Origin: Bacteroidales bacterium
Lineage (GTDB): Bacteria > Bacteroidota > Bacteroidia > Bacteroidales > UBA932
Direction of reading: 5' to 3'
Assembly: GCA_017447265.1 (NCBI GenBank)
Contig: JAFSOA010000001.1
Coordinates: 1 to 64,000 of the forward strand
Length of the DNA: 64,000 nt
The notes below the pieces were generated by a model. It saw only the letters and a list, made by a program, of their open reading frames with translations, was not told the DNA's origin and made no database searches. The translations under genes and the position numbers were made by a program. This document shows positions 1-64,000 of this stretch, in pieces (the first letter of the stretch is position 1; every line of letters begins with the position of its first letter).

Positions 1-10
1 AATCAACAAA

Positions 11-463
11 GTGGACACTTTAAGCTACAAGACCATTTCCGCCAATAGCGGTACCGTCAAGAAAGAATGGTACGTTATTGATGCGACCGATCAGGTGCTG
101 GGTCGTCTCGCTTCCCGCGTTGCCCTTGTCCTCCGTGGCAAGAACAAACCGGATTTCACGCCGCACGTGGACTGTGGTGACAACGTCATCATCGTCAACG
201 CCGACAAGATCCGCCTCACGGGCAAGAAGCTGACGGACAAAGTGTACGTTCGCCACACCGGTTATCCGGGCGGCCAGCGTTTCGCTACGCCTAAGGATAT
301 GTTCGATCGCAAGCCGACCTTTGTCGTGGAGCATGCCATCAAGGGAATGCTTCCGAAGAACCGCCTCGGTGCAGAGCTGTTCCGCAACCTCTACGTGTAT
401 GCAGGACCGGAGCACCCGCACGAAGCTCAGCAACCCAAACCCCTCACGTTAAACGAAATTTAA
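11..463 (+). CDS. rplM: 50S ribosomal protein L13 (uL13)
   Basis: L13 is an early-assembling 50S protein. The 150-residue product carries the conserved stretch [14 protein letters not shown] near residue 22 and GMLPKNRLG near residue 113, and its length matches Bacteroidota L13. The start is GTG at 11; the N-terminus [12 protein letters not shown] is the form typical of this phylum, which supports that start. It is followed 9 bases later by rpsI, the usual rplM-rpsI pair, and both are probably co-transcribed from a promoter upstream of the window. Family assignment is secure. Confidence 0.97.
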
Positions 464-472
464 GACAGAGTA

Positions 473-862
473 ATGGAAGTAATCAACGCCCTTGGAAGAC
501 GTAAATCAGCAGTTGCTCGCGTCTATTTGAACACCGGTTCCGGCAATATCGTCATCAACGACCGTCCCCTGGACGAGTATTTCAAGGAAGACACCCTGAG
601 ATATATTGTCAACCAGCCGCTCGCCCTGACCAACACCCTCGGCCAGTTCGATCTGAAGATCAACGTCGACGGTGGCGGCATCAAGGGTCAGGCTGAGGCC
701 ATCCGCCTCGGCATCGCCCGCGCTCTCTGCAAGGTCGACGCCGAAGCATACCGCCCCGTCCTGAAGTCGAACGGTTTCATGACCCGCGACGCCCGCGAAG
801 TCGAGCGTAAGAAACCGGGCCAGCCTGGTGCTCGCAGACGCTTCCAGTTCAGCAAACGTTAG
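473..862 (+). CDS. rpsI: 30S ribosomal protein S9 (uS9)
   Basis: S9 sits in the head of the small subunit, and its C-terminal tail reaches the P-site tRNA. The 129-residue protein opens with the family signature [10 protein letters not shown] (residues 8-17) and ends in the expected basic tail FQFSKR. ATG start at 473, 9 bases after the rplM stop, so the two are translated from one message. A TAnnTTTGC box lies 16 bases after the stop and probably starts the next transcript. Confidence 0.97.
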
Positions 863-878
863 TCACTTGACACTGATT

Positions 879-887
879 TACATTTGC
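879..887 (+). promoter_or_regulatory. Candidate promoter -7 box for rpsB-tsf
   Basis: TACATTTGC fits the Bacteroidota -7 consensus TAnnTTTG exactly. No convincing TTTG -33 box is seen 19-21 bases upstream. It would start a transcript with a leader of about 135 bases before rpsB. Confidence 0.5.
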
Positions 888-889
888 AC

Positions 890-1028
890 AGCCTGAATCC
901 AAAACGCAGGGATCCTTTACCGGCTACCCTCTGTTTGTTCAGCTGCGGAAAATTCAGGAGACCGGCCCGAACGCCGCTACTCCGGATTGAAGAAAAGAGA
1001 AAAACAAAAAGAATTAAAACAACAAACA
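890..1028 (+). ncRNA. Candidate structured 5' leader of rpsB (S2 autoregulation?)
   Basis: About 140 bases lie between the predicted start of transcription and the rpsB ATG. CCTGAA (892-897) can pair with TTCAGG (953-958), enclosing a smaller helix between CAGGG and CCCTCTG-like segments. S2 commonly represses its own rpsB-tsf message through a leader RNA in other bacteria. That this leader does so is an inference from position, length and pairing only; no known consensus was recognised. Confidence 0.35.
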
Positions 1029-1853
1029 ATGTCTAGAACCAATTTCCAAGACTTACTCGATGCAGGTGTCCACTTCGGTCACTTGAAGCGGAAATGGAAT
1101 CCCAAAATGGCTCCGTATATCTTCATGGAGAAAAACGGGATCCACATCATCGACCTGCATAAAACTGTCGTCAAGATAGACGAGGCAGCGAACGTGATGA
1201 AGCAGCTTGCCCATGCAGGCCGCAAGATCCTGTTCGTAGCCACCAAGAAACAGGCCAAGGATATCGTTGCGGAGTGCGCACAGAAGGTCAACATGCCGTA
1301 TGTGACCGAGCGCTGGGCCGGTGGCATGCTCACCAACTTCCCCACCATCCGCAAAGCCGTCAAGAAGATGAACACCATCGACAAGATGATGACCGACGGT
1401 ACCTTTGAAACCCTGGCCAAACGCGAGCGTCTCCAGATCTCGCGCCAGCGTGCGAAACTCGAGAAGAACCTCGGTTCCATCGCCGACCTCAACCGCCTTC
1501 CTTCCGCCATCTTCGTCGTGGACGTCCAGAAAGAGATCAACGCCGTCCGCGAAGCCAATCGTCTGAACATCCCCGTTATCGCAATGGTTGATACATGTTG
1601 CGACCCGACCACGATTGATTATGTGATTCCGGCCAATGACGATGCGGCTAAATCCATCCAGCTCATCACCGAGACCCTGTGCAACGCCGTTGCCGAAGGT
1701 CTGGAAGATCGCAGGATCGAGAAGGAAAAAGAGAAAGATGAGGCTCCTGCCAAGGAAGAAGCCGCTCCCGTCGCCAAGCGTCCCCGCAAGGCCGCTGCCC
1801 CGAAGGTTGAAGCTGCTCCCGAAGCTGCCGCTGAAACCAAGAACGAAGAGTAA
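1029..1853 (+). CDS. rpsB: 30S ribosomal protein S2 (uS2)
   Basis: S2 bridges head and body of the small subunit. The 274-residue product has the hallmark HFGHLKRKWNPKM near residue 17 and ERWAGGMLTNF near residue 90. An in-frame ATG at 987 exists, but the extra residues would be lysine/glutamine-rich with no family counterpart, so ATG 1029 (MSRTNFQDLL) is chosen. About 45 C-terminal residues beyond the usual core form a charged, Ala/Glu/Lys-rich tail. tsf follows 18 bases later, the near-universal rpsB-tsf operon. Confidence 0.96.
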   Translation: MSRTNFQDLLDAGVHFGHLKRKWNPKMAPYIFMEKNGIHIIDLHKTVVKIDEAANVMKQLAHAGRKILFVATKKQAKDIVAECAQKVNMPYVTERWAGGMLTNFPTIRKAVKKMNTIDKMMTDGTFETLAKRERLQISRQRAKLEKNLGSIADLNRLPSAIFVVDVQKEINAVREANRLNIPVIAMVDTCCDPTTIDYVIPANDDAAKSIQLITETLCNAVAEGLEDRRIEKEKEKDEAPAKEEAAPVAKRPRKAAAPKVEAAPEAAAETKNEE

Positions 1854-1871
1854 CCCTTAACCCTACACACC

Positions 1872-2870
1872 ATGGAAATCAAAGCAACAGATGTCGCAAA
1901 ACTGCGCAAGATGACCGGTGCCGGCATGATGGATTGCAAGAAGGCCCTCGTTGAGGCTGAAGGCGATTTCGACCGCGCCCAGGAAATTATCCGTGAAAAG
2001 GGCAAGCTCGTGGCTGCCAAACGTGCTGACCGCGAGACCACCGAAGGTGCCGTGAAGGCCCGCGTGGCTGACGGTAAGGGTATCCTCGTCTGCCTCGGCT
2101 GCGAGACCGACTTCGTGTCGCAGAACGCCGAGTTCCAGGCCCTGGCCGACGCTATCGCCGATGCAGCCATCGCTGCCTGCCCGGCCGATACCGAAGCCCT
2201 CAAGGCCTGCAAGCTCGCCAATGGTGAGACGGTGGAAGACGCCATCTCCCAGCAGACCGGCAAGAGCGGTGAGAAACACACCCTCGCTTTCTACGGCAAG
2301 CTCGAAGCTCCCTACGTGGCTTCCTATATCCACACCACCAACGGCAAGCTCGGCGCCATCGTGGCCTTCAACAAGAAGATCGACGAGGAACTCGCCAAGG
2401 GCATCGCCATCCAGGTCGTGACCATGAACCCGGTGTCTGTCTCCGCTGAAGACTGCCCGGCAGAGGTCGTCGAGAAAGAGCGCCAGGTCGCCATCGAGAA
2501 GACCAAGGAAGAGCAGGTGCGCAAGGCTGTGGAGAACGCACTCAAGAAGGCTGGCATCAACCCGGCTCACTGCGACAGCGAAGACCACATCGAGAGCAAC
2601 ACCGCCAAGGGCTGGCTCACGCCGGAACAGGCCCAGCAGGCCCGTGAGATCATCGCCAGGGTATCTGCCGAGAAGGCAGCCAACCTGCCCGAGCAGATGA
2701 TCCAGAACATCGCCGCCGGCCGCGTCCAGAAGTTCTTCAAGGAGAGCACCCTGGAACAGCAGGAATACCAGATGGGCGACGGCAAGACCCCTGTGAAGGA
2801 AGTCCTCGCCGCTGCCGACAAGGATGCGAAGATCCTTGCCTTCTACCGCTTCTCGCTCACGGACGACTAA
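1872..2870 (+). CDS. tsf: Translation elongation factor Ts
   Basis: EF-Ts recycles EF-Tu by releasing GDP. The N-terminal helical domain reads MTGAGMMDCKKAL (residues 14-26), and the TDFV motif that inserts at the EF-Tu nucleotide site is present at about residues 79-82 in CETDFV. At 332 residues it is longer than the E. coli protein (about 280) but normal for Bacteroidota, with a larger core domain. ATG start; second gene of rpsB-tsf. A strong hairpin follows directly. Confidence 0.97.
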   Translation: MEIKATDVAKLRKMTGAGMMDCKKALVEAEGDFDRAQEIIREKGKLVAAKRADRETTEGAVKARVADGKGILVCLGCETDFVSQNAEFQALADAIADAAIAACPADTEALKACKLANGETVEDAISQQTGKSGEKHTLAFYGKLEAPYVASYIHTTNGKLGAIVAFNKKIDEELAKGIAIQVVTMNPVSVSAEDCPAEVVEKERQVAIEKTKEEQVRKAVENALKKAGINPAHCDSEDHIESNTAKGWLTPEQAQQAREIIARVSAEKAANLPEQMIQNIAAGRVQKFFKESTLEQQEYQMGDGKTPVKEVLAAADKDAKILAFYRFSLTDD

Positions 2871-2884
2871 TCGTCACGATGCAT

Positions 2885-2917
2885 AAAAAAAGCCGGCTGC
2901 GAAGCCGGCTTTTTTTA
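2885..2917. terminator. Bidirectional rho-independent terminator (tsf / kbl)
   Basis: Two copies of the self-complementary octamer AGCCGGCT (2891-2898 and 2903-2910) form an 8-bp stem with a GCGA loop, flanked by an A-run on one side and a T-run on the other. It serves the convergent genes tsf (+) and kbl (-), reaching the last bases of kbl. Confidence 0.9.
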
Positions 2918-4105
2918 TTGGATCACGCCAAGTTCCTTGCCGATCTTGGTGAAGGCCTCGACACACTTGTCGAGGTGCTCTTTCTCGTGACCGGCCGAAA
3001 CCTGGACGCGGATGCGGGCCTGTCCCTTCGGGACCACCGGGTAGTAGAAACCGGTGACGTAGATGCCCTCTTCCTGGAGGCGTGCCGCCATCTTCTGCGA
3101 GAGCGGGGCGTCGTAGAGCATCACGGCGCAGATGGCCGACTGGGTGGGCTTGATGTCGAAGCCCGCCGCCTTCATGCGGCCGATGAAGTATTCGGTATTG
3201 GCGTGGAGTTTGTCCTGGAGGGCGTTGGTGGCGCTCATCATCTCGAACATCTTGATGCCGGCCGCTGCGATCATCGGCGGAATCGAGTTGGAGAACAAGT
3301 ACGGGCGCGAACGCTGGCGCAGCATGGCGATGATCTCTTTCTTGCCGGTGGTGAAGCCGCCCACGGCGCCGCCGAAGCTCTTGCCCAGGGTGCCGGTGAG
3401 GATCTCGATCTTGCCGCGGAGGTTGAACTGCTCGGTGGTGCCGCGGCCCGTTTTGCCGACCACGCCGGCGGAGTGGCTCTCGTCGACCATCACCATGGCG
3501 TTGTACTTGGTGGCGAGGGCGTAAATCTTGTCGAGCGGGGCGACGTTGCCGTCCATCGAGAACACGCCGTCGGTAACGATGAGGCGGTGGCGCTGGGCCT
3601 GGGCCGTCTTGAGGCAGTTCTCCAGCTCTTCCATGTCGGCGTTGGCGTAGCGGTAGCGCTGGGCTTTGCACAGACGCACGCCGTCGATGATGGAGGCGTG
3701 GTTCAGGGCGTCGGAGATGATGGCGTCGTGCTCGTCGAGCAGCGGTTCGAACACACCGCCGTTGGCGTCGAAGCAGGAGGCGTAGAGAATGGCGTCTTCC
3801 GTGCCGAAGAACTCGGATATCTTCTTTTCCAACTCTTTGTGGAGGTCGCCGGTGCCGCAGATGAAACGGACGGACGACATGCCGTAGCCGTGGGTGTCGA
3901 GGGCCTGCTTGGCCGCTTCCACGAGCTCCTTGCTGTTGGCGAGGCCGAGATAGTTGTTGGCGCAGAAATTCAGGACGTCTTTGCCGGGGGCTACCTTGAT
4001 GGCCGCCTGCTGGGCGGAGGTGATGACACGCTCCTCCTTGTACAAGCCGGCTTCACGGATGGATTGAAGCTCGGCTTCCAGATACTTTTGAAAATCGGTA
4101 TACAT
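2915..4105 (-). CDS. kbl: Glycine C-acetyltransferase (2-amino-3-ketobutyrate CoA ligase)
   Basis: This PLP enzyme cleaves 2-amino-3-oxobutyrate with CoA to glycine and acetyl-CoA, the second step of threonine breakdown. It belongs to the alpha-oxoamine synthase group: FCANNYLGL near residue 47, the DESHSAG loop near 208, and the PLP lysine in TGTLGKSFGG (Lys242). Length 396 matches Kbl. Relatives such as BioF and serine palmitoyltransferase are possible, but overall sequence and the SDR threonine dehydrogenase at 36812 in the same window favour Kbl. Its start lies 98 bases from divergent acpP, with a well-formed promoter of its own. Confidence 0.9.
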   Translation of the reverse strand: MYTDFQKYLEAELQSIREAGLYKEERVITSAQQAAIKVAPGKDVLNFCANNYLGLANSKELVEAAKQALDTHGYGMSSVRFICGTGDLHKELEKKISEFFGTEDAILYASCFDANGGVFEPLLDEHDAIISDALNHASIIDGVRLCKAQRYRYANADMEELENCLKTAQAQRHRLIVTDGVFSMDGNVAPLDKIYALATKYNAMVMVDESHSAGVVGKTGRGTTEQFNLRGKIEILTGTLGKSFGGAVGGFTTGKKEIIAMLRQRSRPYLFSNSIPPMIAAAGIKMFEMMSATNALQDKLHANTEYFIGRMKAAGFDIKPTQSAICAVMLYDAPLSQKMAARLQEEGIYVTGFYYPVVPKGQARIRVQVSAGHEKEHLDKCVEAFTKIGKELGVIQ

Positions 4106-4126
4106 AGTGGATTGTTTTCAGTATGA

Positions 4127-4158
4127 CAAATATATGAAAATTTGGGTTTTTCGGCAAA
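4127..4158 (-). promoter_or_regulatory. Promoter of kbl
   Basis: Read on the minus strand: TTTG (4158-4155), 20-base spacer, TATATTTG (4134-4127). Both boxes match the Bacteroidota consensus fully. It overlaps the divergent acpP promoter. Confidence 0.75.
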
Positions 4159-4173
4159 AATTACTTACTTTGC
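4141..4173 (+). promoter_or_regulatory. Promoter of acpP-fabF
   Basis: TTTG (4141-4144), 20-base spacer, TTACTTTGC (4165-4173), one mismatch to TAnnTTTG. The predicted transcript start leaves a leader of about 28 bases before the acpP ATG at 4204. Confidence 0.65.
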
Positions 4174-4203
4174 GAAATATACTATAACCAAAACCGTTTT
4201 ATT

Positions 4204-4440
4204 ATGGAAGATATTGCTTCGAAAGTCATCTCGATTATCGTCTATAAGTTGGGTGCTGAGGAGACGGAAGTAACCCCGACCGCCAGTTTCAAGAACGACC
4301 TTGGCGCTGATTCGCTCGATACCGTCGAGCTGATCATGGAATTCGAGAAAGAATTCAACATCACCATTCCCGACGACGTTGCCGAGAAGATCTCGACCGT
4401 TCAGGACGCTATCGACTATATTCAGTCCAACGTTCAGTAA
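4204..4440 (+). CDS. acpP: Acyl carrier protein
   Basis: Carries growing fatty acyl chains on a 4'-phosphopantetheine arm. The 78-residue acidic protein contains the attachment motif GADSLDTVE with Ser37 as the modified residue. It lies directly before fabF (7 bases between stop and start), the classic fatty acid synthesis pair. A second, similar carrier is encoded at 63654; this copy, in operon with fabF, is the likely housekeeping one. Confidence 0.96.
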
Positions 4441-4446
4441 GACGGC

Positions 4447-5694
4447 GTGAAGCGGGTTGTCATTACCGGCATAGGCACGATCAATCCTCTGGGAAAAAAC
4501 GTCCCTGAGTATTTCGACAATCTGGGCCGCGGCGTCAGTGGCGCCCGCCTGATCAGCCGGTTCGACACCACTGAATTCAAGACAAAATTCGCATGTGAGA
4601 TTCCGGATTTCAATCCGGAAGGTTTCCCCGAGGTCTACGATCGCAAAGAAGCGCGCAGGACCGATCTTTTCACACAATATGCGATGATTGCCGCTGCCGA
4701 GGCGGTCAAGGACAGTCAACTCGACCTGTCTGCGACCGACCTCAGGCGGATCGGCGTGGTCGTCGGTTCGGGCGTCGGCGGCCTCAACACGTTTACGGAA
4801 GAGATGCTGGGTTATTTCGAGAACCCGGTTCCCCGTTTCAGCCCTTTCCTGGTTCCCAAGTTCATCACGAACATCGCTTCGGGGCATATCGCCCTGAAAT
4901 TCGGTTTCCGGGGACCCAATTTCGGCGTGTCCTCGGCCTGCGCCACGTCGGCCCATGCCATCCTGACGGCCGCGTCCCAGATTCAGCTGGGCCGTGCCGA
5001 CATCATGGTTTCGGGCGGTACGGAGGCACCCATCGCCGTTCCCGGCATCGGCGGTTTCAATGCCGCCCACGCCCTGTCCACCAACAACGACGAGTACCGC
5101 ACCGCTTCACGTCCTTTCGATGCGACGCGCGACGGTTTCGTGATGGGTGAGGGCGCGGCCATCCTCATTGTGGAGGAATACCAGCATGCCCTGCGTCGCG
5201 GTGCCAAGATCTATTGCGAAATCGCCGGCATCGGCATGACCTGCGACGCCTGGCACATCACTGCGCCGCGCGAAGACGGCGAGAGTGCGGGAGACGCCAT
5301 GGAACTGGCGCTCCGCGAAGCGAAGCTGCGGCCGGACGAAGTCGATTACATCAATGCCCACGGCACGTCCACACCGCTGGGCGACCTGGCCGAACTGAGG
5401 GCCATCCAGCGCGTTTTCGGGGATGCGGCCTACAAGATCAACATCAGTTCTACCAAGTCCATGACCGGACACATGATGGGTGCCGCCGGCGCGGTCGAAG
5501 CCCTGGCCTGCATCCATGCCATCTGCGACGGTGTGATTCCGCCGACCATCAATTTCAAGCAGGAAGACCCGCAGATCGACTACCGGCTCAACCTGACGCT
5601 CAACGAACGCCAGGAACGCAAGGTGCGGGTGGCCATCAGCAACAACTTCGGCTTCGGCGGGCAAAACGCCTGCCTGGCTTTCCGGGCCCTGTAA
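4447..5694 (+). CDS. fabF: Beta-ketoacyl-ACP synthase II
   Basis: Condenses malonyl-ACP with acyl-ACP in fatty acid elongation. Thiolase-fold enzyme of 415 residues with the nucleophile in VSSACATSAH (Cys165) and the two histidines in NAHGTSTPLGD (about residue 305) and STKSMTGHMMG (about 342), giving the Cys-His-His triad of FabF/FabB. The start is GTG at 4447, 6 bases after the acpP stop; the N-terminus KRVVITGIG is that of FabF. Co-transcribed with acpP. Confidence 0.95.
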   Translation: MKRVVITGIGTINPLGKNVPEYFDNLGRGVSGARLISRFDTTEFKTKFACEIPDFNPEGFPEVYDRKEARRTDLFTQYAMIAAAEAVKDSQLDLSATDLRRIGVVVGSGVGGLNTFTEEMLGYFENPVPRFSPFLVPKFITNIASGHIALKFGFRGPNFGVSSACATSAHAILTAASQIQLGRADIMVSGGTEAPIAVPGIGGFNAAHALSTNNDEYRTASRPFDATRDGFVMGEGAAILIVEEYQHALRRGAKIYCEIAGIGMTCDAWHITAPREDGESAGDAMELALREAKLRPDEVDYINAHGTSTPLGDLAELRAIQRVFGDAAYKINISSTKSMTGHMMGAAGAVEALACIHAICDGVIPPTINFKQEDPQIDYRLNLTLNERQERKVRVAISNNFGFGGQNACLAFRAL

Positions 5695-5716
5695 ACCCGT
5701 TTTTTTTCAGCTTTCT

Positions 5717-7075
5717 CTATTTTAGGACAGCGTACGTCAGCTCCAGAACCGGATGGCGGTCGTCGCCCATGCCGTTGAGCTGGCTCTGCGTGTAGTTGAG
5801 GTAGTCCGCGTAGTAGTTGGTGGTCGACGTGTAAGAATTGAACATGGCCAGCGTGGGCATGATCCAGAGGTCGTCGTCGGCGGTGATGCTGCTGGCGCTG
5901 CGCGAGATGAGCTTCTGGAGATAACGGCTGATGTTGGCCGTGTAGCTGAGGTCTGCACGGTCGATGCCGCCTGATTCCAGGGTGTCGTCCTCAATCTCGT
6001 CGAGTGGCGTATAGCGGGTCAGTGTAGAGGATTTGCTCTTCGTCCGCTTGCACGGGAAGAGCGTGGTGGCGTAGTAGTCGAACTGCTTGTAGTCGCCGTT
6101 GTATTCGAAGGGGAAGCAGAGGACCGCCTTGGCGATAAGCATGCGGTTGAGCTCGAATCCCTGGACGGCGGCGAATTCTTCCATCATCGCGCGGAGGTCG
6201 GCGGCGGCGATGTGCGGCTTGATGCCGCAGGTGCCTTCCATATAGAGCGCATCAAATGCCAGGGGCTCTTCCAGCGGGCGGGCGCCGGACGAGCAGACGT
6301 TGACGCTGTAGTATTCGCCCATGATGAAGTTGTCGGAGCGGGTACGGCGGTTGCCGTCCTCGTCATCATAGGCATAGTTGATGGCGATATACGAGGAACT
6401 GAGGTTGAAGTTGTTGAGGCGTCCGCCTTCCAGGCCCTCCACCGGGTCGTCGCAGCGGAGATAGAGTCCCTTGAACAATTTCATGAATTTTTCATCGTCG
6501 TCGAGGGTATCCATCGGGAACTTCAGGAGCTCCTCGCCCAGCTTCGGGTCGAGTTCCACGGTGTAGCTGGAACCGCCGTCATACACCACGCCGCCCAGCG
6601 ACAGGACCTCCGGGTCGTAGTCGGCGTCCGTGAGGCTGTTGTTGTAGATCTTCGTGGAGTCGAGGGTGACCTTCAGGCGGTGCACATACAGGTTCTGCGG
6701 GATATAGCGCTCGCTGGCCTTGACAACCATGGCGGAGTCACACATGAGCGTCATCTTGATGCTGATGACGCTGGGGTTCTTGCCCCAGGAGATGGAGTCG
6801 TAGGAAGCGGTCACGGCCACGGCGGCGTCGCTGCGGTAGAGCCCGTAGCGGTCCGTGCGGATGGTACCCACCGTGGCGCTCTGGCTGACGGAGGTCTGCA
6901 GGCTGTCGGCCATCTTGAGCCCGACGGGCAGGGAGAACGTGGCGGTGCGGATACTGATATCCTGGTTGGCGGGCACCAGTGCGGAGCCCAGGGTATTGTC
7001 TTTGGTAATGCAGGAAACGAGGCAGGACAAAGTCAGCAGCGCTGCCAGTCCGAAGGAAACCCCTGTTTTTTTCAT
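5717..7075 (-). CDS. DUF4270-family lipoprotein
   Basis: Function unknown. The 452-residue protein starts with a lipoprotein signal peptide whose box LVSC places the lipidated cysteine at residue 22, so it should be anchored in the outer or inner membrane. The rest reads as beta-rich, with an early DNTLGSALVP segment typical of DUF4270 proteins, which occur in Bacteroidota. It lies 3 bases downstream of the short glycogen-synthase-like gene, an arrangement also known from Bacteroides. Family call from recognition; role not known. Confidence 0.75.
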   Translation of the reverse strand: MKKTGVSFGLAALLTLSCLVSCITKDNTLGSALVPANQDISIRTATFSLPVGLKMADSLQTSVSQSATVGTIRTDRYGLYRSDAAVAVTASYDSISWGKNPSVISIKMTLMCDSAMVVKASERYIPQNLYVHRLKVTLDSTKIYNNSLTDADYDPEVLSLGGVVYDGGSSYTVELDPKLGEELLKFPMDTLDDDEKFMKLFKGLYLRCDDPVEGLEGGRLNNFNLSSSYIAINYAYDDEDGNRRTRSDNFIMGEYYSVNVCSSGARPLEEPLAFDALYMEGTCGIKPHIAAADLRAMMEEFAAVQGFELNRMLIAKAVLCFPFEYNGDYKQFDYYATTLFPCKRTKSKSSTLTRYTPLDEIEDDTLESGGIDRADLSYTANISRYLQKLISRSASSITADDDLWIMPTLAMFNSYTSTTNYYADYLNYTQSQLNGMGDDRHPVLELTYAVLK

Positions 7076-7078
7076 CTC

Positions 7079-7909
7079 TTATCGCTTGTCTTTTAACAGG
7101 TCGTCGTAAAAATGGTCATATGCCTGGACGTAGGGGCCGCCTTCCTTGCTGACGGGCACGTAAGGCAGGACAGGGAGCCCCTGCTGCCGGGCGGCATCCA
7201 TCAGGCGCGCATCGGGCTCCGGAACGCCGGCGATCACGCCGTCGGCATACTGGATGGCCAGTTTCGCAAGATTTATGCCAGCGGGGTCGTTGAGCACGGC
7301 CACATCGTCCGCTACCAGGCTGCCGGTGACCACCTTTTCGACCACATTGTCGCTCAGCCGGCTGTCGAGCATCTCGTTGTAGAGCGAGACAACCACTTTG
7401 GCGTCGGTGAAGATGGGATCGTCGTGGTAGACCTTCTTCAGATAGACAGGGAGGAAGTGGGAAATCCAGCCCTGGCAATGTACGATATCGGGTTTCCAGC
7501 GGAGTTTCTTCACGGTTTCGAGCACGCCCCGGGCGAAAAAGACGGCCCGTTCGTCGTTGTCCTTGAAATCTTTGCCTTCAGCGTCCTGGTAGATGAATTT
7601 GCGATGGAAGTAATCTTCATTGTCGATGAAGTAGACCTGCATCCGGGCGGATGAGATGGAGGAAACCTTGATGACCAGCGGCCGGTCGGCGTTGTTGATG
7701 ATGAGGTTCATGCCGGAGAGGCGGATGACTTCGTGCAGCTGGTTGCGGCGTTCGTTGATCGTACCATAGCGCGGCATGAAGGAGCGGATCTCCTTGCCAC
7801 CCTCCTGGATCCCCTGCGGCAGATACCGGCCAAGCACAGATATGTCTGTTTCAGGCATATAGGGGAAGATCTCGGAGTTCACGAACAGGACTCTTACGGG
7901 TTCTTCCAT
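7079..7909 (-). CDS. Glycogen/starch synthase-like protein, N-terminal domain only
   Basis: Resembles the N-terminal (acceptor-side) domain of GT5 glycogen synthases: VLFVNSEIFPYM at the start, then IVHCQGWISHFLPVYLKK near residue 135, and a final helix with YADGVIAG. At 276 residues it lacks the entire C-terminal half that holds most ADP-glucose contacts, so it may not be a working synthase alone. Short proteins of this kind are annotated as glycogen/starch synthase in Bacteroides. ATG 7909 is chosen; an in-frame start at 8017 would lie beyond the promoter region. It heads a two-gene operon with the DUF4270 gene. Confidence 0.7.
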   Translation of the reverse strand: MEEPVRVLFVNSEIFPYMPETDISVLGRYLPQGIQEGGKEIRSFMPRYGTINERRNQLHEVIRLSGMNLIINNADRPLVIKVSSISSARMQVYFIDNEDYFHRKFIYQDAEGKDFKDNDERAVFFARGVLETVKKLRWKPDIVHCQGWISHFLPVYLKKVYHDDPIFTDAKVVVSLYNEMLDSRLSDNVVEKVVTGSLVADDVAVLNDPAGINLAKLAIQYADGVIAGVPEPDARLMDAARQQGLPVLPYVPVSKEGGPYVQAYDHFYDDLLKDKR

Positions 7910-7939
7910 CTTTAAAGTCGTTTTAAGGCAAATTCGATA

Positions 7940-7971
7940 CAAAGGTAACAAAAAAAATTGATTATCTTTGC
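7940..7971. promoter_or_regulatory. Divergent -7 boxes for glgA-like gene (-) and ftsX (+)
   Basis: Minus strand: TACCTTTG at 7947-7940. Plus strand: TATCTTTGC at 7963-7971. Both match TAnnTTTG; -33 boxes are weak. The ftsX transcript would begin only about 10 bases before its ATG at 7986. Confidence 0.55.
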
Positions 7972-7985
7972 AAGCAGTCCTGAAA

Positions 7986-8864
7986 ATGGCCAACAAAGGT
8001 AAAAATATAGTACACAAGCGGTTGATCCGTTCCTACATCACTTCGGTCATCAGTATTTCGCTGGTGCTGGTGCTGATGGCTGCGGCCGCCGTTTTCGCCG
8101 TGAACGCAGGAGGGCTGGCCCGCTGGTTCAAAGAGAACATGGCCGTGTCGGTCATGCTGAAGCAGTCCACTTCCGAAAAGGAGGGGCGTGCGCTGGCCGA
8201 GGACCTGGCCGGACGGCCTTATGTGAAGGAAAGCCGCTTTATCTCGAAGGAAGAAGGCGCCGAGGAGATGAAAAGCCTGCTGGGCGACGATTTCCTCTCG
8301 GTGTTCAACAGCTCGCCCATCCCCATTTCGATCGACCTGAAACTCAACGGCGACTACATCACGAAAGATTCGCTCGACTGGGTGAAAGCCCGACTGCTTG
8401 AAAACCGGCACGTGGAGGAGGTGGTCTATCAGGAGACCCTGGTGGAGCGTCTCAATACGAACCTTCGCAGCATCAGCCTGGTGCTGGGCGTGGTGATCCT
8501 GCTCCTGCTGGTCATCTCCTTCGCCCTGATCAACAACACGGTGCGGCTCAACCTCTATGCGCGCCGCTTCACCATCTATACCATGAGCCTGGTCGGCGCC
8601 AAGCGCTCCTTCATCGCGCGGCCCTTCCTGAAGCAGGCGGTGGTGCAGGGCGCCGTGGCGGGCCTGATCGCAGCAGGCATCCTCTACGGTCTGATCCGCT
8701 ACCTGAGCAGCGACTCCGAATTGCTGAACATGATCCTCGACATGCGGCTCGTCTGGGCCGTCCTGGCCGGGACCGTCGTGCTGGGCATCCTGATCTGCGT
8801 GATCTCGACCCTGCTGGTGGTCAACCGCGTGGCGTTCAGCAGCAAAGACGATTTATACTATTAG
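7986..8864 (+). CDS. ftsX: Cell division protein FtsX
   Basis: Permease-like partner of the ATPase FtsE, which at the septum activates peptidoglycan hydrolases. The 292-residue protein has one membrane segment near residues 17-42, a periplasmic domain of about 115 residues, then three further membrane segments (about 158-182, 208-230, 248-276), the FtsX layout. ATG 7986 is preferred over an upstream TTG at 7968 because that lies inside the -7 box. ftsE is not in the window. Followed by DUF3098 and uppP genes in the same direction. Confidence 0.88.
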   Translation: MANKGKNIVHKRLIRSYITSVISISLVLVLMAAAAVFAVNAGGLARWFKENMAVSVMLKQSTSEKEGRALAEDLAGRPYVKESRFISKEEGAEEMKSLLGDDFLSVFNSSPIPISIDLKLNGDYITKDSLDWVKARLLENRHVEEVVYQETLVERLNTNLRSISLVLGVVILLLLVISFALINNTVRLNLYARRFTIYTMSLVGAKRSFIARPFLKQAVVQGAVAGLIAAGILYGLIRYLSSDSELLNMILDMRLVWAVLAGTVVLGILICVISTLLVVNRVAFSSKDDLYY

Positions 8865-8880
8865 CTTTATACGACATTCC

Positions 8881-9111
8881 ATGGCAAACTTTTCCATGCC
8901 TTCCAAAAATGTGCTCCTGATCGGCATCGGTCTGCTGGTGATGGTGCTCGGTTTCGTCCTGATGCTCGGCGGCGGTTCGTCCGACCCGAACGTCTTCAAT
9001 CCCGCGATGTTCAGCGCCCGCCGCATCACCGTGGCGCCGGTGATCATCTGCATCGGCATCGGTATCATCATCTGGGGCATCATGCGCAAGCCCCGCAATG
9101 AAGCGGAGTAA
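8881..9111 (+). CDS. DUF3098-family small membrane protein
   Basis: A 76-residue protein with two predicted membrane helices (about 8-28 and 49-66) joined by the loop SSDPNVFNPAMFSARRITVAP. This architecture and loop match DUF3098 proteins, found in Bacteroidota between ftsX and uppP. Function unknown; the conserved neighbourhood suggests a role at the cell envelope or divisome. It ends 3 bases before the uppP start. Confidence 0.75.
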   Translation: MANFSMPSKNVLLIGIGLLVMVLGFVLMLGGGSSDPNVFNPAMFSARRITVAPVIICIGIGIIIWGIMRKPRNEAE

Positions 9112-9114
9112 GCG

Positions 9115-9930
9115 ATGAGTTGGATTGAAGCCATCATCCTGGGCCTGGTCCAGGGGTTGACTGAATTCCTGCCCGTGAGCAGCAGCGGCCACCTGGCCAT
9201 CGGCAAGGCCCTGTTCGGCATCGAAACGGCCGACCTGAGCTTCGAGGTGGCGGTGCACGCCGCCACGGTGCTGGCCACCCTCGTCGTCTTCTGGAAAGAC
9301 ATCGTGCGGCTGCTGCAGGGGCTTTTCAAGTTCAAGCTCAATCCCGAAACGCGCTATATCCTGCTGATCGTGCTGTCGATGATCCCCGTGTTCGTCGTGG
9401 GCATGTTCTTCAAGGACCGCGTGGAAGCGATTTTCGGCAGCGGCCTGCTAGTGGTGGGCGTGGCCCTTCTGGTGACGGCCCTGCTGCTTTTCCTCTCGGA
9501 GACCCTCTCGGCCCGCCGGTCCGGGATGTCCGCTCAAGCCGGGAACGACGGGACACGGATGAACTGGAAATCCGCGCTCTGGATGGGTGTGGCACAGGCG
9601 GTCGCGGTGATTCCGGGCCTCTCGCGCAGCGGCTCGACCATCGCCACGGGCCTGCTCTGCGGTGTCAGGCGGGAAGAAGTCACACGCTTCTCCTTCCTCA
9701 TGGTGCTGGTCCCGATCCTGGGAGAAGCCTTCCTCGACGTGGTGGGTGGCGAGTTCGGCCAGAGCAGCGTGGGCGTGCTGCCCCTGCTGCTGGGTTTTGT
9801 GGCCGCTTTCGTGTCCGGCCTCTTCGCCTGCCGCTTCATGATCGCCATCGTCAAGAAAGCCAAGCTGCGCTGGTTCGCGCTGTACTGCGTGCTCGTGGGC
9901 CTGGCCTGCATCATTTCCACCCTGTTGTAG
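9115..9930 (+). CDS. uppP: Undecaprenyl-diphosphatase
   Basis: Recycles the C55 lipid carrier by removing a phosphate from undecaprenyl diphosphate. Polytopic membrane protein of 271 residues with both signatures: GLVQGLTEFLPVSSSGHL (residues 10-27) and GLSRSGSTI (about 167). Between two membrane segments, residues 137-146 are encoded by a degenerate copy of the palindromic repeat described at 9525. Likely translated together with ftsX, DUF3098 and lpxH genes. Confidence 0.95.
   Translation: MSWIEAIILGLVQGLTEFLPVSSSGHLAIGKALFGIETADLSFEVAVHAATVLATLVVFWKDIVRLLQGLFKFKLNPETRYILLIVLSMIPVFVVGMFFKDRVEAIFGSGLLVVGVALLVTALLLFLSETLSARRSGMSAQAGNDGTRMNWKSALWMGVAQAVAVIPGLSRSGSTIATGLLCGVRREEVTRFSFLMVLVPILGEAFLDVVGGEFGQSSVGVLPLLLGFVAAFVSGLFACRFMIAIVKKAKLRWFALYCVLVGLACIISTLL
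9525..9550 (-). repeat. Degenerate REP-like palindrome inside uppP
   Basis: Read on the minus strand, this 26-base segment matches the intergenic repeat at 62407-62432 at 20 of 26 positions without gaps, including the central GGCTTGA. In the uppP frame it encodes the loop peptide MSAQAGNDG. The left arm has diverged, so the palindrome is imperfect. Confidence 0.5.
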
Positions 9931-9945
9931 CCCTGATACCGACCC

Positions 9946-10650
9946 ATGGCCGATACCGGAAAATATTACTTTGTCTGCGACCTGCACCTGGGCCTGCCCG
10001 ACCGGGGCGGCGCGAAGGAACGGCTATTCGTGGACTTTCTCCGGGGGCTGCCCGCCGATGCGAAGGGGCTTTTCCTGCTGGGCGATATCTTTGATTTCTG
10101 GGTGGACTACAAGGATGTGGTGCCCCGGGGCGGCGTGCGGGCGCTGGCGGCCATCGCCGAGGTGGCGGAGCGCATGGACGTGTGGTATTTCCGCGGCAAC
10201 CACGACTGGTGGGTCACCGACTATTTCGAAAAGGAACTCGGTGTGAAGGTTGTCCGCGAGCCCTACTGTGTCATGGAACTCCAGGGCGAGCAGGTCTGTC
10301 TGGGCCACGGCGATACCCTGGGCTGCCACGATCCCAAGTCCTGGATCGTGTTCCATCTTTTCCGCAACCGCGCGCTGATCGCCCTGCTGCGGGCCGTGCA
10401 TCCGCGCTGGGTCTTCCGTCTGGCCCATGCCTGGTCGTCCGAAAGCAAGAAGCACCATCCCGACCGCGGTATCAAGGTCGACCGCGAATCCGGCATCTAT
10501 CAGTTCGCCAACGAGTTCGGCAAGCACCGGCATATCGACCGCTATATCTTCGGCCACTGGCATTCGCCCGCTCACCTGGAGGTGGAGAGCGGGGGGGTCC
10601 TCGACGTGGTCGGGGACTGGTCGGAAGGCGTGAACTTCCTTACGCTCTGA
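9946..10650 (+). CDS. lpxH: UDP-2,3-diacylglucosamine diphosphatase (LpxH-type)
   Basis: Calcineurin-like metallophosphatase expected to hydrolyse UDP-2,3-diacylglucosamine to lipid X in lipid A synthesis. The metal-site motifs appear in order: CDLHLG (residues 11-16), GDIFDFW (about 46), GNHDWW (about 84), LGHGD (about 120), and FGHWHSP near residue 204. At 234 residues it matches LpxH length. Other metallophosphatases share these motifs, but the DIFDFW and HDWW segments favour LpxH. It abuts the convergent gene at 10651 with no base between stop codons. Confidence 0.85.
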   Translation: MADTGKYYFVCDLHLGLPDRGGAKERLFVDFLRGLPADAKGLFLLGDIFDFWVDYKDVVPRGGVRALAAIAEVAERMDVWYFRGNHDWWVTDYFEKELGVKVVREPYCVMELQGEQVCLGHGDTLGCHDPKSWIVFHLFRNRALIALLRAVHPRWVFRLAHAWSSESKKHHPDRGIKVDRESGIYQFANEFGKHRHIDRYIFGHWHSPAHLEVESGGVLDVVGDWSEGVNFLTL

Positions 10651-11319
10651 TTATTTCTTGAATCGTTCGGGAATGATGATCTCGGGTCTCGGCTTGCCGA
10701 AGACCAGCCAGTAGAGGTTGTCGAATTCGCCGCGCTCCCAGTAACCTACCAGCTCTTCCAGGTCCTTGTCTTCCCCGAAGCGGTCGTAGGGCTGCTTGAG
10801 GTTGCCCTTGAACAGTTTGGCCACGCCTTGCCAGAAGCTGGCCGTTGCGCCGCCCAGGTAGTTCTTCAGGATGTAATAGGGCGTCATGCCGCACTCCCGG
10901 TCGATGAGCCGGATCATCATCAGGCCCTGCTTGAGCGTCAGCTTGCGGAAGATGGGATCGAAGTCCTTGAGCAGGTCGTCTTTCATCTTGCCGAGGTACT
11001 TGTCGCGTTGGCGGCGGGTGTAGTGCTCCGCTTCGAAAAGGCTGTCGGTCTCTTGGATGATCTCGCTGATCATCAGTGCATAAGGATAGGCTTTGCTGAA
11101 ATTGTGCACGCGCTTGTAGTACTTCACCCAGTCGCGCTTGCTCATGGTCTGGCGCGGGTGGATGACGGCGGGCGGAATCTCGTCGATGAAGATGGTGTCC
11201 TGCCCGTTGACGTAGTACTCCATGACCTTCAGCTCCCGCCGGGTGTTCTGGGCGGAAAGCGAGGGGGAGAACAGTGCCGCGCACAAAGCGGCGGCCAGGA
11301 ACAGGACTAGGTTTTTCAT
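10651..11319 (-). CDS. DUF4294-family secreted protein
   Basis: Unknown function. The 222-residue product has a Sec signal peptide (MKNLVLFLAAALCAALFSPSL, cut near SAQ) and a domain rich in charged helices with KYYKRVHNFSKAYPYA near residue 66, typical of DUF4294 proteins of Bacteroidota. ATG 11319 gives the signal peptide; the frame stays open far upstream only because it runs antisense to gltS. It faces gltS across 39 bases and converges on lpxH with no spacer. Confidence 0.75.
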   Translation of the reverse strand: MKNLVLFLAAALCAALFSPSLSAQNTRRELKVMEYYVNGQDTIFIDEIPPAVIHPRQTMSKRDWVKYYKRVHNFSKAYPYALMISEIIQETDSLFEAEHYTRRQRDKYLGKMKDDLLKDFDPIFRKLTLKQGLMMIRLIDRECGMTPYYILKNYLGGATASFWQGVAKLFKGNLKQPYDRFGEDKDLEELVGYWERGEFDNLYWLVFGKPRPEIIIPERFKK

Positions 11320-11329
11320 CAAATTTTGC

Positions 11330-11339
11330 GTAAATTTAC
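11330..11339. promoter_or_regulatory. Palindromic -7-like box shared by DUF4294 gene and gltS
   Basis: GTAAATTTAC reads as TAAATTTA, close to TAnnTTTG, on both strands in the 39-base gap between the two divergent starts. No clear -33 box for either direction. Confidence 0.3.
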
Positions 11340-11358
11340 GGATTAATCGTAAACTGTG

Positions 11359-12699
11359 ATGTTCGATCTTACAAATTTCACGCCGTGGGTGCTGTTCTCC
11401 GATGCAGGCATCATCTGCGGGCTGCTGCTCATCGGAAAATTGCTCCGGGTGAAAGTGCGCCTGATCCAGAAGCTGTTTATCCCCCCGAGCCTGCTGGCCG
11501 GCCTGCTGGGCCTGGTCTTCGGGCCCAACGGCCTGGGCTGGCTGCCGCTCTCGAGCAACGTGAGCACCTATTCGGCCATTCTCATCGCCATGGTCTTCGC
11601 CGCGCTGCCTTTTTCGGCACCGCGCTTCAAGGTGAAGGAAGTGGCCCGCCGCGTGGGCCCTATGTGGGCTTACTCGCAGTTCGGCATGCTCTTCCAGTGG
11701 GCGGTGATGGGTCTCTTCGGCCTGCTGGTGCTGCGGCTCATCTGGCCGGAGCTCAACCCGGCTTTCGGCGTGATGCTGCCCACCGGCTTTTACGGCGGCC
11801 ACGGCACGGCGGCCGCCATCGGCTCGGCCTTCGAGAACCTGGGCTGGGACGAGGCCGCGAGCCTGGGCATGACGACGGCCACCATCGGCGTGATCGTGGC
11901 GATCCTGGGCGGCCTGCTCTTCATCAAGATGGCCACCCGCCGCGGCCATACATCCTATCTGGCGGATTTCAACGCCCTTCCCGACGAATACCGCAGCGGC
12001 CTGCTGCCGTCTGAGAAGCGGGAGCCCACGGCCGTGGGAACCACCTCGCCCATTTCCATCGACTCCCACGTGTTCCATCTTTCGCTGGTGCTCGTGGCCG
12101 CCTTCGGCGGTTATATGCTGAGCCGGGGCGTCAAGCTGCTCTGGCCGGCCCTGGAGCTGCCGGTGTTCAGCTGTGCCTTCGTGGTGGGCATCCTCTTCAA
12201 AAGCATCTTCAACTCCGTAGGCGTTTCGCGCTACATCGATCCGCGTACTACGGTGAGTATCAGCAGTTCGTCCACCGACCTGCTGGTGGCCTGCGGCGTG
12301 GCGTCCATCAAGCTGGGCGTCGTGGTGAAATACGCGTTGCCGCTGATCGTGCTGACGCTGGCGGGCATCGCGCTGACAATCTTTACCGTGTTCTGGTTCG
12401 GCCGCCGGCTCAACCAGAAAGACTGGTTCGAGAAATCCATCTTCGCCTGGGGCTGGTGGACAGGTACCATGGCCATGGGCATCGCCCTCCTGCGCATCGT
12501 CGACCCGAAGATGCAGAGCAAGGCCATGGACGATTACGCGCTGGCCTACCTGCCCTGCGCGCCGGTCGAGATCCTGCTCATCACCTTCGTCCCCATCCTC
12601 TTTGCGGCCGGCGCGGGCCTCTGGCTCATGCTGGGCTGCCTTGTTCTCTCCCTTTTGCTGATTTTCCTTGCTAAGCGTCTTCACTGGTGGAATAAGTGA
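11359..12699 (+). CDS. gltS: Sodium/glutamate symporter, GltS family
   Basis: Membrane carrier expected to import glutamate with sodium. About ten or more hydrophobic segments; the two inverted halves each carry a re-entrant glycine-rich loop, with TGFYGGHGTAAAIG near residue 140 as the clearest family signature. Length 446 is slightly above E. coli GltS (401). GTG 11356 and ATG 11359 are adjacent; the ATG is taken. Substrate is inferred from family. The stop codon overlaps an alternative GTG start of the following dipeptidase gene, suggesting coupling. Confidence 0.83.
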   Translation: MFDLTNFTPWVLFSDAGIICGLLLIGKLLRVKVRLIQKLFIPPSLLAGLLGLVFGPNGLGWLPLSSNVSTYSAILIAMVFAALPFSAPRFKVKEVARRVGPMWAYSQFGMLFQWAVMGLFGLLVLRLIWPELNPAFGVMLPTGFYGGHGTAAAIGSAFENLGWDEAASLGMTTATIGVIVAILGGLLFIKMATRRGHTSYLADFNALPDEYRSGLLPSEKREPTAVGTTSPISIDSHVFHLSLVLVAAFGGYMLSRGVKLLWPALELPVFSCAFVVGILFKSIFNSVGVSRYIDPRTTVSISSSSTDLLVACGVASIKLGVVVKYALPLIVLTLAGIALTIFTVFWFGRRLNQKDWFEKSIFAWGWWTGTMAMGIALLRIVDPKMQSKAMDDYALAYLPCAPVEILLITFVPILFAAGAGLWLMLGCLVLSLLLIFLAKRLHWWNK

Positions 12700-12701
12700 T
12701 C

Positions 12702-13772
12702 ATGAAATACCGACTCTTTCCGGCTCTTCTCCTGTTCGTCGCCATGGGTTTTACCCTTCAGCAGGATGACGAAGCTGCGCTTCAGAAGCGGGCGCAGCGG
12801 CTCCACGACCGCATCATCTCCATCGATACACACACCGACACGGCACTGGAGCTCATCAAGCCGGACGTCGATCCGGAAAAGGTGCAGGCCGGTTTTGCGA
12901 AGCTGCGCGCCGGGCGGGTGGACTGCTGCTTCTATCCCATTTTCGTGGGGCAGGGGCCGCTCGACGAAGCGGCGGAGGCGAACGTCTTTGCCGCGACCGT
13001 CGACAAGATGGAGTCCATCCGCGCCTACATTCTGGCGCGGCCCCGGGAAGCCGCCATTGCGCTGACAGCCAAGGATATCGAGCGCAACAAGAAGCGCCAT
13101 AAGCTGAGCCTGGTGATGGGTCTGGAGAACGCCTATCCCATCGGGCGGGAACTCTCGCGGGTCAAGGTTTTTTATGAACTGGGCACCCGCATCATCACCC
13201 TCTGCCACAACTACGACAACGACGTGTGCGACGCCTCGCGCTACCCCGAAAAAACCTGGGGCGGCCTTTCGCCCTTCGGAAAGGAGCTGGTGCGCGAGAT
13301 GAACCGCCTGGGCATCCTCGTGGACTGTTCGCACGCCTCTACGCAGACGCTCCAAGACTGCCTCGAGATCAGCACGGCACCTGTGATTTGTTCGCACTCG
13401 TGCGTGTACGCGATCAAGGACCATCCGCGCAACCTGACGGACGACGAGATCCGGGCCATCGCCGCGAAGGGCGGCGTGATCCAGGTCACGACGGGCCGCT
13501 GGGCCTTGTCGTGGCTGCCGCACGCCGAGGTGAATATCGGCACGTTCTGCGACCACGTGGAATATATCCGCCGGCTGGTGGGCGTGGAATACGTGGGCAT
13601 CGGCACGGACTTCGACGGGGGCGGCGGCATGAACGGACTGGAGGATGCCTCGAAAATGAAGGACATCACGGTCGAGCTGATGCGCCGCGGCTGGACCGAC
13701 CGGGAGCTCGCGCTCTTCTGGGGCGGCAATTTTCTGCGGGTGATGCGTGCGGTCGAAAACGCGAAGAAATAA
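12702..13772 (+). CDS. Membrane dipeptidase, peptidase family M19
   Basis: Zinc dipeptidase of the renal dipeptidase type, cleaving dipeptides including mixed L/D forms. Signal peptide MKYRLFPALLLFVAMGFTL marks it as exported. Metal-site residues are visible: HTD in IDTHTDT (about residue 43), the bridging Glu in MGLENAYP (about 140), and histidines in DCSHAS and CSHSC (about 210-230). ATG 12702 is chosen; GTG 12696 overlaps the gltS stop and is the alternative. Pairing with a glutamate carrier could mean peptide use with glutamate uptake, an inference only. Confidence 0.85.
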   Translation: MKYRLFPALLLFVAMGFTLQQDDEAALQKRAQRLHDRIISIDTHTDTALELIKPDVDPEKVQAGFAKLRAGRVDCCFYPIFVGQGPLDEAAEANVFAATVDKMESIRAYILARPREAAIALTAKDIERNKKRHKLSLVMGLENAYPIGRELSRVKVFYELGTRIITLCHNYDNDVCDASRYPEKTWGGLSPFGKELVREMNRLGILVDCSHASTQTLQDCLEISTAPVICSHSCVYAIKDHPRNLTDDEIRAIAAKGGVIQVTTGRWALSWLPHAEVNIGTFCDHVEYIRRLVGVEYVGIGTDFDGGGGMNGLEDASKMKDITVELMRRGWTDRELALFWGGNFLRVMRAVENAKK

Positions 13773-13817
13773 CTCCTTTTCAAATCAGCTAACCGCCTGT
13801 TCTGTCAGGAACTTAAG

Positions 13818-13859
13818 TACCAAAAATTTTTGTCGAAAATTTCGAAAAAGTTTTTGGTA
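13818..13859. repeat. Nested inverted repeat before rplP
   Basis: TACCAAAAA (13818-13826) and TTTTTGGTA (13851-13859) are perfect inverted copies around an AT-rich centre with a further TCGAAAATTTCGA-like palindrome. It overlaps the -33 region of the rplP promoter. It may terminate the dipeptidase transcript or be an operator. Confidence 0.5.
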
Positions 13860-13883
13860 TTTGAATTTTTTGTGTACCTTTGC
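13853..13883 (+). promoter_or_regulatory. Promoter of the rplP-rplQ ribosomal protein operon
   Basis: TTTG (13853-13856), 18-base spacer, TACCTTTGC (13875-13883), an exact -7 match. It leaves a leader of about 74 bases before rplP, showing that the operon starts here. Confidence 0.7.
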
Positions 13884-13960
13884 AACCCTGTGTCTTATGC
13901 CCGAAGTGTGCTAAGATACTGGCAATTAGAAGTTTAAGGAATAATTAAAGTAATAAGGCT

Positions 13961-14380
13961 ATGTTACAACCTAAGAAAACCAAGTTCAGAAGACAGCAGA
14001 AAGGCCGCATGAAAGGTATCGCCCAGCGCGGTAGCCAGTTGGCTTTCGGTTCCTTCGGCATCAAGACCATGGAGAGCTGCTGGCTCACCGGTCAGCAGAT
14101 CGAGGCTGCCCGTCAGGCTGTCGTCCGTTACATGAAACGTGAAGGTAAGATCTGGATCCGCGTATTCCCTGACAAGCCCTACACCAAGAAGCCGGCCGAA
14201 GTCCGTATGGGTAAGGGTAAAGGTAATCCGGAAGGTTTCGTGGCGCCCATCACGCCGGGCCGCATGATCATCGAAGCCGAAGGTGTTCCGATGGAAGTCG
14301 CCAAGGAGGCACTCCGTCTCGGCGCCCAGAAACTCCCGATCACCACGAAGTTTGTCGTTCGTCGCGACTATGTAGAATAA
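13961..14380 (+). CDS. rplP: 50S ribosomal protein L16 (uL16)
   Basis: L16 organises the A-site region of the large subunit. The 139-residue product opens [19 protein letters not shown] and contains [19 protein letters not shown], both standard for L16, with [15 protein letters not shown] near residue 84. It is normally preceded by rpsC in the S10 cluster; here the gene upstream is an unrelated dipeptidase and a promoter lies between, so rplP heads this operon. Confidence 0.97.
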
Positions 14381-14399
14381 TCTTTTAGCAGAGCAGATT

Positions 14400-14594
14400 A
14401 TGAAAAGAAAAGAAATCGATGAGATGGCAGTGAAAGACCTGCGCGAGCGTCTCGAGGTTGAGAAGCAGAATCTCAACAAAATGAAGATGAACCACGTGAT
14501 CTCTCCGCTGGAAGACACCTCCGTCATCAAGAAAGCCAAAGCTGACGTGGCCCGCATGATGACTGTCCTCGCAGAAAAAGAGAAACAGAACTAA
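14400..14594 (+). CDS. rpmC: 50S ribosomal protein L29 (uL29)
   Basis: Small helical protein near the peptide exit tunnel. 64 residues, two-helix hairpin, with MKRKEIDEMAVKDLRERL at the start and a lysine-rich C-terminal helix. Lies 19 bases after rplP and 15 before rpsQ, the standard order. Confidence 0.93.
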   Translation: MKRKEIDEMAVKDLRERLEVEKQNLNKMKMNHVISPLEDTSVIKKAKADVARMMTVLAEKEKQN

Positions 14595-14609
14595 AATAGA
14601 AATTGTCCC

Positions 14610-14864
14610 ATGGAAAGAAATCTTCGTAAAGAAAGAATCGGCATCGTGGTCAGCAACAAGATGGATAAGTCTATTGTAGTTGCTGTCAAGACCAAGGAGA
14701 AACATCCGATCTACGGCAAATTCGTGAACAAGACCACGAAGTTCGTTGCCCAGGATGACAAGAACGAGTGCAGCGAAGGCGATACCGTGCGCATCATGGA
14801 AACCCGCCCGCTGAGCAAGACCAAACGCTGGAGATTAGTAGAAATCGTAGAAAAAGTCAAATAA
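14610..14864 (+). CDS. rpsQ: 30S ribosomal protein S17 (uS17)
   Basis: OB-fold 16S rRNA-binding protein of 84 residues. [21 protein letters not shown] and the later [17 protein letters not shown] match S17. No Shine-Dalgarno sequence precedes the ATG. The stop is followed one base later by rplN. Confidence 0.95.
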
Positions 14865-14865
14865 C

Positions 14866-15231
14866 ATGATACAGCAAGAATCACGTTTGTTGGTGGCTGA
14901 CAACTCGGGTGCGAAAGAAGTTCTCTGCATCCGCGTCCTCGGTGGTACCCGCCACCGCTATGCCACTGTCGGCGACAAGATCGTCGTCGCCGTCAAGAGC
15001 GCCATTCCGGGCGGCAACGCCAAGAAGGGCTCTGTTTCCAATGCAGTCGTCGTCCGCACCAAGAAGGAAATCCGTCGCGCCGACGGTTCCTATATCCGTT
15101 TCGACGACAACGCTTGCGTGCTCCTGACCAAGCAGGATGAGGTCGTCGGTACCCGTATCTTCGGCCCCGTGGCCCGCGAGCTCCGCGAAAACTATATGAA
15201 AATCGTTTCACTGGCCCCTGAGGTATTATAA
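14866..15231 (+). CDS. rplN: 50S ribosomal protein L14 (uL14)
   Basis: Large-subunit protein at the subunit interface, contacting translation factors and silencing factor RsfS. 121 residues, with [18 protein letters not shown] at the N-terminus and the conserved [11 protein letters not shown] near residue 101. Its stop codon overlaps the strong Shine-Dalgarno sequence of rplX. Confidence 0.97.
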
Positions 15232-15237
15232 GGAGGT
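15230..15237 (+). promoter_or_regulatory. Strong Shine-Dalgarno site of rplX
   Basis: AAGGAGGT lies 6 bases before the rplX ATG, a full anti-SD match. Most genes in this window lack such a site, so this one is notable. Confidence 0.8.
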
Positions 15238-15243
15238 ACAACC

Positions 15244-15564
15244 ATGGCAAAACTGCATATCAAGAAAGGCGATACGGTCTACGTGAACGCAGGCAACGAC
15301 AAAGGTAAGACCGGTAAGGTCCTCGCCGTGCTCACTGAGAAGAATCGCGCCATCGTTGAAGGAGTCAACATGGTCAGCAAGCACACCAAACCCAATTCCA
15401 AGAACCCGCAGGGCGGTATTGTCAAACAGGAAGCCGGCATCCACATGTCGAACCTTCAGGTCGTGGATCCCGTCAAGGGCGGCGCCACCAAGATCGGCCG
15501 TCGTCTGAACGACAAGGGCAAACTGGTCCGTTACGCGAAAAAATCAGGTGAGGAGATCAAATAA
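15244..15564 (+). CDS. rplX: 50S ribosomal protein L24 (uL24)
   Basis: Assembly initiator protein of the large subunit. 106 residues with the KOW motif in [19 protein letters not shown] (residues 8-26) and [13 protein letters not shown] near residue 38. The start is fixed by a strong Shine-Dalgarno site. Its TAA overlaps the rplE ATG by one base, implying coupled translation. Confidence 0.96.
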
Positions 15565-16178
15565 TGGCAAAGAAAGAAAAAGCAGCAGCAGTACCGCAGG
15601 GTCCTACCATGGCCCAGATCGGTTATGTCCCTTCCCTCCAGAAGAAATACAAAGAGGAGATCGTGGACAAGTTGATGAAAGAGTTCAAGTACTCCACCGT
15701 GATGCAGGTGCCCAAGCTCACCAAGATCACCGTCAACCAGGGTATCGGCAGCGCCACCCAGGACAAGAAGCTGGTTGAGGTTGCCCAGCAGGAACTCACC
15801 ACCATCACCGGCCAGAAAGCCGTCCAGACTGTTTCCCGCAAGGATATCTCGAACTTCAAGCTCCGCAAGGGCATGCCCATCGGCGTGAAAGTCACCCTCC
15901 GCGGCGTGCGCATGTACGAGTTCCTCGAGCGTCTGATCGCCGTGTCCCTCCCGCGTATCCGCGACTTCAAGGGCGTGAGCGAGAACTTCGACGGCCGTGG
16001 CAACTACACCCTCGGTGTGAAAGAGCAGATCATCTTCCCGGAGATCGACATCGACAAGATCACGAAAGTGATGGGTATGGAGATCACCTTCGTCACCACT
16101 GCCAACAAGGATGAAGAGGCTTTCGCTCTTCTCCGCGAATTCGGTATTCCCTTCAAGAACATCAAACACAACAACTAA
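15564..16178 (+). CDS. rplE: 50S ribosomal protein L5 (uL5)
   Basis: Binds 5S rRNA and the P-site tRNA region. At 204 residues it is longer than E. coli L5 (179) because of an N-terminal Lys/Ala/Gln segment before [12 protein letters not shown]; several conserved stretches follow, such as [12 protein letters not shown] and [12 protein letters not shown]. The ATG overlaps the rplX stop. An internal start near the conserved region cannot be excluded, but no alternative is better supported. Confidence 0.95.
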
Positions 16179-16189
16179 TAATATAAGGT

Positions 16190-16459
16190 ATGGCAAAAGA
16201 ATCGATGAAGGCACGTGAAGTCAAACGTGCGAAGATGTGCGCCAAATATGCCGAAAAACGCAAAGCTTTGAAAGAGGCCGGCGACTGGGCCGCCCTCGAC
16301 AAGCTCCCGAAGAACAGCTCCCCGTGCCGCAAGCACAACCGTTGCTCGATCACCGGCCGTCCGAAGGGTTACATGCGCTTCTTTGGCATCAGCCGTATTC
16401 AGTTCCGTGAGATGGCCTCCAAGGGTCTGATTCCGGGTGTGAAGAAAGCAAGCTGGTAG
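16190..16459 (+). CDS. rpsN: 30S ribosomal protein S14 (uS14)
   Basis: Small-subunit head protein. 89 residues, the long form rather than the short four-cysteine zinc form: [16 protein letters not shown] at the start, [21 protein letters not shown] in the middle and [11 protein letters not shown] at the end. An unusually long gap of 97 bases separates it from rpsH. Confidence 0.95.
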
Positions 16460-16497
16460 AACTCAATTCACTTATTATACTAACACATTGGATATCG

Positions 16498-16533
16498 GGC
16501 GTCGCGCATCAAGGCTTTATTCCGAGTGACGCC
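16498..16533 (+). ncRNA. Hairpin between rpsN and rpsH (candidate S8 target)
   Basis: GGCGTC (16498-16503) and GACGCC (16528-16533) pair across a 24-base loop in the only sizeable gap inside the spc part of the operon, directly before rpsH. In E. coli, S8 represses the spc operon by binding a 16S-like hairpin near rplE. A similar role here is inference from position. Confidence 0.3.
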
Positions 16534-16556
16534 GGGATTCACAAAAACAAAAAGAA

Positions 16557-16952
16557 ATGACTGATCCAATTGCAGATTATCTGACTCGCGTCAGAAATGC
16601 CTACCTCGCAGGTCACAAGACCGTCGAGGTTCCGGCATCGAAAATGAAGGTCGAGATTACCCGCATTCTCCACGAGAAGGGGTACATCATGGCCTGGAAG
16701 GTCGTTGAGGGCAAGCCCTGCAACACCATCAAGATGGCTCTCAAGTATCATCCGGAGACCAAGAAAGCGGCTGTCAAGAAGCTCATCCGCGTCAGCTCCC
16801 CGGGTCTGCGTACCTACACCGACGTGGAGAACATGCCCCGCGTGCTGAACGGTATGGGAATCGCCATCCTTTCTACATCCAAAGGTATTATCACCGACAA
16901 GGAGGCCAAGACGCTCAATGTCGGCGGTGAAGTGCTTTGCTACGTTTATTAG
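16557..16952 (+). CDS. rpsH: 30S ribosomal protein S8 (uS8)
   Basis: Central-domain 16S rRNA-binding protein and, in E. coli, the repressor of the spc operon. 131 residues: MTDPIADYLTRVRNA at the start and the rRNA-binding segment ISTSKGII-like (ILSTSKGIITDKEA) near residue 103. Preceded by a hairpin that could be its own regulatory site. Confidence 0.96.
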   Translation: MTDPIADYLTRVRNAYLAGHKTVEVPASKMKVEITRILHEKGYIMAWKVVEGKPCNTIKMALKYHPETKKAAVKKLIRVSSPGLRTYTDVENMPRVLNGMGIAILSTSKGIITDKEAKTLNVGGEVLCYVY

Positions 16953-16975
16953 TAACAATTAAAAATTGAAGAATA

Positions 16976-17536
16976 ATGTCAAGAATCGGTAAATTACCTG
17001 TAAACCTGCCCACGGGTGTCGCTGTCAAAGTCGGCGACGACCACGTCGTCACGGTGAAAGGCCCGCTCGGAGAACTGTCCCAGAAGATTGATCCGGACAT
17101 TGAAGTCTCCGTTGATGGGGGTGTTCTTACAGTCAAGCGTCCTACAGACCAGCCTCGCCACCGCTCCATGCACGGCCTCTATCGTGCCCTGATCCACAAC
17201 ATGGTCGTGGGTGTCTCTGAAGGTTATACTGTCAAACAGGAACTCGTCGGTGTTGGTTATCGCGTGGAGGTCAACGGCCAGATCGTTACCTTCAGCCTGG
17301 GTTATTCCCACGACATCCAGTTCCAGCTTCCCAAAGAGGTGAAGGCCGAGGCCGAACCGGTCAAGAAGGGTCAGAACCCTGTGTTGGTTATGAAGAGCGC
17401 TGACAAGCAGCTGCTCGGTATGGTGGCCGCCAAGGTCCGCTCGCTGCGCAAGCCTGAGCCGTACAAGGGCAAGGGTATCAAGTTCGTCGGCGAACAGCTC
17501 CGTCGCAAGGCCGGTAAGAGCGCTTCTGCTAAATAA
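16976..17536 (+). CDS. rplF: 50S ribosomal protein L6 (uL6)
   Basis: Two-domain protein near the factor-binding site. 186 residues with [15 protein letters not shown] at the N-terminus and the C-terminal signature [14 protein letters not shown] near residue 161. Followed by rplR 14 bases later. Confidence 0.96.
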
Positions 17537-17537
17537 T

Positions 17538-17543
17538 AGGAGA
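17538..17543 (+). promoter_or_regulatory. Shine-Dalgarno site of rplR
   Basis: AGGAGA, 7 bases before the rplR ATG; one of several SD sites in this part of the operon. Confidence 0.6.
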
Positions 17544-17550
17544 TCAAGTT

Positions 17551-17913
17551 ATGGCATTGACTAAAACAGAAAGAAGACAGAGAATTCACTACCGGATCCG
17601 CAAGATCGTCAACGGTACCGCCGAGCGGCCCCGTATGGTGGTGTACAGAAGCAATAAACAGATCTATGTCCAGGTCGTGGACGACACCAAGGGCGTGACC
17701 CTGGTTTCGGCTTCGTCCAACGACAAGGCGCTCGTCGAGGCCTGCAAGGGCAAGACCGGTGTCGAGGCTGCAGCCATCGTCGGCAAGGCGATTGCTGAGC
17801 GCGCCATCGAAAAGGGTATCTCCACCGTCGCTTTCGACCGCGGAGGTTACCTCTATCACGGAAGAGTTAAAAGTTTGGCAGACGCCGCTCGTGAGGGTGG
17901 CCTTAAATTCTAA
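17551..17913 (+). CDS. rplR: 50S ribosomal protein L18 (uL18)
   Basis: 5S rRNA-binding protein of the central protuberance. 120 residues; [19 protein letters not shown] near residue 10 and the C-terminal [24 protein letters not shown] are the L18 signature. An AGGAGA Shine-Dalgarno-like site precedes the ATG. Confidence 0.96.
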
Positions 17914-17918
17914 GCACT

Positions 17919-18437
17919 ATGGCAGATATCAATGTTAAGAAAGTAAAGACGACCGATCTGGAGCTCAAGGACCGCCTTGTGGCCGTCCAGCGCGTCACGA
18001 AGGTCACCAAGGGTGGCCGCCACTTCAGCTTTGCTGCCATCGTGGTGGTCGGCGACGAAAACGGCGTCGTCGGCTACGGCCTTGGAAAAGCCAATGAAGT
18101 CACGACCGCCATCTCCAAGGGTATTGAAGATGCCAAGAAGAACCTGGTTCGCATTCCGCTCAGCAAGCAGACCATTCCGCACGAGCAGGCAGCCAAGTTC
18201 GGCGGTGCCCGCGTGTTCATGAAACCTGCAGCGCCCGGTACCGGTGTGAAGGCCGGTGGTGCTATGCGTGCCGTCTTCGAGTCGGTGGGTATTCACGACG
18301 TGCTGGCCAAGAGCAAGGGCAGCTCGAACCCCCACAACCTGGTGAAGGCAACGGTCGCCGCGCTGACCGAAATGCGCGACGCCTACACCGTGGCTGGTCT
18401 CCGTGGCATTCCTATGAGTAAAGTATTTAACGGTTAA
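17919..18437 (+). CDS. rpsE: 30S ribosomal protein S5 (uS5)
   Basis: Small-subunit protein important for decoding accuracy. 172 residues with a double-stranded-RNA-binding-like domain beginning [21 protein letters not shown] and the loop segment [10 protein letters not shown] near residue 50. The stop codon overlaps an ATG at 18437, but rpmD probably starts at 18452. Confidence 0.96.
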
Positions 18438-18438
18438 T

Positions 18439-18445
18439 GGAGGGT
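18439..18445 (+). promoter_or_regulatory. Shine-Dalgarno site deciding the rpmD start
   Basis: GGAGGGT sits 6 bases before ATG 18452 and after the earlier in-frame ATG at 18437, so it selects 18452 as the true rpmD start. Confidence 0.75.
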
Positions 18446-18451
18446 GAAGCA

Positions 18452-18637
18452 ATGGCAAAAGTCAAACTTACGCAGATCAAGAGCAAGAGCGGTGCAACGA
18501 AGCGCCAGATTGCCAATCTCACCTCGCTCGGCATCCACAAGATGCACCAGAGCGTCGTCGTGGAACTCACCCCGGTCACCGAAGGCATGATCGAACGCGT
18601 GTCCCACCTGGTTACCGTCGAACCCGTCAATGAATAG
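18452..18637 (+). CDS. rpmD: 50S ribosomal protein L30 (uL30)
   Basis: Small protein of 61 residues: [19 protein letters not shown] followed by [12 protein letters not shown], the L30 pattern. An in-frame ATG 15 bases upstream overlaps the rpsE stop but lacks a ribosome site; GGAGGGT precedes ATG 18452. Bacteroidota retain L30, which some bacteria have lost. Confidence 0.95.
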
Positions 18638-18641
18638 GAGG
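18636..18641 (+). promoter_or_regulatory. Shine-Dalgarno site of rplO
   Basis: AGGAGG, 8 bases before the rplO ATG and overlapping the rpmD stop codon. Confidence 0.7.
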
Positions 18642-18649
18642 AACAATCG

Positions 18650-19096
18650 ATGAAACTTAATAACCTCACCCCTGCAAAGGGTTCTGTACATTCCGAAAAA
18701 CGCGTCGGTCGCGGCCCGGGTTCGGGTCTCGGCAAGACCGCCGGCCGCGGTAGCAACGGTGCGAAATCCCGTTCCGGTTATGCCCGCAAGATCGGTTTCG
18801 AAGGCGGCCAGATGCCTATCCAGCGTCGTCTTCCCAAATTTGGTTTCAAGAACCACAACAGAGTTGAATACAAGGCTGTCAACCTCTCTGCCCTGCAGAC
18901 GATCAGCGAGCGCTTCGGCGTGACCGCTATTGACGTCGACGTGATCCGCAGCGCCGGTTTTGCATCCAAGACCGACCTGGTGAAGATCCTCGGCAACGGC
19001 GAACTGACTGCCAAACTCGATGTGACCGCCGATGCGTTCTCCGCTTCGGCCATCAAGAAGATTGAAGAAAAAGGCGGAACCGTCACCAAACTCTAA
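18650..19096 (+). CDS. rplO: 50S ribosomal protein L15 (uL15)
   Basis: Late-assembling 23S rRNA-binding protein. 148 residues; the glycine/arginine-rich N-terminal region [20 protein letters not shown] (from about residue 18) and [18 protein letters not shown] are diagnostic. Precedes secY by 15 bases, the conserved rplO-secY pairing. Confidence 0.97.
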
Positions 19097-19111
19097 ACCC
19101 CGGAGGGTCCA

Positions 19112-20437
19112 ATGAAAAAGTTTTTTCAAACCATAGCCAACATGTTCAAGATCGAAGATCTCCGGAAACGGTTGATCTACACGTTCTTGCTGATCGTTGT
19201 CTATCGTCTCGGCAGCTACATCGTGATCCCTGGCATCGACGCCACCCAGATCGCAGCCCTGCAGCAGAAGAGTACGGAAGGCCTGGTCGGGTTGTTGAAC
19301 ATGTTCTCCGGCGGTGCGTTCGGTAACGCATCGATCTTCGCTTTGGGTGTGATGCCCTACATCTCGGCATCCATCGTAATCCAGCTCTTGGGCGTCTTTC
19401 TCCCGTCCTTCCAGCGCCTCCAGCGCGAAGGCGAGAGCGGCCGTCGCAAGATGAATCAATACACGCGCTACCTCACGATCGTGATCCTGGCCATCCAGGG
19501 CCCGGCCTATGTGGCCTCCCTGCGTTCGACCCTGCCCGCCGAGGCGTTCGTCACTACGATGAACGGCTGGTGGTACGGTGTCTTCGCCACGCTGATCCTG
19601 ATCGGTGGTACGATGTTCGTCATGTGGTTGGGTGAAAGAATTACAGACCGCGGCATTGGTAATGGTATTTCCCTGATCATCATGATCGGTATCATCGCCC
19701 GTCTCCCGCAGGCCCTTTGGATCGAGATCACCGATAAGTGGACGACCAGCCTGGGTGGCATGCTTGTGCTTGTCATCGAGCTTGTGATCCTCTTCCTGGT
19801 GTTCGTCGGTACGATCGCGCTGGTGCAGGCGGTGCGCAAGATCCCCGTGCAGTATGCCAAACGTATCGTGGGCAACAAGCAGTATGGCGGTGTCCGTCAG
19901 TACATCCCGTTGAAGCTGAATGCGGCAGGTGTGATGCCGATCATCTTCGCGCAGGCACTGATGCTCTTCCCGCTCATCTTCCAGGGCTTCAACGCTACGA
20001 AAGGCCTTGCTGCTGTAATGGGCAACACCAACGGTTTCTGGTACAACTTCGTCTATGCCATCATGGTCATCCTGTTCACGTATTTCTACACCGCTATTAC
20101 GGTGAACCCGACCAACATGGCAGAGGAAATGAAGAAGAACGGCGGTTTCATCCCGGGCTGCAAGCCTGGCAAGAAGACGGCCGAGTACATTGATGCCGTG
20201 ATGTCGCGCATTACGCTTCCCGGTTCCTTCCTGCTGGCCCTCGTCGCCATCCTGCCCGCTTTCGCGCGCATGCTCGGCGTCAACGCCCAGTTCGCTCCCT
20301 TCTACGGCGGCACTTCGTTGCTGATCCTCGTGGGTGTGATCCTGGACACGCTCCAGCAGATCGAGAACCACTTGCTCATGCGTCACTACGACGGACTGAT
20401 GAAGACGGGTCGTCTCAAAGGCCGCTCGGGTATGTAA
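19112..20437 (+). CDS. secY: Preprotein translocase subunit SecY
   Basis: Channel subunit of the Sec translocon. 441 residues with ten predicted membrane segments; MPYISASIVIQLL near residue 87 is the TM2 signature and GERITDRGIGNGISLIIM near 174 lies at TM4-5. The cytosolic loop RRIPVQYAKR-like segment (KIPVQYAKRIVGNK, about 250) matches the ribosome/SecA-contact region. A GGAGGG site precedes the ATG by 4 bases. Followed by map. Confidence 0.97.
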   Translation: MKKFFQTIANMFKIEDLRKRLIYTFLLIVVYRLGSYIVIPGIDATQIAALQQKSTEGLVGLLNMFSGGAFGNASIFALGVMPYISASIVIQLLGVFLPSFQRLQREGESGRRKMNQYTRYLTIVILAIQGPAYVASLRSTLPAEAFVTTMNGWWYGVFATLILIGGTMFVMWLGERITDRGIGNGISLIIMIGIIARLPQALWIEITDKWTTSLGGMLVLVIELVILFLVFVGTIALVQAVRKIPVQYAKRIVGNKQYGGVRQYIPLKLNAAGVMPIIFAQALMLFPLIFQGFNATKGLAAVMGNTNGFWYNFVYAIMVILFTYFYTAITVNPTNMAEEMKKNGGFIPGCKPGKKTAEYIDAVMSRITLPGSFLLALVAILPAFARMLGVNAQFAPFYGGTSLLILVGVILDTLQQIENHLLMRHYDGLMKTGRLKGRSGM

Positions 20438-20456
20438 TTTTGATAGATTCTTTCAC

Positions 20457-21221
20457 ATGATCAGACTCAAATCCGAAGAAGAGATCGACCTGCTGCGCGA
20501 GAACGCCCTGATGGTGTCGAAGACACTGGCAGAGGTCGGCCGCCACATCGAGCCTGGTATTACGACCAGGGAGCTCGACGTGATTGCCGAGAAGTTCATC
20601 CGTTCGCTCGGCGCAGTGCCCGGTTTCCTCGGATACGACGGCTTCCCGGCCACCCTCTGCATGTCGGTCAACGACGTGGTGGTGCACGGCTTTCCTTCCG
20701 CCTACAAGCTGAAGGAAGGCGACATCGTCTCGGTTGACTGCGGCACGGTGTACGGAGGCTTCTACGGTGATTCCGCCTATACGTTCCCGGTCGGGAAGGT
20801 GGACGCCCGCACGCAGCAGCTGCTCGATGCCACCAAGCAGGCGCTTGAACTGGGCATCGCGCAGGCTGTGGCGGGAAACCGCACGGGCGACATCGGCGAA
20901 GCCGTGCAGTCGTATTGCGAAGGTCTCGGATTCTCCGTCGTCAGGGAGCTGGTCGGCCACGGACTCGGTCGCGACATGCACGAGAGCCCGGAGGTCCCCA
21001 ACTACGGACGGCGCGGCCACGGCGTCAAGCTCCGTGAAGGAATGGTCATCTGCATCGAGCCGATGATCAACGCCGGCCGCAAGGAGGTCTATCTCGATGA
21101 AAACGGATGGGCGGTCCATACCGCCGACGGCGCCAAGTCCGCTCACTTTGAGAAGACGGTCGTCGTCCGCCACGGACAGCCTGAAGTACTGACAACTTTT
21201 GAATTTATTGAAGAAAAGTAA
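20457..21221 (+). CDS. map: Methionine aminopeptidase, type I
   Basis: Removes the initiator methionine from new proteins. Pita-bread fold; the five metal ligands are visible: Asp94 (SVDCGT), Asp105 (GDSAYTF), His168 (VGHGLG), Glu201 (IEPM) and Glu232 (AHFEKTV), with His76 in VVHGFP as substrate-contacting residue. Length 254 fits type Ia. Its place between secY and infA is common. Confidence 0.96.
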   Translation: MIRLKSEEEIDLLRENALMVSKTLAEVGRHIEPGITTRELDVIAEKFIRSLGAVPGFLGYDGFPATLCMSVNDVVVHGFPSAYKLKEGDIVSVDCGTVYGGFYGDSAYTFPVGKVDARTQQLLDATKQALELGIAQAVAGNRTGDIGEAVQSYCEGLGFSVVRELVGHGLGRDMHESPEVPNYGRRGHGVKLREGMVICIEPMINAGRKEVYLDENGWAVHTADGAKSAHFEKTVVVRHGQPEVLTTFEFIEEK

Positions 21222-21245
21222 CGTTAAACCATACGATCTTAATTT

Positions 21246-21464
21246 ATGCCGAAACAGTCAGCCATAGAAAAAGAAGGTACCATTATCGAAGCCCTGTCGA
21301 ACGCGATGTTCCGCGTCGAGCTGGACAATGGCCACGTCATCATCGCCCACATTTCGGGCAAGATGCGGATGCACTACATCCGTATCCTCCCGGGCGACAA
21401 GGTACGCGTCGAAATGTCCCCGTATGATTTGACAAAAGGAAGAATATCTTTCAGATACAAATAA
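21246..21464 (+). CDS. infA: Translation initiation factor IF-1
   Basis: OB-fold factor that occupies the A site during initiation. 72 residues, standard length, with [18 protein letters not shown] and [21 protein letters not shown]-type segments of the S1-like fold. Followed by rpmJ 12 bases later. Confidence 0.96.
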
Positions 21465-21476
21465 AAACCTACAACA

Positions 21477-21593
21477 ATGAAAGTAAAGACATCCATTAAG
21501 AAGCGTAGTGAGGATTGCAAGATCGTAAAGCGCAAAGGCCGCTTGTATGTTATCTGCAAGAAGAATCCGAAATTCAAGATGCGCCAGGGATAA
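21477..21593 (+). CDS. rpmJ: 50S ribosomal protein L36 (bL36)
   Basis: A 38-residue protein read directly from the sequence: starts [19 protein letters not shown] and ends [11 protein letters not shown]. Only two cysteines (Cys14 and Cys27) remain of the four-residue zinc site of the zinc-binding form, as is common in Bacteroidota L36. Position between infA and rpsM is the conserved one. Confidence 0.95.
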
Positions 21594-21631
21594 TCTTATC
21601 AATTTGTAAACAATAAAGTAAAAAATAGATT

Positions 21632-22009
21632 ATGGCACGTATAGCCGGAGTAGATTTACCCAACAACAAGCGTGGAGTCATCGGCCTGACCTACATTTAC
21701 GGTATCGGCCGCAGCTCCGCTGAGAAGATCCTCGGTACGCTCGACATCAATCCCGACATCAAGGTCAAGGATTGGAACGACGAACAGATTGCGGCAATCC
21801 GTACGATGATTGCCAATGAATTCAAGATCGAGGGCGAACTTCGTTCTGCCACTCAGTTGAACATCAAACGACTGATGGACATTGGCTGCTATCGGGGCAT
21901 CCGTCACCGTATCGGCCTCCCCGTCCGCGGTCAGAGCACCAAGAACAACGCCCGTACGCGCAAAGGCCGCAAGAAGACTGTGGCCAACAAGAAGAAAGCA
22001 ACGAAATAA
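21632..22009 (+). CDS. rpsM: 30S ribosomal protein S13 (uS13)
   Basis: Head protein contacting the P-site tRNA and bridging to the large subunit. 125 residues with [19 protein letters not shown] and the C-terminal signature [14 protein letters not shown] followed by a lysine-rich tail. Starts the alpha part of the operon. Confidence 0.97.
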
Positions 22010-22019
22010 GGTTTAGATT

Positions 22020-22409
22020 ATGGCAAAGAAAACTACTGCAAGCAAGAAAAGAGTTGTCAAGGTTGACGCTTATGGTCAGGCCCATATTTCGTCTACTTTC
22101 AACAACGTCATCGTCACGCTGACCAACAGTACGGGTCAGGTGATCAGCTGGTCGAGCGCCGGCAAGATGGGCTTCCGCGGTTCGAAGAAGAACACGCCGT
22201 ATGCCGCTCAGGTCGCCGCTCAGGATTGCGCAAAGGTCGCCTACGACCTGGGTCTGCGCAAGATCAAAGCGTATGTCAAAGGTCCGGGTGCCGGCCGTGA
22301 GTCCGCCATTCGCACCCTCCACGGAGCCGGTATCGAGGTCACCGAGATCATCGATGTCACCCCGCTTCCGCACAATGGTTGCCGCCCGAAGGGACGTCGT
22401 AGAGTCTAA
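22020..22409 (+). CDS. rpsK: 30S ribosomal protein S11 (uS11)
   Basis: Platform protein of the small subunit. 129 residues: [16 protein letters not shown] near residue 23, GMGFRGSKK-like [17 protein letters not shown] and the C-terminal [16 protein letters not shown] are the family signature. Confidence 0.97.
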
Positions 22410-22429
22410 CGATTAAAAGTATTTGAATT

Positions 22430-23035
22430 ATGGCAAGATACACTGGTCCTAAAACCAAGATAGCCCGTAAGTTCGGTGAGCCGATCTACGGTCCTGACAA
22501 GTATTTTGAAAAGAAGAACTACCCTCCGGGACAGCACGGCCTGGCCAAGAAGCGCAAGAAAACTTCCGAGTATGGTATCCAGCTCGCTGAGAAGCAGAAA
22601 GTGAAGTACACCTACGGTGTGCTCGAGCGCCAGTTCCGCAACCTTTACGGCAAAGCCAACCGCATGAAGGGCCGTACGGGTGAAAACCTGCTTATGCTGC
22701 TCGAATCCCGCCTGGACAACCTGGTTTATCGCATGGGCATCGCGCCTTCGCGCGCCGCTGCCCGTCAGCTCGTCTCCCACTGCCACATCACCGTCGACGG
22801 CAATGTCTGCAACATCCCTTCGACCATCGTGAAGACCGGCAGCATCGTGGGTGTCCGCGAGCGCTCCAAGAGCCTGGAAGTCATTCAGGACAGCCTGAAC
22901 GCCGCCGCCGGCAAGTATCCCTGGCTTGAGTGGGATGCCGCTAAATGCGCCGGCAAGTTCGCCAGCCTGCCTGAGCGGAGCGAGATTCCCGAAACCATCA
23001 ATGAACAGTTGATCGTCGAGTTGTACTCCAAGTAA
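22430..23035 (+). CDS. rpsD: 30S ribosomal protein S4 (uS4)
   Basis: Initiates 30S assembly and, in E. coli, represses the alpha operon. 201 residues with [19 protein letters not shown] at the start and the S4 RNA-binding domain [20 protein letters not shown] (about residue 92). No N-terminal zinc cysteines. Confidence 0.97.
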
Positions 23036-23047
23036 AAATTGACAGAA

Positions 23048-24121
23048 ATGGCCATTTTAGCATTCCAGAAACCGGACAAGGTGATCATGCTCGAGGCAAC
23101 CGACACCTTTGGTCGTTTCGAATTCCGGCCGCTTGAGCCGGGCTACGGAATTACCATCGGCAACGCGTTGCGCCGGATCCTGCTCTCCTCGCTGGAGGGT
23201 TTCGCCATCACCTCGATCCGCATCGAGGGTGTCGCACACGAGTTCGACACCATCCCGGGCGTCATCGAGAGCGTCATCGACATCGTGCTCAACCTCAAGC
23301 AGGTTCGCTTCAAACGGATGATCGAGGATGTGGACGGCGAGTCCGCCACCATCGAAGTGAGCGGCAAGCAGGAGTTCACCGCTGAAGATATCTCCAAACA
23401 TCTCTCCTCCTTCAAGGTCCTCAATCCTGAACTGCACATCTGCTCCATGGAGCCCACGGTGAAGCTGAAGATGGATATCCGGATCGGCAAAGGCCGGGGA
23501 TATGTCCCTGCCGACGAGAACAAAGTCGAGCTCGCTCCCGTCGATACCATCGCCATCGACTCCATCTTCACGCCGATCAAGAATGTGAAGTATACGGTCG
23601 AACCCTGGCGTGTCGAACAGAAGACCGACTACGACAAGCTCAACCTTGAGATCACCACGGACGGTTCCATCCATCCGAAGGAAGCCCTCAAGGAAGCGGC
23701 CAAGATTCTGATCTACCACTTCATGCTCTTCTCCGACGAGAAGATCACGCCCGAAACGCCGGTCGAGGTCGACAGCAAGGAACTCGACGAGGAGGCACTT
23801 CGCATGCGTCATCTCCTGCTCAGCAAGCTCTCCGACATGGATCTCTCCGTTCGGGCACTCAACTGCTTGAAGGCGGCCAATATCGATACGTTCGCCGACC
23901 TGGTTTCGCACCAACGCGGTGAGCTGATGAAGTTCCGCAACTTCGGCAAGAAGTCCATGAACGAGATCGAGGTGCTCATCGAGAAGGTGAAACTGAACTT
24001 CGGCATGGACGTGGCCAAGTACGGCATCGAACCGAAGCAGTCGGCTCCCGAGGACGCCGCTGCGGATAACGAAAAAGAAACAGAAACCACTGAAACAGAA
24101 ATAGAGAATTATGAGGCATAA
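23048..24121 (+). CDS. rpoA: RNA polymerase alpha subunit
   Basis: Assembly platform of RNA polymerase and target of activators. The 357-residue protein has the N-terminal dimerisation domain with [17 protein letters not shown] (about residue 40) and the C-terminal domain with [20 protein letters not shown] (about 266). About 25 residues beyond the usual end form an acidic tail ([16 protein letters not shown]). ATG 23048 is preferred to TTG 23039. Overlaps rplQ by 11 bases, so the two are translationally linked. Confidence 0.97.
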
Positions 24122-24683
24122 CAGGGCTATTAATCATTTGGGCCGTCAGAGCGGTCACCGCAAGGCAATGCTGGCCAACATGGCTTCGTCGCTCATCCTC
24201 AACAAGCAGATCGAGACCACGGTTGCCAAAGCCAAAGCACTGCGCACATATGTGGAACCCCTCATCACCAAATCGAAGGAAGACACCACGCACTCCCGCC
24301 GCATCGTTTTCAGCTACCTGAAGCAGAAAGAAGCCGTCAGCGAGCTCTTCCGCGTTGTCGCTCCGAAGATCGCCGACCGTCCGGGTGGATACACCCGCAT
24401 CGTCCGCACCGGTTTCCGCGTGGGTGACGCTGCCGACATGGCTATCATCCAGCTGGTTGATTTCGCCGAGGCTGCTGCCGCTCCCGAGAAGGAAGTCAAG
24501 AAGACGACGACCCGCCGCAGTGGCGCCAAGAAGGCTGCCGCTACGGAAGGTGAGGCTGCTACGCCGGCCAAGAAGACCGTTTCCCGCAAGGCCAATTCGC
24601 CCAAGGCTGCGAACGAGAACGCTACGAAGTCGGCTCCCGCCGCTCGCAAAGTCGTTGCTCCCCGCAAGTCCGGAAATTCCTGA
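24111..24683 (+). CDS. rplQ: 50S ribosomal protein L17 (bL17) with long basic tail
   Basis: L17 lies by the exit tunnel. The core (residues 1-120) has [21 protein letters not shown] and [22 protein letters not shown]. About 70 further residues form a low-complexity Lys/Ala/Thr-rich tail with no counterpart in E. coli L17 (127 residues), resembling an extra rRNA-binding arm; shorter tails occur in other Bacteroidota. Last gene of the operon, overlapping rpoA by 11 bases. Confidence 0.95.
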
Positions 24684-24749
24684 GTTACTGGGGCGCTGCC
24701 CCACCCGAGCGGCATGCGAGAGCACGACCCTTGGGAGTAAACCCCGCGC

Positions 24750-24843
24750 CTCCCGGCCTTAGTACTTTGCTAATGCCGGGAGATGTGCGTATGTATGCTG
24801 GATTTAGCAAAGTACCGGCCTCCGGCGGTCCGCTGATGCGGAC
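24750..24843. repeat. Structured intergenic element after rplQ (possible pseudoknot)
   Basis: Three perfect inverted repeats: CTCCCGGC (24750-24757) with GCCGGGAG (24775-24782); GTACTTTGCTAA (24762-24773) with TTAGCAAAGTAC (24804-24815); GTCCGC (24828-24833) with GCGGAC (24838-24843), loop TGAT. The second pair begins inside the loop of the first, an H-type pseudoknot topology. The 205-base gap between rplQ and the MFS gene otherwise holds only the terminator below. Confidence 0.6.
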
Positions 24844-24856
24844 TTGTTAGCGGCCA

Positions 24857-24890
24857 AAATATAGCCGACTCAATTGAGCCGGCTATATTT
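24857..24890. terminator. Terminator between rplQ operon and MFS gene
   Basis: AATATAGCCG and CGGCTATATT pair around CTCAATTGAG with one mismatched pair, flanked by A- and T-runs. It overlaps the MFS stop codon and can serve both convergent transcripts. Confidence 0.8.
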
Positions 24891-26190
24891 ATGCGTTAGT
24901 CTTTTCGACCTCGTTAGCCTCGGGGACGTGCTTGTACTTGAAGCAGACCGCGAAGAGCAGGGCGACGACCAGGGCGTAGCCGGCGAAGATGAACCAGGCT
25001 TTCGGCCAGTTGGCCGGGGTGTTGAACACATCGCAGGCGTCGATCACCGCGCCGGCGGCGAGGGTGCCGACCGAAGCGCCGAAGCCGTTGGTCATCATCA
25101 TGAAGAGACCCTGCGCGCTGGAACGGATGTCTGCGCCGGTGCGCTGCTCCACATAGAGCGAACCCGAGATGTTGAAAAAGTCGAACGCGATGCCGTAGAC
25201 AATGCAGCTGAGTACGAAGAGCAGCACACCCGGCATGGACGGATGTCCGAGGCCGAAGAAGGCGAAACGGAACACCCAGGCCATCATGGCGATGAGCATC
25301 ACCTTCTTGATGCCGAACTTGCGCATGCAGAACGGAATGAGCAGGATGCAGAGCGTCTCGGACGCCTGGGAGATGGCGATCAGGGCATTGGAGTGCTTCA
25401 CGGCGAAGGTGCCGGCCAGGGCCGGATCAGCCGCGAAGGAGCCCAGGAAGGTATTGGCATAGCCGTTCGTGATCTGAAGCGAAGCGCCCAGCAGCATCGA
25501 AAAGATGAAAAACACGGCGAACTGGCTGTCCTTGAACAGGGTGAAGGCCTTCAGGCCGAAAGCGTCCACGAAATTGGTCTTGCCCTCGCTCCGGTTGACC
25601 GGGCACTTGGGCATCGACAGGGCATAGACGCAGAGCACGAGGGACAGCAATCCGGAGGACATCAGCTGCGTGTAGCTGTCCTGCATGGCCACGCCGTCGA
25701 TCTTCAGGAAATTGGTCATCAACATGCTGCAGATGAAGCCGATGGTGCCGAACACGCGGATCGGCGGGAATTCCTTCACGGGATCCATATTCTGCTCACG
25801 GAGCGCATTGTAAGCTACCGAATTGACCAGGGCGATGGTCGGCATGAAGAAAGCCAGGCTGATACTGTAGAGCACGAAGAGCGGGCCGAACTGGACGGCG
25901 TCGCCGGCCGACAGGCAGTAATAGCCGGCGCCCAGCATGAAGATACCGGCCAGGCCGTGGCAGAGCGACAGCACTTTCTGCGCCTGGATGCGGCGGTCGG
26001 CCAGGATGCCCATGAGGGTAGGCATGAAGATGGACACGATGCCCTGCATGGCGAAGAACCATTTGATGTGCGATCCGAGGCCGATGTTGCCCAGGTAGCG
26101 GCCCAGCGACGTGAGATAGGCTCCCCAGACGGCGAACTCCAGAAAGTTCATCACGATGAGCCTGAATTTCAGATTGGATTTGGCGTTCAT
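24889..26190 (-). CDS. MFS transporter, nucleoside:H+ symporter (NupG-like) family
   Basis: Inner-membrane carrier of 433 residues with twelve hydrophobic segments. FLEFAVWGAYLTSLGRYL near residue 16 and the absence of the sugar-porter motifs resemble the NupG/XapB nucleoside symporter group common in Bacteroidales; the substrate remains an inference. ATG 26190 (MNAKSNLKFRL) is taken, since an in-frame ATG at 26220 overlaps the upstream gene. Third gene of the tgt-permease-MFS run, 16 bases after its neighbour. Confidence 0.75.
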   Translation of the reverse strand: MNAKSNLKFRLIVMNFLEFAVWGAYLTSLGRYLGNIGLGSHIKWFFAMQGIVSIFMPTLMGILADRRIQAQKVLSLCHGLAGIFMLGAGYYCLSAGDAVQFGPLFVLYSISLAFFMPTIALVNSVAYNALREQNMDPVKEFPPIRVFGTIGFICSMLMTNFLKIDGVAMQDSYTQLMSSGLLSLVLCVYALSMPKCPVNRSEGKTNFVDAFGLKAFTLFKDSQFAVFFIFSMLLGASLQITNGYANTFLGSFAADPALAGTFAVKHSNALIAISQASETLCILLIPFCMRKFGIKKVMLIAMMAWVFRFAFFGLGHPSMPGVLLFVLSCIVYGIAFDFFNISGSLYVEQRTGADIRSSAQGLFMMMTNGFGASVGTLAAGAVIDACDVFNTPANWPKAWFIFAGYALVVALLFAVCFKYKHVPEANEVEKTNA

Positions 26191-26206
26191 ATCGAAATGC
26201 GTTGAT

Positions 26207-27304
26207 TTATTTCGGTGCAATCCTGTAGAGGATGGCCGCCACGACGGCGAAGACGATGTTGGGCACCCACATGGCCAGAGCGGGTGCCATGATGCCCTTG
26301 AGCACGAACATCTGGCTGAAGCGCATGAACAGGATGTAGGCGAAGCTGATGGCCAGGCCGATGCCGATGTTCAGGCCCAGGCCGCCGCGCTTCTTGCGTG
26401 AAGACAGCGACACGGCGATGATGGTCAGCACAAAGGCCGAGAACGGCATCGCGATGCGGTTGTTCTTCTCGATGAGCGAGCGCTTGACCTCGGAATCGCC
26501 GCGCATCTTCTGCACCCGGATCAGTTCGTTCAGGTCCTGTCCGGAGAGCGACTCCACGGAATTCTTGCGGCGGTAGAAATCGGCCAGGGTCAGCTGGATC
26601 ACCGTGTCGAGCTGTTTGCCGGTCCGCACCACTTCGGATTCTCCGTAGAAGTCGCGGATGTAGTAGTTGCGCAGCCGCCAGCCCTGGATGGTGCTGTCCC
26701 ACGCCGCCGAGTTGGCGGAGAGCTTCGAGACGATGCGGTTGTTCTCGATGCGCTCCAGGGTGAAGCCGTAGGCCGTGTTGCTTGCGGAGCTGAACTGCCC
26801 GAAATACACGAATTCGCCCGGTGCGATCTGGTAGTGGATGTTGCGCTGGGTGTTGGCCACGATGCTCTGGGGCTTGATGTATTTGTTCTCGAAATCGAGG
26901 CGTTTCTGGTTGGCGGGCGGGATGATGTAGAGGCCCAGCAACAGCGACAGGCCGCAGATGACGGCGGCCGAGAACATGTAGGGAGCCATGATGCGGCGGA
27001 AGCTGATGCCGCCCGACAGCATGGCTACGATCTCGCTGTTCTGCGCCAGTTTCGAAGTGAAGAAGATGGCTGAAATGAAGACGATCAACGGGCTGAAGTT
27101 GTTGACGATCCACGGGATGAAGCCCCCGAAGTAGTCGAAGATGATCTCCTGGATCGGGACGCTCTTCTCTACGAACTTGTCGATTTTCTCGCTCAGGTCG
27201 AAGATGATGACGATGGACACGCCGATCATGATCGTGAAAAAGAAGGTTCCGAGGAACTTCTTCACGATGTACTTGTCGAGAATCTTGATGTTAGACAGGT
27301 CCAT
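26207..27304 (-). CDS. LptF/LptG-family (YjgP/YjgQ) permease
   Basis: Inner-membrane component that, with LptB, extracts lipopolysaccharide for transport to the outer membrane. 365 residues: two helix groups (about 17-110 and 275-360) enclose a periplasmic beta-jellyroll-like region, the LptF/G architecture; the cytosolic helix segment LAQNSEIVAMLSGGISFRRI (about 74) is characteristic. It starts 3 bases after tgt. A second family member lies at 38788-40266, so this pair could form the LptF-LptG heterodimer; which is which is not decided. Confidence 0.85.
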   Translation of the reverse strand: MDLSNIKILDKYIVKKFLGTFFFTIMIGVSIVIIFDLSEKIDKFVEKSVPIQEIIFDYFGGFIPWIVNNFSPLIVFISAIFFTSKLAQNSEIVAMLSGGISFRRIMAPYMFSAAVICGLSLLLGLYIIPPANQKRLDFENKYIKPQSIVANTQRNIHYQIAPGEFVYFGQFSSASNTAYGFTLERIENNRIVSKLSANSAAWDSTIQGWRLRNYYIRDFYGESEVVRTGKQLDTVIQLTLADFYRRKNSVESLSGQDLNELIRVQKMRGDSEVKRSLIEKNNRIAMPFSAFVLTIIAVSLSSRKKRGGLGLNIGIGLAISFAYILFMRFSQMFVLKGIMAPALAMWVPNIVFAVVAAILYRIAPK

Positions 27305-27307
27305 GGG

Positions 27308-28438
27308 CTACAATCGGGTGTCAAGCTTCCGGATGGTCTGCTCCTTCCAGCTGCCGAAGTCTCCCGCTTCGATGTGTTCACGCGCCTGTTCGACCAGATG
27401 CAGGTAGAAGGCCAGGTTGTGCTGGCTGGCGATCTGGGCGGCCAGCATCTCGCCGGCCACGAACAGGTGGCGCAGGTAGGCTTTGGTGTAGCAGTGGTCT
27501 ACAAAAGACGTTCCAGCCGGATCGAGCGGCGAGAAATCGTCGGCCCATTTCTTATTCTTGATGTGGATGATGCCTTCGCTGGTGAAGAGCATGGCGTTGC
27601 GACCGTTGCGGGTGGGCATCACGCAGTCGAACATGTCGACGCCGCGGGCGATGCCTTCCAGCAGGTTGGCGGGGGTGCCCACGCCCATCAGGTAACGGGG
27701 CTTGTCCTGCGGCAGCACGGGATGCAGGAGCTCCAGCATCTCGTACATCTTTTCGGTGGGCTCTCCCACGGCCAGTCCGCCGATGGCGTAGCCTTCGCGC
27801 CGGAAGGCCATCGCGTGCTCGGCAGCCCGCAGGCGCAGGTCCGGATAGACGCAGCCCTGCACGATGGGGAAGAAGGTCTGGCTGTAGCCGTAGAGGGGTT
27901 CGGTCTCGTCGAAATGCCGGATGCAGCGCTCCAGCCAGCGCTGGGTGAGGCCCAGCGATTTCTCGGCGTATCGGTAGTCCGCGTCGCCCGGGCAGCACTC
28001 GTCGAGCGCCATCACGATGTCGGCGCCGATGATGCGTTGGGTGTCAACGTTGTTTTCGGGCGTGAAGATATGCCGCGACCCGTCGATGTGCGACTGGAAG
28101 ATGCAGCCTTCCTCAGAGAGTTTGCGGCTCTGGGCCAGCGAAAAAACCTGGAAGCCGCCGCTGTCGGTCAGGATGGGGCGGTCCCAGGAAGTGAATTTGT
28201 GCAGGCCGCCGGCCCGTCGCAGGATGTCAAGCCCGGGGCGCAGGTAGAGGTGGTAGGTGTTGCCCAGGATGATCTGCGCGTGGATGTCCTCGCGCAAGTC
28301 TTTATGGTACACGCCCTTCACGGAGCCGACCGTGCCGACCGGCATGAAGATGGGGGTCTCGATGGTGCCGTGGTCGGTGGTGATCCGGCCGCGGCGGGCA
28401 CTGGTCATCGGATCCGTGGAAAGTACGTCGAATTTCAT
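27308..28438 (-). CDS. tgt: tRNA-guanine(34) transglycosylase
   Basis: Exchanges guanine-34 for the queuosine precursor in GUN-anticodon tRNAs. TIM-barrel protein of 376 residues with the active-site Asp92 (DSGGFQVFSL), GGLAVGEP (about 220) and the nucleophile region VDMFDCVMPTRNGRNA (about 267). The three cysteines of the usual C-terminal zinc site are absent: Gly309, Ser311 and Asp314 occupy those places, while His340 is kept. queG, which acts in the same pathway, is at 35918. First gene of a three-gene run. Confidence 0.93.
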   Translation of the reverse strand: MKFDVLSTDPMTSARRGRITTDHGTIETPIFMPVGTVGSVKGVYHKDLREDIHAQIILGNTYHLYLRPGLDILRRAGGLHKFTSWDRPILTDSGGFQVFSLAQSRKLSEEGCIFQSHIDGSRHIFTPENNVDTQRIIGADIVMALDECCPGDADYRYAEKSLGLTQRWLERCIRHFDETEPLYGYSQTFFPIVQGCVYPDLRLRAAEHAMAFRREGYAIGGLAVGEPTEKMYEMLELLHPVLPQDKPRYLMGVGTPANLLEGIARGVDMFDCVMPTRNGRNAMLFTSEGIIHIKNKKWADDFSPLDPAGTSFVDHCYTKAYLRHLFVAGEMLAAQIASQHNLAFYLHLVEQAREHIEAGDFGSWKEQTIRKLDTRL

Positions 28439-28456
28439 GCTGTAGTGCTAATCAAA

Positions 28457-28465
28457 GCAAAGATA
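28457..28465 (-). promoter_or_regulatory. -7 box of the tgt operon
   Basis: TATCTTTGC on the minus strand (28465-28457), an exact -7 match about 20 bases before the tgt ATG; -33 box not clear. Confidence 0.5.
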
Positions 28466-28518
28466 GGCAAAATTGGTATATTTTTCGTTATCTTTAATTG
28501 GCAAAACCCGAGTTTACC

Positions 28519-31500
28519 ATGAAACGATTGCTTTGGACGGTCGCTTTGCTGGCCACTGTTGTATGTACCATGGATGCACAAACCACCTATTCGCGCCTCT
28601 GGTCCAAGGTCCAGAAGGCCGAAAAAGAAGGCAAGCCCCAGACGGCTGCCGGCTACCTGAAAGAACTGGAGCAGAAGACCATCGCCGCTGGCGATGAGCT
28701 GGAGCAGCTGGTCGTGGCTGAACGCCTCTACGAGAACCTCACCAAATACAACTGGAAAGAGGCCAATGCCTACTATCCTTCGTACATGGCGATCAACCGC
28801 CGGGTGATGACGGACAGTCTCGACGCATATGTCGTCAAGTACGCGAAACATCCCCGCGTCATGATGCTGCTCTACCGGCAGCTCCAGAACCATAAGGAAG
28901 CCGTGGACCGCCGTTCGCGCAGCGTTGTCAGCGGCGAAGACTACCTGGCCCTGCGCCGGGAGGCGGAAGCGCTCCTCCGGCACAAGCGCGTGGGAACGTA
29001 CAAAAAATCGCTCGAGTCCTTCATCACATCGATGGACTCCCGCTCGCTGAGCACTTCGTCGCACGAGACCATGGCCCCTGCCAGCGGTGTGGAATACACC
29101 CTGAACACCCGCAATGTCGACAAAGTCGAGCAGCGGGTCTATCGCATGAACAAGGATGTGGTGTTCCTGCCCTACATGGCAGACGCCTCGCTCCAGCTCC
29201 TCGAAAAGAACGCCACGCTGTTGGACAAGACCGAGGTGACGGGCTTTCGGAACGAGTATAATATCAGCGAGCAGCGCGTCACGACCGTGGACTTCCCCAC
29301 GCCCGGCGTCTATGTGATCCGTTTCGCAACCCCGGACGGCCGGGAGGTGTGCTACGAGAGCGTCAACGTCAGCGATGTCGTGGGCGCCCTGCGCATCCGT
29401 GGCGGCAGTCCCGAAGTCTATGCCGCCGATTTCCGTACCGGCAAGCCCATCCCGCAGGGCCGGTTCTCCGTTTTCAAGAACATCTACGACAAGAATACGA
29501 GCAGCATCCTGAAGCTGAAACCCTGGCTGACCGGCCGCTTTGACGGACAGGGCTTCTCGGCCATCGATGCCGGCAAGGCCCCCTCCGACCGCAAGAACCA
29601 TTATTTCCTGCGCGTCGAAGCGGGAGAAGACACGTATGCGCCGATGATCAGTGGCCTGCAGGACGAGGAGTGGTACGACCGCTCCGGCAGCCGCCATCAG
29701 GTCACCCAGTCGATTGTCTTCACCGACCGCAACCTGTACAAGCCCGGCGATACCATCTATTTCAAGGTGATCTGCTACAAAGCCTCGGAGACGGAGGGCG
29801 AAGTACTGGCCAACCAGCAGGTGGAACTGACGCTGCAACACAGCTCCTCGCCCGACACCGTGGCCCAGGTGAAGCTCCTGACCAACGACATGGGTTCCGC
29901 CAGCGGCTTCTTCACCCTGCCGGAGGGCAGCAAGAACGGGCGTTACATCATCCGGGAGGGCTACCGTTCGCTCAAGGCCATCCGCGTGGAAGCGTACAAG
30001 CGGCCCAACTTCAATGTGACGCTGCAGCCTGTGGGGGATGTGCTCTGCTTCGGCGACGTGGTCCGCCAGGGCGGCTCGCTCCAGAGTTTCGCCGGTTTTT
30101 CCGTGGCGGGCGGCACCATTGAATACTCCATCACCCGCACCTGCCTGGTGGCTTCCAAGGCGGGCTGGTGGAGTTCCTGGTACGAAAAGGTCGGTGAAGG
30201 CAGCACCCTTTCCGACAACCAGGGCCACTTCGAGATCCTGTTTACGGCGGAACGCCCGGTTTACACGGGCTCCCGTCCGGAAGACATGCAGGACCTCTAC
30301 AAGGCCAGCTACGACATCCGCGTCCGCGCCGTTGACCCGCAGGGTGAAGTGCACGAAAGCCAGATTTCCGTGCCGGTGGGCGACATTCCGCTCGACCTGT
30401 ACATCGATCTGCCGAAGGGGCAGGCGCTGGGCAGCCGCACGATCATCGACAAAGACCGCGTAAAGGAAGTGACGGTCAAAGGCACGACGCTCAACGGCAC
30501 GCCATTCAGCTTCCAGGGCGACTGGTCGCTCCTCGATGAAGAGGGGAAAGCCGTGGCCGAGGGTAAGTTCATGTCCAACGAAGCGCTGGCGCCGGGCTTT
30601 GACGCGCTGCCGTCCGGCCTCTATACGATAACGGCCCGCACCGAGTACCGCGGCCGCGAGACCCGCACCAGCCGGCAGATCGTCGTCATGAGCACCGACG
30701 ACCGGAAACTGCCCTGCCAGCAGCGGTACTTCTATTATCCGGTGAAGACGGAGGGCGAGATCGAGTTCTTGCTGGGAACGTCAGAAGAAGACCTGTACTT
30801 TGAACTGGAGATCTTCGACAACGCAAAGGTTCTCTACCACGAGAGCGTACACTTGCAGAATGAACTGCGCAAGTTCAGGATTCCGTACGATCCGGCCTGG
30901 CGCAGCTGTGTCAACATGGTCATCTTCGGTGTCTACGATGGAAGAATCATCACTAAGCAGTACGAGTTCAAGCGTCGGAGCGACGTGCGGCTCGACATCG
31001 CCATCGAGACCTTCCGCGACAAGACCACGCCGGGAGCACAGGAAGAGATGACCATCCGGGCGCCGGAAGGCTCCGAACTGCTGGTGTCGATCTTCGACGT
31101 GACCACTGACCGCTATGGTCGCAACGCGTTTGACTTCCGTCCGCTCCGGGAATACCCGTCCGTGGGCCGGCCTTCCGTCCACTCTTCGCTCGACAGCTGG
31201 CGTGCCTTGTCGGCCAAGCAGATGATGAACACACGGATAGCGGACTATGCGACCGCAGATGGCATGGTGATGGAAGAAGCGGCCATGTACAAGAGTGTGG
31301 CGAACGACGTCATGGCGGATGCCGCGGGCATCCAGGAGGAAGAGGAAGAAACACCCGCCTTCGAAGGCCGCACGAATTTCAGCGAGCTCATGGCTTTCTA
31401 TCCGCACATCCGCGCGGAGAAGGGCGGTGTGACGAAGGTCCGCTACACGCCGGGCGACCTGCTGACCACTTTCCGGGTGCTGGTGCTGGCGCACGACAAG

Positions 31501-33303
31501 CGCCTGTACACGGGCAATGCCGAAACGGAGTTCGTGGTGCAGAAAGAACTGATGGTGATGCCCTCGGTGCCGCTCTTCGCCACGCAGGGCGACCGGCTGG
31601 TGCTCAAGAGCAAGCTCGTGAATCTGAGCGACAGGCAGCTCAACGGCACGGCCTACGTGGAAATGCTCGACGACCAGGGTCGCAAGCTGAAGCTCAAGGG
31701 CATGGGCGGCCAGAAGAAGAGCCTGCTGGCCGGCGCCCAGGACGAAGTGGCCTGGACCCTCGACGTGCCGGGCGGGACGCAGAAGTTGACGGTCCGCATC
31801 TGGTTCGCCACGCTCACTGCGAGCGATGGCGAGCAGCACGAGATCCAGGTTGTGCCCAATACTATCACCCTCACCGAGGCGGCCTCGTTCATCCTGGGCC
31901 AGGGCAAAGACCACGCCTACTATGAGAAGCAGCTTCGCAAGCAGTTCGGAGCCGCCAATCCGAAGATCGAATATGCCGAGTACTCTACGCTCGACGCCGT
32001 GAAGGAATCGCTGCCCGTGGCGCAGAAGCCTGCGTGCGAGAACGCCATCAACTGGATCAACCAGCTGTACATCAACCAGATGCGCAACTTTGTGCTGCAG
32101 GACGATCCGGCCGATTACGCCGCGTTCCGCGCCCAGGCCTTCTCCGCGCTCAAGACCTTCCAGGAACGCGACGGGCGCTTCAGCTGGTTCCGCGGCATGC
32201 CCGGCAGCGACATGATCACGCTCTACTTCCTCGAGAAGCTGGGGCAGCTGCGGCAGGTGGGCGCCCTCGCGCTTTCCGCCGACGAACTGCAGATGGTGCG
32301 TCAGGCAGCCGCTGCCCTTGACGAACATGTGGCGCTCCGCAGTGCGCAGAGCAAGACCTTCGCGCCTTTCGCCTACATCCGCGACTTCGGCATCCGCAGC
32401 CTCTGGTTCGACATCGCCCTCAGCGACAAGGCCAATGCCGTTTTCCAGCAGTTCGTGGACAAGGGCGGCGAAGGCTGGCAGAATCTGTCCATCCTCGAAA
32501 AGGCCCAGCTCTGCAACACGATGCTGCGCGCAGCCGGCACGCCGTACGCCGACAAGCGCTTCGACAAGCGCGTCAAGCTGCTGCGCGAATCCCTCAAGGA
32601 CTACGCCGTGGAGAATCCGACCGTCGGCTGCTACTTCCCCAACGCCGTGATGCCGTACCGCGGCCTCATGAACAGCGAAATCTACGCCCACGCGCAGCTC
32701 ATGGAACTCTTCGCTTCGCTGAAGGAACGGAAGATGGTCGACGGCATCGCCCAGTGGATGCTGCTGCAGAAGCACAACCAGGCCTGGGAGAACACCGTGG
32801 CCACGACCGACGCCGTCCATGCGCTCATCGCCAGCAAGGCAAAGGACTTGAAACTCGGTGCCGTGTACTATACCTACACCACCGAACTCAGCCGCGTGAA
32901 GGCCTCCGCCAACGAAATCTCCATCCGGCGCCGTTTCGTCCGCAACGGCCGGGAGCCTCTCGCCAATGGCGCGAAGCTCAAGGTCGGCGACAAGATCACC
33001 GTCTACTACGACATCGACAACAGCGAGAACCGCAGCTTCGTGCAGATGCGTGCCATGCGGCCGGCCTCGTTCTACCCCGTGGACGAACGTTCCTACTTCA
33101 GTTGGTGGGGCTTCTACCGCGAGGTCAAGCCTTCCGAAACCAACTACTACTGGGAGCTGTTGCCCGAAGAGAAGACCACGGTGACCGAGGAGTTCTATGT
33201 CACGCAGGAAGGCACTTTCAACACCGGCCTGGTCGAGATCGAATGCCTCTATGCCAAGGAATACCGCGGCCACACCGCCGCTGAATCTTTTACCTCGAAA
33301 TAA
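28519..33303 (+). CDS. Alpha-2-macroglobulin-like protein (MG2 and A2M domains)
   Basis: Very large exported protein (1594 residues) with a signal peptide ending near TMDAQ. An N-terminal helical region precedes a macroglobulin MG2-type domain (FTDRNLYKPGDTIYFKVI, about residue 405), a bait-like middle, the A2M signature region (FYPHIRAEKGGVTKVRYTPG, about 963) and a C-terminal alpha/alpha toroid. Bacterial relatives are thought to trap proteases in the periplasm or at the surface. The thioester CxEQ motif is not found; ACENAINW stands near the expected place, so covalent trapping is unlikely. The phosphatase gene follows 13 bases later. Confidence 0.87.
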   Translation: MKRLLWTVALLATVVCTMDAQTTYSRLWSKVQKAEKEGKPQTAAGYLKELEQKTIAAGDELEQLVVAERLYENLTKYNWKEANAYYPSYMAINRRVMTDSLDAYVVKYAKHPRVMMLLYRQLQNHKEAVDRRSRSVVSGEDYLALRREAEALLRHKRVGTYKKSLESFITSMDSRSLSTSSHETMAPASGVEYTLNTRNVDKVEQRVYRMNKDVVFLPYMADASLQLLEKNATLLDKTEVTGFRNEYNISEQRVTTVDFPTPGVYVIRFATPDGREVCYESVNVSDVVGALRIRGGSPEVYAADFRTGKPIPQGRFSVFKNIYDKNTSSILKLKPWLTGRFDGQGFSAIDAGKAPSDRKNHYFLRVEAGEDTYAPMISGLQDEEWYDRSGSRHQVTQSIVFTDRNLYKPGDTIYFKVICYKASETEGEVLANQQVELTLQHSSSPDTVAQVKLLTNDMGSASGFFTLPEGSKNGRYIIREGYRSLKAIRVEAYKRPNFNVTLQPVGDVLCFGDVVRQGGSLQSFAGFSVAGGTIEYSITRTCLVASKAGWWSSWYEKVGEGSTLSDNQGHFEILFTAERPVYTGSRPEDMQDLYKASYDIRVRAVDPQGEVHESQISVPVGDIPLDLYIDLPKGQALGSRTIIDKDRVKEVTVKGTTLNGTPFSFQGDWSLLDEEGKAVAEGKFMSNEALAPGFDALPSGLYTITARTEYRGRETRTSRQIVVMSTDDRKLPCQQRYFYYPVKTEGEIEFLLGTSEEDLYFELEIFDNAKVLYHESVHLQNELRKFRIPYDPAWRSCVNMVIFGVYDGRIITKQYEFKRRSDVRLDIAIETFRDKTTPGAQEEMTIRAPEGSELLVSIFDVTTDRYGRNAFDFRPLREYPSVGRPSVHSSLDSWRALSAKQMMNTRIADYATADGMVMEEAAMYKSVANDVMADAAGIQEEEEETPAFEGRTNFSELMAFYPHIRAEKGGVTKVRYTPGDLLTTFRVLVLAHDKRLYTGNAETEFVVQKELMVMPSVPLFATQGDRLVLKSKLVNLSDRQLNGTAYVEMLDDQGRKLKLKGMGGQKKSLLAGAQDEVAWTLDVPGGTQKLTVRIWFATLTASDGEQHEIQVVPNTITLTEAASFILGQGKDHAYYEKQLRKQFGAANPKIEYAEYSTLDAVKESLPVAQKPACENAINWINQLYINQMRNFVLQDDPADYAAFRAQAFSALKTFQERDGRFSWFRGMPGSDMITLYFLEKLGQLRQVGALALSADELQMVRQAAAALDEHVALRSAQSKTFAPFAYIRDFGIRSLWFDIALSDKANAVFQQFVDKGGEGWQNLSILEKAQLCNTMLRAAGTPYADKRFDKRVKLLRESLKDYAVENPTVGCYFPNAVMPYRGLMNSEIYAHAQLMELFASLKERKMVDGIAQWMLLQKHNQAWENTVATTDAVHALIASKAKDLKLGAVYYTYTTELSRVKASANEISIRRRFVRNGREPLANGAKLKVGDKITVYYDIDNSENRSFVQMRAMRPASFYPVDERSYFSWWGFYREVKPSETNYYWELLPEEKTTVTEEFYVTQEGTFNTGLVEIECLYAKEYRGHTAAESFTSK

Positions 33304-33316
33304 ATAACCCCGACCT

Positions 33317-34591
33317 ATGAAAAAACTATTCTTCATCTTTACAGCAGTCATATTGGCCATCGCACCGGTGCAGGGCCAGGATGCCCGAAAACGGCTGCAG
33401 GAGAACCCCGAACGCTATGGCGGCGTCCATCACAGCTATGAAGCGCCGGCAATGCTGGCGGACACGCCGGCACCAAGCGGCTATACGCCTTTTTACGTGA
33501 GCCATTACGGCCGTCATGGCAGCCGGTATCTCACGTCCATGAATTCGGTCACCCGCGTGTCGCACCTTTTCGACAGCCTGGATTCGCTGGGTGTCCTCTC
33601 GGCCGAGGGAAAAGCCTTGCACGAGGCCCTCAAGGCCCTGGAGCAGAGCCATGTCGACCAGGCTGGCTACCTGACGCTCCGGGGCGGTCGCGAACACCAG
33701 GAGATCGCCCGGCGTCTGTATGAACGCGTTCCGGGTGTTTTCCGTCAGGCTGACCGCGACCGCGTGATCGCCGAATCCAGTTATGTGCAGCGCTGCATCC
33801 AGTCGCTGGCCAATTTCACGATGTCCCTCAAGGGCAACGCGCCGCAGCTCCGCTTCAACGTGTATGCCGGCGAGCGCTTCATGCACCACATCGCCCCGGG
33901 CACGAGCGTCAAGCGCAACGCGTCGCACGCCGCCGTCTTCGACTCCGTGCTCCATGCCCGCCTCGACCCGACCCGCGCGATGAACGCCTGGTTCTCGGAT
34001 CCGTGGGTGGCCGCGCAGCATCTGGGCCGCTACCAGGTGCGCCAATTCATCTACTATGTTTTTTATGCCGGCGGAATCAACCAGTGCCTGGCCGACGACT
34101 ATGACCTGCCCGACATCCACCGTTTCTTCACGGAAGAAGAACTGTACAACCTGTGGCACTGCGAGAACCTCTCCCATTTCGATTCGATGGCCAACACGCT
34201 GGAGAACGGTTGCCGTTTCAACGAGACGGGGCGGAAAATCCTCGCTGACTTCATAGAAAAGGCCGACGCCGCCGTGGCCGGCAACGATATCGCTGCCGAC
34301 CTGCGTTTCGGCCACGATTCCGGCCTGCTGCCGCTGCTGAGCTACCTCCGGCTGGAAGGTTATGAAAAGACGATCTCCATGACGGAGGCCGAGGAGCGGG
34401 GCTGGTACAGCTTCGAACAGATGCCGATGGGTTCCAACCTCCAGCTGATCTTCTACAAAAACCCCAAGGGAGATGTGCTGGTGAAGATCCTCCGCAATGA
34501 GCGTGAGACCCTCATTCCGGCCCTCAAGCCCTACAAGGGGCCGTACTACCGCTGGAAGGATTTGCGCGACTACTTCGTGAACCTGCCGTGA
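33317..34591 (+). CDS. Histidine acid phosphatase (phytase/MINPP-like)
   Basis: Exported phosphomonoesterase of the histidine phosphatase superfamily, branch 2. A Sec signal peptide (cut near VQGQ) is followed by the catalytic RHG motif in SHYGRHGSRYL (Arg66, His67) and the proton-donor HD in FGHDSGLLPLLSYL (His333, Asp334). Length 424 and layout resemble the inositol polyphosphate phosphatases known from Bacteroides, so phytate or another phosphate ester is a likely substrate; this is inferred. Shares a transcript with the macroglobulin-like gene. Confidence 0.82.
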   Translation: MKKLFFIFTAVILAIAPVQGQDARKRLQENPERYGGVHHSYEAPAMLADTPAPSGYTPFYVSHYGRHGSRYLTSMNSVTRVSHLFDSLDSLGVLSAEGKALHEALKALEQSHVDQAGYLTLRGGREHQEIARRLYERVPGVFRQADRDRVIAESSYVQRCIQSLANFTMSLKGNAPQLRFNVYAGERFMHHIAPGTSVKRNASHAAVFDSVLHARLDPTRAMNAWFSDPWVAAQHLGRYQVRQFIYYVFYAGGINQCLADDYDLPDIHRFFTEEELYNLWHCENLSHFDSMANTLENGCRFNETGRKILADFIEKADAAVAGNDIAADLRFGHDSGLLPLLSYLRLEGYEKTISMTEAEERGWYSFEQMPMGSNLQLIFYKNPKGDVLVKILRNERETLIPALKPYKGPYYRWKDLRDYFVNLP

Positions 34592-34592
34592 C

Positions 34593-34625
34593 GTAAAACG
34601 CCGACCCTGCGGGCCGGCGTTTTAC
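34593..34625. terminator. Bidirectional terminator (phosphatase / small secreted protein)
   Basis: GTAAAACGCCG (34593-34603) pairs with CGGCGTTTTAC (34615-34625); CCC and GGG extend the stem inside. A- and T-tracts on both sides serve the convergent genes. Confidence 0.85.
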
Positions 34626-34626
34626 A

Positions 34627-35205
34627 TTATTCCGGAATCAGGTTGAGGATCCTGTCAGGGACCGGAACATTCTCCTGGAAGTCGACCACTTCGATGACCG
34701 TTTCATGCCGGCGCTGCTTGACGATGGTTTTCAGCGGGAAACCCTTGTAGGTCCAGACGGTCCATTCGACGGGCTTTCGGTTCGTGATTACCGTGTAGGT
34801 GTATTTGTGGCAGGGCCTGCCCATGCACTCCTCCTCGCCGAGGTCCTGAATGCCATATTTTTCGGCCTGTTCTTCCGTGAGATTGAGGAAGTTGAGGTCA
34901 GACATGGGGTTGGGCGACTCTTTGCTGTCGACCTTTCCCTCCTGGATGTTGAAGGTCCAGATGCGGTCTTTCCGCGTCAGAATGCCGTAATCGTAGGTCA
35001 CGAAGCCGGGAATGTCCATCGTCTGGATGTCACATTCGAAGGCGCCGTAATGGTCGATATAGACGGTACCGTTGGTTACCTGTCCACTGAAAGTGGTCTG
35101 TTTCCTGGCGATGCACGACTTGAAGCCGTATTTCTTGAAACTGTCCTGTGCGGATGCGCCGAAGGCGACGGCCAGCAGAAGGGAAAGCAGGAGAATCTTC
35201 TTCAT
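34627..35205 (-). CDS. Secreted protein of unknown function
   Basis: 192 residues with a clear signal peptide (MKKILLLSLLLAVAFGASAQ). The mature part alternates short hydrophobic and polar strands (TNGTVYIDHYGAF, KYTYTVI, PVEWTVWTYKGFPLKTIVK), suggesting a beta-sheet fold of the LolA/lipocalin-like kind seen in several Bacteroidota secreted families, but I do not recognise a specific family. Two cysteines (in EEECMGRPCHK) could form a disulfide. Convergent to the phosphatase and divergent from the thiamin gene. Confidence 0.7.
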   Translation of the reverse strand: MKKILLLSLLLAVAFGASAQDSFKKYGFKSCIARKQTTFSGQVTNGTVYIDHYGAFECDIQTMDIPGFVTYDYGILTRKDRIWTFNIQEGKVDSKESPNPMSDLNFLNLTEEQAEKYGIQDLGEEECMGRPCHKYTYTVITNRKPVEWTVWTYKGFPLKTIVKQRRHETVIEVVDFQENVPVPDRILNLIPE

Positions 35206-35241
35206 AACGATAAGGATTACAAGGTAAAGTTAAGATTAATC

Positions 35242-35273
35242 TTTCAACTGTTGACGAAAAAGTGATATATTTG
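35242..35273 (+). promoter_or_regulatory. Promoter of the thiamin pyrophosphokinase gene
   Basis: TTTC (35242-35245), 20-base spacer, TATATTTG (35266-35273). The predicted transcript start falls at about the GTG start codon itself, so the message may be leaderless. Confidence 0.55.
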
Positions 35274-35277
35274 TCCT

Positions 35278-35925
35278 GTGCTGAAAGATCCTCATATCGT
35301 CATTCTGGCGGCGGGAGACTTCCCGCGGGCGGAGGCGCCGCTGGCGGTGCTGCGCGCGGCGGATGTCCGTATCTGCTGCGACTCGGCGGCGGAAGCGCTC
35401 GTGGCGTACGGCCTGGAGCCCGACCGGATCGTCGGGGACATCGACTCCCTGTCGCCTTTGTTCAAGGCTCGCTACGCGGCGATCCTTACCCGGGTGGCCG
35501 AACAGGACGACAATGACCTGACCAAGGCTTTTCATGAGGCGCTGACGCTGCAGCCGCGGCGCATCACGATCCTGGGCGCGACGGGCCGGCGGGAGGACCA
35601 TACGCTGGGCAATGTCTCGCTGCTGCTCGACTATGCGCGCGAAGCCGCCTGCCCGGTGGAAATCCTGACGGACTACGGCCGTTTCACGGCCCTCTTCGAC
35701 AGCGCCACGCTGCCGTCCGTTCCGGGGCAGCAGATTTCGATCTTCGCTTTCGACAACAGCCTCCGCATAACGTCGGCCGGGCTGAAGTACCCGACCGATG
35801 CCGTTCGTTTCGATACGCTCTGGAAAGCCACGCTCAACGAGGCGCTGTCCGATGCGTTCACGCTGACGCTTTCACATCCGGCCGGTGTGCTGCTGTTTTT
35901 CGCGGACTGCGGCAACACTATTTAA
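35278..35925 (+). CDS. Thiamin pyrophosphokinase
   Basis: Transfers diphosphate from ATP to thiamin to make thiamin diphosphate. 215 residues with the family motifs CDSAAEA (about 39), GDIDSL (about 59), DNDLTKAFHEAL (about 77) and GATGRREDHTLGN (about 96). The start is GTG at 35278; no later Met precedes the conserved HIVILAAGDFP, so this start is needed. Its end overlaps the convergent queG gene by 8 bases. No TPP riboswitch is seen upstream; the promoter lies too close to the start for one. Confidence 0.9.
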   Translation: MLKDPHIVILAAGDFPRAEAPLAVLRAADVRICCDSAAEALVAYGLEPDRIVGDIDSLSPLFKARYAAILTRVAEQDDNDLTKAFHEALTLQPRRITILGATGRREDHTLGNVSLLLDYAREAACPVEILTDYGRFTALFDSATLPSVPGQQISIFAFDNSLRITSAGLKYPTDAVRFDTLWKATLNEALSDAFTLTLSHPAGVLLFFADCGNTI

Positions 35926-36787
35926 GATGTTCCAGGCCGGCGCGAAGGAGCCCGGAGTCGGCGAAGCGCTGTTTAAATTCCGTATCGGAGAGAGCGTCCC
36001 AGCTTTTTGCCAGGGCGCTGATGTCGGCGCGGTGCGTCTCGAATTCGGGCAGCGGCGTGAGCGGCTTGTCCCAGGGGCAGGCCTGCATGCAGGCTTCGCA
36101 GCCGAAGCGCCAGCCTTGCCGCTCTTCGAGCGTCAGCGGGACGGGCGCATGCGACTCCACGGTCAGGTAGGCGATGCAGCGGCGGGCATCGATGTCGAAG
36201 GGGGCGCGGAGCGCACCGGTGGGGCAGGCACGGAGGCAGGCACCGCAGGCGCCACATCCGGTGGCTGCCAGCGGCGCGTGCGGCGCGAAGCGGCTGGCCG
36301 GAATGTTGCAGACGATGACGCCGATGAGGGTCCGCAGGCCGAAGTCGGGCGAGATGAAGAAATTGTTCTGCCCGATGAACCCGAGCCCGGCCCTGACAGC
36401 CCAGTAGCGTTCGAGAACCGGCGCGCTGTCGACAAACGGCCTGCCTTCGAAAGCGGGGAAGGCCGCTTTCAGTTCTTCGATGACGGCAAAAAGCCGGTCC
36501 TTGACAATCTTATGATAGTCCACGCCCTGGGCGAAGCCCGCCACGCCGCCGCCCGCCTGCCCGTAGGGCACCAGGAAGCAGAGCACGCTTTCCGCGCCGG
36601 GCACCAGCTGCGCCGGATCGAAGCGCTTCTCCAGGTTCCGCGCCAGATAGCCCATCTCTCCATGGCGGCCTTCGGCGAGGAAAGCCTCGAAACGGGGCCG
36701 GACCGTTTCTATTTTTTCAGCTCTTGCGGCGCCAAAATCCAAGAAACCGTACGCGCGATAATTGATTTTTATTAAATTTGTGGACAA
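35918..36787 (-). CDS. queG: Epoxyqueuosine reductase
   Basis: Cobalamin and Fe-S enzyme for the last step of queuosine synthesis in tRNA. Two [4Fe-4S] motifs are visible: CGACGACLRACPTGAL and CEACMQACPWDKP, with HGEMGYLARN (about residue 42) near the N-terminus. At 289 residues it lacks the C-terminal HEAT-repeat part of longer QueG proteins. The frame starts with TTG at 36787; no ATG occurs before residue 43, so the exact start is uncertain. tgt at 27308 acts in the same pathway. Confidence 0.88.
   Translation of the reverse strand: MSTNLIKINYRAYGFLDFGAARAEKIETVRPRFEAFLAEGRHGEMGYLARNLEKRFDPAQLVPGAESVLCFLVPYGQAGGGVAGFAQGVDYHKIVKDRLFAVIEELKAAFPAFEGRPFVDSAPVLERYWAVRAGLGFIGQNNFFISPDFGLRTLIGVIVCNIPASRFAPHAPLAATGCGACGACLRACPTGALRAPFDIDARRCIAYLTVESHAPVPLTLEERQGWRFGCEACMQACPWDKPLTPLPEFETHRADISALAKSWDALSDTEFKQRFADSGLLRAGLEHLK
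36773..36780 (+). promoter_or_regulatory. -7 box of tdh
   Basis: TAAATTTG, an exact -7 match, 31 bases before the tdh ATG; no clear -33 box. Confidence 0.4.
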
Positions 36788-36811
36788 ATTGATTTTAAAT
36801 TGTCAGAATAA

Positions 36812-37774
36812 ATGAAAAGGATTCTTGTGGTCGGAGCGGGCGGACAGATCGGTACCGAGCTTGTCCCTTATCTCCAGCATATTTATGGCGAAGATAATGT
36901 AATTGCCGCAGATTTGAAAGACGAACTCGTCGAAAAACTCGGTCGCGGCGCCATTGCCGAAAAGCTTGACGTGCTGGACGCCAAGCATTTCGAGGAACTT
37001 GTAAAGAAATACAAGGTCGACGCCATCTACAACCTCGTGGCCCTGCTCAGCGCCAAGGGTGAACACATGCCCGGCGTGGCCTGGCACCTCAACATCACGG
37101 CCCTGATCAACGCCCTGAACATCGCGCAGGCCTACCACTGCTCGATCTTCACGCCGAGTTCCATCGGCGCCTTCGGCCCGAATACCCCGCACGACAATAC
37201 CCCGCAGGATACCATCATGCGCCCGAACACCATCTACGGCATCTGCAAGGTGACAGGCGAACTGCTGGGCGATTACCACTGGCAGCGCTTCGGCGTGGAT
37301 GCCCGCAGCGTCCGCTTCCCCGGCATCATCTCCAACGGCGCCCTGCCCGGCGGCGGTACCACCGACTATGCCGTGGAAGTCTTCTACGAGATCCTCAAAC
37401 CCGGTCACCATTATACCTGCGAAGTGCCGGAAGACAGTTATATGGACATGATGTACATGCCCGACGCCCTGCGCGCCGCCGTGGAAGTGATGGAAGCCGA
37501 CCCGTCCAGACTCGTCCACCGCAACAGCTTCAACATCGCCGCCATGAGCTTCTGCCCGCGCGAACTCTTCGAGGTCATCAAGAAACGGATTCCCGATGCC
37601 ACCTTCGACTACAAGGTCGACCCGGTGAAGGCCGCCATCGCCGACTCCTGGCCCAACAAGATGGACGACAGCTGCGCCCGTGAAGAATGGGGCTGGAAGC
37701 CGCAGTGGGACATCGACGCGATGGTCGACGATATGTTAAAGGTGATCAGCGAAAAGCAGAAAGCTGAGAAATAA
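36812..37774 (+). CDS. L-threonine 3-dehydrogenase, SDR (GalE-like) type
   Basis: Extended short-chain dehydrogenase: Rossmann motif VVGAGGQIGTE (residues 6-16) and the catalytic YxxxK in IYGICK (Tyr142, Lys146), with SSIGAFGP around residue 116. Length 320 and segments such as PGIISNGALPGGGTTDYAVE match the SDR-type threonine dehydrogenases rather than the zinc MDR type. It would oxidise threonine to 2-amino-3-oxobutyrate, the substrate of Kbl (2915). A sugar-nucleotide epimerase is the alternative, less likely given the sequence. Confidence 0.85.
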   Translation: MKRILVVGAGGQIGTELVPYLQHIYGEDNVIAADLKDELVEKLGRGAIAEKLDVLDAKHFEELVKKYKVDAIYNLVALLSAKGEHMPGVAWHLNITALINALNIAQAYHCSIFTPSSIGAFGPNTPHDNTPQDTIMRPNTIYGICKVTGELLGDYHWQRFGVDARSVRFPGIISNGALPGGGTTDYAVEVFYEILKPGHHYTCEVPEDSYMDMMYMPDALRAAVEVMEADPSRLVHRNSFNIAAMSFCPRELFEVIKKRIPDATFDYKVDPVKAAIADSWPNKMDDSCAREEWGWKPQWDIDAMVDDMLKVISEKQKAEK

Positions 37775-37794
37775 AGACCTGTTTCAGGGTTATG

Positions 37795-37828
37795 AACGAG
37801 CAGCGGCTGGGAACAGCCGCTGCTCGTT
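37795..37828. terminator. Bidirectional terminator (tdh / fmt)
   Basis: A perfect 15-bp stem, AACGAGCAGCGGCTG (37795-37809) with its complement (37814-37828), loop GGAA, followed by a T-run. It separates the convergent transcripts. Confidence 0.92.
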
Positions 37829-37833
37829 TTCGC

Positions 37834-38790
37834 TTATTCAAAGTGATAGCTTTCAGGTTCCCGGAAGCCGCGGAGGAAGTCGGCGACGTCCATGCGTTTC
37901 TTGCCGGAGAGCTGGAGGCTGAGGATGCGGAGCGCCTGCTGGCCGCAGCGGACCTCGATCCAAGACTTGCCGTCGGTGGTCAGCTGGCCGGGCGTACGCG
38001 GGTCGTCGTCGGCACAAGGCACGACGTAACTGTCGTAGAGCTTGATGCCCAGTTGGGTGCCGTCGTCTTTGACGAGCGTGGTCCAGGCGGCCGGGTAGGG
38101 ACTCAGGCCGCGGATGAGCAGGCTGACGCGGCGGGCGCTGGCGGTCCAGTCGATGTGGCAGTTGTCGCGCGTGAGCTTCGGCGCCGGATAGAGGGTCTTG
38201 TTCATGCCCGGGGACTGCTCGTACGGCTTGGTACGGTGGTTCTCCATCGCATCGACCGTCTTGAGCACGAGGTCGGCGCCCATCTTCATGAGCTTGTCGT
38301 GCAGAGCGCCGGCATCTTCGTAGTCCTCGATGGCGCAGTTTTCCTGGAAGAGGATCTTGCCGGTGTCGATCTGCTCGTCGAGCAGGAAGGTCGTGACACC
38401 CGTGAATTTCTCGCCGCGGATAATGGCCCAGTTGATGGGGGCTGCGCCGCGGTACTGCGGCAGCAGCGACGCGTGCAGGTTGAAGGTGCCCATCGACGGC
38501 ATCTGCCACACTTCTTTGGGCAGCATGCGGAAGGCGACCACCACGAAAAGATTGGCTTTCAAGGCGGCCAGTTGTGCGAGGAAGTCCGGATCCCTGAGCT
38601 TTTCGGGCTGCAGCACGGGGATGCCGCGGGCTACGGCGTACTGTTTGACGGCGCTCTCGCGCACGGCCATGCCGCGGCCGGCCGGCTTGTCGACGGCAGT
38701 CACCACGCCGGCCACTTCATAGCCTGCCTGCAGCAGCTTCTCGAGCGGCGCCACGGCGAACTCGGGCGTACCCATGTAGACGATGCGCAC
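37834..38790 (-). CDS. fmt: Methionyl-tRNA formyltransferase (Fmt part of the fusion, possible internal start)
   Basis: Formylates initiator Met-tRNA. Complete 318-residue Fmt: VRIVYMGTPEFAV at the start, the folate-site loop FNLHASLLPQYRGAAPINWAI (conserved Asn-His-Ser/Leu-Pro-Arg-Gly pattern, about residue 108), DTGKIL, and a C-terminal OB domain ending QLSGKKRMDVADFLRG. GTG at 38790 stands exactly where family members begin with Met, so it may be a real initiation codon; it is in frame with the upstream permease. Confidence 0.85.
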   Translation of the reverse strand: MRIVYMGTPEFAVAPLEKLLQAGYEVAGVVTAVDKPAGRGMAVRESAVKQYAVARGIPVLQPEKLRDPDFLAQLAALKANLFVVVAFRMLPKEVWQMPSMGTFNLHASLLPQYRGAAPINWAIIRGEKFTGVTTFLLDEQIDTGKILFQENCAIEDYEDAGALHDKLMKMGADLVLKTVDAMENHRTKPYEQSPGMNKTLYPAPKLTRDNCHIDWTASARRVSLLIRGLSPYPAAWTTLVKDDGTQLGIKLYDSYVVPCADDDPRTPGQLTTDGKSWIEVRCGQQALRILSLQLSGKKRMDVADFLRGFREPESYHFE

Positions 38791-40266
38791 CTTGCCGCCG
38801 CCCCGCCGGAACAAATTGATGAAGCGGTGGTAGCGCTTGGTGATCCACTTGCCGATGCGGCGGAAGAACTCTTTGTAGGTATCCATGTTGAAGAGCGAGG
38901 AGTCCTGGGTGGACTTGCGGGTGAGAAGGATGCTGACCGGCAGGAGGATGGCTGTCGAGATCAGCGTGCCCACCAGAGGCGGGAGCGATCCCTTGGCCAG
39001 CTTGCGGCCGATGATGTCGATGATGTAATAGATGAGGTAGAAGAAGATCGAGATGATGACCGGCGCGCCCAGTCCGCCCTTCCGGATGATGGCGCCCAGC
39101 GGCGCTCCCACGAAGAAGAACAGCAGGCACGAGATCGACAGGGTGAACTTGAGGATCATCTCGATGTTGATGCGGCGGATGATGCCCAGGTCGTATTTCG
39201 TCTCGATGTAGAACTGATTCACCTGTTCCAGTCCCTGCTGCGCCTTGCCGACGGAGGTCTGGTTGACGCGCAGGTGCTGCTGGGGTGTGAAGTCCTGGCT
39301 CAGGCTGTCGACGTAGAGGCAGCCGATGTAGGCCGAATCGGGCCGGAGGGTGTCGAGCTGGTAGAGATAGTGCATGCCCATGACGCTCATGAAGCGCGGT
39401 AGCTGTCGCATGACGACCGTGTCGACGCGCCGCGAGAGGGAGTCGCGGTCGTGGTGCAGCCGCTTCAGGCCGAGGGCCTTGATCTCGTCGCCGTACTGGT
39501 CTTCCGTCGAACGCTCGAAGGTGTAGTTGTCGAGCGAGATGATCATCTGCTGCTCTTCGAAGCGCGAGCGGAGCAGCTCGAGCGTCGTGTCGCGGTAGCT
39601 CATCTGGTTGTTTTCGCTGTAGGAACAGCCGCTGTAGAGGTCGAAGATCAGGTTTTTCTTGTCGGGGGTGATGCGCATGCGGCCGCTGTCGGCCAGGATC
39701 ACATTGTCGCTGTTGCCGCTGTTGCCGGTGTGGTCGTAGATCACCAGATCGTACATCATGTCGGTCTCTTCGTTGCGCTCGGAGATGCGGAGGTTGTAGC
39801 CTTCGATGCCGGCATAGAAGATGCCGGTCGGAATCTTGATCTCGTCCTTGGTGCGTCCGATGTCGGCCTTCAAGGTGTAGACCTTGTTGAAGGCCAGCGG
39901 CACCAGCCGGTCGGCGGCGAAAAAGGCGCCGATGGAGATCAGGACCGAGACGATCATCAGCGGTGCGAGGATGCGCATCAGCGAGACACCGGCCGCTTTC
40001 ATGGCCAGCAGCTCGTTGCGCTCGCCCAGGTTGCCCAGGGTCATGATGGAGGCCAGCAGCGTGGCCAGCGGAATGGCGTTGGGGAAGAGGGTACAGGAAG
40101 CCCATCCCATGAATTCGGCGATGACGCCGAAGCCCAGGCCTTTACCCATCAGCTCGTTCACGAACGAGTAGATGAACTGCATCGACAGTGAGAACACGAC
40201 GATGAGGAAGACCGCCACGAAGGGGCCTATGAAAGTCTTGATGAGGTAGAGGTCGAGCTTTTTCAT
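37834..40266 (-). CDS. LptG-like permease fused in frame to methionyl-tRNA formyltransferase
   Basis: One uninterrupted frame of 810 codons. Residues 1-492 are a YjgP/YjgQ permease: membrane helices at about 12-35, 60-80, 98-125, a large periplasmic domain, then helices at about 385-470 (IEMILKFTLSISCLLFFFVGAPLG) and a basic cytosolic end (KRYHRFINLFRRGGGK). Residues 493-810 are a complete Fmt. No stop codon separates them. Either a real two-domain protein exists, with the enzyme on the cytosolic side of the membrane, or Fmt is also made from the internal GTG at 38790. Starts 3 bases after the alaS stop. A lost stop codon through sequencing error is the main alternative. Confidence 0.75.
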   Translation of the reverse strand: MKKLDLYLIKTFIGPFVAVFLIVVFSLSMQFIYSFVNELMGKGLGFGVIAEFMGWASCTLFPNAIPLATLLASIMTLGNLGERNELLAMKAAGVSLMRILAPLMIVSVLISIGAFFAADRLVPLAFNKVYTLKADIGRTKDEIKIPTGIFYAGIEGYNLRISERNEETDMMYDLVIYDHTGNSGNSDNVILADSGRMRITPDKKNLIFDLYSGCSYSENNQMSYRDTTLELLRSRFEEQQMIISLDNYTFERSTEDQYGDEIKALGLKRLHHDRDSLSRRVDTVVMRQLPRFMSVMGMHYLYQLDTLRPDSAYIGCLYVDSLSQDFTPQQHLRVNQTSVGKAQQGLEQVNQFYIETKYDLGIIRRINIEMILKFTLSISCLLFFFVGAPLGAIIRKGGLGAPVIISIFFYLIYYIIDIIGRKLAKGSLPPLVGTLISTAILLPVSILLTRKSTQDSSLFNMDTYKEFFRRIGKWITKRYHRFINLFRRGGGKVRIVYMGTPEFAVAPLEKLLQAGYEVAGVVTAVDKPAGRGMAVRESAVKQYAVARGIPVLQPEKLRDPDFLAQLAALKANLFVVVAFRMLPKEVWQMPSMGTFNLHASLLPQYRGAAPINWAIIRGEKFTGVTTFLLDEQIDTGKILFQENCAIEDYEDAGALHDKLMKMGADLVLKTVDAMENHRTKPYEQSPGMNKTLYPAPKLTRDNCHIDWTASARRVSLLIRGLSPYPAAWTTLVKDDGTQLGIKLYDSYVVPCADDDPRTPGQLTTDGKSWIEVRCGQQALRILSLQLSGKKRMDVADFLRGFREPESYHFE

Positions 40267-40269
40267 CCA

Positions 40270-42882
<2,613 letters not shown>

Positions 42883-42911
42883 AGGTCTTAACGTAAGTAT
42901 ATAATTTGGCA

Positions 42912-42950
42912 CAAAATTAGTCTTTTTCCGGGTAAATTTCCGTAATTTTG
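42912..42950. promoter_or_regulatory. Divergent -7 boxes for alaS (-) and M23 gene (+)
   Basis: Minus strand TAATTTTG at 42919-42912; plus strand TAATTTTG at 42943-42950. Both match TAnnTTTG; -33 boxes are weak. Confidence 0.5.
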
Positions 42951-42976
42951 CAAAGATATACTGCAGAAATCGGTTC

Positions 42977-43927
42977 ATGTCCCGCCAAATCCGTTATATC
43001 TACAACGAACAGACCCGGGCCTTCGAAGTCGACAGGCTCTCGGCGCGTGCCACCGGCTACAAGACCGGAGCCGTGCTGCTGGGCGGCATCATCTGTTTCC
43101 TGATCTTTTTCTTCGTGTTTGTCCAGCATGGCAACGCCTCGCCCAAGGAGCTCCTCCTGCAGCACAACAACCGCATCCTGGCCGAGCAGATCGGGATGCT
43201 GGAGGGCCGCATCGAGGCGCAGGACGCCGTGCTGCTCGACCTGTCGCTCCGCGACAACCTGGTCTACCGTCCCGTCTTCGGCATGGAAGAGATTCCGGCG
43301 GAGGAGCGGGGTGCCGGCCTGGGCGGTCCGGAGCGCTACGATGTGTTCCTGGGACTTGACAACGGGGAACTGATGAGCCGGGCGGCCCGCCAGGTCGACC
43401 AGCTGACCCGCAAGGCGTATGTGCAGACCCTTTCGTTCGACGAAGTGCGCATCTATTCGAGCCGGGCCGGCGACATGGCTTCCTGCATCCCCTCCATCTA
43501 TCCGGTCAATCCCAAGACCGTCACCATCAGCAGTCCCTTCGGCACGCGCCTCCATCCGGTGCGTCAGACCATCATTTTCCATGAGGGCATCGATCTGGCC
43601 GGACCGGCCGGGCAGCCTGTCTATGCGACGGGCGACGGCGTGGTTGAGTCGACGCAGATCAATTTCTCGGGCTACGGCAACGTGATCGTCATCGACCACG
43701 GCTTCGGCTACAAGACCCGCTACGCTCACCTCAAAGAGATCAAAGTGACGGCCGGGCAGGTGGTGATCCGCGGCGACAAGATCGGTACGCTGGGCAACAG
43801 CGGTCTTTCGACGGGCCCGCACCTGCACTATGAAGTGATCTACCGCGGCACGCAGATCAACCCCTGGAACTACCTGAATCCCGATATATCCCCGGAAGAA
43901 TACAACAAGCAGGCGCGTCATGGCTAA
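42977..43927 (+). CDS. M23-family peptidase (LytM-type), membrane-anchored
   Basis: Predicted peptidoglycan endopeptidase. A short cytosolic N-terminus, one membrane helix (about 29-50), a coiled-coil-like stretch (about 55-95), then a C-terminal LytM domain with the complete site: His202 and Asp206 (HEGID), His251 (RYAHL) and His282/His284 (HLHYEV). 316 residues. It overlaps the next M23 gene by 8 bases, so both are made together; the pair probably works in cell-wall remodelling or division. Confidence 0.88.
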
Positions 43928-44885
43928 ACGATTCGTGTTCGATGAGAAGCGGGGCGCGTTCGTCCCGAAGAAGCCCACGCTGAACAGCGTGCTGGGCGCG
44001 GTGCTGCGCTATGTCTTCGCGGTGGCCTCGGCCGCAGTGGTCTTCTATACGGTCTTCGCGCTGGTTTTCAGCACGGAGCGCGAACGGCTGCTGGAGCAGG
44101 AGCACCAGTTGCTTTCCGAGGAATACGCGACCCTCACGGCCCAGCTCGACCGCATCGAGGGGACGGTGGGAAACCTGCAGGTACGCGACCGGGAGATCTA
44201 CCGGGAACTGTTCGGTGCGGATCCGTCGAACTATTCCATCGAGGCGCAGGATACCCTGCTCCGGCTGGGCGGAGAACTCGAAACGATGCAGGAAAGCGAC
44301 CTGGTGTGGGACACCTACGCGCTCACCAACCGGGTGGAGTCGACCGCCTCGCAGGTCACGCGCTGGCTGGCTGAGATCGACACGCTGCTCGCAGGCGGTT
44401 CCGTCTGTCCCACGGCCATCCCGTCCGTGGTGCCGGTCAAGCCCTTCTCGCCGCTGCAGACCGGCGCGTCGGTGGGCAAGAAAATCACGCCTTTCTACAA
44501 GACCATCCGGGACCACACGGGCATCGACCTGGTGGCGCCGACCGGGACCCTGGTCCGCTGCACGGCAGACGGAAAGGTCAGGAAAGTGGTCAAGAGTTCG
44601 AAAGGCATGGGCAACCAGGTGACGGTCGAGCACCCCGGCGGGCTGCAGACCGTGTATGCGCACCTGAACACCATCAAAGTCACAGAGGGACAGGATATCC
44701 GCCAGGGCGATACGATCGGCACCGTGGGCCAGAGCGGCTCGTGCTTCGCACCCTGCCTGCACTACGAGGTGCTGCGCGGCGGCTTCGTCCAGGAGCCCGT
44801 GAACTATTTCTTCGCGCAACTCGACCCGGCGACCTTCCATGGGATGATGGTCGTCGCCCTGACCACGGGACAGTCGATGGATTGA
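43920..44885 (+). CDS. M23-family protein with altered active site
   Basis: Same build as its upstream neighbour: a membrane helix near 27-50, coiled-coil region (about 52-95) and LytM domain; 321 residues. Zinc ligands His199, Asp203 and His281 and the histidine in YAHL (248) are present, but the first histidine of the HxH motif is Cys279 (CLHYEV). That residue is catalytic in LytM enzymes, so this protein is probably inactive or weak and may act as a regulator or scaffold, as EnvC and NlpD do. Translation likely couples with the first gene. Confidence 0.83.
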   Translation: MAKRFVFDEKRGAFVPKKPTLNSVLGAVLRYVFAVASAAVVFYTVFALVFSTERERLLEQEHQLLSEEYATLTAQLDRIEGTVGNLQVRDREIYRELFGADPSNYSIEAQDTLLRLGGELETMQESDLVWDTYALTNRVESTASQVTRWLAEIDTLLAGGSVCPTAIPSVVPVKPFSPLQTGASVGKKITPFYKTIRDHTGIDLVAPTGTLVRCTADGKVRKVVKSSKGMGNQVTVEHPGGLQTVYAHLNTIKVTEGQDIRQGDTIGTVGQSGSCFAPCLHYEVLRGGFVQEPVNYFFAQLDPATFHGMMVVALTTGQSMD

Positions 44886-44887
44886 CA

Positions 44888-45214
44888 ATGACTATGGTAC
44901 AACGATTATATTACAAGATTGGCGAAGTGGCCGAGATGCTCGGCGAGGAAGTCTCGACCATCCGTTTCTGGTCCGACACTTTCCCCCGCTTCGTGAAGCC
45001 CGAACGCAATGCGAAGGGCAACCGCCTGTTTCACCCCGAAGACGTGGACAACCTGCGGCTCATCCATTTCCTGACCCGCGTGGAGGGCCTGACCCTCGAC
45101 GGCGTGGAGCGCAAACTGGGTGAAAACCGCGACGGCCTGGAGCACAAGCGCCAGATCGTGGAGAAACTCTACGACATCCGCTCGCAGCTGGCCGAACTGT
45201 ACGAAAACATCTAA
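44888..45214 (+). CDS. MerR-family transcriptional regulator
   Basis: 108 residues: winged-helix N-terminus YYKIGEVAEMLGEEVSTIRFW with the typical RFHPEDV-like FHPEDVDNLRLI (about 48) and a dimerisation helix. No C-terminal cysteine metal-binding or effector domain. Start ATG 44888 (a second ATG at 44894 is possible), 2 bases after the M23 stop. MerR genes between an M23 gene and a Nif3 gene are usual in Bacteroidota. Targets unknown. Confidence 0.85.
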   Translation: MTMVQRLYYKIGEVAEMLGEEVSTIRFWSDTFPRFVKPERNAKGNRLFHPEDVDNLRLIHFLTRVEGLTLDGVERKLGENRDGLEHKRQIVEKLYDIRSQLAELYENI

Positions 45215-45218
45215 ACCC

Positions 45219-45980
45219 ATGCAGGTCAAGGACATCACCGCCATTCTGGAGGCTTTTGCGCCCCTGCGGGACCAGGAGAACTGGGACAATGCCGGCTTGT
45301 GCGTGGGCAGCCCCGACGATGAAGTGCACCGCGTCCTGGTGGGCTTCGACTGCACCCGGCAGCTGGTGGAGGAAGCCGTCCGGCTGGGCGCCGACCTGAT
45401 CGTCACCCACCATCCCCTCATCTTCAGCGGGCTGAAGCGCATCGCACCCGACGACCCGGTCGGAAGTGCCGTGTACCTGGCCATCCGCCATGGCATCGCC
45501 GTCTACGCCGCGCATACCAATGCCGACAAGGCGGCGGGCGGCGTCAACGAGCTGATGGTGCGGCGCCTCGGCCTGGTGGAAGCGGAACCGCTCGACGAGA
45601 GCCGGCTGGCCTTTGCCGGACACCTGCCCGAACCGCTGTCCGGCGAGGATTTCTGCGCGCTGGTGAAAGCACGCTTCGGGCTGAAAGTGCTGCGCTGCTC
45701 CGCGCCGGTCGGAACGGTGCGGAGCGTGGCCACTAGCTGCGGTGCCGGCTCGGGATTCGCCCGGCAGGCCTTCGAAGCCGGTGCCGACGCCTTCGTCACG
45801 GGCGACGTGTCCTACCACCATTTCTTCGTGCCTGACGGACGCATGATCGTCGATATCGGACACTTTGAAAGTGAAGTCGATATTGTGGCAAAGTTCGTTT
45901 CGGTACTTCAAGAAAAATTGCCTACCTTTGCAGTTTGCACGACCACGCAAGAAAACAACAATCCGATATACTATTACTAG
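45219..45980 (+). CDS. Nif3-like dinuclear metal centre protein
   Basis: NIF3/YbgI family, sometimes annotated as GTP cyclohydrolase type 1-like; actual role unsettled. 253 residues, the short form without the inserted PII-like domain. Metal-site motifs: ENWDNAGLCVG (about 20), VTHHPLIFSG (about 64) and the C-terminal VDIGHFESE (His and Glu ligands, about 212). ATG 45219 follows the merR stop by 4 bases. The 3' end contains a promoter for the next gene. Confidence 0.85.
   Translation: MQVKDITAILEAFAPLRDQENWDNAGLCVGSPDDEVHRVLVGFDCTRQLVEEAVRLGADLIVTHHPLIFSGLKRIAPDDPVGSAVYLAIRHGIAVYAAHTNADKAAGGVNELMVRRLGLVEAEPLDESRLAFAGHLPEPLSGEDFCALVKARFGLKVLRCSAPVGTVRSVATSCGAGSGFARQAFEAGADAFVTGDVSYHHFFVPDGRMIVDIGHFESEVDIVAKFVSVLQEKLPTFAVCTTTQENNNPIYYY
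45898..45931 (+). promoter_or_regulatory. Promoter inside the nif3-like gene
   Basis: TTTC (45898-45901), 21-base spacer, TACCTTTGC (45923-45931), an exact -7 match. It would drive the zinc-ribbon gene at 45992 separately. Confidence 0.55.
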
Positions 45981-45991
45981 CAAGACAAGCT

Positions 45992-46816
45992 ATGGCTACA
46001 AAAAAGAAGGTAAACAAGATCGACACCCCGATCGACCCGCGCGAGACCTTCGTCTCCCTGCAGAAAAACATGGCCGACACCGATTCGATCGCCATGGAGC
46101 AGAAGCTCCGTACGCTGTATCGTATCCAGCAGACCGACACCAAGATCGACAAGATCTACCTCCTGCGGGGTGAACTCCCCCTCGAAGTGCAGGACCTGGA
46201 AGACGAGATTGCCGGCCTGAACACCCGCATCAACAACACCAAGGCCGAGATCAAGGACATCGAAAAAGCGAATGCCGAGCACAAGCACGTCATCGAGGAA
46301 AGCAAGCATCTGATGGCCAAATACGACGCCCAGCGCGACAACGTGAAGAACAACCGCGAGTACGAGTCCATCTCGAAGGAGATCGAGTACCAGGATCTCG
46401 AGCAGCAGGTGGCCGCCAAGAAGATCCGTGAGAACGAAGCCCTGATCTCCGAGAAGAAGCAGGTGGTCGAGGACGCCCAGAAAGATCTGGCGCTCCGCGA
46501 ATCCGACCTCGTGGAAAAGCAGAAGGAACTCGACACCATCGTCGAAGAGACCGCCAAGGAAGAAGAAGCGCTCCTGAAGGAACGCGAGAGCCTCGTGAAC
46601 CAGATCGACGAGCGTATGATGGTGGCCTACACCAAGGTCCGCGCCAACGCCCACAACAAGCTGGCGGTGGTGACCGTGACCCGTGACGCCTGCGGCGGCT
46701 GCTTCAACAAGATCCCGCCCCAGCGCCGCCTCGACATCGAAGAAAGCAAGAAGATCATCGTCTGCGAGTACTGCGGACGCATCCTGGTCAGCTCCGCTTT
46801 CGAAAACGAGAACTAA
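45992..46816 (+). CDS. Coiled-coil zinc-ribbon protein (C4-type, CT398-like)
   Basis: 274 residues. A long antiparallel coiled coil spans about residues 40-215 (heptad-rich, Glu/Lys/Gln), followed by a C4 zinc ribbon: CGGCF (about 235) and CEYCGR (about 260). This matches the bacterial C4-type zinc-ribbon family (CT398/HP0958-like), one member of which is linked to flagella and RpoN stability in Helicobacter; no flagella genes are seen here and the role in Bacteroidota is unknown. ATG 45992 chosen for the conserved start after the promoter. Confidence 0.82.
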   Translation: MATKKKVNKIDTPIDPRETFVSLQKNMADTDSIAMEQKLRTLYRIQQTDTKIDKIYLLRGELPLEVQDLEDEIAGLNTRINNTKAEIKDIEKANAEHKHVIEESKHLMAKYDAQRDNVKNNREYESISKEIEYQDLEQQVAAKKIRENEALISEKKQVVEDAQKDLALRESDLVEKQKELDTIVEETAKEEEALLKERESLVNQIDERMMVAYTKVRANAHNKLAVVTVTRDACGGCFNKIPPQRRLDIEESKKIIVCEYCGRILVSSAFENEN

Positions 46817-46831
46817 CGACGCCTTCCCGCA

Positions 46832-48292
46832 ATGGCCAAGAGCGACAAACGCCCGCAGCGCGTGAATCTGGACGCGATCGCCGAAGATTTCGGCGGCCGC
46901 AAGCCCCCGCAGGCCATTGATGTGGAGGAAGCCGTCCTCGGCGCCCTGCTGCTGGAACCGGAAGTCGTTCCCGAGGTCCTGGACCAGCTGCAGGCCGACT
47001 GTTTTTACAAGGACATCCACAAAAAGATTTTCGAGGCGATCACCACGCTGTCGAGCCGCAACGACCCGGTCGACATCTTCTCTGTGTCGGACGAGCTGAC
47101 CAAGCGCGGCGAACTCGAAGAGGTGGGCGGCATGGCCTATCTGAGCCAGCTTTCCACCAAGATCGGTGCGGCGGCCCACGTGGAGTACCACACCAAGATC
47201 CTCCTGCAGAAATTTCTGCAGCGCGAGCTGATCTCCATCTCGTACGAGGTGCAGAAAGCCGCCTTCGACGATTCCCTCGCCGTGGACGACCTCATCGACA
47301 CGGCCGAGGAGAAAGTCTTTACCCTGGCCCAGCGCAATGTCCGCAGCGAGACCAAGCCCATCGTTTCGGTAATCAACCGGGCCATCGAGCAGATTGAGAG
47401 CAACCAGCAGCGCGAAGACGGCCTGAGCGGCGTGCCCTCGGGCTATACCGGCATCGACCGCGTGACCTTCGGCTGGCAGGCGGCCGACCTGATCATCTTG
47501 GCGGCCCGTCCGTCCGTCGGTAAGACGGCCTTCGTGCTGACCATGGCCCGCAACATGGTGGTGGACCACAAAGTGCCCGTGGCGATCTTCTCCCTGGAGA
47601 TGCCCGACACCCAGCTCGTCATGCGCCTCATGGTGAGCGAGACCGGCCTGCCCTCCGACAAGCTGCGCGGTGCCAAGAAGATGACGCAGGACGAGTGGGC
47701 CCAGCTCCACGACGGCCTGAACAAGTTGTCGCGCGCCCCGATGTTCATCGACGACACCCCGTCGCTCTCGATCTACGAATTCCGCTCGAAAGCGCGCCGC
47801 CTGGTCAACAAACAGCACGTGAAGCTCATCATCATCGACTACCTGCAGCTGATGACCGGCCCGCCGGAGCTCAAGGGTATGCGCGAGCAGGAGGTGGCTG
47901 CCATCTCCCGTTCGCTGAAAGCCATTGCCAAGGAACTCAACGTGCCCATTATCGCCCTGTCTCAGCTCAACCGTTCCGTGGAGACACGCGGCGGCAACAA
48001 GCGCCCGCAGCTGAGTGACCTGCGCGAGTCGGGCGCCATCGAACAGGATGCCGACATCGTGATGTTCATCCACCGCCCCGAATTCCTGGGCGTGCAGGAC
48101 GACCACGGCTTCCCGGGCGAGACCGACCTGATCATCGCCAAGCACCGCAACGGCGAAGTCTGCGACGTAAAGATGCGCTTCCTTGCCTCCGAGGTGAAGT
48201 TCGTGGACTACAACGACCAGCCTTACGAGCAGGAAAGCGCCTCCTACACGGAATCCCGCATGAACATGTTCCCTGCGAACGAAGATTATTGA
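46832..48292 (+). CDS. dnaB: Replicative DNA helicase
   Basis: Hexameric fork helicase. 486 residues: N-terminal helical domain (IDVEEAVLGALLLEPEVV, about 29), linker, and a RecA-like domain with Walker A RPSVGKTAF (Lys231), Walker B IIIIDYLQLM (about 335) and the ESGAIEQDADIVMFIHRPE segment near 400. No intein. Follows the zinc-ribbon gene by 15 bases; rseC starts one base after its stop. Confidence 0.97.
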   Translation: MAKSDKRPQRVNLDAIAEDFGGRKPPQAIDVEEAVLGALLLEPEVVPEVLDQLQADCFYKDIHKKIFEAITTLSSRNDPVDIFSVSDELTKRGELEEVGGMAYLSQLSTKIGAAAHVEYHTKILLQKFLQRELISISYEVQKAAFDDSLAVDDLIDTAEEKVFTLAQRNVRSETKPIVSVINRAIEQIESNQQREDGLSGVPSGYTGIDRVTFGWQAADLIILAARPSVGKTAFVLTMARNMVVDHKVPVAIFSLEMPDTQLVMRLMVSETGLPSDKLRGAKKMTQDEWAQLHDGLNKLSRAPMFIDDTPSLSIYEFRSKARRLVNKQHVKLIIIDYLQLMTGPPELKGMREQEVAAISRSLKAIAKELNVPIIALSQLNRSVETRGGNKRPQLSDLRESGAIEQDADIVMFIHRPEFLGVQDDHGFPGETDLIIAKHRNGEVCDVKMRFLASEVKFVDYNDQPYEQESASYTESRMNMFPANEDY

Positions 48293-48293
48293 T

Positions 48294-48728
48294 ATGGCCA
48301 AAGAGCGGATAGAGCACGAAGGAAAAGTGGTGTCGGTCGACAAAGACTACATCGCCGTAGAAATCCTCAACAAATCCGCCTGCGCCGCCTGCCACGCCAA
48401 AGGCGTGTGCGGAGCTTCCGACCAAAGCATCAAGGTGGTCGAAGTGGCGCAGGACATCAAGACCCTGACCGAAGACTATCAGGTGGGTGAGACCGTCAAC
48501 GTGGTGATGGCACCCTCCATGGGCACCCAGGCCGTCTGGTTCGCCTATGTGATTCCGCTCATGGTGCTGATGGCCTCGGTCGCTGTGTTCTGGCGCTGCG
48601 GCGCCGGCGAGGTGCTCATGGGCCTCGGCTCCCTGGGCATCGTGGCGCTCTACTACCTGGGCGTCTATTTGTTCCGCAACAAAATCTCCAAAATATTTAC
48701 TTTTTCTATCGAAAAACTAGTTAAATGA
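48294..48728 (+). CDS. rseC: RseC/MucC-family protein (SoxR-reducing system)
   Basis: 144 residues: a cytosolic cysteine cluster CAACHAKGVCG (residues 30-40), then two membrane helices (about 80-97 and 105-122). RseC acts with Rnf-type complexes to reduce SoxR in E. coli; in Bacteroidota it precedes rnfB, as here, with a 4-base ATGA overlap. The cysteines could carry a metal or Fe-S cluster. Role here is inferred from neighbours. Confidence 0.85.
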   Translation: MAKERIEHEGKVVSVDKDYIAVEILNKSACAACHAKGVCGASDQSIKVVEVAQDIKTLTEDYQVGETVNVVMAPSMGTQAVWFAYVIPLMVLMASVAVFWRCGAGEVLMGLGSLGIVALYYLGVYLFRNKISKIFTFSIEKLVK

Positions 48729-49585
48729 CTGGAACAATTCTTTTTACAATTGCTTGTCTGGTAGCCCTCGGGCTGCTGTTCGCAGTTGTGCTCTACTTTG
48801 TGGCGCAAAAGTTCAAAGTAGAGGAGGATCCCCGCATCGCAACGGTGGAATCCATCCTTCCGGGCGCAAACTGCGGCGGCTGCGGCCAGGCCGGCTGCCA
48901 CGCATTCGCCGAGAATGTCGTGAAGGCCCCGGGCATGGAGGGTTTCTTCTGCCCCGTCGGCGGCAACCCGGTGATGACCAAGATCGCCGAGGCGCTGGGC
49001 CGTGCGGTGGAAGAAAAGGCCCCGATGGTGGCGGTGGTCCGCTGCAACGGCACCTTCGCCAACCGTCCCCGGACCAATGAGTACGACGGTTATGCCTCCT
49101 GCAAGGTGATGTCCGCGCTCTACACCGGCGACACCGGCTGCAAGTTCGGCTGCCTGGGCAAGGGCGACTGCGAGGCCGCCTGTAAGTTCGGCGCCATCCA
49201 CGTCGACCCCGAAAAGGGCGTCGCCACGGTGGACGAAGACAAATGCACGGCGTGCGGCGCTTGTGTGAAAGCCTGCCCGAAAGGCATCATCGAGCTGCGC
49301 GCCAAGGGACTCAAGAACAGAAGAGTCACCGTCCTGTGCATGAACAAGGACAAGGGTGCCGTCACCCGCAAGGCCTGCTCCACCGGCTGCATCGGCTGTG
49401 GCAAGTGTGCGAAGACCTGCCCGTTCGGCGCCATCACGGTCGAGAACAACGTGGCCTACATCGACTTCACCAAGTGCAAGTTGTGCCGCAAGTGCGTCGA
49501 AGAGTGCCCGACCCATGCCATCCAGGCTGTGAATTTCCCTCCCAAACCCGTAGTAAATCCCAAGCCCGATGAACAAAACGTTTAA
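48725..49585 (+). CDS. rnfB: Ion-translocating oxidoreductase subunit B (RnfB)
   Basis: Ferredoxin-facing electron entry subunit of Rnf. 286 residues: N-terminal membrane anchor (about 4-27), an Fe-S domain with CGGCGQAGCH (about 50), further cysteine sites at CKFGCLGKGDCEAAC (about 139), and ferredoxin-like 4Fe-4S motifs CTACGACVKACPKG, CIGCGKCAKTCPFG and CKLCRKCVEECPTH. This multi-cluster C-terminus is usual in anaerobes. Overlaps rnfC by 17 bases. Confidence 0.95.
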   Translation: MTGTILFTIACLVALGLLFAVVLYFVAQKFKVEEDPRIATVESILPGANCGGCGQAGCHAFAENVVKAPGMEGFFCPVGGNPVMTKIAEALGRAVEEKAPMVAVVRCNGTFANRPRTNEYDGYASCKVMSALYTGDTGCKFGCLGKGDCEAACKFGAIHVDPEKGVATVDEDKCTACGACVKACPKGIIELRAKGLKNRRVTVLCMNKDKGAVTRKACSTGCIGCGKCAKTCPFGAITVENNVAYIDFTKCKLCRKCVEECPTHAIQAVNFPPKPVVNPKPDEQNV

Positions 49586-50906
49586 GATTGGCGGCGTGCA
49601 TCCGCACGACAGCAAGATATCCTCGACGGCAGCCATCGAGATTTTCCCGGCCATCGAGACGGCCTATGTCTCCATGGCACAGCATCTGGGCGCACCGGCC
49701 ACGCCGATCGTGGCTGCGGGCGACAAGGTGAAGGTAGGCCAGGTGATCGCCGAGCCCTCCGGCTTCATCTCCGGTTATGTACATTCCCCGGTATCGGGCA
49801 CCGTCAAGTCGGTGGGCCCGCGTGCCGACATCGCCGGCAACCTGGTGCCGCATGTCGAAATCACCGTCGAAGGCGACGAGTGGATGGAAAGCATTGATAC
49901 CAGCGACACGATTGTCAGAGATATTCCCTATACCCCCGAAGAGATCCTCGAGAAAGTGAAGAACGCCGGCATCGTGGGTCTGGGCGGTGCTTCTTTCCCG
50001 ACCCATGTGAAACTTGCCCCGCCGAAGGACAAGAAGGCCGAGTGCCTCATCCTGAACGGCACGGAGTGCGAGCCTTTCCTGACCTCCGACGACCGCATCA
50101 TGCGCGAGCGTCCCGAAGAGATTCTCATCGGCGGCGCTATCATGATGAAGGCCCTCGGTGTGACCCGCGGCTATGTGGGTATCGAGGAGAACAAGCCCGA
50201 CGCCATCGCCTCGATGACGAAGGCCGCAGCGGTTTTCCCCGGTATCGAGGTGGTCGTGCTCAAGAAACGCTATCCGCAGGGCGGAGAAAAACAGCTGATT
50301 GACGCGGTTATCAACCGTCAGGTGCCCTCCGGCGCCCTGCCGATCGACACGGGCGCCGTGGTCCAGAACGTCGGTACCTCGCTGGCCGTCTACGAAGCGG
50401 TCCAGAAGAATAAGCCCCTGATCGACAACGTGATCACCGTTACGGGCCGCTGCCTCCCCGTGCAGCACAACTACAAGGTCCGCATCGGTACCCCGGTGTC
50501 GAAGATCCTCGAAGTGGCGGGCGGCCTGCCTGAAAATGCAGCCAAAGTGATCAGCGGCGGTCCCATGATGGGCCGTGCCATCGCCAACCTCGACGCCGCC
50601 ACGGTCAAGGCCAACGGTGCCATCCTCGTCCTGACGGCCGCGGAAACGCGCCGCGCGCCCGAATCGCCCTGCATCCGCTGCGCCAAGTGTGCACAGGCCT
50701 GCCCGATGGGCCTGGAGCCCTGGCTGCTCAACAAACTCAGCCGTGCGGGCGGACGTTACGATGAACTGGAAGCCGAGCGCGTCTTCGACTGCATCGAATG
50801 CGGCTGCTGCAGCTTCACCTGTCCTGCGCACATTCCGTTGCTCGATATGATCCGTCCCGCCAAGGCGGAAGTAATGAAGATCCTGCGTAGCAGACCTAAA
50901 AAGTAG
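49569..50906 (+). CDS. rnfC: Ion-translocating oxidoreductase subunit C (RnfC)
   Basis: Peripheral subunit that reacts with NAD(H). 445 residues with the glycine-rich GLGGASFPTHVK (about 138) of the Nqo1-like FMN/NADH domain and two 4Fe-4S motifs, CIRCAKCAQACPMG (about 369) and CIECGCCSFTCPAH (about 408). It lacks the long C-terminal repeat extension of E. coli RsxC, as in other Bacteroidota. Confidence 0.95.
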   Translation: MNKTFKIGGVHPHDSKISSTAAIEIFPAIETAYVSMAQHLGAPATPIVAAGDKVKVGQVIAEPSGFISGYVHSPVSGTVKSVGPRADIAGNLVPHVEITVEGDEWMESIDTSDTIVRDIPYTPEEILEKVKNAGIVGLGGASFPTHVKLAPPKDKKAECLILNGTECEPFLTSDDRIMRERPEEILIGGAIMMKALGVTRGYVGIEENKPDAIASMTKAAAVFPGIEVVVLKKRYPQGGEKQLIDAVINRQVPSGALPIDTGAVVQNVGTSLAVYEAVQKNKPLIDNVITVTGRCLPVQHNYKVRIGTPVSKILEVAGGLPENAAKVISGGPMMGRAIANLDAATVKANGAILVLTAAETRRAPESPCIRCAKCAQACPMGLEPWLLNKLSRAGGRYDELEAERVFDCIECGCCSFTCPAHIPLLDMIRPAKAEVMKILRSRPKK

Positions 50907-50912
50907 AAGACT

Positions 50913-51908
50913 ATGGACAAACTCATTGTATCTCCTTCTCCCCACACCCACGGCCCGGAGAGCACACAGACGATCATGCGCGACGTGCTCATCGCCCTGG
51001 CGCCCGCCATGCTGGTGTCCATCCTTGCCAGCGGCTGGTCGGTGCTGATGCTGATCCTGGTGGGGGCGGCAGCCTGCGTGCTGACGGAATTCCTGATTCA
51101 GAAATATCTGCTCAAGCGCCCCGTGACGGTCAGCGACCTGTCGGCCGTCGTAACGGGCTGTCTGCTTGCGCTCAACCTTCCGCCGAACTCCCCCTGGTGG
51201 CTCATCGTCGTGGGCTCCGTCGTGGCGATCGGCGTGGCCAAAATGACTTTCGGTGGTCTGGGCCAGAACATTTTCAACCCGGCGCTGGTGGGCCGCGTGT
51301 TCCTGCTGGTCTCCTTCCCGGTGCTGATGACGAGCTGGACCGACTCCGGTTCGCTCTTCGGCCTGGTCGACGCCTTCTCCGGTGCAACGCCCCTGGGCGC
51401 TGTGAAGGAGGGTCTCAAAAACGGCATGACCCTTTCTGAAATGAAGGTCGACGACCTGTCTTTCACCCAGCAGTTCTTCTTCAACATGGGCGGTTCGGCC
51501 GGTGAGTTCTCCGCGATCGCACTGATCCTGGGCTTCATCTACCTGCTCTGCCGCCGCGTGATCAAGGCCACCATCCCGGTGACCATCCTCTGCACGGTCT
51601 TCGTCCTGTCGGGCATCTTCTGGCTGGCCAACCCCGAGCGCTTCACCAACCCGTTGTTCAACGTGTTCACGGGCGGTCTGCTCCTGGGTGCCATCTTCAT
51701 GGCCACCGACTACGTGACCTCGCCGATGACGACGAAGGGCCAGATCATCTTCGGTATCGGCATCGGTGTCATCACGGTGTTCGTCCGTTACTTCGGTTCC
51801 TATCCGGAAGGTGTGTCGTTCGCGATCCTGATCATGAACTGCACCGTTCCGCTGCTCAACAAATATTGCAAACCGCGCCGGTTTGGGGAGGTCAGGAAAA
51901 ATGGCTAA
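50913..51908 (+). CDS. rnfD: Ion-translocating oxidoreductase subunit D (RnfD)
   Basis: Membrane subunit with covalent flavin. 331 residues, about nine membrane segments; the FMN-attachment threonine is in FSGATPLGAV (about residue 155). The family segment FGGLGQNIFNPALVGRVFL is at about 112. Overlaps rnfG by 8 bases; GGAGGT near its 3' end forms a ribosome site for rnfG. Confidence 0.95.
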   Translation: MDKLIVSPSPHTHGPESTQTIMRDVLIALAPAMLVSILASGWSVLMLILVGAAACVLTEFLIQKYLLKRPVTVSDLSAVVTGCLLALNLPPNSPWWLIVVGSVVAIGVAKMTFGGLGQNIFNPALVGRVFLLVSFPVLMTSWTDSGSLFGLVDAFSGATPLGAVKEGLKNGMTLSEMKVDDLSFTQQFFFNMGGSAGEFSAIALILGFIYLLCRRVIKATIPVTILCTVFVLSGIFWLANPERFTNPLFNVFTGGLLLGAIFMATDYVTSPMTTKGQIIFGIGIGVITVFVRYFGSYPEGVSFAILIMNCTVPLLNKYCKPRRFGEVRKNG

Positions 51909-52473
51909 AAAATCTACATTCGGCAACATGGTGCTGGTGCTGTCCGGCATCTGCCTGGTCTGCTCGGCCCTGCTGGGCACCGTCTATGCGGTGACCAAGG
52001 CGCCGATCGAGGCTTCCGAGCTGGCCAAGGTCAACGCGGCCATCGCGGCCGTGACGCCGGCTTTCGACAACGTGCCCTCGGAAGAGGTCCGCACGGTGGA
52101 CGGCGGCCAGATCTATACCTCGCGCAGCGGCGACGAGGTCGTGGGTTACGCCATCAAGGTGAGCGTCGGTGGCTTCGGCGGCCCGCTCCAGATGATGGTG
52201 GGCTTCACGCCCGACGGTACCGTCTATAACACGTCCGTCATCTCTCATTCCGAGACCCCGGGCCTCGGTGCGAAGATCGTCGACGAGACCTGTGCGCCGC
52301 GCGAACAGGTGAAGGGCAAGAATCCGGCGAGCGCCAGACTGGCCGTCAAGGCGGACAACGGCGAGATCGACGCCATCACGGCCTCGACCATCACCTCCCG
52401 CGCTTTCCTCAAGGGCGTGAATGCGGCCTATGAGGTATTCAAGAACAACTGCATGGCAGACACCCAAAAATAG
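51901..52473 (+). CDS. rnfG: Ion-translocating oxidoreductase subunit G (RnfG)
   Basis: Membrane-anchored periplasmic subunit with covalent FMN. 190 residues: one membrane helix (about 9-30), then the FMN-binding domain; the flavin-linked threonine lies in ITASTITSRAF (about 161), a variant of the SGAT motif. ATG 51901 is preferred over an in-frame ATG at 51883 because GGAGGT (51887-51892) precedes it at 8 bases. Confidence 0.93.
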   Translation: MAKKSTFGNMVLVLSGICLVCSALLGTVYAVTKAPIEASELAKVNAAIAAVTPAFDNVPSEEVRTVDGGQIYTSRSGDEVVGYAIKVSVGGFGGPLQMMVGFTPDGTVYNTSVISHSETPGLGAKIVDETCAPREQVKGKNPASARLAVKADNGEIDAITASTITSRAFLKGVNAAYEVFKNNCMADTQK

Positions 52474-52479
52474 GAAGAC

Positions 52480-53073
52480 ATGAGCCAGAATAGCAAATTA
52501 CAATTGATCGTCGACGGCATCGTCAAGAACAATCCGACGTTCGTGCTCGTCCTGGGTATGTGCCCGACACTGGGTACCACCACTTCCGCCATCAACGGCC
52601 TGGGCATGGGTCTGGCTACGATGATCGTGCTGATCCTGTCCAATATCACGATTTCGGCCATCTCCGGCATCATCCCCGACAAGGTGCGCATCCCGTGCTA
52701 CATCGTGGTGATCGCTTCGTTCGTGACCATCGTGCAGTTGCTGCTGCAGGCCTATGTCCCCGTGCTGTATGATTCGCTGGGCATCTTCCTGCCGCTGATC
52801 GTGGTGAACTGCATCATCCTCGGCCGCGCCGAGGCCTTTGCCAACAAGAATTCGGTGGGTGACTCCGCCCTCGACGGCATCGGCATCGGCCTGGGCTTCA
52901 CCATCGCGCTGACCTGCGTCGGCCTGGTGCGTGAGATCCTGGGCAGCGGTTCTGCTTTCGGCTGGAAGTTCATGGCCGGCGACGGCATGCTGGCCTTCGT
53001 GCTGGCACCGGGCGCCTTCATCGTGCTGGCCTACCTGATGGTTATTTTCAGAAAACTCACTAAACAGGCTTAA
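52480..53073 (+). CDS. rnfE: Ion-translocating oxidoreductase subunit E (RnfE)
   Basis: Integral membrane subunit, 197 residues, six helices. [20 protein letters not shown] (about 14) and the half-channel segment [20 protein letters not shown] (about 100) place it in the RnfA/RnfE/NqrD/NqrE group; a conserved cysteine in each inverted half can hold an Fe-S cluster in the membrane. Pairs with RnfA. Confidence 0.95.
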
Positions 53074-53075
53074 CT

Positions 53076-53681
53076 ATGGAAATCATTCTGATATTTGTTT
53101 CGGCGATTTTCGTCAACAACGTCGTCCTGAGCCAGTTCCTGGGTATCTGCCCCTTCCTGGGCGTGTCCAAGAAAGTGGGTACGGCCGTGGGCATGACGGC
53201 TGCGGTCACTTTTGTGATCGCCATCGCCACGCTGGTTACCTTCCTGCTGCAGAAATATGTGCTTGTGCCGCTGCAGCTCGAGTTCCTGCAGACCGTGAGT
53301 TTCATCCTGGTCATCGCCTCGCTCGTGCAGATGGTCGAGATCATCATCAAGAAGATCAGCCCGTCGCTCTACCAGGCGCTGGGCATCTTCCTGCCGCTGA
53401 TCACCACCAACTGCGTGGTCCTGGGCGTCGCCATCCAGGTGGTGAGCAACGAGTATAACTTCGGCTTTGCCGAGGGTGCCCGCATGCTGGGCCTCGGCGA
53501 GGCCATGCTCTTCGCCATCGCCACGGCCATCGGTTACGGTCTGGCGCTGATCCTGTTTGCGGGTATCCGCGAGCAGCTGGAGCTGAGCAATGTGCCCAAG
53601 GCATTCAAGGGTGTTCCCATCGCCCTGCTGACGGCCGGTATCATGGCACTCGCCTTCATGGGCTTCTCGGGTCTGGTGTAA
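53076..53681 (+). CDS. rnfA: Ion-translocating oxidoreductase subunit A (RnfA)
   Basis: Membrane partner of RnfE, 201 residues, six helices. [20 protein letters not shown] (about 12) and [17 protein letters not shown] (about 104) each carry the conserved cysteine. It starts 2 bases after rnfE and its stop overlaps the start of the following TPR gene by one base. Confidence 0.95.
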
Positions 53682-53965
53682 TGAACCGCCGACAGCCTAC
53701 CCTCGTCGAGATTGAGGCGCTTCTTCGGGCCGGTGAGCTCGAGGAGGCGCATCAGTCTTTGTGTGCCTATGTGAAACAGTCGCCGGGCGACGCGCAGGGC
53801 TGGTATCTGCTGGGCAATCTCTATCGCCGGCAGCAGCTCTGGGGCGACGCCATCAACGCGCTGGGCAAGGCCAAGATGCTCGACCCCGAAGGCCCCGCCG
53901 ACGCCGCCATCGAGTCGATCTACCACATCCTCCACTTCGTCAACAAAGATTTGATGAATCCGTAG
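53681..53965 (+). CDS. Small TPR-like protein
   Basis: 94 residues with two tetratricopeptide-like helix pairs (LLRAGELEEAHQSLCAYV and AQGWYLLGNLYRRQQLWGDA). No signal peptide. It is coupled to rnfA by a TAATG overlap, which suggests joint expression; whether it assists Rnf assembly is unknown. A palindromic repeat follows 5 bases after its stop. Confidence 0.75.
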   Translation: MNRRQPTLVEIEALLRAGELEEAHQSLCAYVKQSPGDAQGWYLLGNLYRRQQLWGDAINALGKAKMLDPEGPADAAIESIYHILHFVNKDLMNP

Positions 53966-53970
53966 GACCC

Positions 53971-53996
53971 CGTCATGCCGGGCTTGACCCGGCATC
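53971..53996 (+). repeat. REP-like palindromic repeat, copy 1
   Basis: CGTC followed by ATGCCGGG (53975-53982), loop CTTGA, CCCGGCAT (53988-53995). Matches copy 2 at 62407-62432 at 24 of 26 positions; the two differences form a compensatory base pair (G-C here, T-A there). Confidence 0.8.
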
Positions 53997-54002
53997 TCAA
54001 CA

Positions 54003-54036
54003 AAAAAACTCACTGCCGAATGACAGTGAGTTTTTT
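54003..54036. terminator. Terminator between TPR gene and tRNA-Pro
   Basis: AAAAAACTCACTG (54003-54015) and its exact complement (54024-54036), 8-base loop. The same 13-base stem recurs after glyA at 56064. Confidence 0.88.
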
Positions 54037-54045
54037 GATGAAATG

Positions 54046-54119
54046 TCGGGAAGAGGTGACTCGAACACCCGACCTCTGCGTCCCGAACGCAGCGCGCTAG
54101 CCAACTGCGCCACTTCCCG
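54046..54119 (-). tRNA. tRNA-Pro (anticodon CGG)
   Basis: On the minus strand: 7-bp acceptor CGGGAAG/CTTCCCG, D-arm GCGC, anticodon stem CTGCG/CGCAG with loop TTCGGGA (anticodon CGG), T-arm GGGTG-TTCGAGT-CACCT with one G-U pair, discriminator A. 74 bases including the discriminator; CCA is not encoded. A 13-bp-stem terminator follows 9 bases downstream. Confidence 0.95.
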
Positions 54120-54152
54120 AGGTCCCGAATTGGGACTGCAAAGATAGTAAAA

Positions 54153-54686
54153 TTATTTAAGATTGTTCAAAATAATGTTCCAAAGCACGATCCCGATCGA
54201 AACCGACACATTGAGAGAGTGTTTGGTGCCGTATTGCGGAATCTCCAGGCAGGCGTCGGAAGCGTCGACGACTTCCTGTGCCACGCCCTTTACTTCGTTG
54301 CCGAACACCAGTGCGTAGCGGCGGCCCGGCTCGGGCCGGAAGTCCTGCAGCTGGGTGGCCTGCTCGGCCTGTTCCACGCTGACGATGGTGTAGCCCTCTT
54401 CGCGCAAGCGTGCGACGGCGGCCAGCGCCGTGTCGTGGTACTCCCAGTCCACGCTGAACTCGGCACCCAGGGCTGCCTTGTGGATTTCCGGGGTGGGCGG
54501 GGTGGACGTGATGCCGCAGAGGCAGATCCGGCCGATGCGGAAGGCGTCGCAGGTGCGGAAGGCGGAGCCGACATTGTGCTGGCTGCGCACATTGTCGAGC
54601 ACCAGCGCGAAGGGCGCTTTCTCGGCTTCCTTGAACTGATCGATACTGATTCGCCCCAGTTCGCTGTTTAAGCGTTTTCTGAACAT
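54153..54686 (-). CDS. SpoU/TrmH-family RNA 2'-O-methyltransferase
   Basis: SPOUT methyltransferase of 177 residues with the three motifs: [19 protein letters not shown] (about 31, catalytic Asn and Arg), [11 protein letters not shown] (about 124) and [21 protein letters not shown] (about 149). No extra N-terminal substrate domain, so the RNA target (tRNA or rRNA) cannot be told from sequence. Divergent from glyA, 78 bases between starts. Confidence 0.88.
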
Positions 54687-54706
54687 TTATTCCTCGATTG
54701 GCGTGA

Positions 54707-54733
54707 CAAATATAGGAATTTGTTTTATCTTTG
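54707..54733. promoter_or_regulatory. Divergent promoters: SpoU gene (-) and glyA (+)
   Basis: Minus strand TATATTTG at 54714-54707, with TTTA about 20 bases upstream. Plus strand TATCTTTG at 54726-54733; its -33 box is weak. The two -7 boxes are only 11 bases apart, so the promoters should interfere. Confidence 0.6.
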
Positions 54734-54764
54734 TAAATCTATACCTGATACAACCCATAATCTT

Positions 54765-56045
54765 ATGAAACAAGACGTCCAAATATCTGATCTGATCCGC
54801 AAGGAAGAAGCACGTCAGAGTGAAGGCCTCGAGTTGATTGCCTCCGAAAACTTTGTCAGCAAACAGGTCCTCGAAGCCCTGGGCAGCGTGTGTACCAACA
54901 AATACGCGGAAGGTTATCCCCGCGCCCGCTACTATGGCGGCTGCGAAGTGGTTGATGAAATCGAGCAACTGGCCATCGACCGCCTTTGCCAGCTTTTCGG
55001 TGCAGAATATGCCAATGTCCAGCCGCACTCCGGCGCGCAGGCCAACATGGCTGTTTTCTTCACCTGCCTCCAGCCCGGCGATACCTTCATGGGCCTCGAC
55101 CTGGCGCACGGCGGCCATCTCACCCACGGTTCTCCCGTGAACATGTCGGGCAAGCTGTACCACGCCATCGGCTACCAGCTCAACAAGGAAACGGGCCTTG
55201 TGGACTATGATGACATGGAGCGCAAGGCGCGCGAATTCAAGCCGAAGCTCATCATCGGCGGCGCTTCCGCCTACTCCCGCGAATGGGATTGGGAGCGGAT
55301 GCGTGCCATCGCCGATGAAGTGGGTGCCATCTTCATGGTCGACATGGCGCACCCGGCCGGTCTTATCGCTGCCGGTCTGCTGAAGAACCCGGTGAAATAT
55401 GCCCATATCGTCACATCCACGACCCACAAGACCCTCCGGGGTCCGCGCGGCGGCGTCATCCTCATCGGCAAGGATTTCGACAACCCGTGGGGCATCACCA
55501 CGCCGAAGGGTGAGATCAAGAAAATGAGCGCCATGATCAACTCCGCCGTCTTCCCGGGCATTCAGGGCGGTCCGCTCGAGCACTGCATCGCCGCCAAGGC
55601 CGTGGCCTTCTACGAGGCCCTTCAGCCGGAGTTCCGCAACTATCAGATTCAGGTACAGAAGAACGCAAAGGCCCTCGCCGAAGCATTCATCAAGAAGGGT
55701 TACTTCATTGTCTCCGGCGGCACCGACAACCATCTGATGCTGATCGACCTTCGTACGAAGTTCCCCGACCTGACCGGCAAGGTGGCCGAGAAAGCCCTTG
55801 TGCGGGCCGGTATCACCGTCAACAAGAATATGGTGCCGTTCGACAGCCGCAGCCCGTTCCAGACCTCCGGTCTCCGTGTCGGCACGCCGGCCGTCACCTC
55901 GCGCGGCCTCGTCGAGAAAGACATGCCGGGCATCGTCGACATGATCGACAGCGTGCTGAGCGATGTTGAGAACGAGCAGGTCATCGAAGACGTCCGCCGG
56001 CAGGTGAAGATGAAGATGAACGGCATGCCGCTCAACTGCTGGTAA
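54765..56045 (+). CDS. glyA: Serine hydroxymethyltransferase
   Basis: PLP enzyme converting serine and tetrahydrofolate to glycine and methylene-THF. 426 residues; the PLP lysine is Lys222 in [15 protein letters not shown], with [15 protein letters not shown] (about 45) and VDMAHPAGL (about 192) as family signatures. ATG 54765 is the family start; an upstream in-frame start at 54720 would lie on the promoter. Links to threonine-derived glycine from Tdh and Kbl. Confidence 0.97.
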
Positions 56046-56063
56046 GCGTGTTCTTCATGAAAG

Positions 56064-56099
56064 AAAAAACTCACTGTCAACCATGGCAGTGAGTTTTTT
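56064..56099. terminator. Terminator after glyA
   Basis: AAAAAACTCACTG (56064-56076) and its exact complement (56087-56099), 10-base loop, T-run. The stem is identical to that at 54003-54036. Serves glyA and the convergent lipoprotein gene. Confidence 0.9.
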
Positions 56100-56127
56100 T
56101 GTTGCTGAGATGCCGGCGAGGCGGCTG

Positions 56128-57162
56128 TCAGAAATCCAGATCCGGGTCGTTGTAGTCGCGGCCGCCGAGGACGGTGCCGTCTCCGGCGTAGTTGATGGTG
56201 CGGGAGGGCTTGCCTTGCGCATCGTAGGTCGTGCAGCTGTGCCTGCCGAGTTCTTCGGGCTGGAGCTGCTGGATGCGCGAAAGCTCTTTTCCGAACAAGC
56301 GCTCCGCCTCATAGCGAAGCTCCCGTTCCGAGAGGGAGGGAACCCCGTGGTGCCAGTCGTCGTCTTTGAGATCCCGGTCGAGGTAGTCCATGGCTTCGAT
56401 TTTCTGGCCATTTTCGTACTCGGCGATCAGGACCCAGCGCGGAAGAGACTTGTCCTCTTTTTCCAGCTTTTCTCCCGTGTACGAAGCCATGTGGCACCAG
56501 CGGATGGCGCGGGCCAGCTGGATGGCCAGATCCGGGTCGCCGCAGTAGTAGTTCCAGCCTTCGTTGGACCCCATCATGCGGAAATAGACGGGGCAACGGT
56601 CCTCGTCCTTCTTGAACCAGAGGACCTCGTCGCCCTCTTCGGTATGCAGCTCGTAGCGGAAAGACACCAGGGCGACCCCTTCCGCCGGCTCCTGGTTGAG
56701 CCAGCGGGAGAAGAAGCCTTCAATCTTTCCGAGTCCTTCACCCCCCTTGCCGGGAGGCGTGGCCTCATATCCGTGGCAAGACTGGTATTCGCCATCGGCA
56801 AAGTCCATGCTGAGATGCCAGCTGTCGCCGTCCAGCACATCGTACCTCGGGGTGTAGGACCCGTCGTACTTGTACATTTTGTAGGCGTATACAATTGCTT
56901 CCAGCGAGTCCATCACACTGCTTGCTTCCTCGAACACGCGGTCACGGTCGTTGCCGACCATCACGGTGATGCGCGTCCGGCCATCCTTCATGCGCTCGGC
57001 CTTGAAGTCGATATTGCTGTAGGCATGGTATCCGTGGGTACCGCCGTATTCCAGCTTCATCAACTGGCCGTGGCGGCCGTTGGTTTGCGGTGAGGGCGAG
57101 GGCGTCGGATGCCCGCATCCCAGAAAGGAGAGCAATGACATGATCAGCAGGAGTCTGGACAC
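56128..57162 (-). CDS. Lipoprotein of unknown function
   Basis: 344 residues. From GTG 57162 the N-terminus is a short lipoprotein signal peptide with box FLGC (Cys17); a later ATG at 57141 would leave too short a signal. The mature part begins with a Pro/Ser/Thr linker and contains many Tyr/Trp/Asp/Glu residues (WNYYCGDPDLAIQLARAIRWCH, given in part, about 205) and a C-terminal repeat-like TYDAQGKPSRTINYAGDGT reminiscent of MORN-type strands. No family recognised. Lies 13 bases downstream of pnp. Confidence 0.7.
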   Translation of the reverse strand: MSRLLLIMSLLSFLGCGHPTPSPSPQTNGRHGQLMKLEYGGTHGYHAYSNIDFKAERMKDGRTRITVMVGNDRDRVFEEASSVMDSLEAIVYAYKMYKYDGSYTPRYDVLDGDSWHLSMDFADGEYQSCHGYEATPPGKGGEGLGKIEGFFSRWLNQEPAEGVALVSFRYELHTEEGDEVLWFKKDEDRCPVYFRMMGSNEGWNYYCGDPDLAIQLARAIRWCHMASYTGEKLEKEDKSLPRWVLIAEYENGQKIEAMDYLDRDLKDDDWHHGVPSLSERELRYEAERLFGKELSRIQQLQPEELGRHSCTTYDAQGKPSRTINYAGDGTVLGGRDYNDPDLDF

Positions 57163-57175
57163 GGTTCCGTACGGA

Positions 57176-59455
57176 TTATTTGTTGTCGTGACGCGGTTTG
57201 CCTTCGCGGCGCGGGCCGCGGTCGCGGCCACCTTCACGGCGTCCGCCTTCCTTGCCGTCCTTGCCACTTTCGCGGCGCGGACCGCGCGGGCGGCGCTCCG
57301 GCTCCACGTAGCCTTCCGGCTTCTCGGTCAGCGCGCGCATGGAGAGGCGCATCTTGCCGGCCTTCGGGTCGTATTCGAGCAGTTTGACGTCGACCTCGTC
57401 GCCGACGGCGAGAACGTCTTCCACTTTGTCGGTCTTCGTCCAGGCGATCTCGGAGACGTGCAGCAGGCCTTCCTTGCCCGGCATGATCTCGATGAACGCA
57501 CCGAACTCGAGGATGGAGACCACTTTGCCGTGGTACACCTGGCCAACCTCGGGAACCGCGCAGATGCCCTTGATCCAGTCGATGGCCTTCTGCATGTTCT
57601 CGGCGTTGTCGGAAGCGATGTCCACCACGCCTTCGGTCAGGTTGGTGCCCGGAATCGGCTCTTCGTCGATGTTGATGACGGTGCCGGTCTCTTTCTGGAT
57701 CTTCTGGATGGTCTCACCGCCCTTGCCGATGACGGCGCCGATGAACTCGGCGGCGATGCGGAGCTGGACGATGCGCGGCACGAACGGCTTGTAGTCGGCA
57801 CGCGGCTCAGGCAGCACCTTGAGCATTTCGCCCATGATGTGCATGCGGCCCTGGCGCGCCTGCTCGAGGGCTTTCTCCAGCACGTCGTAGCTCAGGCCGT
57901 CGACCTTGATATCCATCTGGGTGGCGGTGATGCCGTCTTTCGTACCCGTGACTTTGAAGTCCATGTCGCCGAGGTGGTCCTCATCGCCGAGGATGTCGGT
58001 CAGGATGGCGTAGCGGTCGTTCGGGTGCTCGGCGTCGGTGATCAGGCCCATGGCCACACCGGCGACCGGCTTACGGATCTTCACACCGGCGTCCATCAGG
58101 GCGAGGCAGCCGCCGCAGACAGAAGCCATGGAAGACGAACCGTTCGACTCGAGGATGTCGGAGACCACGCGGACGGCGTAGGGGTTCTCCGGAGCAAACG
58201 GCATGACGGCCTTGAGGGCGCGCATGGCCAGGTTGCCGTGGCCGATCTCGCGGCGGCCGGTGGCGCGCTGCGGTTTGGCCTCACCCGTTGCAAACGGCGG
58301 GAAATTGTAGTGGAGCACGAACTGCTGGTCGTCCTGGATCAGCACTTCGTCCTGTTCCTTCATGTCGAGTTTGGTGCCGAGGGTCACGCTCGCCAGCGAC
58401 TGGGTCTCGCCGCGGGTGAAGATGGCGGAGCCGTGGGCGCAGGGGAGATAGTCCACTTCGCACCAGATGGGGCGGACTTCGTCGGTCTTGCGGCCGTCGA
58501 GGCGGCGACCTTCGTCGAGGATGAGGTTGCGCATGGCTTCCTTCTCCACGTCGTGGTAGTAGCGCTCCACGAGCGGGGTCTTCTCTTCGAGTTCCTCTTC
58601 CGGAATCGTGGCGAGGAAATCAGCCTTGATGGCGTCGAAAGCGTCGGCGCGCTCGTGTTTCGGCAGGGCGGCCTTCGCGGTTTCGTAGCAGCGCTGGTAG
58701 CAGGCGTCGTGGACGGCTTTCTGCAGCTCTTCATCTTCCACGTCGTGCGGGTAGTCGCGCTTGTTGACGTCGGTGCCGAGTTCGTGCATGAGTTCTTTCT
58801 GCACGCGGCAGTGACGCTTGATCTCTTCGTGGGCGAACTTGATGGCCTCGAGCATGTCGTGCTCGGAAACCTCTTTCATCTCACCCTCGACCATCATGAT
58901 GTTCTCCTCGGTGGCGGCGACCATCAGTTCGAGGTCGGCGCGCTCCGTATCCTTGAAGCCGGGGTTGATGACGAACTGTCCGTCGATGCGGGCGACGCGG
59001 ACTTCAGAGATCGGGCCCTGGAACGGGAGGTCGGACGATGCCAGTGCGGCAGAGGCGGCCAGGCCTGCGAGTGCGTCGGGCTGGATATCTTTCTCCGCTG
59101 AAATCAGCGAGACATTGACGAATACTTCCAGGTGGAAATCCGCGGGCCAGAGCGGGCGGATGGGACGGTCCACGAGACGGGAGATCAGGATCTCATAGTC
59201 GTCGGGACGGCTTTCTCTCTTCAGGAAACCGCCGGGGAAACGGCCAGCGGCGTAGTACTTCTCCCGGTAGTCCACCTGCAACGGGAGAAAATCGGTTCCT
59301 TCTTTGACTTCTTTGGCAGCGGTTACGGTCGCCAGGAGCATCGTTCCTCCCATCTTCACGACCGCCGAGCCGTCAGCCTGCTTGGCAAGCTTGCCGGTCT
59401 CGATTTCGATTGTCCGACCGTCGGACAATGCAATGGTTTTCTTGATAATGTTCAT
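57176..59455 (-). CDS. pnp: Polyribonucleotide nucleotidyltransferase (PNPase)
   Basis: 3'-5' phosphorolytic exoribonuclease. 759 residues: two RNase PH domains (the second with [15 protein letters not shown] and the conserved [11 protein letters not shown] and [16 protein letters not shown]), KH domain ([16 protein letters not shown], about 575) and S1 domain ([18 protein letters not shown], about 645). The end is an Arg/Gly-rich basic tail of about 40 residues that may add RNA binding. ATG 59455 is the family start. Downstream of rpsO but behind a terminator. Confidence 0.97.
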
Positions 59456-59484
59456 ATAACGTCTTAGTGTGTCTTCATACAAAA

Positions 59485-59508
59485 AAGGCCGCTGCAAGCG
59501 GCGGCCTT
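59485..59508 (-). terminator. Terminator between rpsO and pnp
   Basis: AAGGCCGC (59485-59492) pairs with GCGGCCTT (59501-59508); on the minus strand it is followed by a T-run. It limits read-through from rpsO into pnp. Confidence 0.8.
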
Positions 59509-59525
59509 GATTCGTTCCCTGGAGA

Positions 59526-59801
59526 TTACTTACGGAGGCCGAGGGCCTTCACGATCTCGCGGTATCTCTCAATATCCTTCTCTTTCAAATAGTCGAGGAG
59601 CTGACGGCGCTTACCTACGAGGCGGAGAAGGGCACGCTGTGTGTTGTGGTCCTTCTTGTTGGCCTTGAGGTGCTCGGTCAGATGAGCGATACGGTAGGAA
59701 AACAAAGCAACCTGACTCTCAGGCGAGCCGGTGTCAACATTAGACTTTCCGTATTTGCCGAAAATCTCTTGCTTCTTGTCTGCGTTCAAATACTCTGACA
59801 T
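59526..59801 (-). CDS. rpsO: 30S ribosomal protein S15 (uS15)
   Basis: Primary 16S rRNA-binding protein, 91 residues. [23 protein letters not shown] and [22 protein letters not shown] match S15. Next to pnp as in many bacteria, here separated by a terminator. Confidence 0.97.
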
Positions 59802-59826
59802 ATTGCAAAAAATTGTTTAAGGGGCT

Positions 59827-59858
59827 GCAAAGGTAAGGATTATTTTTAACTCTGCAAC
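59827..59858 (-). promoter_or_regulatory. Promoter of rpsO
   Basis: On the minus strand: GTTG (59858-59855), 19-base spacer, TACCTTTGC (59835-59827), an exact -7 match. Confidence 0.6.
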
Positions 59859-59872
59859 TTTTTATTGCACAA

Positions 59873-60145
59873 TTATTTTGCAAGTGCACTCAGTTTCTCG
59901 CAAAGACCGTCGAGGCCGGTGAGCAGTTCGGCGCCGATGCGGTTGTAGTAGGCGCGCTTCTTCACGTCCTTGGCCGGATGGTTCACCTTGTCGATGAGGG
60001 TGTCCGCCAGGTCGCTGGCTTCGTTGATGAGGCCTTCCACCTTGGCCAGGTCTTTTTCAGGGTGCAACATGGCGAACAGGAGGCAGTCCTCCACGAAGTC
60101 GCCGATCAGGAATTCGATATCCTTCTTGATATCACGGAGATTCAT
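59873..60145 (-). CDS. Conserved small helical protein, function unknown
   Basis: 90 residues, all predicted helix: MNLRDIKKDIEFLIGDFVEDCLLF, then LINEASDLADTLIDKVNH and a C-terminal helix. No signal peptide or membrane segment. The pattern resembles a helical-bundle protein found in Bacteroidota near rpsO, but I cannot name a family. It has its own -7 box upstream. Confidence 0.75.
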   Translation of the reverse strand: MNLRDIKKDIEFLIGDFVEDCLLFAMLHPEKDLAKVEGLINEASDLADTLIDKVNHPAKDVKKRAYYNRIGAELLTGLDGLCEKLSALAK

Positions 60146-60171
60146 AGCACTTTTGTTTTAAACAATTTGGC

Positions 60172-60180
60172 GCAAAGATA
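60172..60180 (-). promoter_or_regulatory. -7 box of the small helical protein gene
   Basis: TATCTTTGC on the minus strand (60180-60172), an exact -7 match 27 bases before the ATG. Confidence 0.5.
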
Positions 60181-60235
60181 CGAAAAAAACAACTCCGTCC
60201 ATCCTTTCCGACAGACTTTTCCGCTGGCGCTTTGA

Positions 60236-60267
60236 TTTGCTTAATAATTGAAGAAACCGTATCTTTA
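60236..60267 (+). promoter_or_regulatory. Promoter of the small lipoprotein gene
   Basis: TTTG (60236-60239), 20-base spacer, TATCTTTA (60260-60267). The predicted transcript start is about 60271, next to the ATG at 60272, so the message may be leaderless. Confidence 0.6.
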
Positions 60268-60271
60268 CAAG

Positions 60272-60430
60272 ATGAAATCGTTAAAAGTATTGTTATTTAC
60301 CGCCATCATCCTGCTGGCGGCGGCCTGTGAAACCTATCCTGACGTCAGGAGCCAGAAAGTCGCCGTGCTGCTTGCGATGAATCCGGACATCAAGGTTGTC
60401 TGCCATGACCATCGACAAGAACCTGAATGA
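60272..60430 (+). pseudogene. Small lipoprotein, N-terminal part (probable frameshift)
   Basis: A 52-residue frame: lipoprotein signal peptide with box LAAAC (Cys19), then ETYPDVRSQKVAVLLAMNPDIKVV before the frame ends in an unrelated-looking tail. The continuation appears in the +1 frame from 60405. Either a frameshift has split one gene of about 95 residues or two small genes overlap. An upstream ATG at 60248 lies inside the promoter and is rejected. Confidence 0.5.
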
Positions 60431-60560
60431 CATGGCGTACAACACGGGGCTGATCATCAACAGCCTGATAGCCGGTTCGCCTGTCCAGACCAGCCAGCGC
60501 ATCTCCGGCATTCCGGTTCTCTACTCCAAGATTACCCTGATGACGATAGACAGTTATTAA
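60405..60560 (+). pseudogene. Small lipoprotein, C-terminal part in shifted frame
   Basis: A 51-residue frame overlapping the previous one by 26 bases: DKNLNDMAYNTGLIINSLIAG then SQRISGIPVLYSKITLM. It lacks any signal peptide, though its neighbour has one and its composition fits an exported protein, which argues that it is the end of that gene. Confidence 0.45.
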
Positions 60561-60579
60561 TCTCCAAAAAAAAGTGTAT

Positions 60580-61095
60580 ATGAAAAAGTTTTTAGTCACT
60601 GCCGTCCTTCTCCTGACCGCCGCGTCCCTTTTTGCGGCGAAGCCTTTGAAAGTAAGCAAAGGCAGTCTGGATGTACTGAGCCAGGATGCCACCGCGACCT
60701 GGACCATCGACCTGTCTAATGCCACTTTTGAGAAGAAGCAGGCCTTTGAGCCTTGGTGCGAAGGGGACTATCAGACCCGCGTCCAGAGCATGAACGACAC
60801 CTTCTTCAATTCGTTCAACAAGTATAGCAAAGGCCTCAAGCTGGTCAACGCGGGGGAGGCGCCGTATCAATTGGTGTTCACGGTTTCCAACTTCGAACGC
60901 AAGCAGGGCCCCGGCATGTGGGGCAGCATGTTCGTGCGCGTGTTCGGCACCATTGACATCATCGACTGCGCCAGCGGGGAGACCGTCTGCCAGATCGAGG
61001 TGAACGGCGTCAAGGGCGATACCGACTTCGTGGAGAACGACCGCTTCCCCAAGACCATGGACTGGCTCTGCCGTGACCTTTTCAAGATGAAATAA
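60580..61095 (+). CDS. Secreted protein of unknown function
   Basis: 171 residues with a signal peptide (MKKFLVTAVLLLTAASLFA). The mature part resembles periplasmic beta-sandwich proteins: YQLVFTVSNFERKQGPGMWG, VRVFGTIDIIDCASGETVCQIEV with two cysteines that may pair. Start ATG 60580; GTG 60574 is less likely. No family recognised with confidence. Probably co-transcribed with the small lipoprotein frames upstream. Confidence 0.7.
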   Translation: MKKFLVTAVLLLTAASLFAAKPLKVSKGSLDVLSQDATATWTIDLSNATFEKKQAFEPWCEGDYQTRVQSMNDTFFNSFNKYSKGLKLVNAGEAPYQLVFTVSNFERKQGPGMWGSMFVRVFGTIDIIDCASGETVCQIEVNGVKGDTDFVENDRFPKTMDWLCRDLFKMK

Positions 61096-61097
61096 AA

Positions 61098-61133
61098 TTC
61101 CGTCCACGTTTTAGCCGCAAAACGTGGACGGAA
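61098..61133. terminator. Hairpin terminator 1 of a tandem pair
   Basis: Perfect 15-bp stem TTCCGTCCACGTTTT (61098-61112) with its complement (61119-61133), loop AGCCGC. Confidence 0.8.
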
Positions 61134-61148
61134 GGATGATTTAAGCGG

Positions 61149-61184
61149 TTCCGTCCACGAAAATGGCCTTTTTCGTGGACGGAA
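61149..61184. terminator. Hairpin terminator 2 of a tandem pair
   Basis: Perfect 15-bp stem TTCCGTCCACGAAAA (61149-61163) with its complement (61170-61184), then ATTTTT. The outer 11 bp equal those of the first hairpin; the inner 4 bp are swapped from T-A to A-T. Confidence 0.85.
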
Positions 61185-61198
61185 TTTTTATTACGCCG

Positions 61199-62371
61199 CT
61201 AGAGGGAGATGATGCCGGGCTTCTTGGTGAGGCCGAGGCCGGGCTTGTCTTCGAGGGTAATGCGGCCGTCGACGAGTTTCATGCCGTCGAAGCAGTCGTT
61301 GCCGAGGAGGTAGTTGCCGTCGAGGTCGGCCCAGATGACCTTCGGGGAGATTTGGGCGGCGGCCGAGATGGCGACGGAGGTCTCCGTCATGCAGCCCACC
61401 ATGAGCTTCATGTGGTTCTGCTCGGCCATGGTGATCATCTGGCGGGCTTCCCAGAGGCCGGTGCACTTCATCAGCTTGATGTTGATGCCGTGGAAGGCGC
61501 CCTTCAGCTTGGGAATGTCGTAGATGCGCTGGCAGCTTTCATCGGCCATCACGGGCAGCGGGCTGCGCTCGGTAATCCAGGCGGTCTCGTCGAGCATGAG
61601 TTTGCTCATGGGCTGCTCGATCATCTCCACGCCGCGCTCGGCGAGCCAGTGGATCATGTCGAGGGCGTAGTATTTGTCTTTCCAACCCTGGTTGGCGTCG
61701 ATCACGATGGGGCGTTTGTCGCGGGCGCGGATCAGGTTGATCATGCGCTTGTCTTCCGCCTCGCTCATGCCGAGCTTCACCTTGATGATCTTGTTCCAGG
61801 AAGCTTCCTCAATCTTGGTGTTGACCATCTCGTCGGAGGCGTCGTAGCCGATGGTGTAGCAGGTGTACGGCGCGTCTTTCGGGTTGAAGCCCCAGATCTT
61901 CCACCAGGGCTGGCCGAAGATGTTTCCCACCAGGTCGTGCAGGGCGATGTCGATCGACGCCTTCGCGGCCGTGTTGTTGGTCGTGAGCTTGTCGACGGCG
62001 GCCATGATGTCTTCAATCTGGAACGGGTTGTCGAATTTCGGCAGCACATTGTCGACGACTTTCTTGTAAAACTCGTGGCAGGAGGCCTGCGTTTCGCCCA
62101 GATACGGCGGCATGGCGGCTTCGCCGTAGCCCGTGTAGCCGTCCCAGCTGAGGCGCGTGATGACGATGGGCGTGGTGGTGCGGGAGCTGCCCGAGATGGT
62201 GAAGGTGAACTTCATGATGCCCTGGAAGTCTTCCCAGGCCAGTTCCAGTTTCTTGCTGCCCGATTTCTTCTTGGCGGCATCCGCCTTGGCGAAGAGGTTC
62301 GCGGGGTTGAAAAGCGCGGCGCCGGCCGTCAGCAGGCCCGCCGTCTTGAGGAATGTTCTGCGATCGCTCAT
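61199..62371 (-). CDS. Dipeptide epimerase, enolase superfamily, Tat-exported
   Basis: 390 residues. The N-terminus SDRRTFLKTAGLLTAGAALF is a Tat signal. The barrel domain has the epimerase site: KVK in IIKVKLG (about 199), metal ligands in VIDANQG (about 223), MIEQPM (about 249) and MADES (about 274), and the second lysine in NIKLMK (about 298). This is the L-Ala-D/L-Glu epimerase group, used in murein peptide recycling. Export is unusual for such an enzyme but known in Bacteroides relatives. The NlpC/P60 gene lies 61 bases upstream. Confidence 0.87.
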   Translation of the reverse strand: MSDRRTFLKTAGLLTAGAALFNPANLFAKADAAKKKSGSKKLELAWEDFQGIMKFTFTISGSSRTTTPIVITRLSWDGYTGYGEAAMPPYLGETQASCHEFYKKVVDNVLPKFDNPFQIEDIMAAVDKLTTNNTAAKASIDIALHDLVGNIFGQPWWKIWGFNPKDAPYTCYTIGYDASDEMVNTKIEEASWNKIIKVKLGMSEAEDKRMINLIRARDKRPIVIDANQGWKDKYYALDMIHWLAERGVEMIEQPMSKLMLDETAWITERSPLPVMADESCQRIYDIPKLKGAFHGINIKLMKCTGLWEARQMITMAEQNHMKLMVGCMTETSVAISAAAQISPKVIWADLDGNYLLGNDCFDGMKLVDGRITLEDKPGLGLTKKPGIISL

Positions 62372-62406
62372 ATTGGATAATAATTTATTGTGTCAGTTTT
62401 GTTTGC

Positions 62407-62432
62407 GATTCCGGGTCAAGCCCGGAATGACG
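62407..62432 (-). repeat. REP-like palindromic repeat, copy 2
   Basis: On the minus strand: CGTC, ATTCCGGG, loop CTTGA, CCCGGAAT, C. It begins directly after the stop codon of the NlpC/P60 gene, in the same orientation relative to that gene as copy 1 has to the TPR gene. Confidence 0.8.
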
Positions 62433-63467
62433 CTAGAAGTACACGCCGCTCTTGGCGATGGATACGACGCCCTTTCCGCAGTCCTGCTGGCCGATGATGC
62501 GGCAGGCGCGGATGACTTTGCGGCTGTAGTAGTCGGGTTCGCCCTCGATGAGGCTGTTGATGCGCACGACCTGCGAGGAATGGATGATCTTGCCGTCGCC
62601 CATGTAGATGGCCACATGCGTGATGCGCTCGGGCTTGTCTTCCGTGGCTTCGCGGCCGAAGAACACCAGGTCGGCCGGCTGGAGCTTGTCCAGGCCTTCC
62701 GACACGTCGACCGGCTCGCCGGTCTTGTACTGCTGCGAGGCGTTGCGCAGCAGCATGTAGCCGTTGAGGAAATAGACCGTCTTGGCAAAGCCGCTGCAGT
62801 CCACGCCCTTGATGGAAGTACCGGCCCAGAGGTAGGGCACACCGACAAAGGTCTTGGCGGTTTCGAGGATCAGCTGGCGGGCTTTCTCCACGTCGCGCTG
62901 CGGGGCGCCGGCCGGAACGACGGCCGCGCGGCTGTCGACCCAGGTGCGGAGGTCCGTCACGTCGGCGGTCGGTACGAAGGCGCGCCGGCCGGTGGGGAGA
63001 TCCACCTCCGTATATTTGCCCGTGGTGCCCACATACTCCACGATGTCGCCCCAGACGCCGTCGCTCACATGGTTGGCGTCAGGCGTGGGCGCGTCGAGGA
63101 AGAAAGTATAATAATTGGTGACGATCCGGCGCGGGGTTTCTTTCCAGGTGTCGAGGCGCGCCTGGTCGATGGGCACGATGGCCATCTCGTTGACCCAGGC
63201 CTTGTAGCCGTCCGGGGTCTCGATGTTCACCCAGTAGTCGTTGTCGTGGTAGTGCACCTTGACGGGCGTGCCCATCAGGGCCTGGGTGCCGAGCTCGGCG
63301 GAATACGCGGGATCCTCCCGCATGTTGATGACGGAAAGGGCGGCGAAGGCCAGGCCGTTTTCGTCTTCCCGCTCAGGTTGCGGGGCGGGATCCTGTACTT
63401 TCTTTTCGGGGGATGCGCAGCCCAGGACGAGTGCGGCGCACAACAGGAGGAAGAGAGATTTTTTCAT
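62433..63467 (-). CDS. NlpC/P60 lipoprotein with SH3 domains (murein peptide hydrolase)
   Basis: 344 residues. Lipoprotein signal with box LVLGC (Cys17); two SH3b-like domains (about 43-190) and a C-terminal NlpC/P60 domain with the catalytic Cys in GVDCSGFAKTVYF (about 226) and His in RITHVAIYMGDG (about 288). The layout matches YkfC-type gamma-D-Glu-diamino acid endopeptidases of Bacteroides, which yield L-Ala-D-Glu, the substrate of the neighbouring epimerase. ATG 63467 gives the proper signal peptide. Confidence 0.88.
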   Translation of the reverse strand: MKKSLFLLLCAALVLGCASPEKKVQDPAPQPEREDENGLAFAALSVINMREDPAYSAELGTQALMGTPVKVHYHDNDYWVNIETPDGYKAWVNEMAIVPIDQARLDTWKETPRRIVTNYYTFFLDAPTPDANHVSDGVWGDIVEYVGTTGKYTEVDLPTGRRAFVPTADVTDLRTWVDSRAAVVPAGAPQRDVEKARQLILETAKTFVGVPYLWAGTSIKGVDCSGFAKTVYFLNGYMLLRNASQQYKTGEPVDVSEGLDKLQPADLVFFGREATEDKPERITHVAIYMGDGKIIHSSQVVRINSLIEGEPDYYSRKVIRACRIIGQQDCGKGVVSIAKSGVYF

Positions 63468-63526
63468 GGTTTCAACGTTCAAAAAGCCGTTCCTACAACC
63501 AACAAATGTAATAAAAAAAACGAATC

Positions 63527-63587
63527 ATTCGCCACAAAACCCCTTCATTCGCCCCTAAAACCCGGCTTTTCGCCACAATCCGGCGAA
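63527..63587 (+). promoter_or_regulatory. Three direct repeats upstream of second acpP (candidate operator)
   Basis: ATTCGCCACAAAAC (63527), ATTCGCCCCTAAAAC (63547) and TTCGCCACAAT (63569) recur with periods of 20 and 21 bases, about two helical turns. The last also forms an inverted repeat TTCGCC/GGCGAA (63569-63574, 63582-63587). They end about 30 bases before the -7 box. Confidence 0.55.
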
Positions 63588-63616
63588 GGGCGCATACAAA
63601 CAGGGGCGGAGATGCT

Positions 63617-63625
63617 TACCTTTGC
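63617..63625 (+). promoter_or_regulatory. -7 box of second acpP
   Basis: TACCTTTGC, exact -7 match; no TTTG-like -33 box at the expected place, where the direct repeats end instead. Confidence 0.55.
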
Positions 63626-63653
63626 CGCCGATAAATATTAAAATCTGAAAAAA

Positions 63654-63896
63654 ATGGAAAAAGCTACGATTGAAGAGAAAGTCGTCAACATCATCTCCAA
63701 CAAACTTGGTTGCCCTCAGGAAGAGGTCGTGCCCGCCGCCAGCTTTACGACGGATCTGGGTGCTGATTCGCTCGACACGGTCGAACTGATCATGGACTTC
63801 GAGAAAGAGTTCGGTCTGAAAATTTCCGACGAAGACGCGATGGGTATCAAGACGGTGAACGACGCCATCGAGTACATCGCTGCCCGCGCCAACTAA
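63654..63896 (+). CDS. Acyl carrier protein (second copy)
   Basis: 80 residues with the phosphopantetheine site GADSLDTVE (Ser39). It is clearly similar to the acpP at 4204 but differs in the N-terminal helix and in the final part ([21 protein letters not shown]). It stands alone, without fatty acid genes beside it within the window, and has a distinct control region, so it may serve another acyl pathway; that is inference. Confidence 0.92.
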
Positions 63897-63908
63897 TAAG
63901 AGGTATCG

Positions 63909-64000
63909 CTATGAGGCGGTCCGGCCCATTCTTTCCTGGATCGCCTCGTAGTAACTCTTTGAAACCGGAATCTTTTTGGCTTCCGGATGCGAAAGCTCCA
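63909..64000 (-). CDS. Partial gene end, probable LytTR-type regulator
   Basis: Only the last 29 residues lie in the window, reading HPEAKKIPVSKSYYEAIQER before the end. The IPVSKSYYEA pattern resembles the C-terminus of LytTR DNA-binding domains, whose final strand-helix unit typically reads IPVSR.Y. The identification rests on this short stretch alone. Confidence 0.45.
   Translation of the reverse strand, partial: ELSHPEAKKIPVSKSYYEAIQERMGRTAS

Follow-up and report, generated by a model that had tools for sequence, protein, structure and literature searches.

A permease joined to methionyl-tRNA formyltransferase in gut and rumen Bacteroidales: a probable membrane-anchored Fmt

The window, as we call the whole 64,000-nucleotide stretch of Bacteroidales DNA analysed here, contains a minus-strand open reading frame (40266-37834, with the first base of its ATG at 40266 and its stop codon at 37836-37834) that encodes 810 amino acids without an internal stop. 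It begins with a permease of the LptF/LptG family and ends with a complete methionyl-tRNA formyltransferase (Fmt), the two being connected by a basic linker of about 42 residues (Table 1). The fusion is shared by certain Bacteroidales of gut and rumen, and the single open frame running from permease into Fmt, which an earlier note on this DNA had described, is borne out. Judged from the sequence, the gene very probably specifies one 810-residue inner-membrane protein, an LptF-type subunit with an Fmt tail. Fmt is generally regarded as a free cytosolic enzyme; here, the sole Fmt detected in the genome is most likely the tail of a permease and lies on the cytoplasmic side of the inner membrane. 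A single match to the formyltransferase domain PF00551, that of the fused gene, was obtained in the source assembly, which comprises 2.13 Mb in 19 contigs and is 78.66% complete.

Table 1. Features of the fused frame and of related genes in the window.
Feature	Position	Strand	Basis or remark
Permease part, residues 1-449	38920..40266	-	PF03739; hydropathy scan
Linker, residues 450-491	38794..38919	-	basic, amphipathic; counterpart of the tail of separate permeases
Complete Fmt part, residues 492-810	37837..38793	-	TIGR00460 above cut-off
GTG, internal start of the earlier note; ordinary Val codon V493	38788..38790	-	not conserved
ATG of the M-G-T-P motif	38773..38775	-	sole start-type codon conserved near the junction
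alaS (alanyl-tRNA synthetase), upstream gene	40270..42978	-	by eye
LptG-like permease paralogue, presumed partner of the fused permease	26207..27304	-	PF03739, 249 bits

Both halves are complete, as the earlier note had held, with PF03739, PF00551, PF02911 and TIGR00460 all scoring above their cut-offs. In the Fmt half, PF00551 covers residues 494-668 (121 bits; cut-off 26.1) and PF02911 residues 697-802 (76.7 bits; cut-off 21.1), and the curated family TIGR00460 (fmt) is matched over residues 494-804 with 248.6 bits against a cut-off of 201.5. Aligned with Escherichia coli Fmt (1fmt), this half scores 202.7 bits over approximately its whole length, an alignment that covers the active-site Asn, His and Asp; the corresponding N596, H598 and D634, which we take to be the Fmt active-site residues, are unchanged in all nine aligned fused proteins. 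The protein therefore shares with E. coli Fmt (1fmt/2fmt) both Pfam domains, the curated-family score and the active-site triad, and differs from it in that its N-terminus runs on into a membrane permease and that the usual start codon is not conserved. A start codon of its own is usual for Fmt but does not decide whether a protein belongs to the family. A formyltransferase fold inside a larger protein is also seen in ArnA, a two-domain enzyme with an Fmt-like formyltransferase; however, ArnA has a sugar nucleotide as its substrate and a soluble partner domain, and the fused protein scores 150.9 bits against the ArnA model NF005998, whose cut-off is 777.

A deformylase was detected in 38 of the 40 genomes of the window's genus, 20 of them with two matches, so the formylation pathway looks intact. 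The two genomes in which the search found none are that of the window (79% complete) and G213, which is closest to it by Fmt; both absences probably reflect incomplete assemblies. Abandonment of formylation, considered because of the missing deformylase in the window's assembly, was rejected in view of the 38 genomes that have the enzyme.

The permease half matches PF03739 over residues 7-450, nearly the whole domain, with 213.6 bits against a cut-off of 27.9, and so belongs to the family. A hydropathy scan, in which overlapping peaks were merged and a weaker peak at 561-579 inside Fmt was left uncounted, gave six hydrophobic regions at residues of about 6-24, 60-78, 99-117, 376-394, 401-419 and 431-449; a large interval separates the third from the fourth. 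LptF and LptG have six transmembrane segments arranged around a periplasmic domain, with the C-terminus in the cytoplasm; this topology and the six hydrophobic regions agree in suggesting that the C-terminus of the fused permease is cytoplasmic as well. Since Fmt is encoded as the tail of a membrane permease, it is probably anchored to the inner membrane.

The window's assembly holds two PF03739 matches, the fused gene and a separate paralogue at 26207-27304, so the partner permease expected in an LptB2FG exporter is present. With the LptF and LptG proteins of the LptB2FG lipopolysaccharide exporter (6s8g, 6mit, 5x5y), the fused permease has in common the PF03739 domain, the existence of a second paralogue and, as far as the merged hydropathy peaks show, six hydrophobic regions; it differs in that its C-terminal tail bears a whole enzyme and that its scores fall under the equivalog cut-offs. 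In NCBIfam, it reaches 123.0 bits for LptF (TIGR04407, cut-off 230) and 101.1 bits for LptG (TIGR04408, cut-off 240), and the paralogue, also under the equivalog cut-offs, reaches 192.8 bits for LptG versus 129.3 for LptF. In single-sequence searches of the PDB, the paralogue is clearly nearer LptG (50.0 versus 32.2 bits), and the fused permease scores 38.0 bits against LptG chains and 32.6 against LptF. A firm naming as LptF or LptG was rejected because NCBIfam favours LptF and the PDB search slightly favours LptG; as the paralogue is nearer LptG, we call the fused half LptF-like by elimination, with moderate confidence. The earlier designation "LptG-like" is thus probably to be replaced by LptF-like, the NCBIfam scores being nearer LptF. 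The paralogue (window 26207-28438) adjoins a gene read by eye as queuine tRNA-ribosyltransferase (tgt), and both permease genes consequently neighbour tRNA-related genes, alaS/fmt in one case and tgt in the other. In genera g20 and g8 (loci L149 and L155), permease homologues with frames of about 630 amino acids end in an extension of about 150-170 residues with no apparent resemblance to Fmt, and permeases of this kind may bear other cytoplasmic tails.

The fusion is widespread in the window's genus. The Fmt half was matched in 37 of the 40 genomes and the permease half in the same 37; 36 of these have both halves in one intact frame of 805-888 amino acids, and in the remaining one (G067) contig edges cut the gene and leave a frame of 684 amino acids that covers the complete permease and the first part of Fmt. 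Among the genus relatives with complete matches, Fmt identity to the window ranges from 97% down to 59%. A stop codon just before 38790 in close relatives would have spoken against the fusion, and none was seen in any matching genus member. The recurrence across these 37 genomes agrees with the earlier argument against random decay. More distant members of the family have separate genes.

In the family, which we take to be UBA932 of GTDB, 61 genomes of 24 other genera were picked from a 199-genome sample. Fmt was matched in 59 of them: 18 in frames of 796-840 amino acids, 39 in frames of 318-389 amino acids and two as fragments. All 18 long frames also hold the permease. Fused genomes amount to one of three in g2, one of one in g3 and in g5, three of three in g6, g15 and g16, five of five in g22 and one of three in g23, and the fusion therefore occurs in nine of the 25 family genera sampled, with the window's genus included. 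Across the 141 genomes of g22, 132 gave 133 Fmt matches, of which 131 are fused, two (G651 and G572) are uninformative because the cut falls within Fmt, and none is separate. Intact frames number 128 (791-996 amino acids), and the permease search gives the same contigs and frame lengths. The other three fused matches are incomplete: in G675 the cut lies in Fmt, and one frame spans the entire permease plus the junction; in G587 the permease is interrupted by an assembly gap, and what remains of it shares a frame with Fmt; and G659 is cut at the contig start, its retained part sharing a frame. In the four longest frames inspected (G625, G644, G170 and G188), the surplus length is accounted for by open frame that precedes the first ATG.

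Outside the family, no fusion was seen among the order members sampled: in an order-wide sample with Fmt matches in 143 of 149 genomes, the 140 matched genomes from outside the family have a longest frame of 392 amino acids. In a phylum-wide sample (Fmt matched in 197 of 198 genomes), the longest Fmt frame among the matches listed, the window's own aside, is 411 amino acids. Of 587 candidates from named records, the best 80 comprise 24 fused loci, 54 separate ones and two without an Fmt match. The fused records include Bacteroidales bacterium RGIG7582 from the omasum of water buffalo and a co-assembly genome from rumen, in both of which the last 320 residues equal those of a genus member, and Candidatus Cryptobacteroides faecigallinarum (L164), which groups among g22 in the tree described below; in the NCBI taxonomy, the genus Cryptobacteroides stands in Bacteroidales incertae sedis. 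Protein databases may already hold records of such fusions, and their annotation may be affected, since a protein of this kind can be named after one half only. In the open-access full-text literature, with subscription papers and preprints outside the scope, we found no report of a permease-Fmt fusion. The phase-variable Fmt of Helicobacter canadensis (PMC2823697) is unrelated to this fusion.

The linker behaves as translated, constrained sequence. Its dN/dS is 0.096 over eight close pairs and 0.163 over 16 genus sequences (L160 and L185 being excluded as duplicates), and its differences by codon position (0.118, 0.100 and 0.334) fall mostly on third positions. A value of 0.91 for the permease stretch over all sequences was discarded, as that stretch had been anchored at the junction without alignment and was out of register. 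In the window, the linker has ten K/R against three D/E in 40 residues and a hydrophobic moment of 0.64, the highest among the 44-residue stretches that were tested. Fused linkers have a median net charge of +5 (range 3 to 11; 37 residues, 69 proteins), and the tails of separate permeases likewise a median of +5 (range -2 to 12; last 28 residues, n=44, duplicates kept). The linker would then be an ordinary cytoplasmic permease tail, perhaps lying on the membrane surface, from which Fmt hangs in the cytoplasm. Together with the conservation of the fusion in two genera and the permease topology expected from known structures and hydropathy, the constrained linker makes the membrane-tethered Fmt raised in the earlier note probable.

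The start codon of separate fmt genes is not preserved at the fused junctions. We compared 69 fused junctions (84 loci minus L178, in which the M-G-T-P motif was not found, and minus 14 duplicates) with 107 separate fmt genes (121 loci minus 14 duplicates). Separate genes start upstream of the M-G-T-P ATG: an in-frame ATG stands 4-25 codons before the motif in 103 of them, with GTG or TTG in the other four; where the nearest in-frame ATG is considered, it lies 6-22 codons ahead, and none of the 107 is without ATG, GTG or TTG in the 40 upstream codons. At the fused junctions, an ATG 4-25 codons before the motif is present in 26 of 69; any of the three start-type codons occurs within 40 upstream codons in 58 and none in 11. 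At the position of the GTG at 38790, the 30 distinct junctions of the window's genus carry ATC in 20 cases and GTG in five, and nine of all 69 fused junctions have GTG there. The ATG of M-G-T-P itself is kept in 69 of 69 distinct fused junctions, and it is the one exception to the finding that no start position is conserved across them. The old fmt start is thus not kept, and full-length translation is the sole route open to all fused genes.

These observations bear on whether a free Fmt might nevertheless be made. Nested translation, in which the ribosome also starts inside the frame, appears highly unlikely. The GTG at 38790, the start-type codons near most junctions and the invariant ATG in M-G-T-P are what such a start could use. 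The GTG, which the earlier note took to mark where Fmt normally begins, is indeed present in the window as an ordinary Val codon, and nested translation from it, as proposed there, is not supported by its occurrence in so few junctions. A start at the M-G-T-P ATG is possible but would be damaging, as it would remove the preceding R-I-V-Y, which is presumably a strand of the Fmt fold, with the M of the motif inside the fold. Also against internal starts stand the junctions without any start-type codon, L034 among them, whose Fmt is 93% identical to the window's; the invariable upstream start of separate genes; and the linker's density of start-type codons, which is lower than in the rest of the frame both for ATG (0.0217 versus 0.0294 per codon) and for ATG, GTG and TTG together (0.0465 versus 0.0614). 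Full translation followed by protease cleavage of the linker, yielding an ordinary permease and a free Fmt, has a somewhat better but still small chance of being right: the linker is basic and, in close relatives, partly Gly-rich, but by eye there is no cleavage motif common to the fused lineages, and linkers differ widely between those outside the window's genus. An assembly or sequencing artefact, or a decaying gene, might be suspected in a draft of this contig number and completeness; however, 37 genus genomes, eight further genera and 24 of the best 80 named-record loci share the fusion, which excludes both for practical purposes. We therefore favour the single anchored polypeptide, and infer that it is translated as one chain, has the proposed topology, keeps both halves active and escapes proteolytic release.

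The neighbourhood of the gene offers a plausible origin. In the window, three bases separate the alaS stop from the permease ATG, and a homologue of alaS was seen at 38 of 42 fused loci and at 16 of 27 loci with adjacent but separate genes, ending in each case less than 200 bases from the permease frame; in two more it ends farther away. Beyond alaS, at 42977-44885, two divergent plus-strand neighbours were read by eye as M23-type peptidases. Of the 39 separate family loci, 20 were fetched, and 17 of these have the permease gene immediately before fmt, the two overlapping or separated by a short gap; in L141, L144 and L157 the permease stop falls inside fmt, 11 bases ahead of the codons for GTP in the motif. 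At the order level, a permease is present in one of 28 loci with 1.5 kb of flank (L095). As the permease gene mostly abuts or overlaps fmt in separate relatives, stop loss or a frame change could join the two. In L180, L182, L183, L184 and L186, the separate genes share a frame and the permease stop is the only stop between them, one step from fusion. In g23, fused L135 and separate L153 differ by a short deletion and substitutions at the stop site, L135 being one draft assembly that could be in error.

A tree of permease plus Fmt (83 rows; 82 in a second) was built from 17 of the 30 genus g1 loci and from L122-L159, L161-L190, L213, L215 and L219; L152, L156, L178, L149 and L155 were dropped, L186 was also left out of the 82-row tree and the AU test, and most separate named loci (L191-L239) lie outside it, their permease not being adjacent. 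On this tree the fused state needs five changes, three of them forced by well-supported branches, counts that give no direction of gain or loss. Two large fused groups, g1+g3+g5+g15 and g16+g22, contain no separate rows; the group that includes g6 also has separate rows from g2, g12 and g18 as well as a fused one from g2, and g23 is mixed. In an AU test on 57 fused and 25 separate rows, a tree with all fused rows on one side of a single branch was rejected (p 1.87e-50), a result that fits several gains or one gain with later splits.

In the scheme that we consider best, an alaS-lptF-fmt cluster whose last two genes already abutted or overlapped would have given rise to the fusion when the permease stop was lost, either alone or together with a change of frame, and this perhaps more than once. 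The resulting polypeptide would be an LptF-type exporter subunit whose cytoplasmic tail continues through a short basic helix into Fmt; the separate LptG-like protein would be the partner of its permease part, and formylation of initiator Met-tRNA would be carried out by its Fmt part at the cytoplasmic side of the inner membrane. Compatible with this scheme, and rather more probable than its opposite, is the view that crowding of genes produced the fusion as a harmless by-product, that it persists because neither half has lost its function, and that the tether brings no benefit: the genes abut or overlap in separate relatives, and five state changes are what would be expected if joining is easy. 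Against it, no separate gene was seen in two genera despite wide divergence, with Fmt identity falling to 59%, which hints at selection for staying fused. That Fmt is purposely moored to the lipopolysaccharide exporter, tying initiator-tRNA formylation, and through it the start of translation, to the inner membrane or to the state of envelope export, and that this arrangement evolved several times in one family and was kept in whole genera, we regard as an improbable extension. The fused genera would offer a natural test of coupling between translation start and envelope building. If the anchored Fmt is real, the bulk of initiator-tRNA formylation can be done from the membrane, in whole genera of gut and rumen Bacteroidales.
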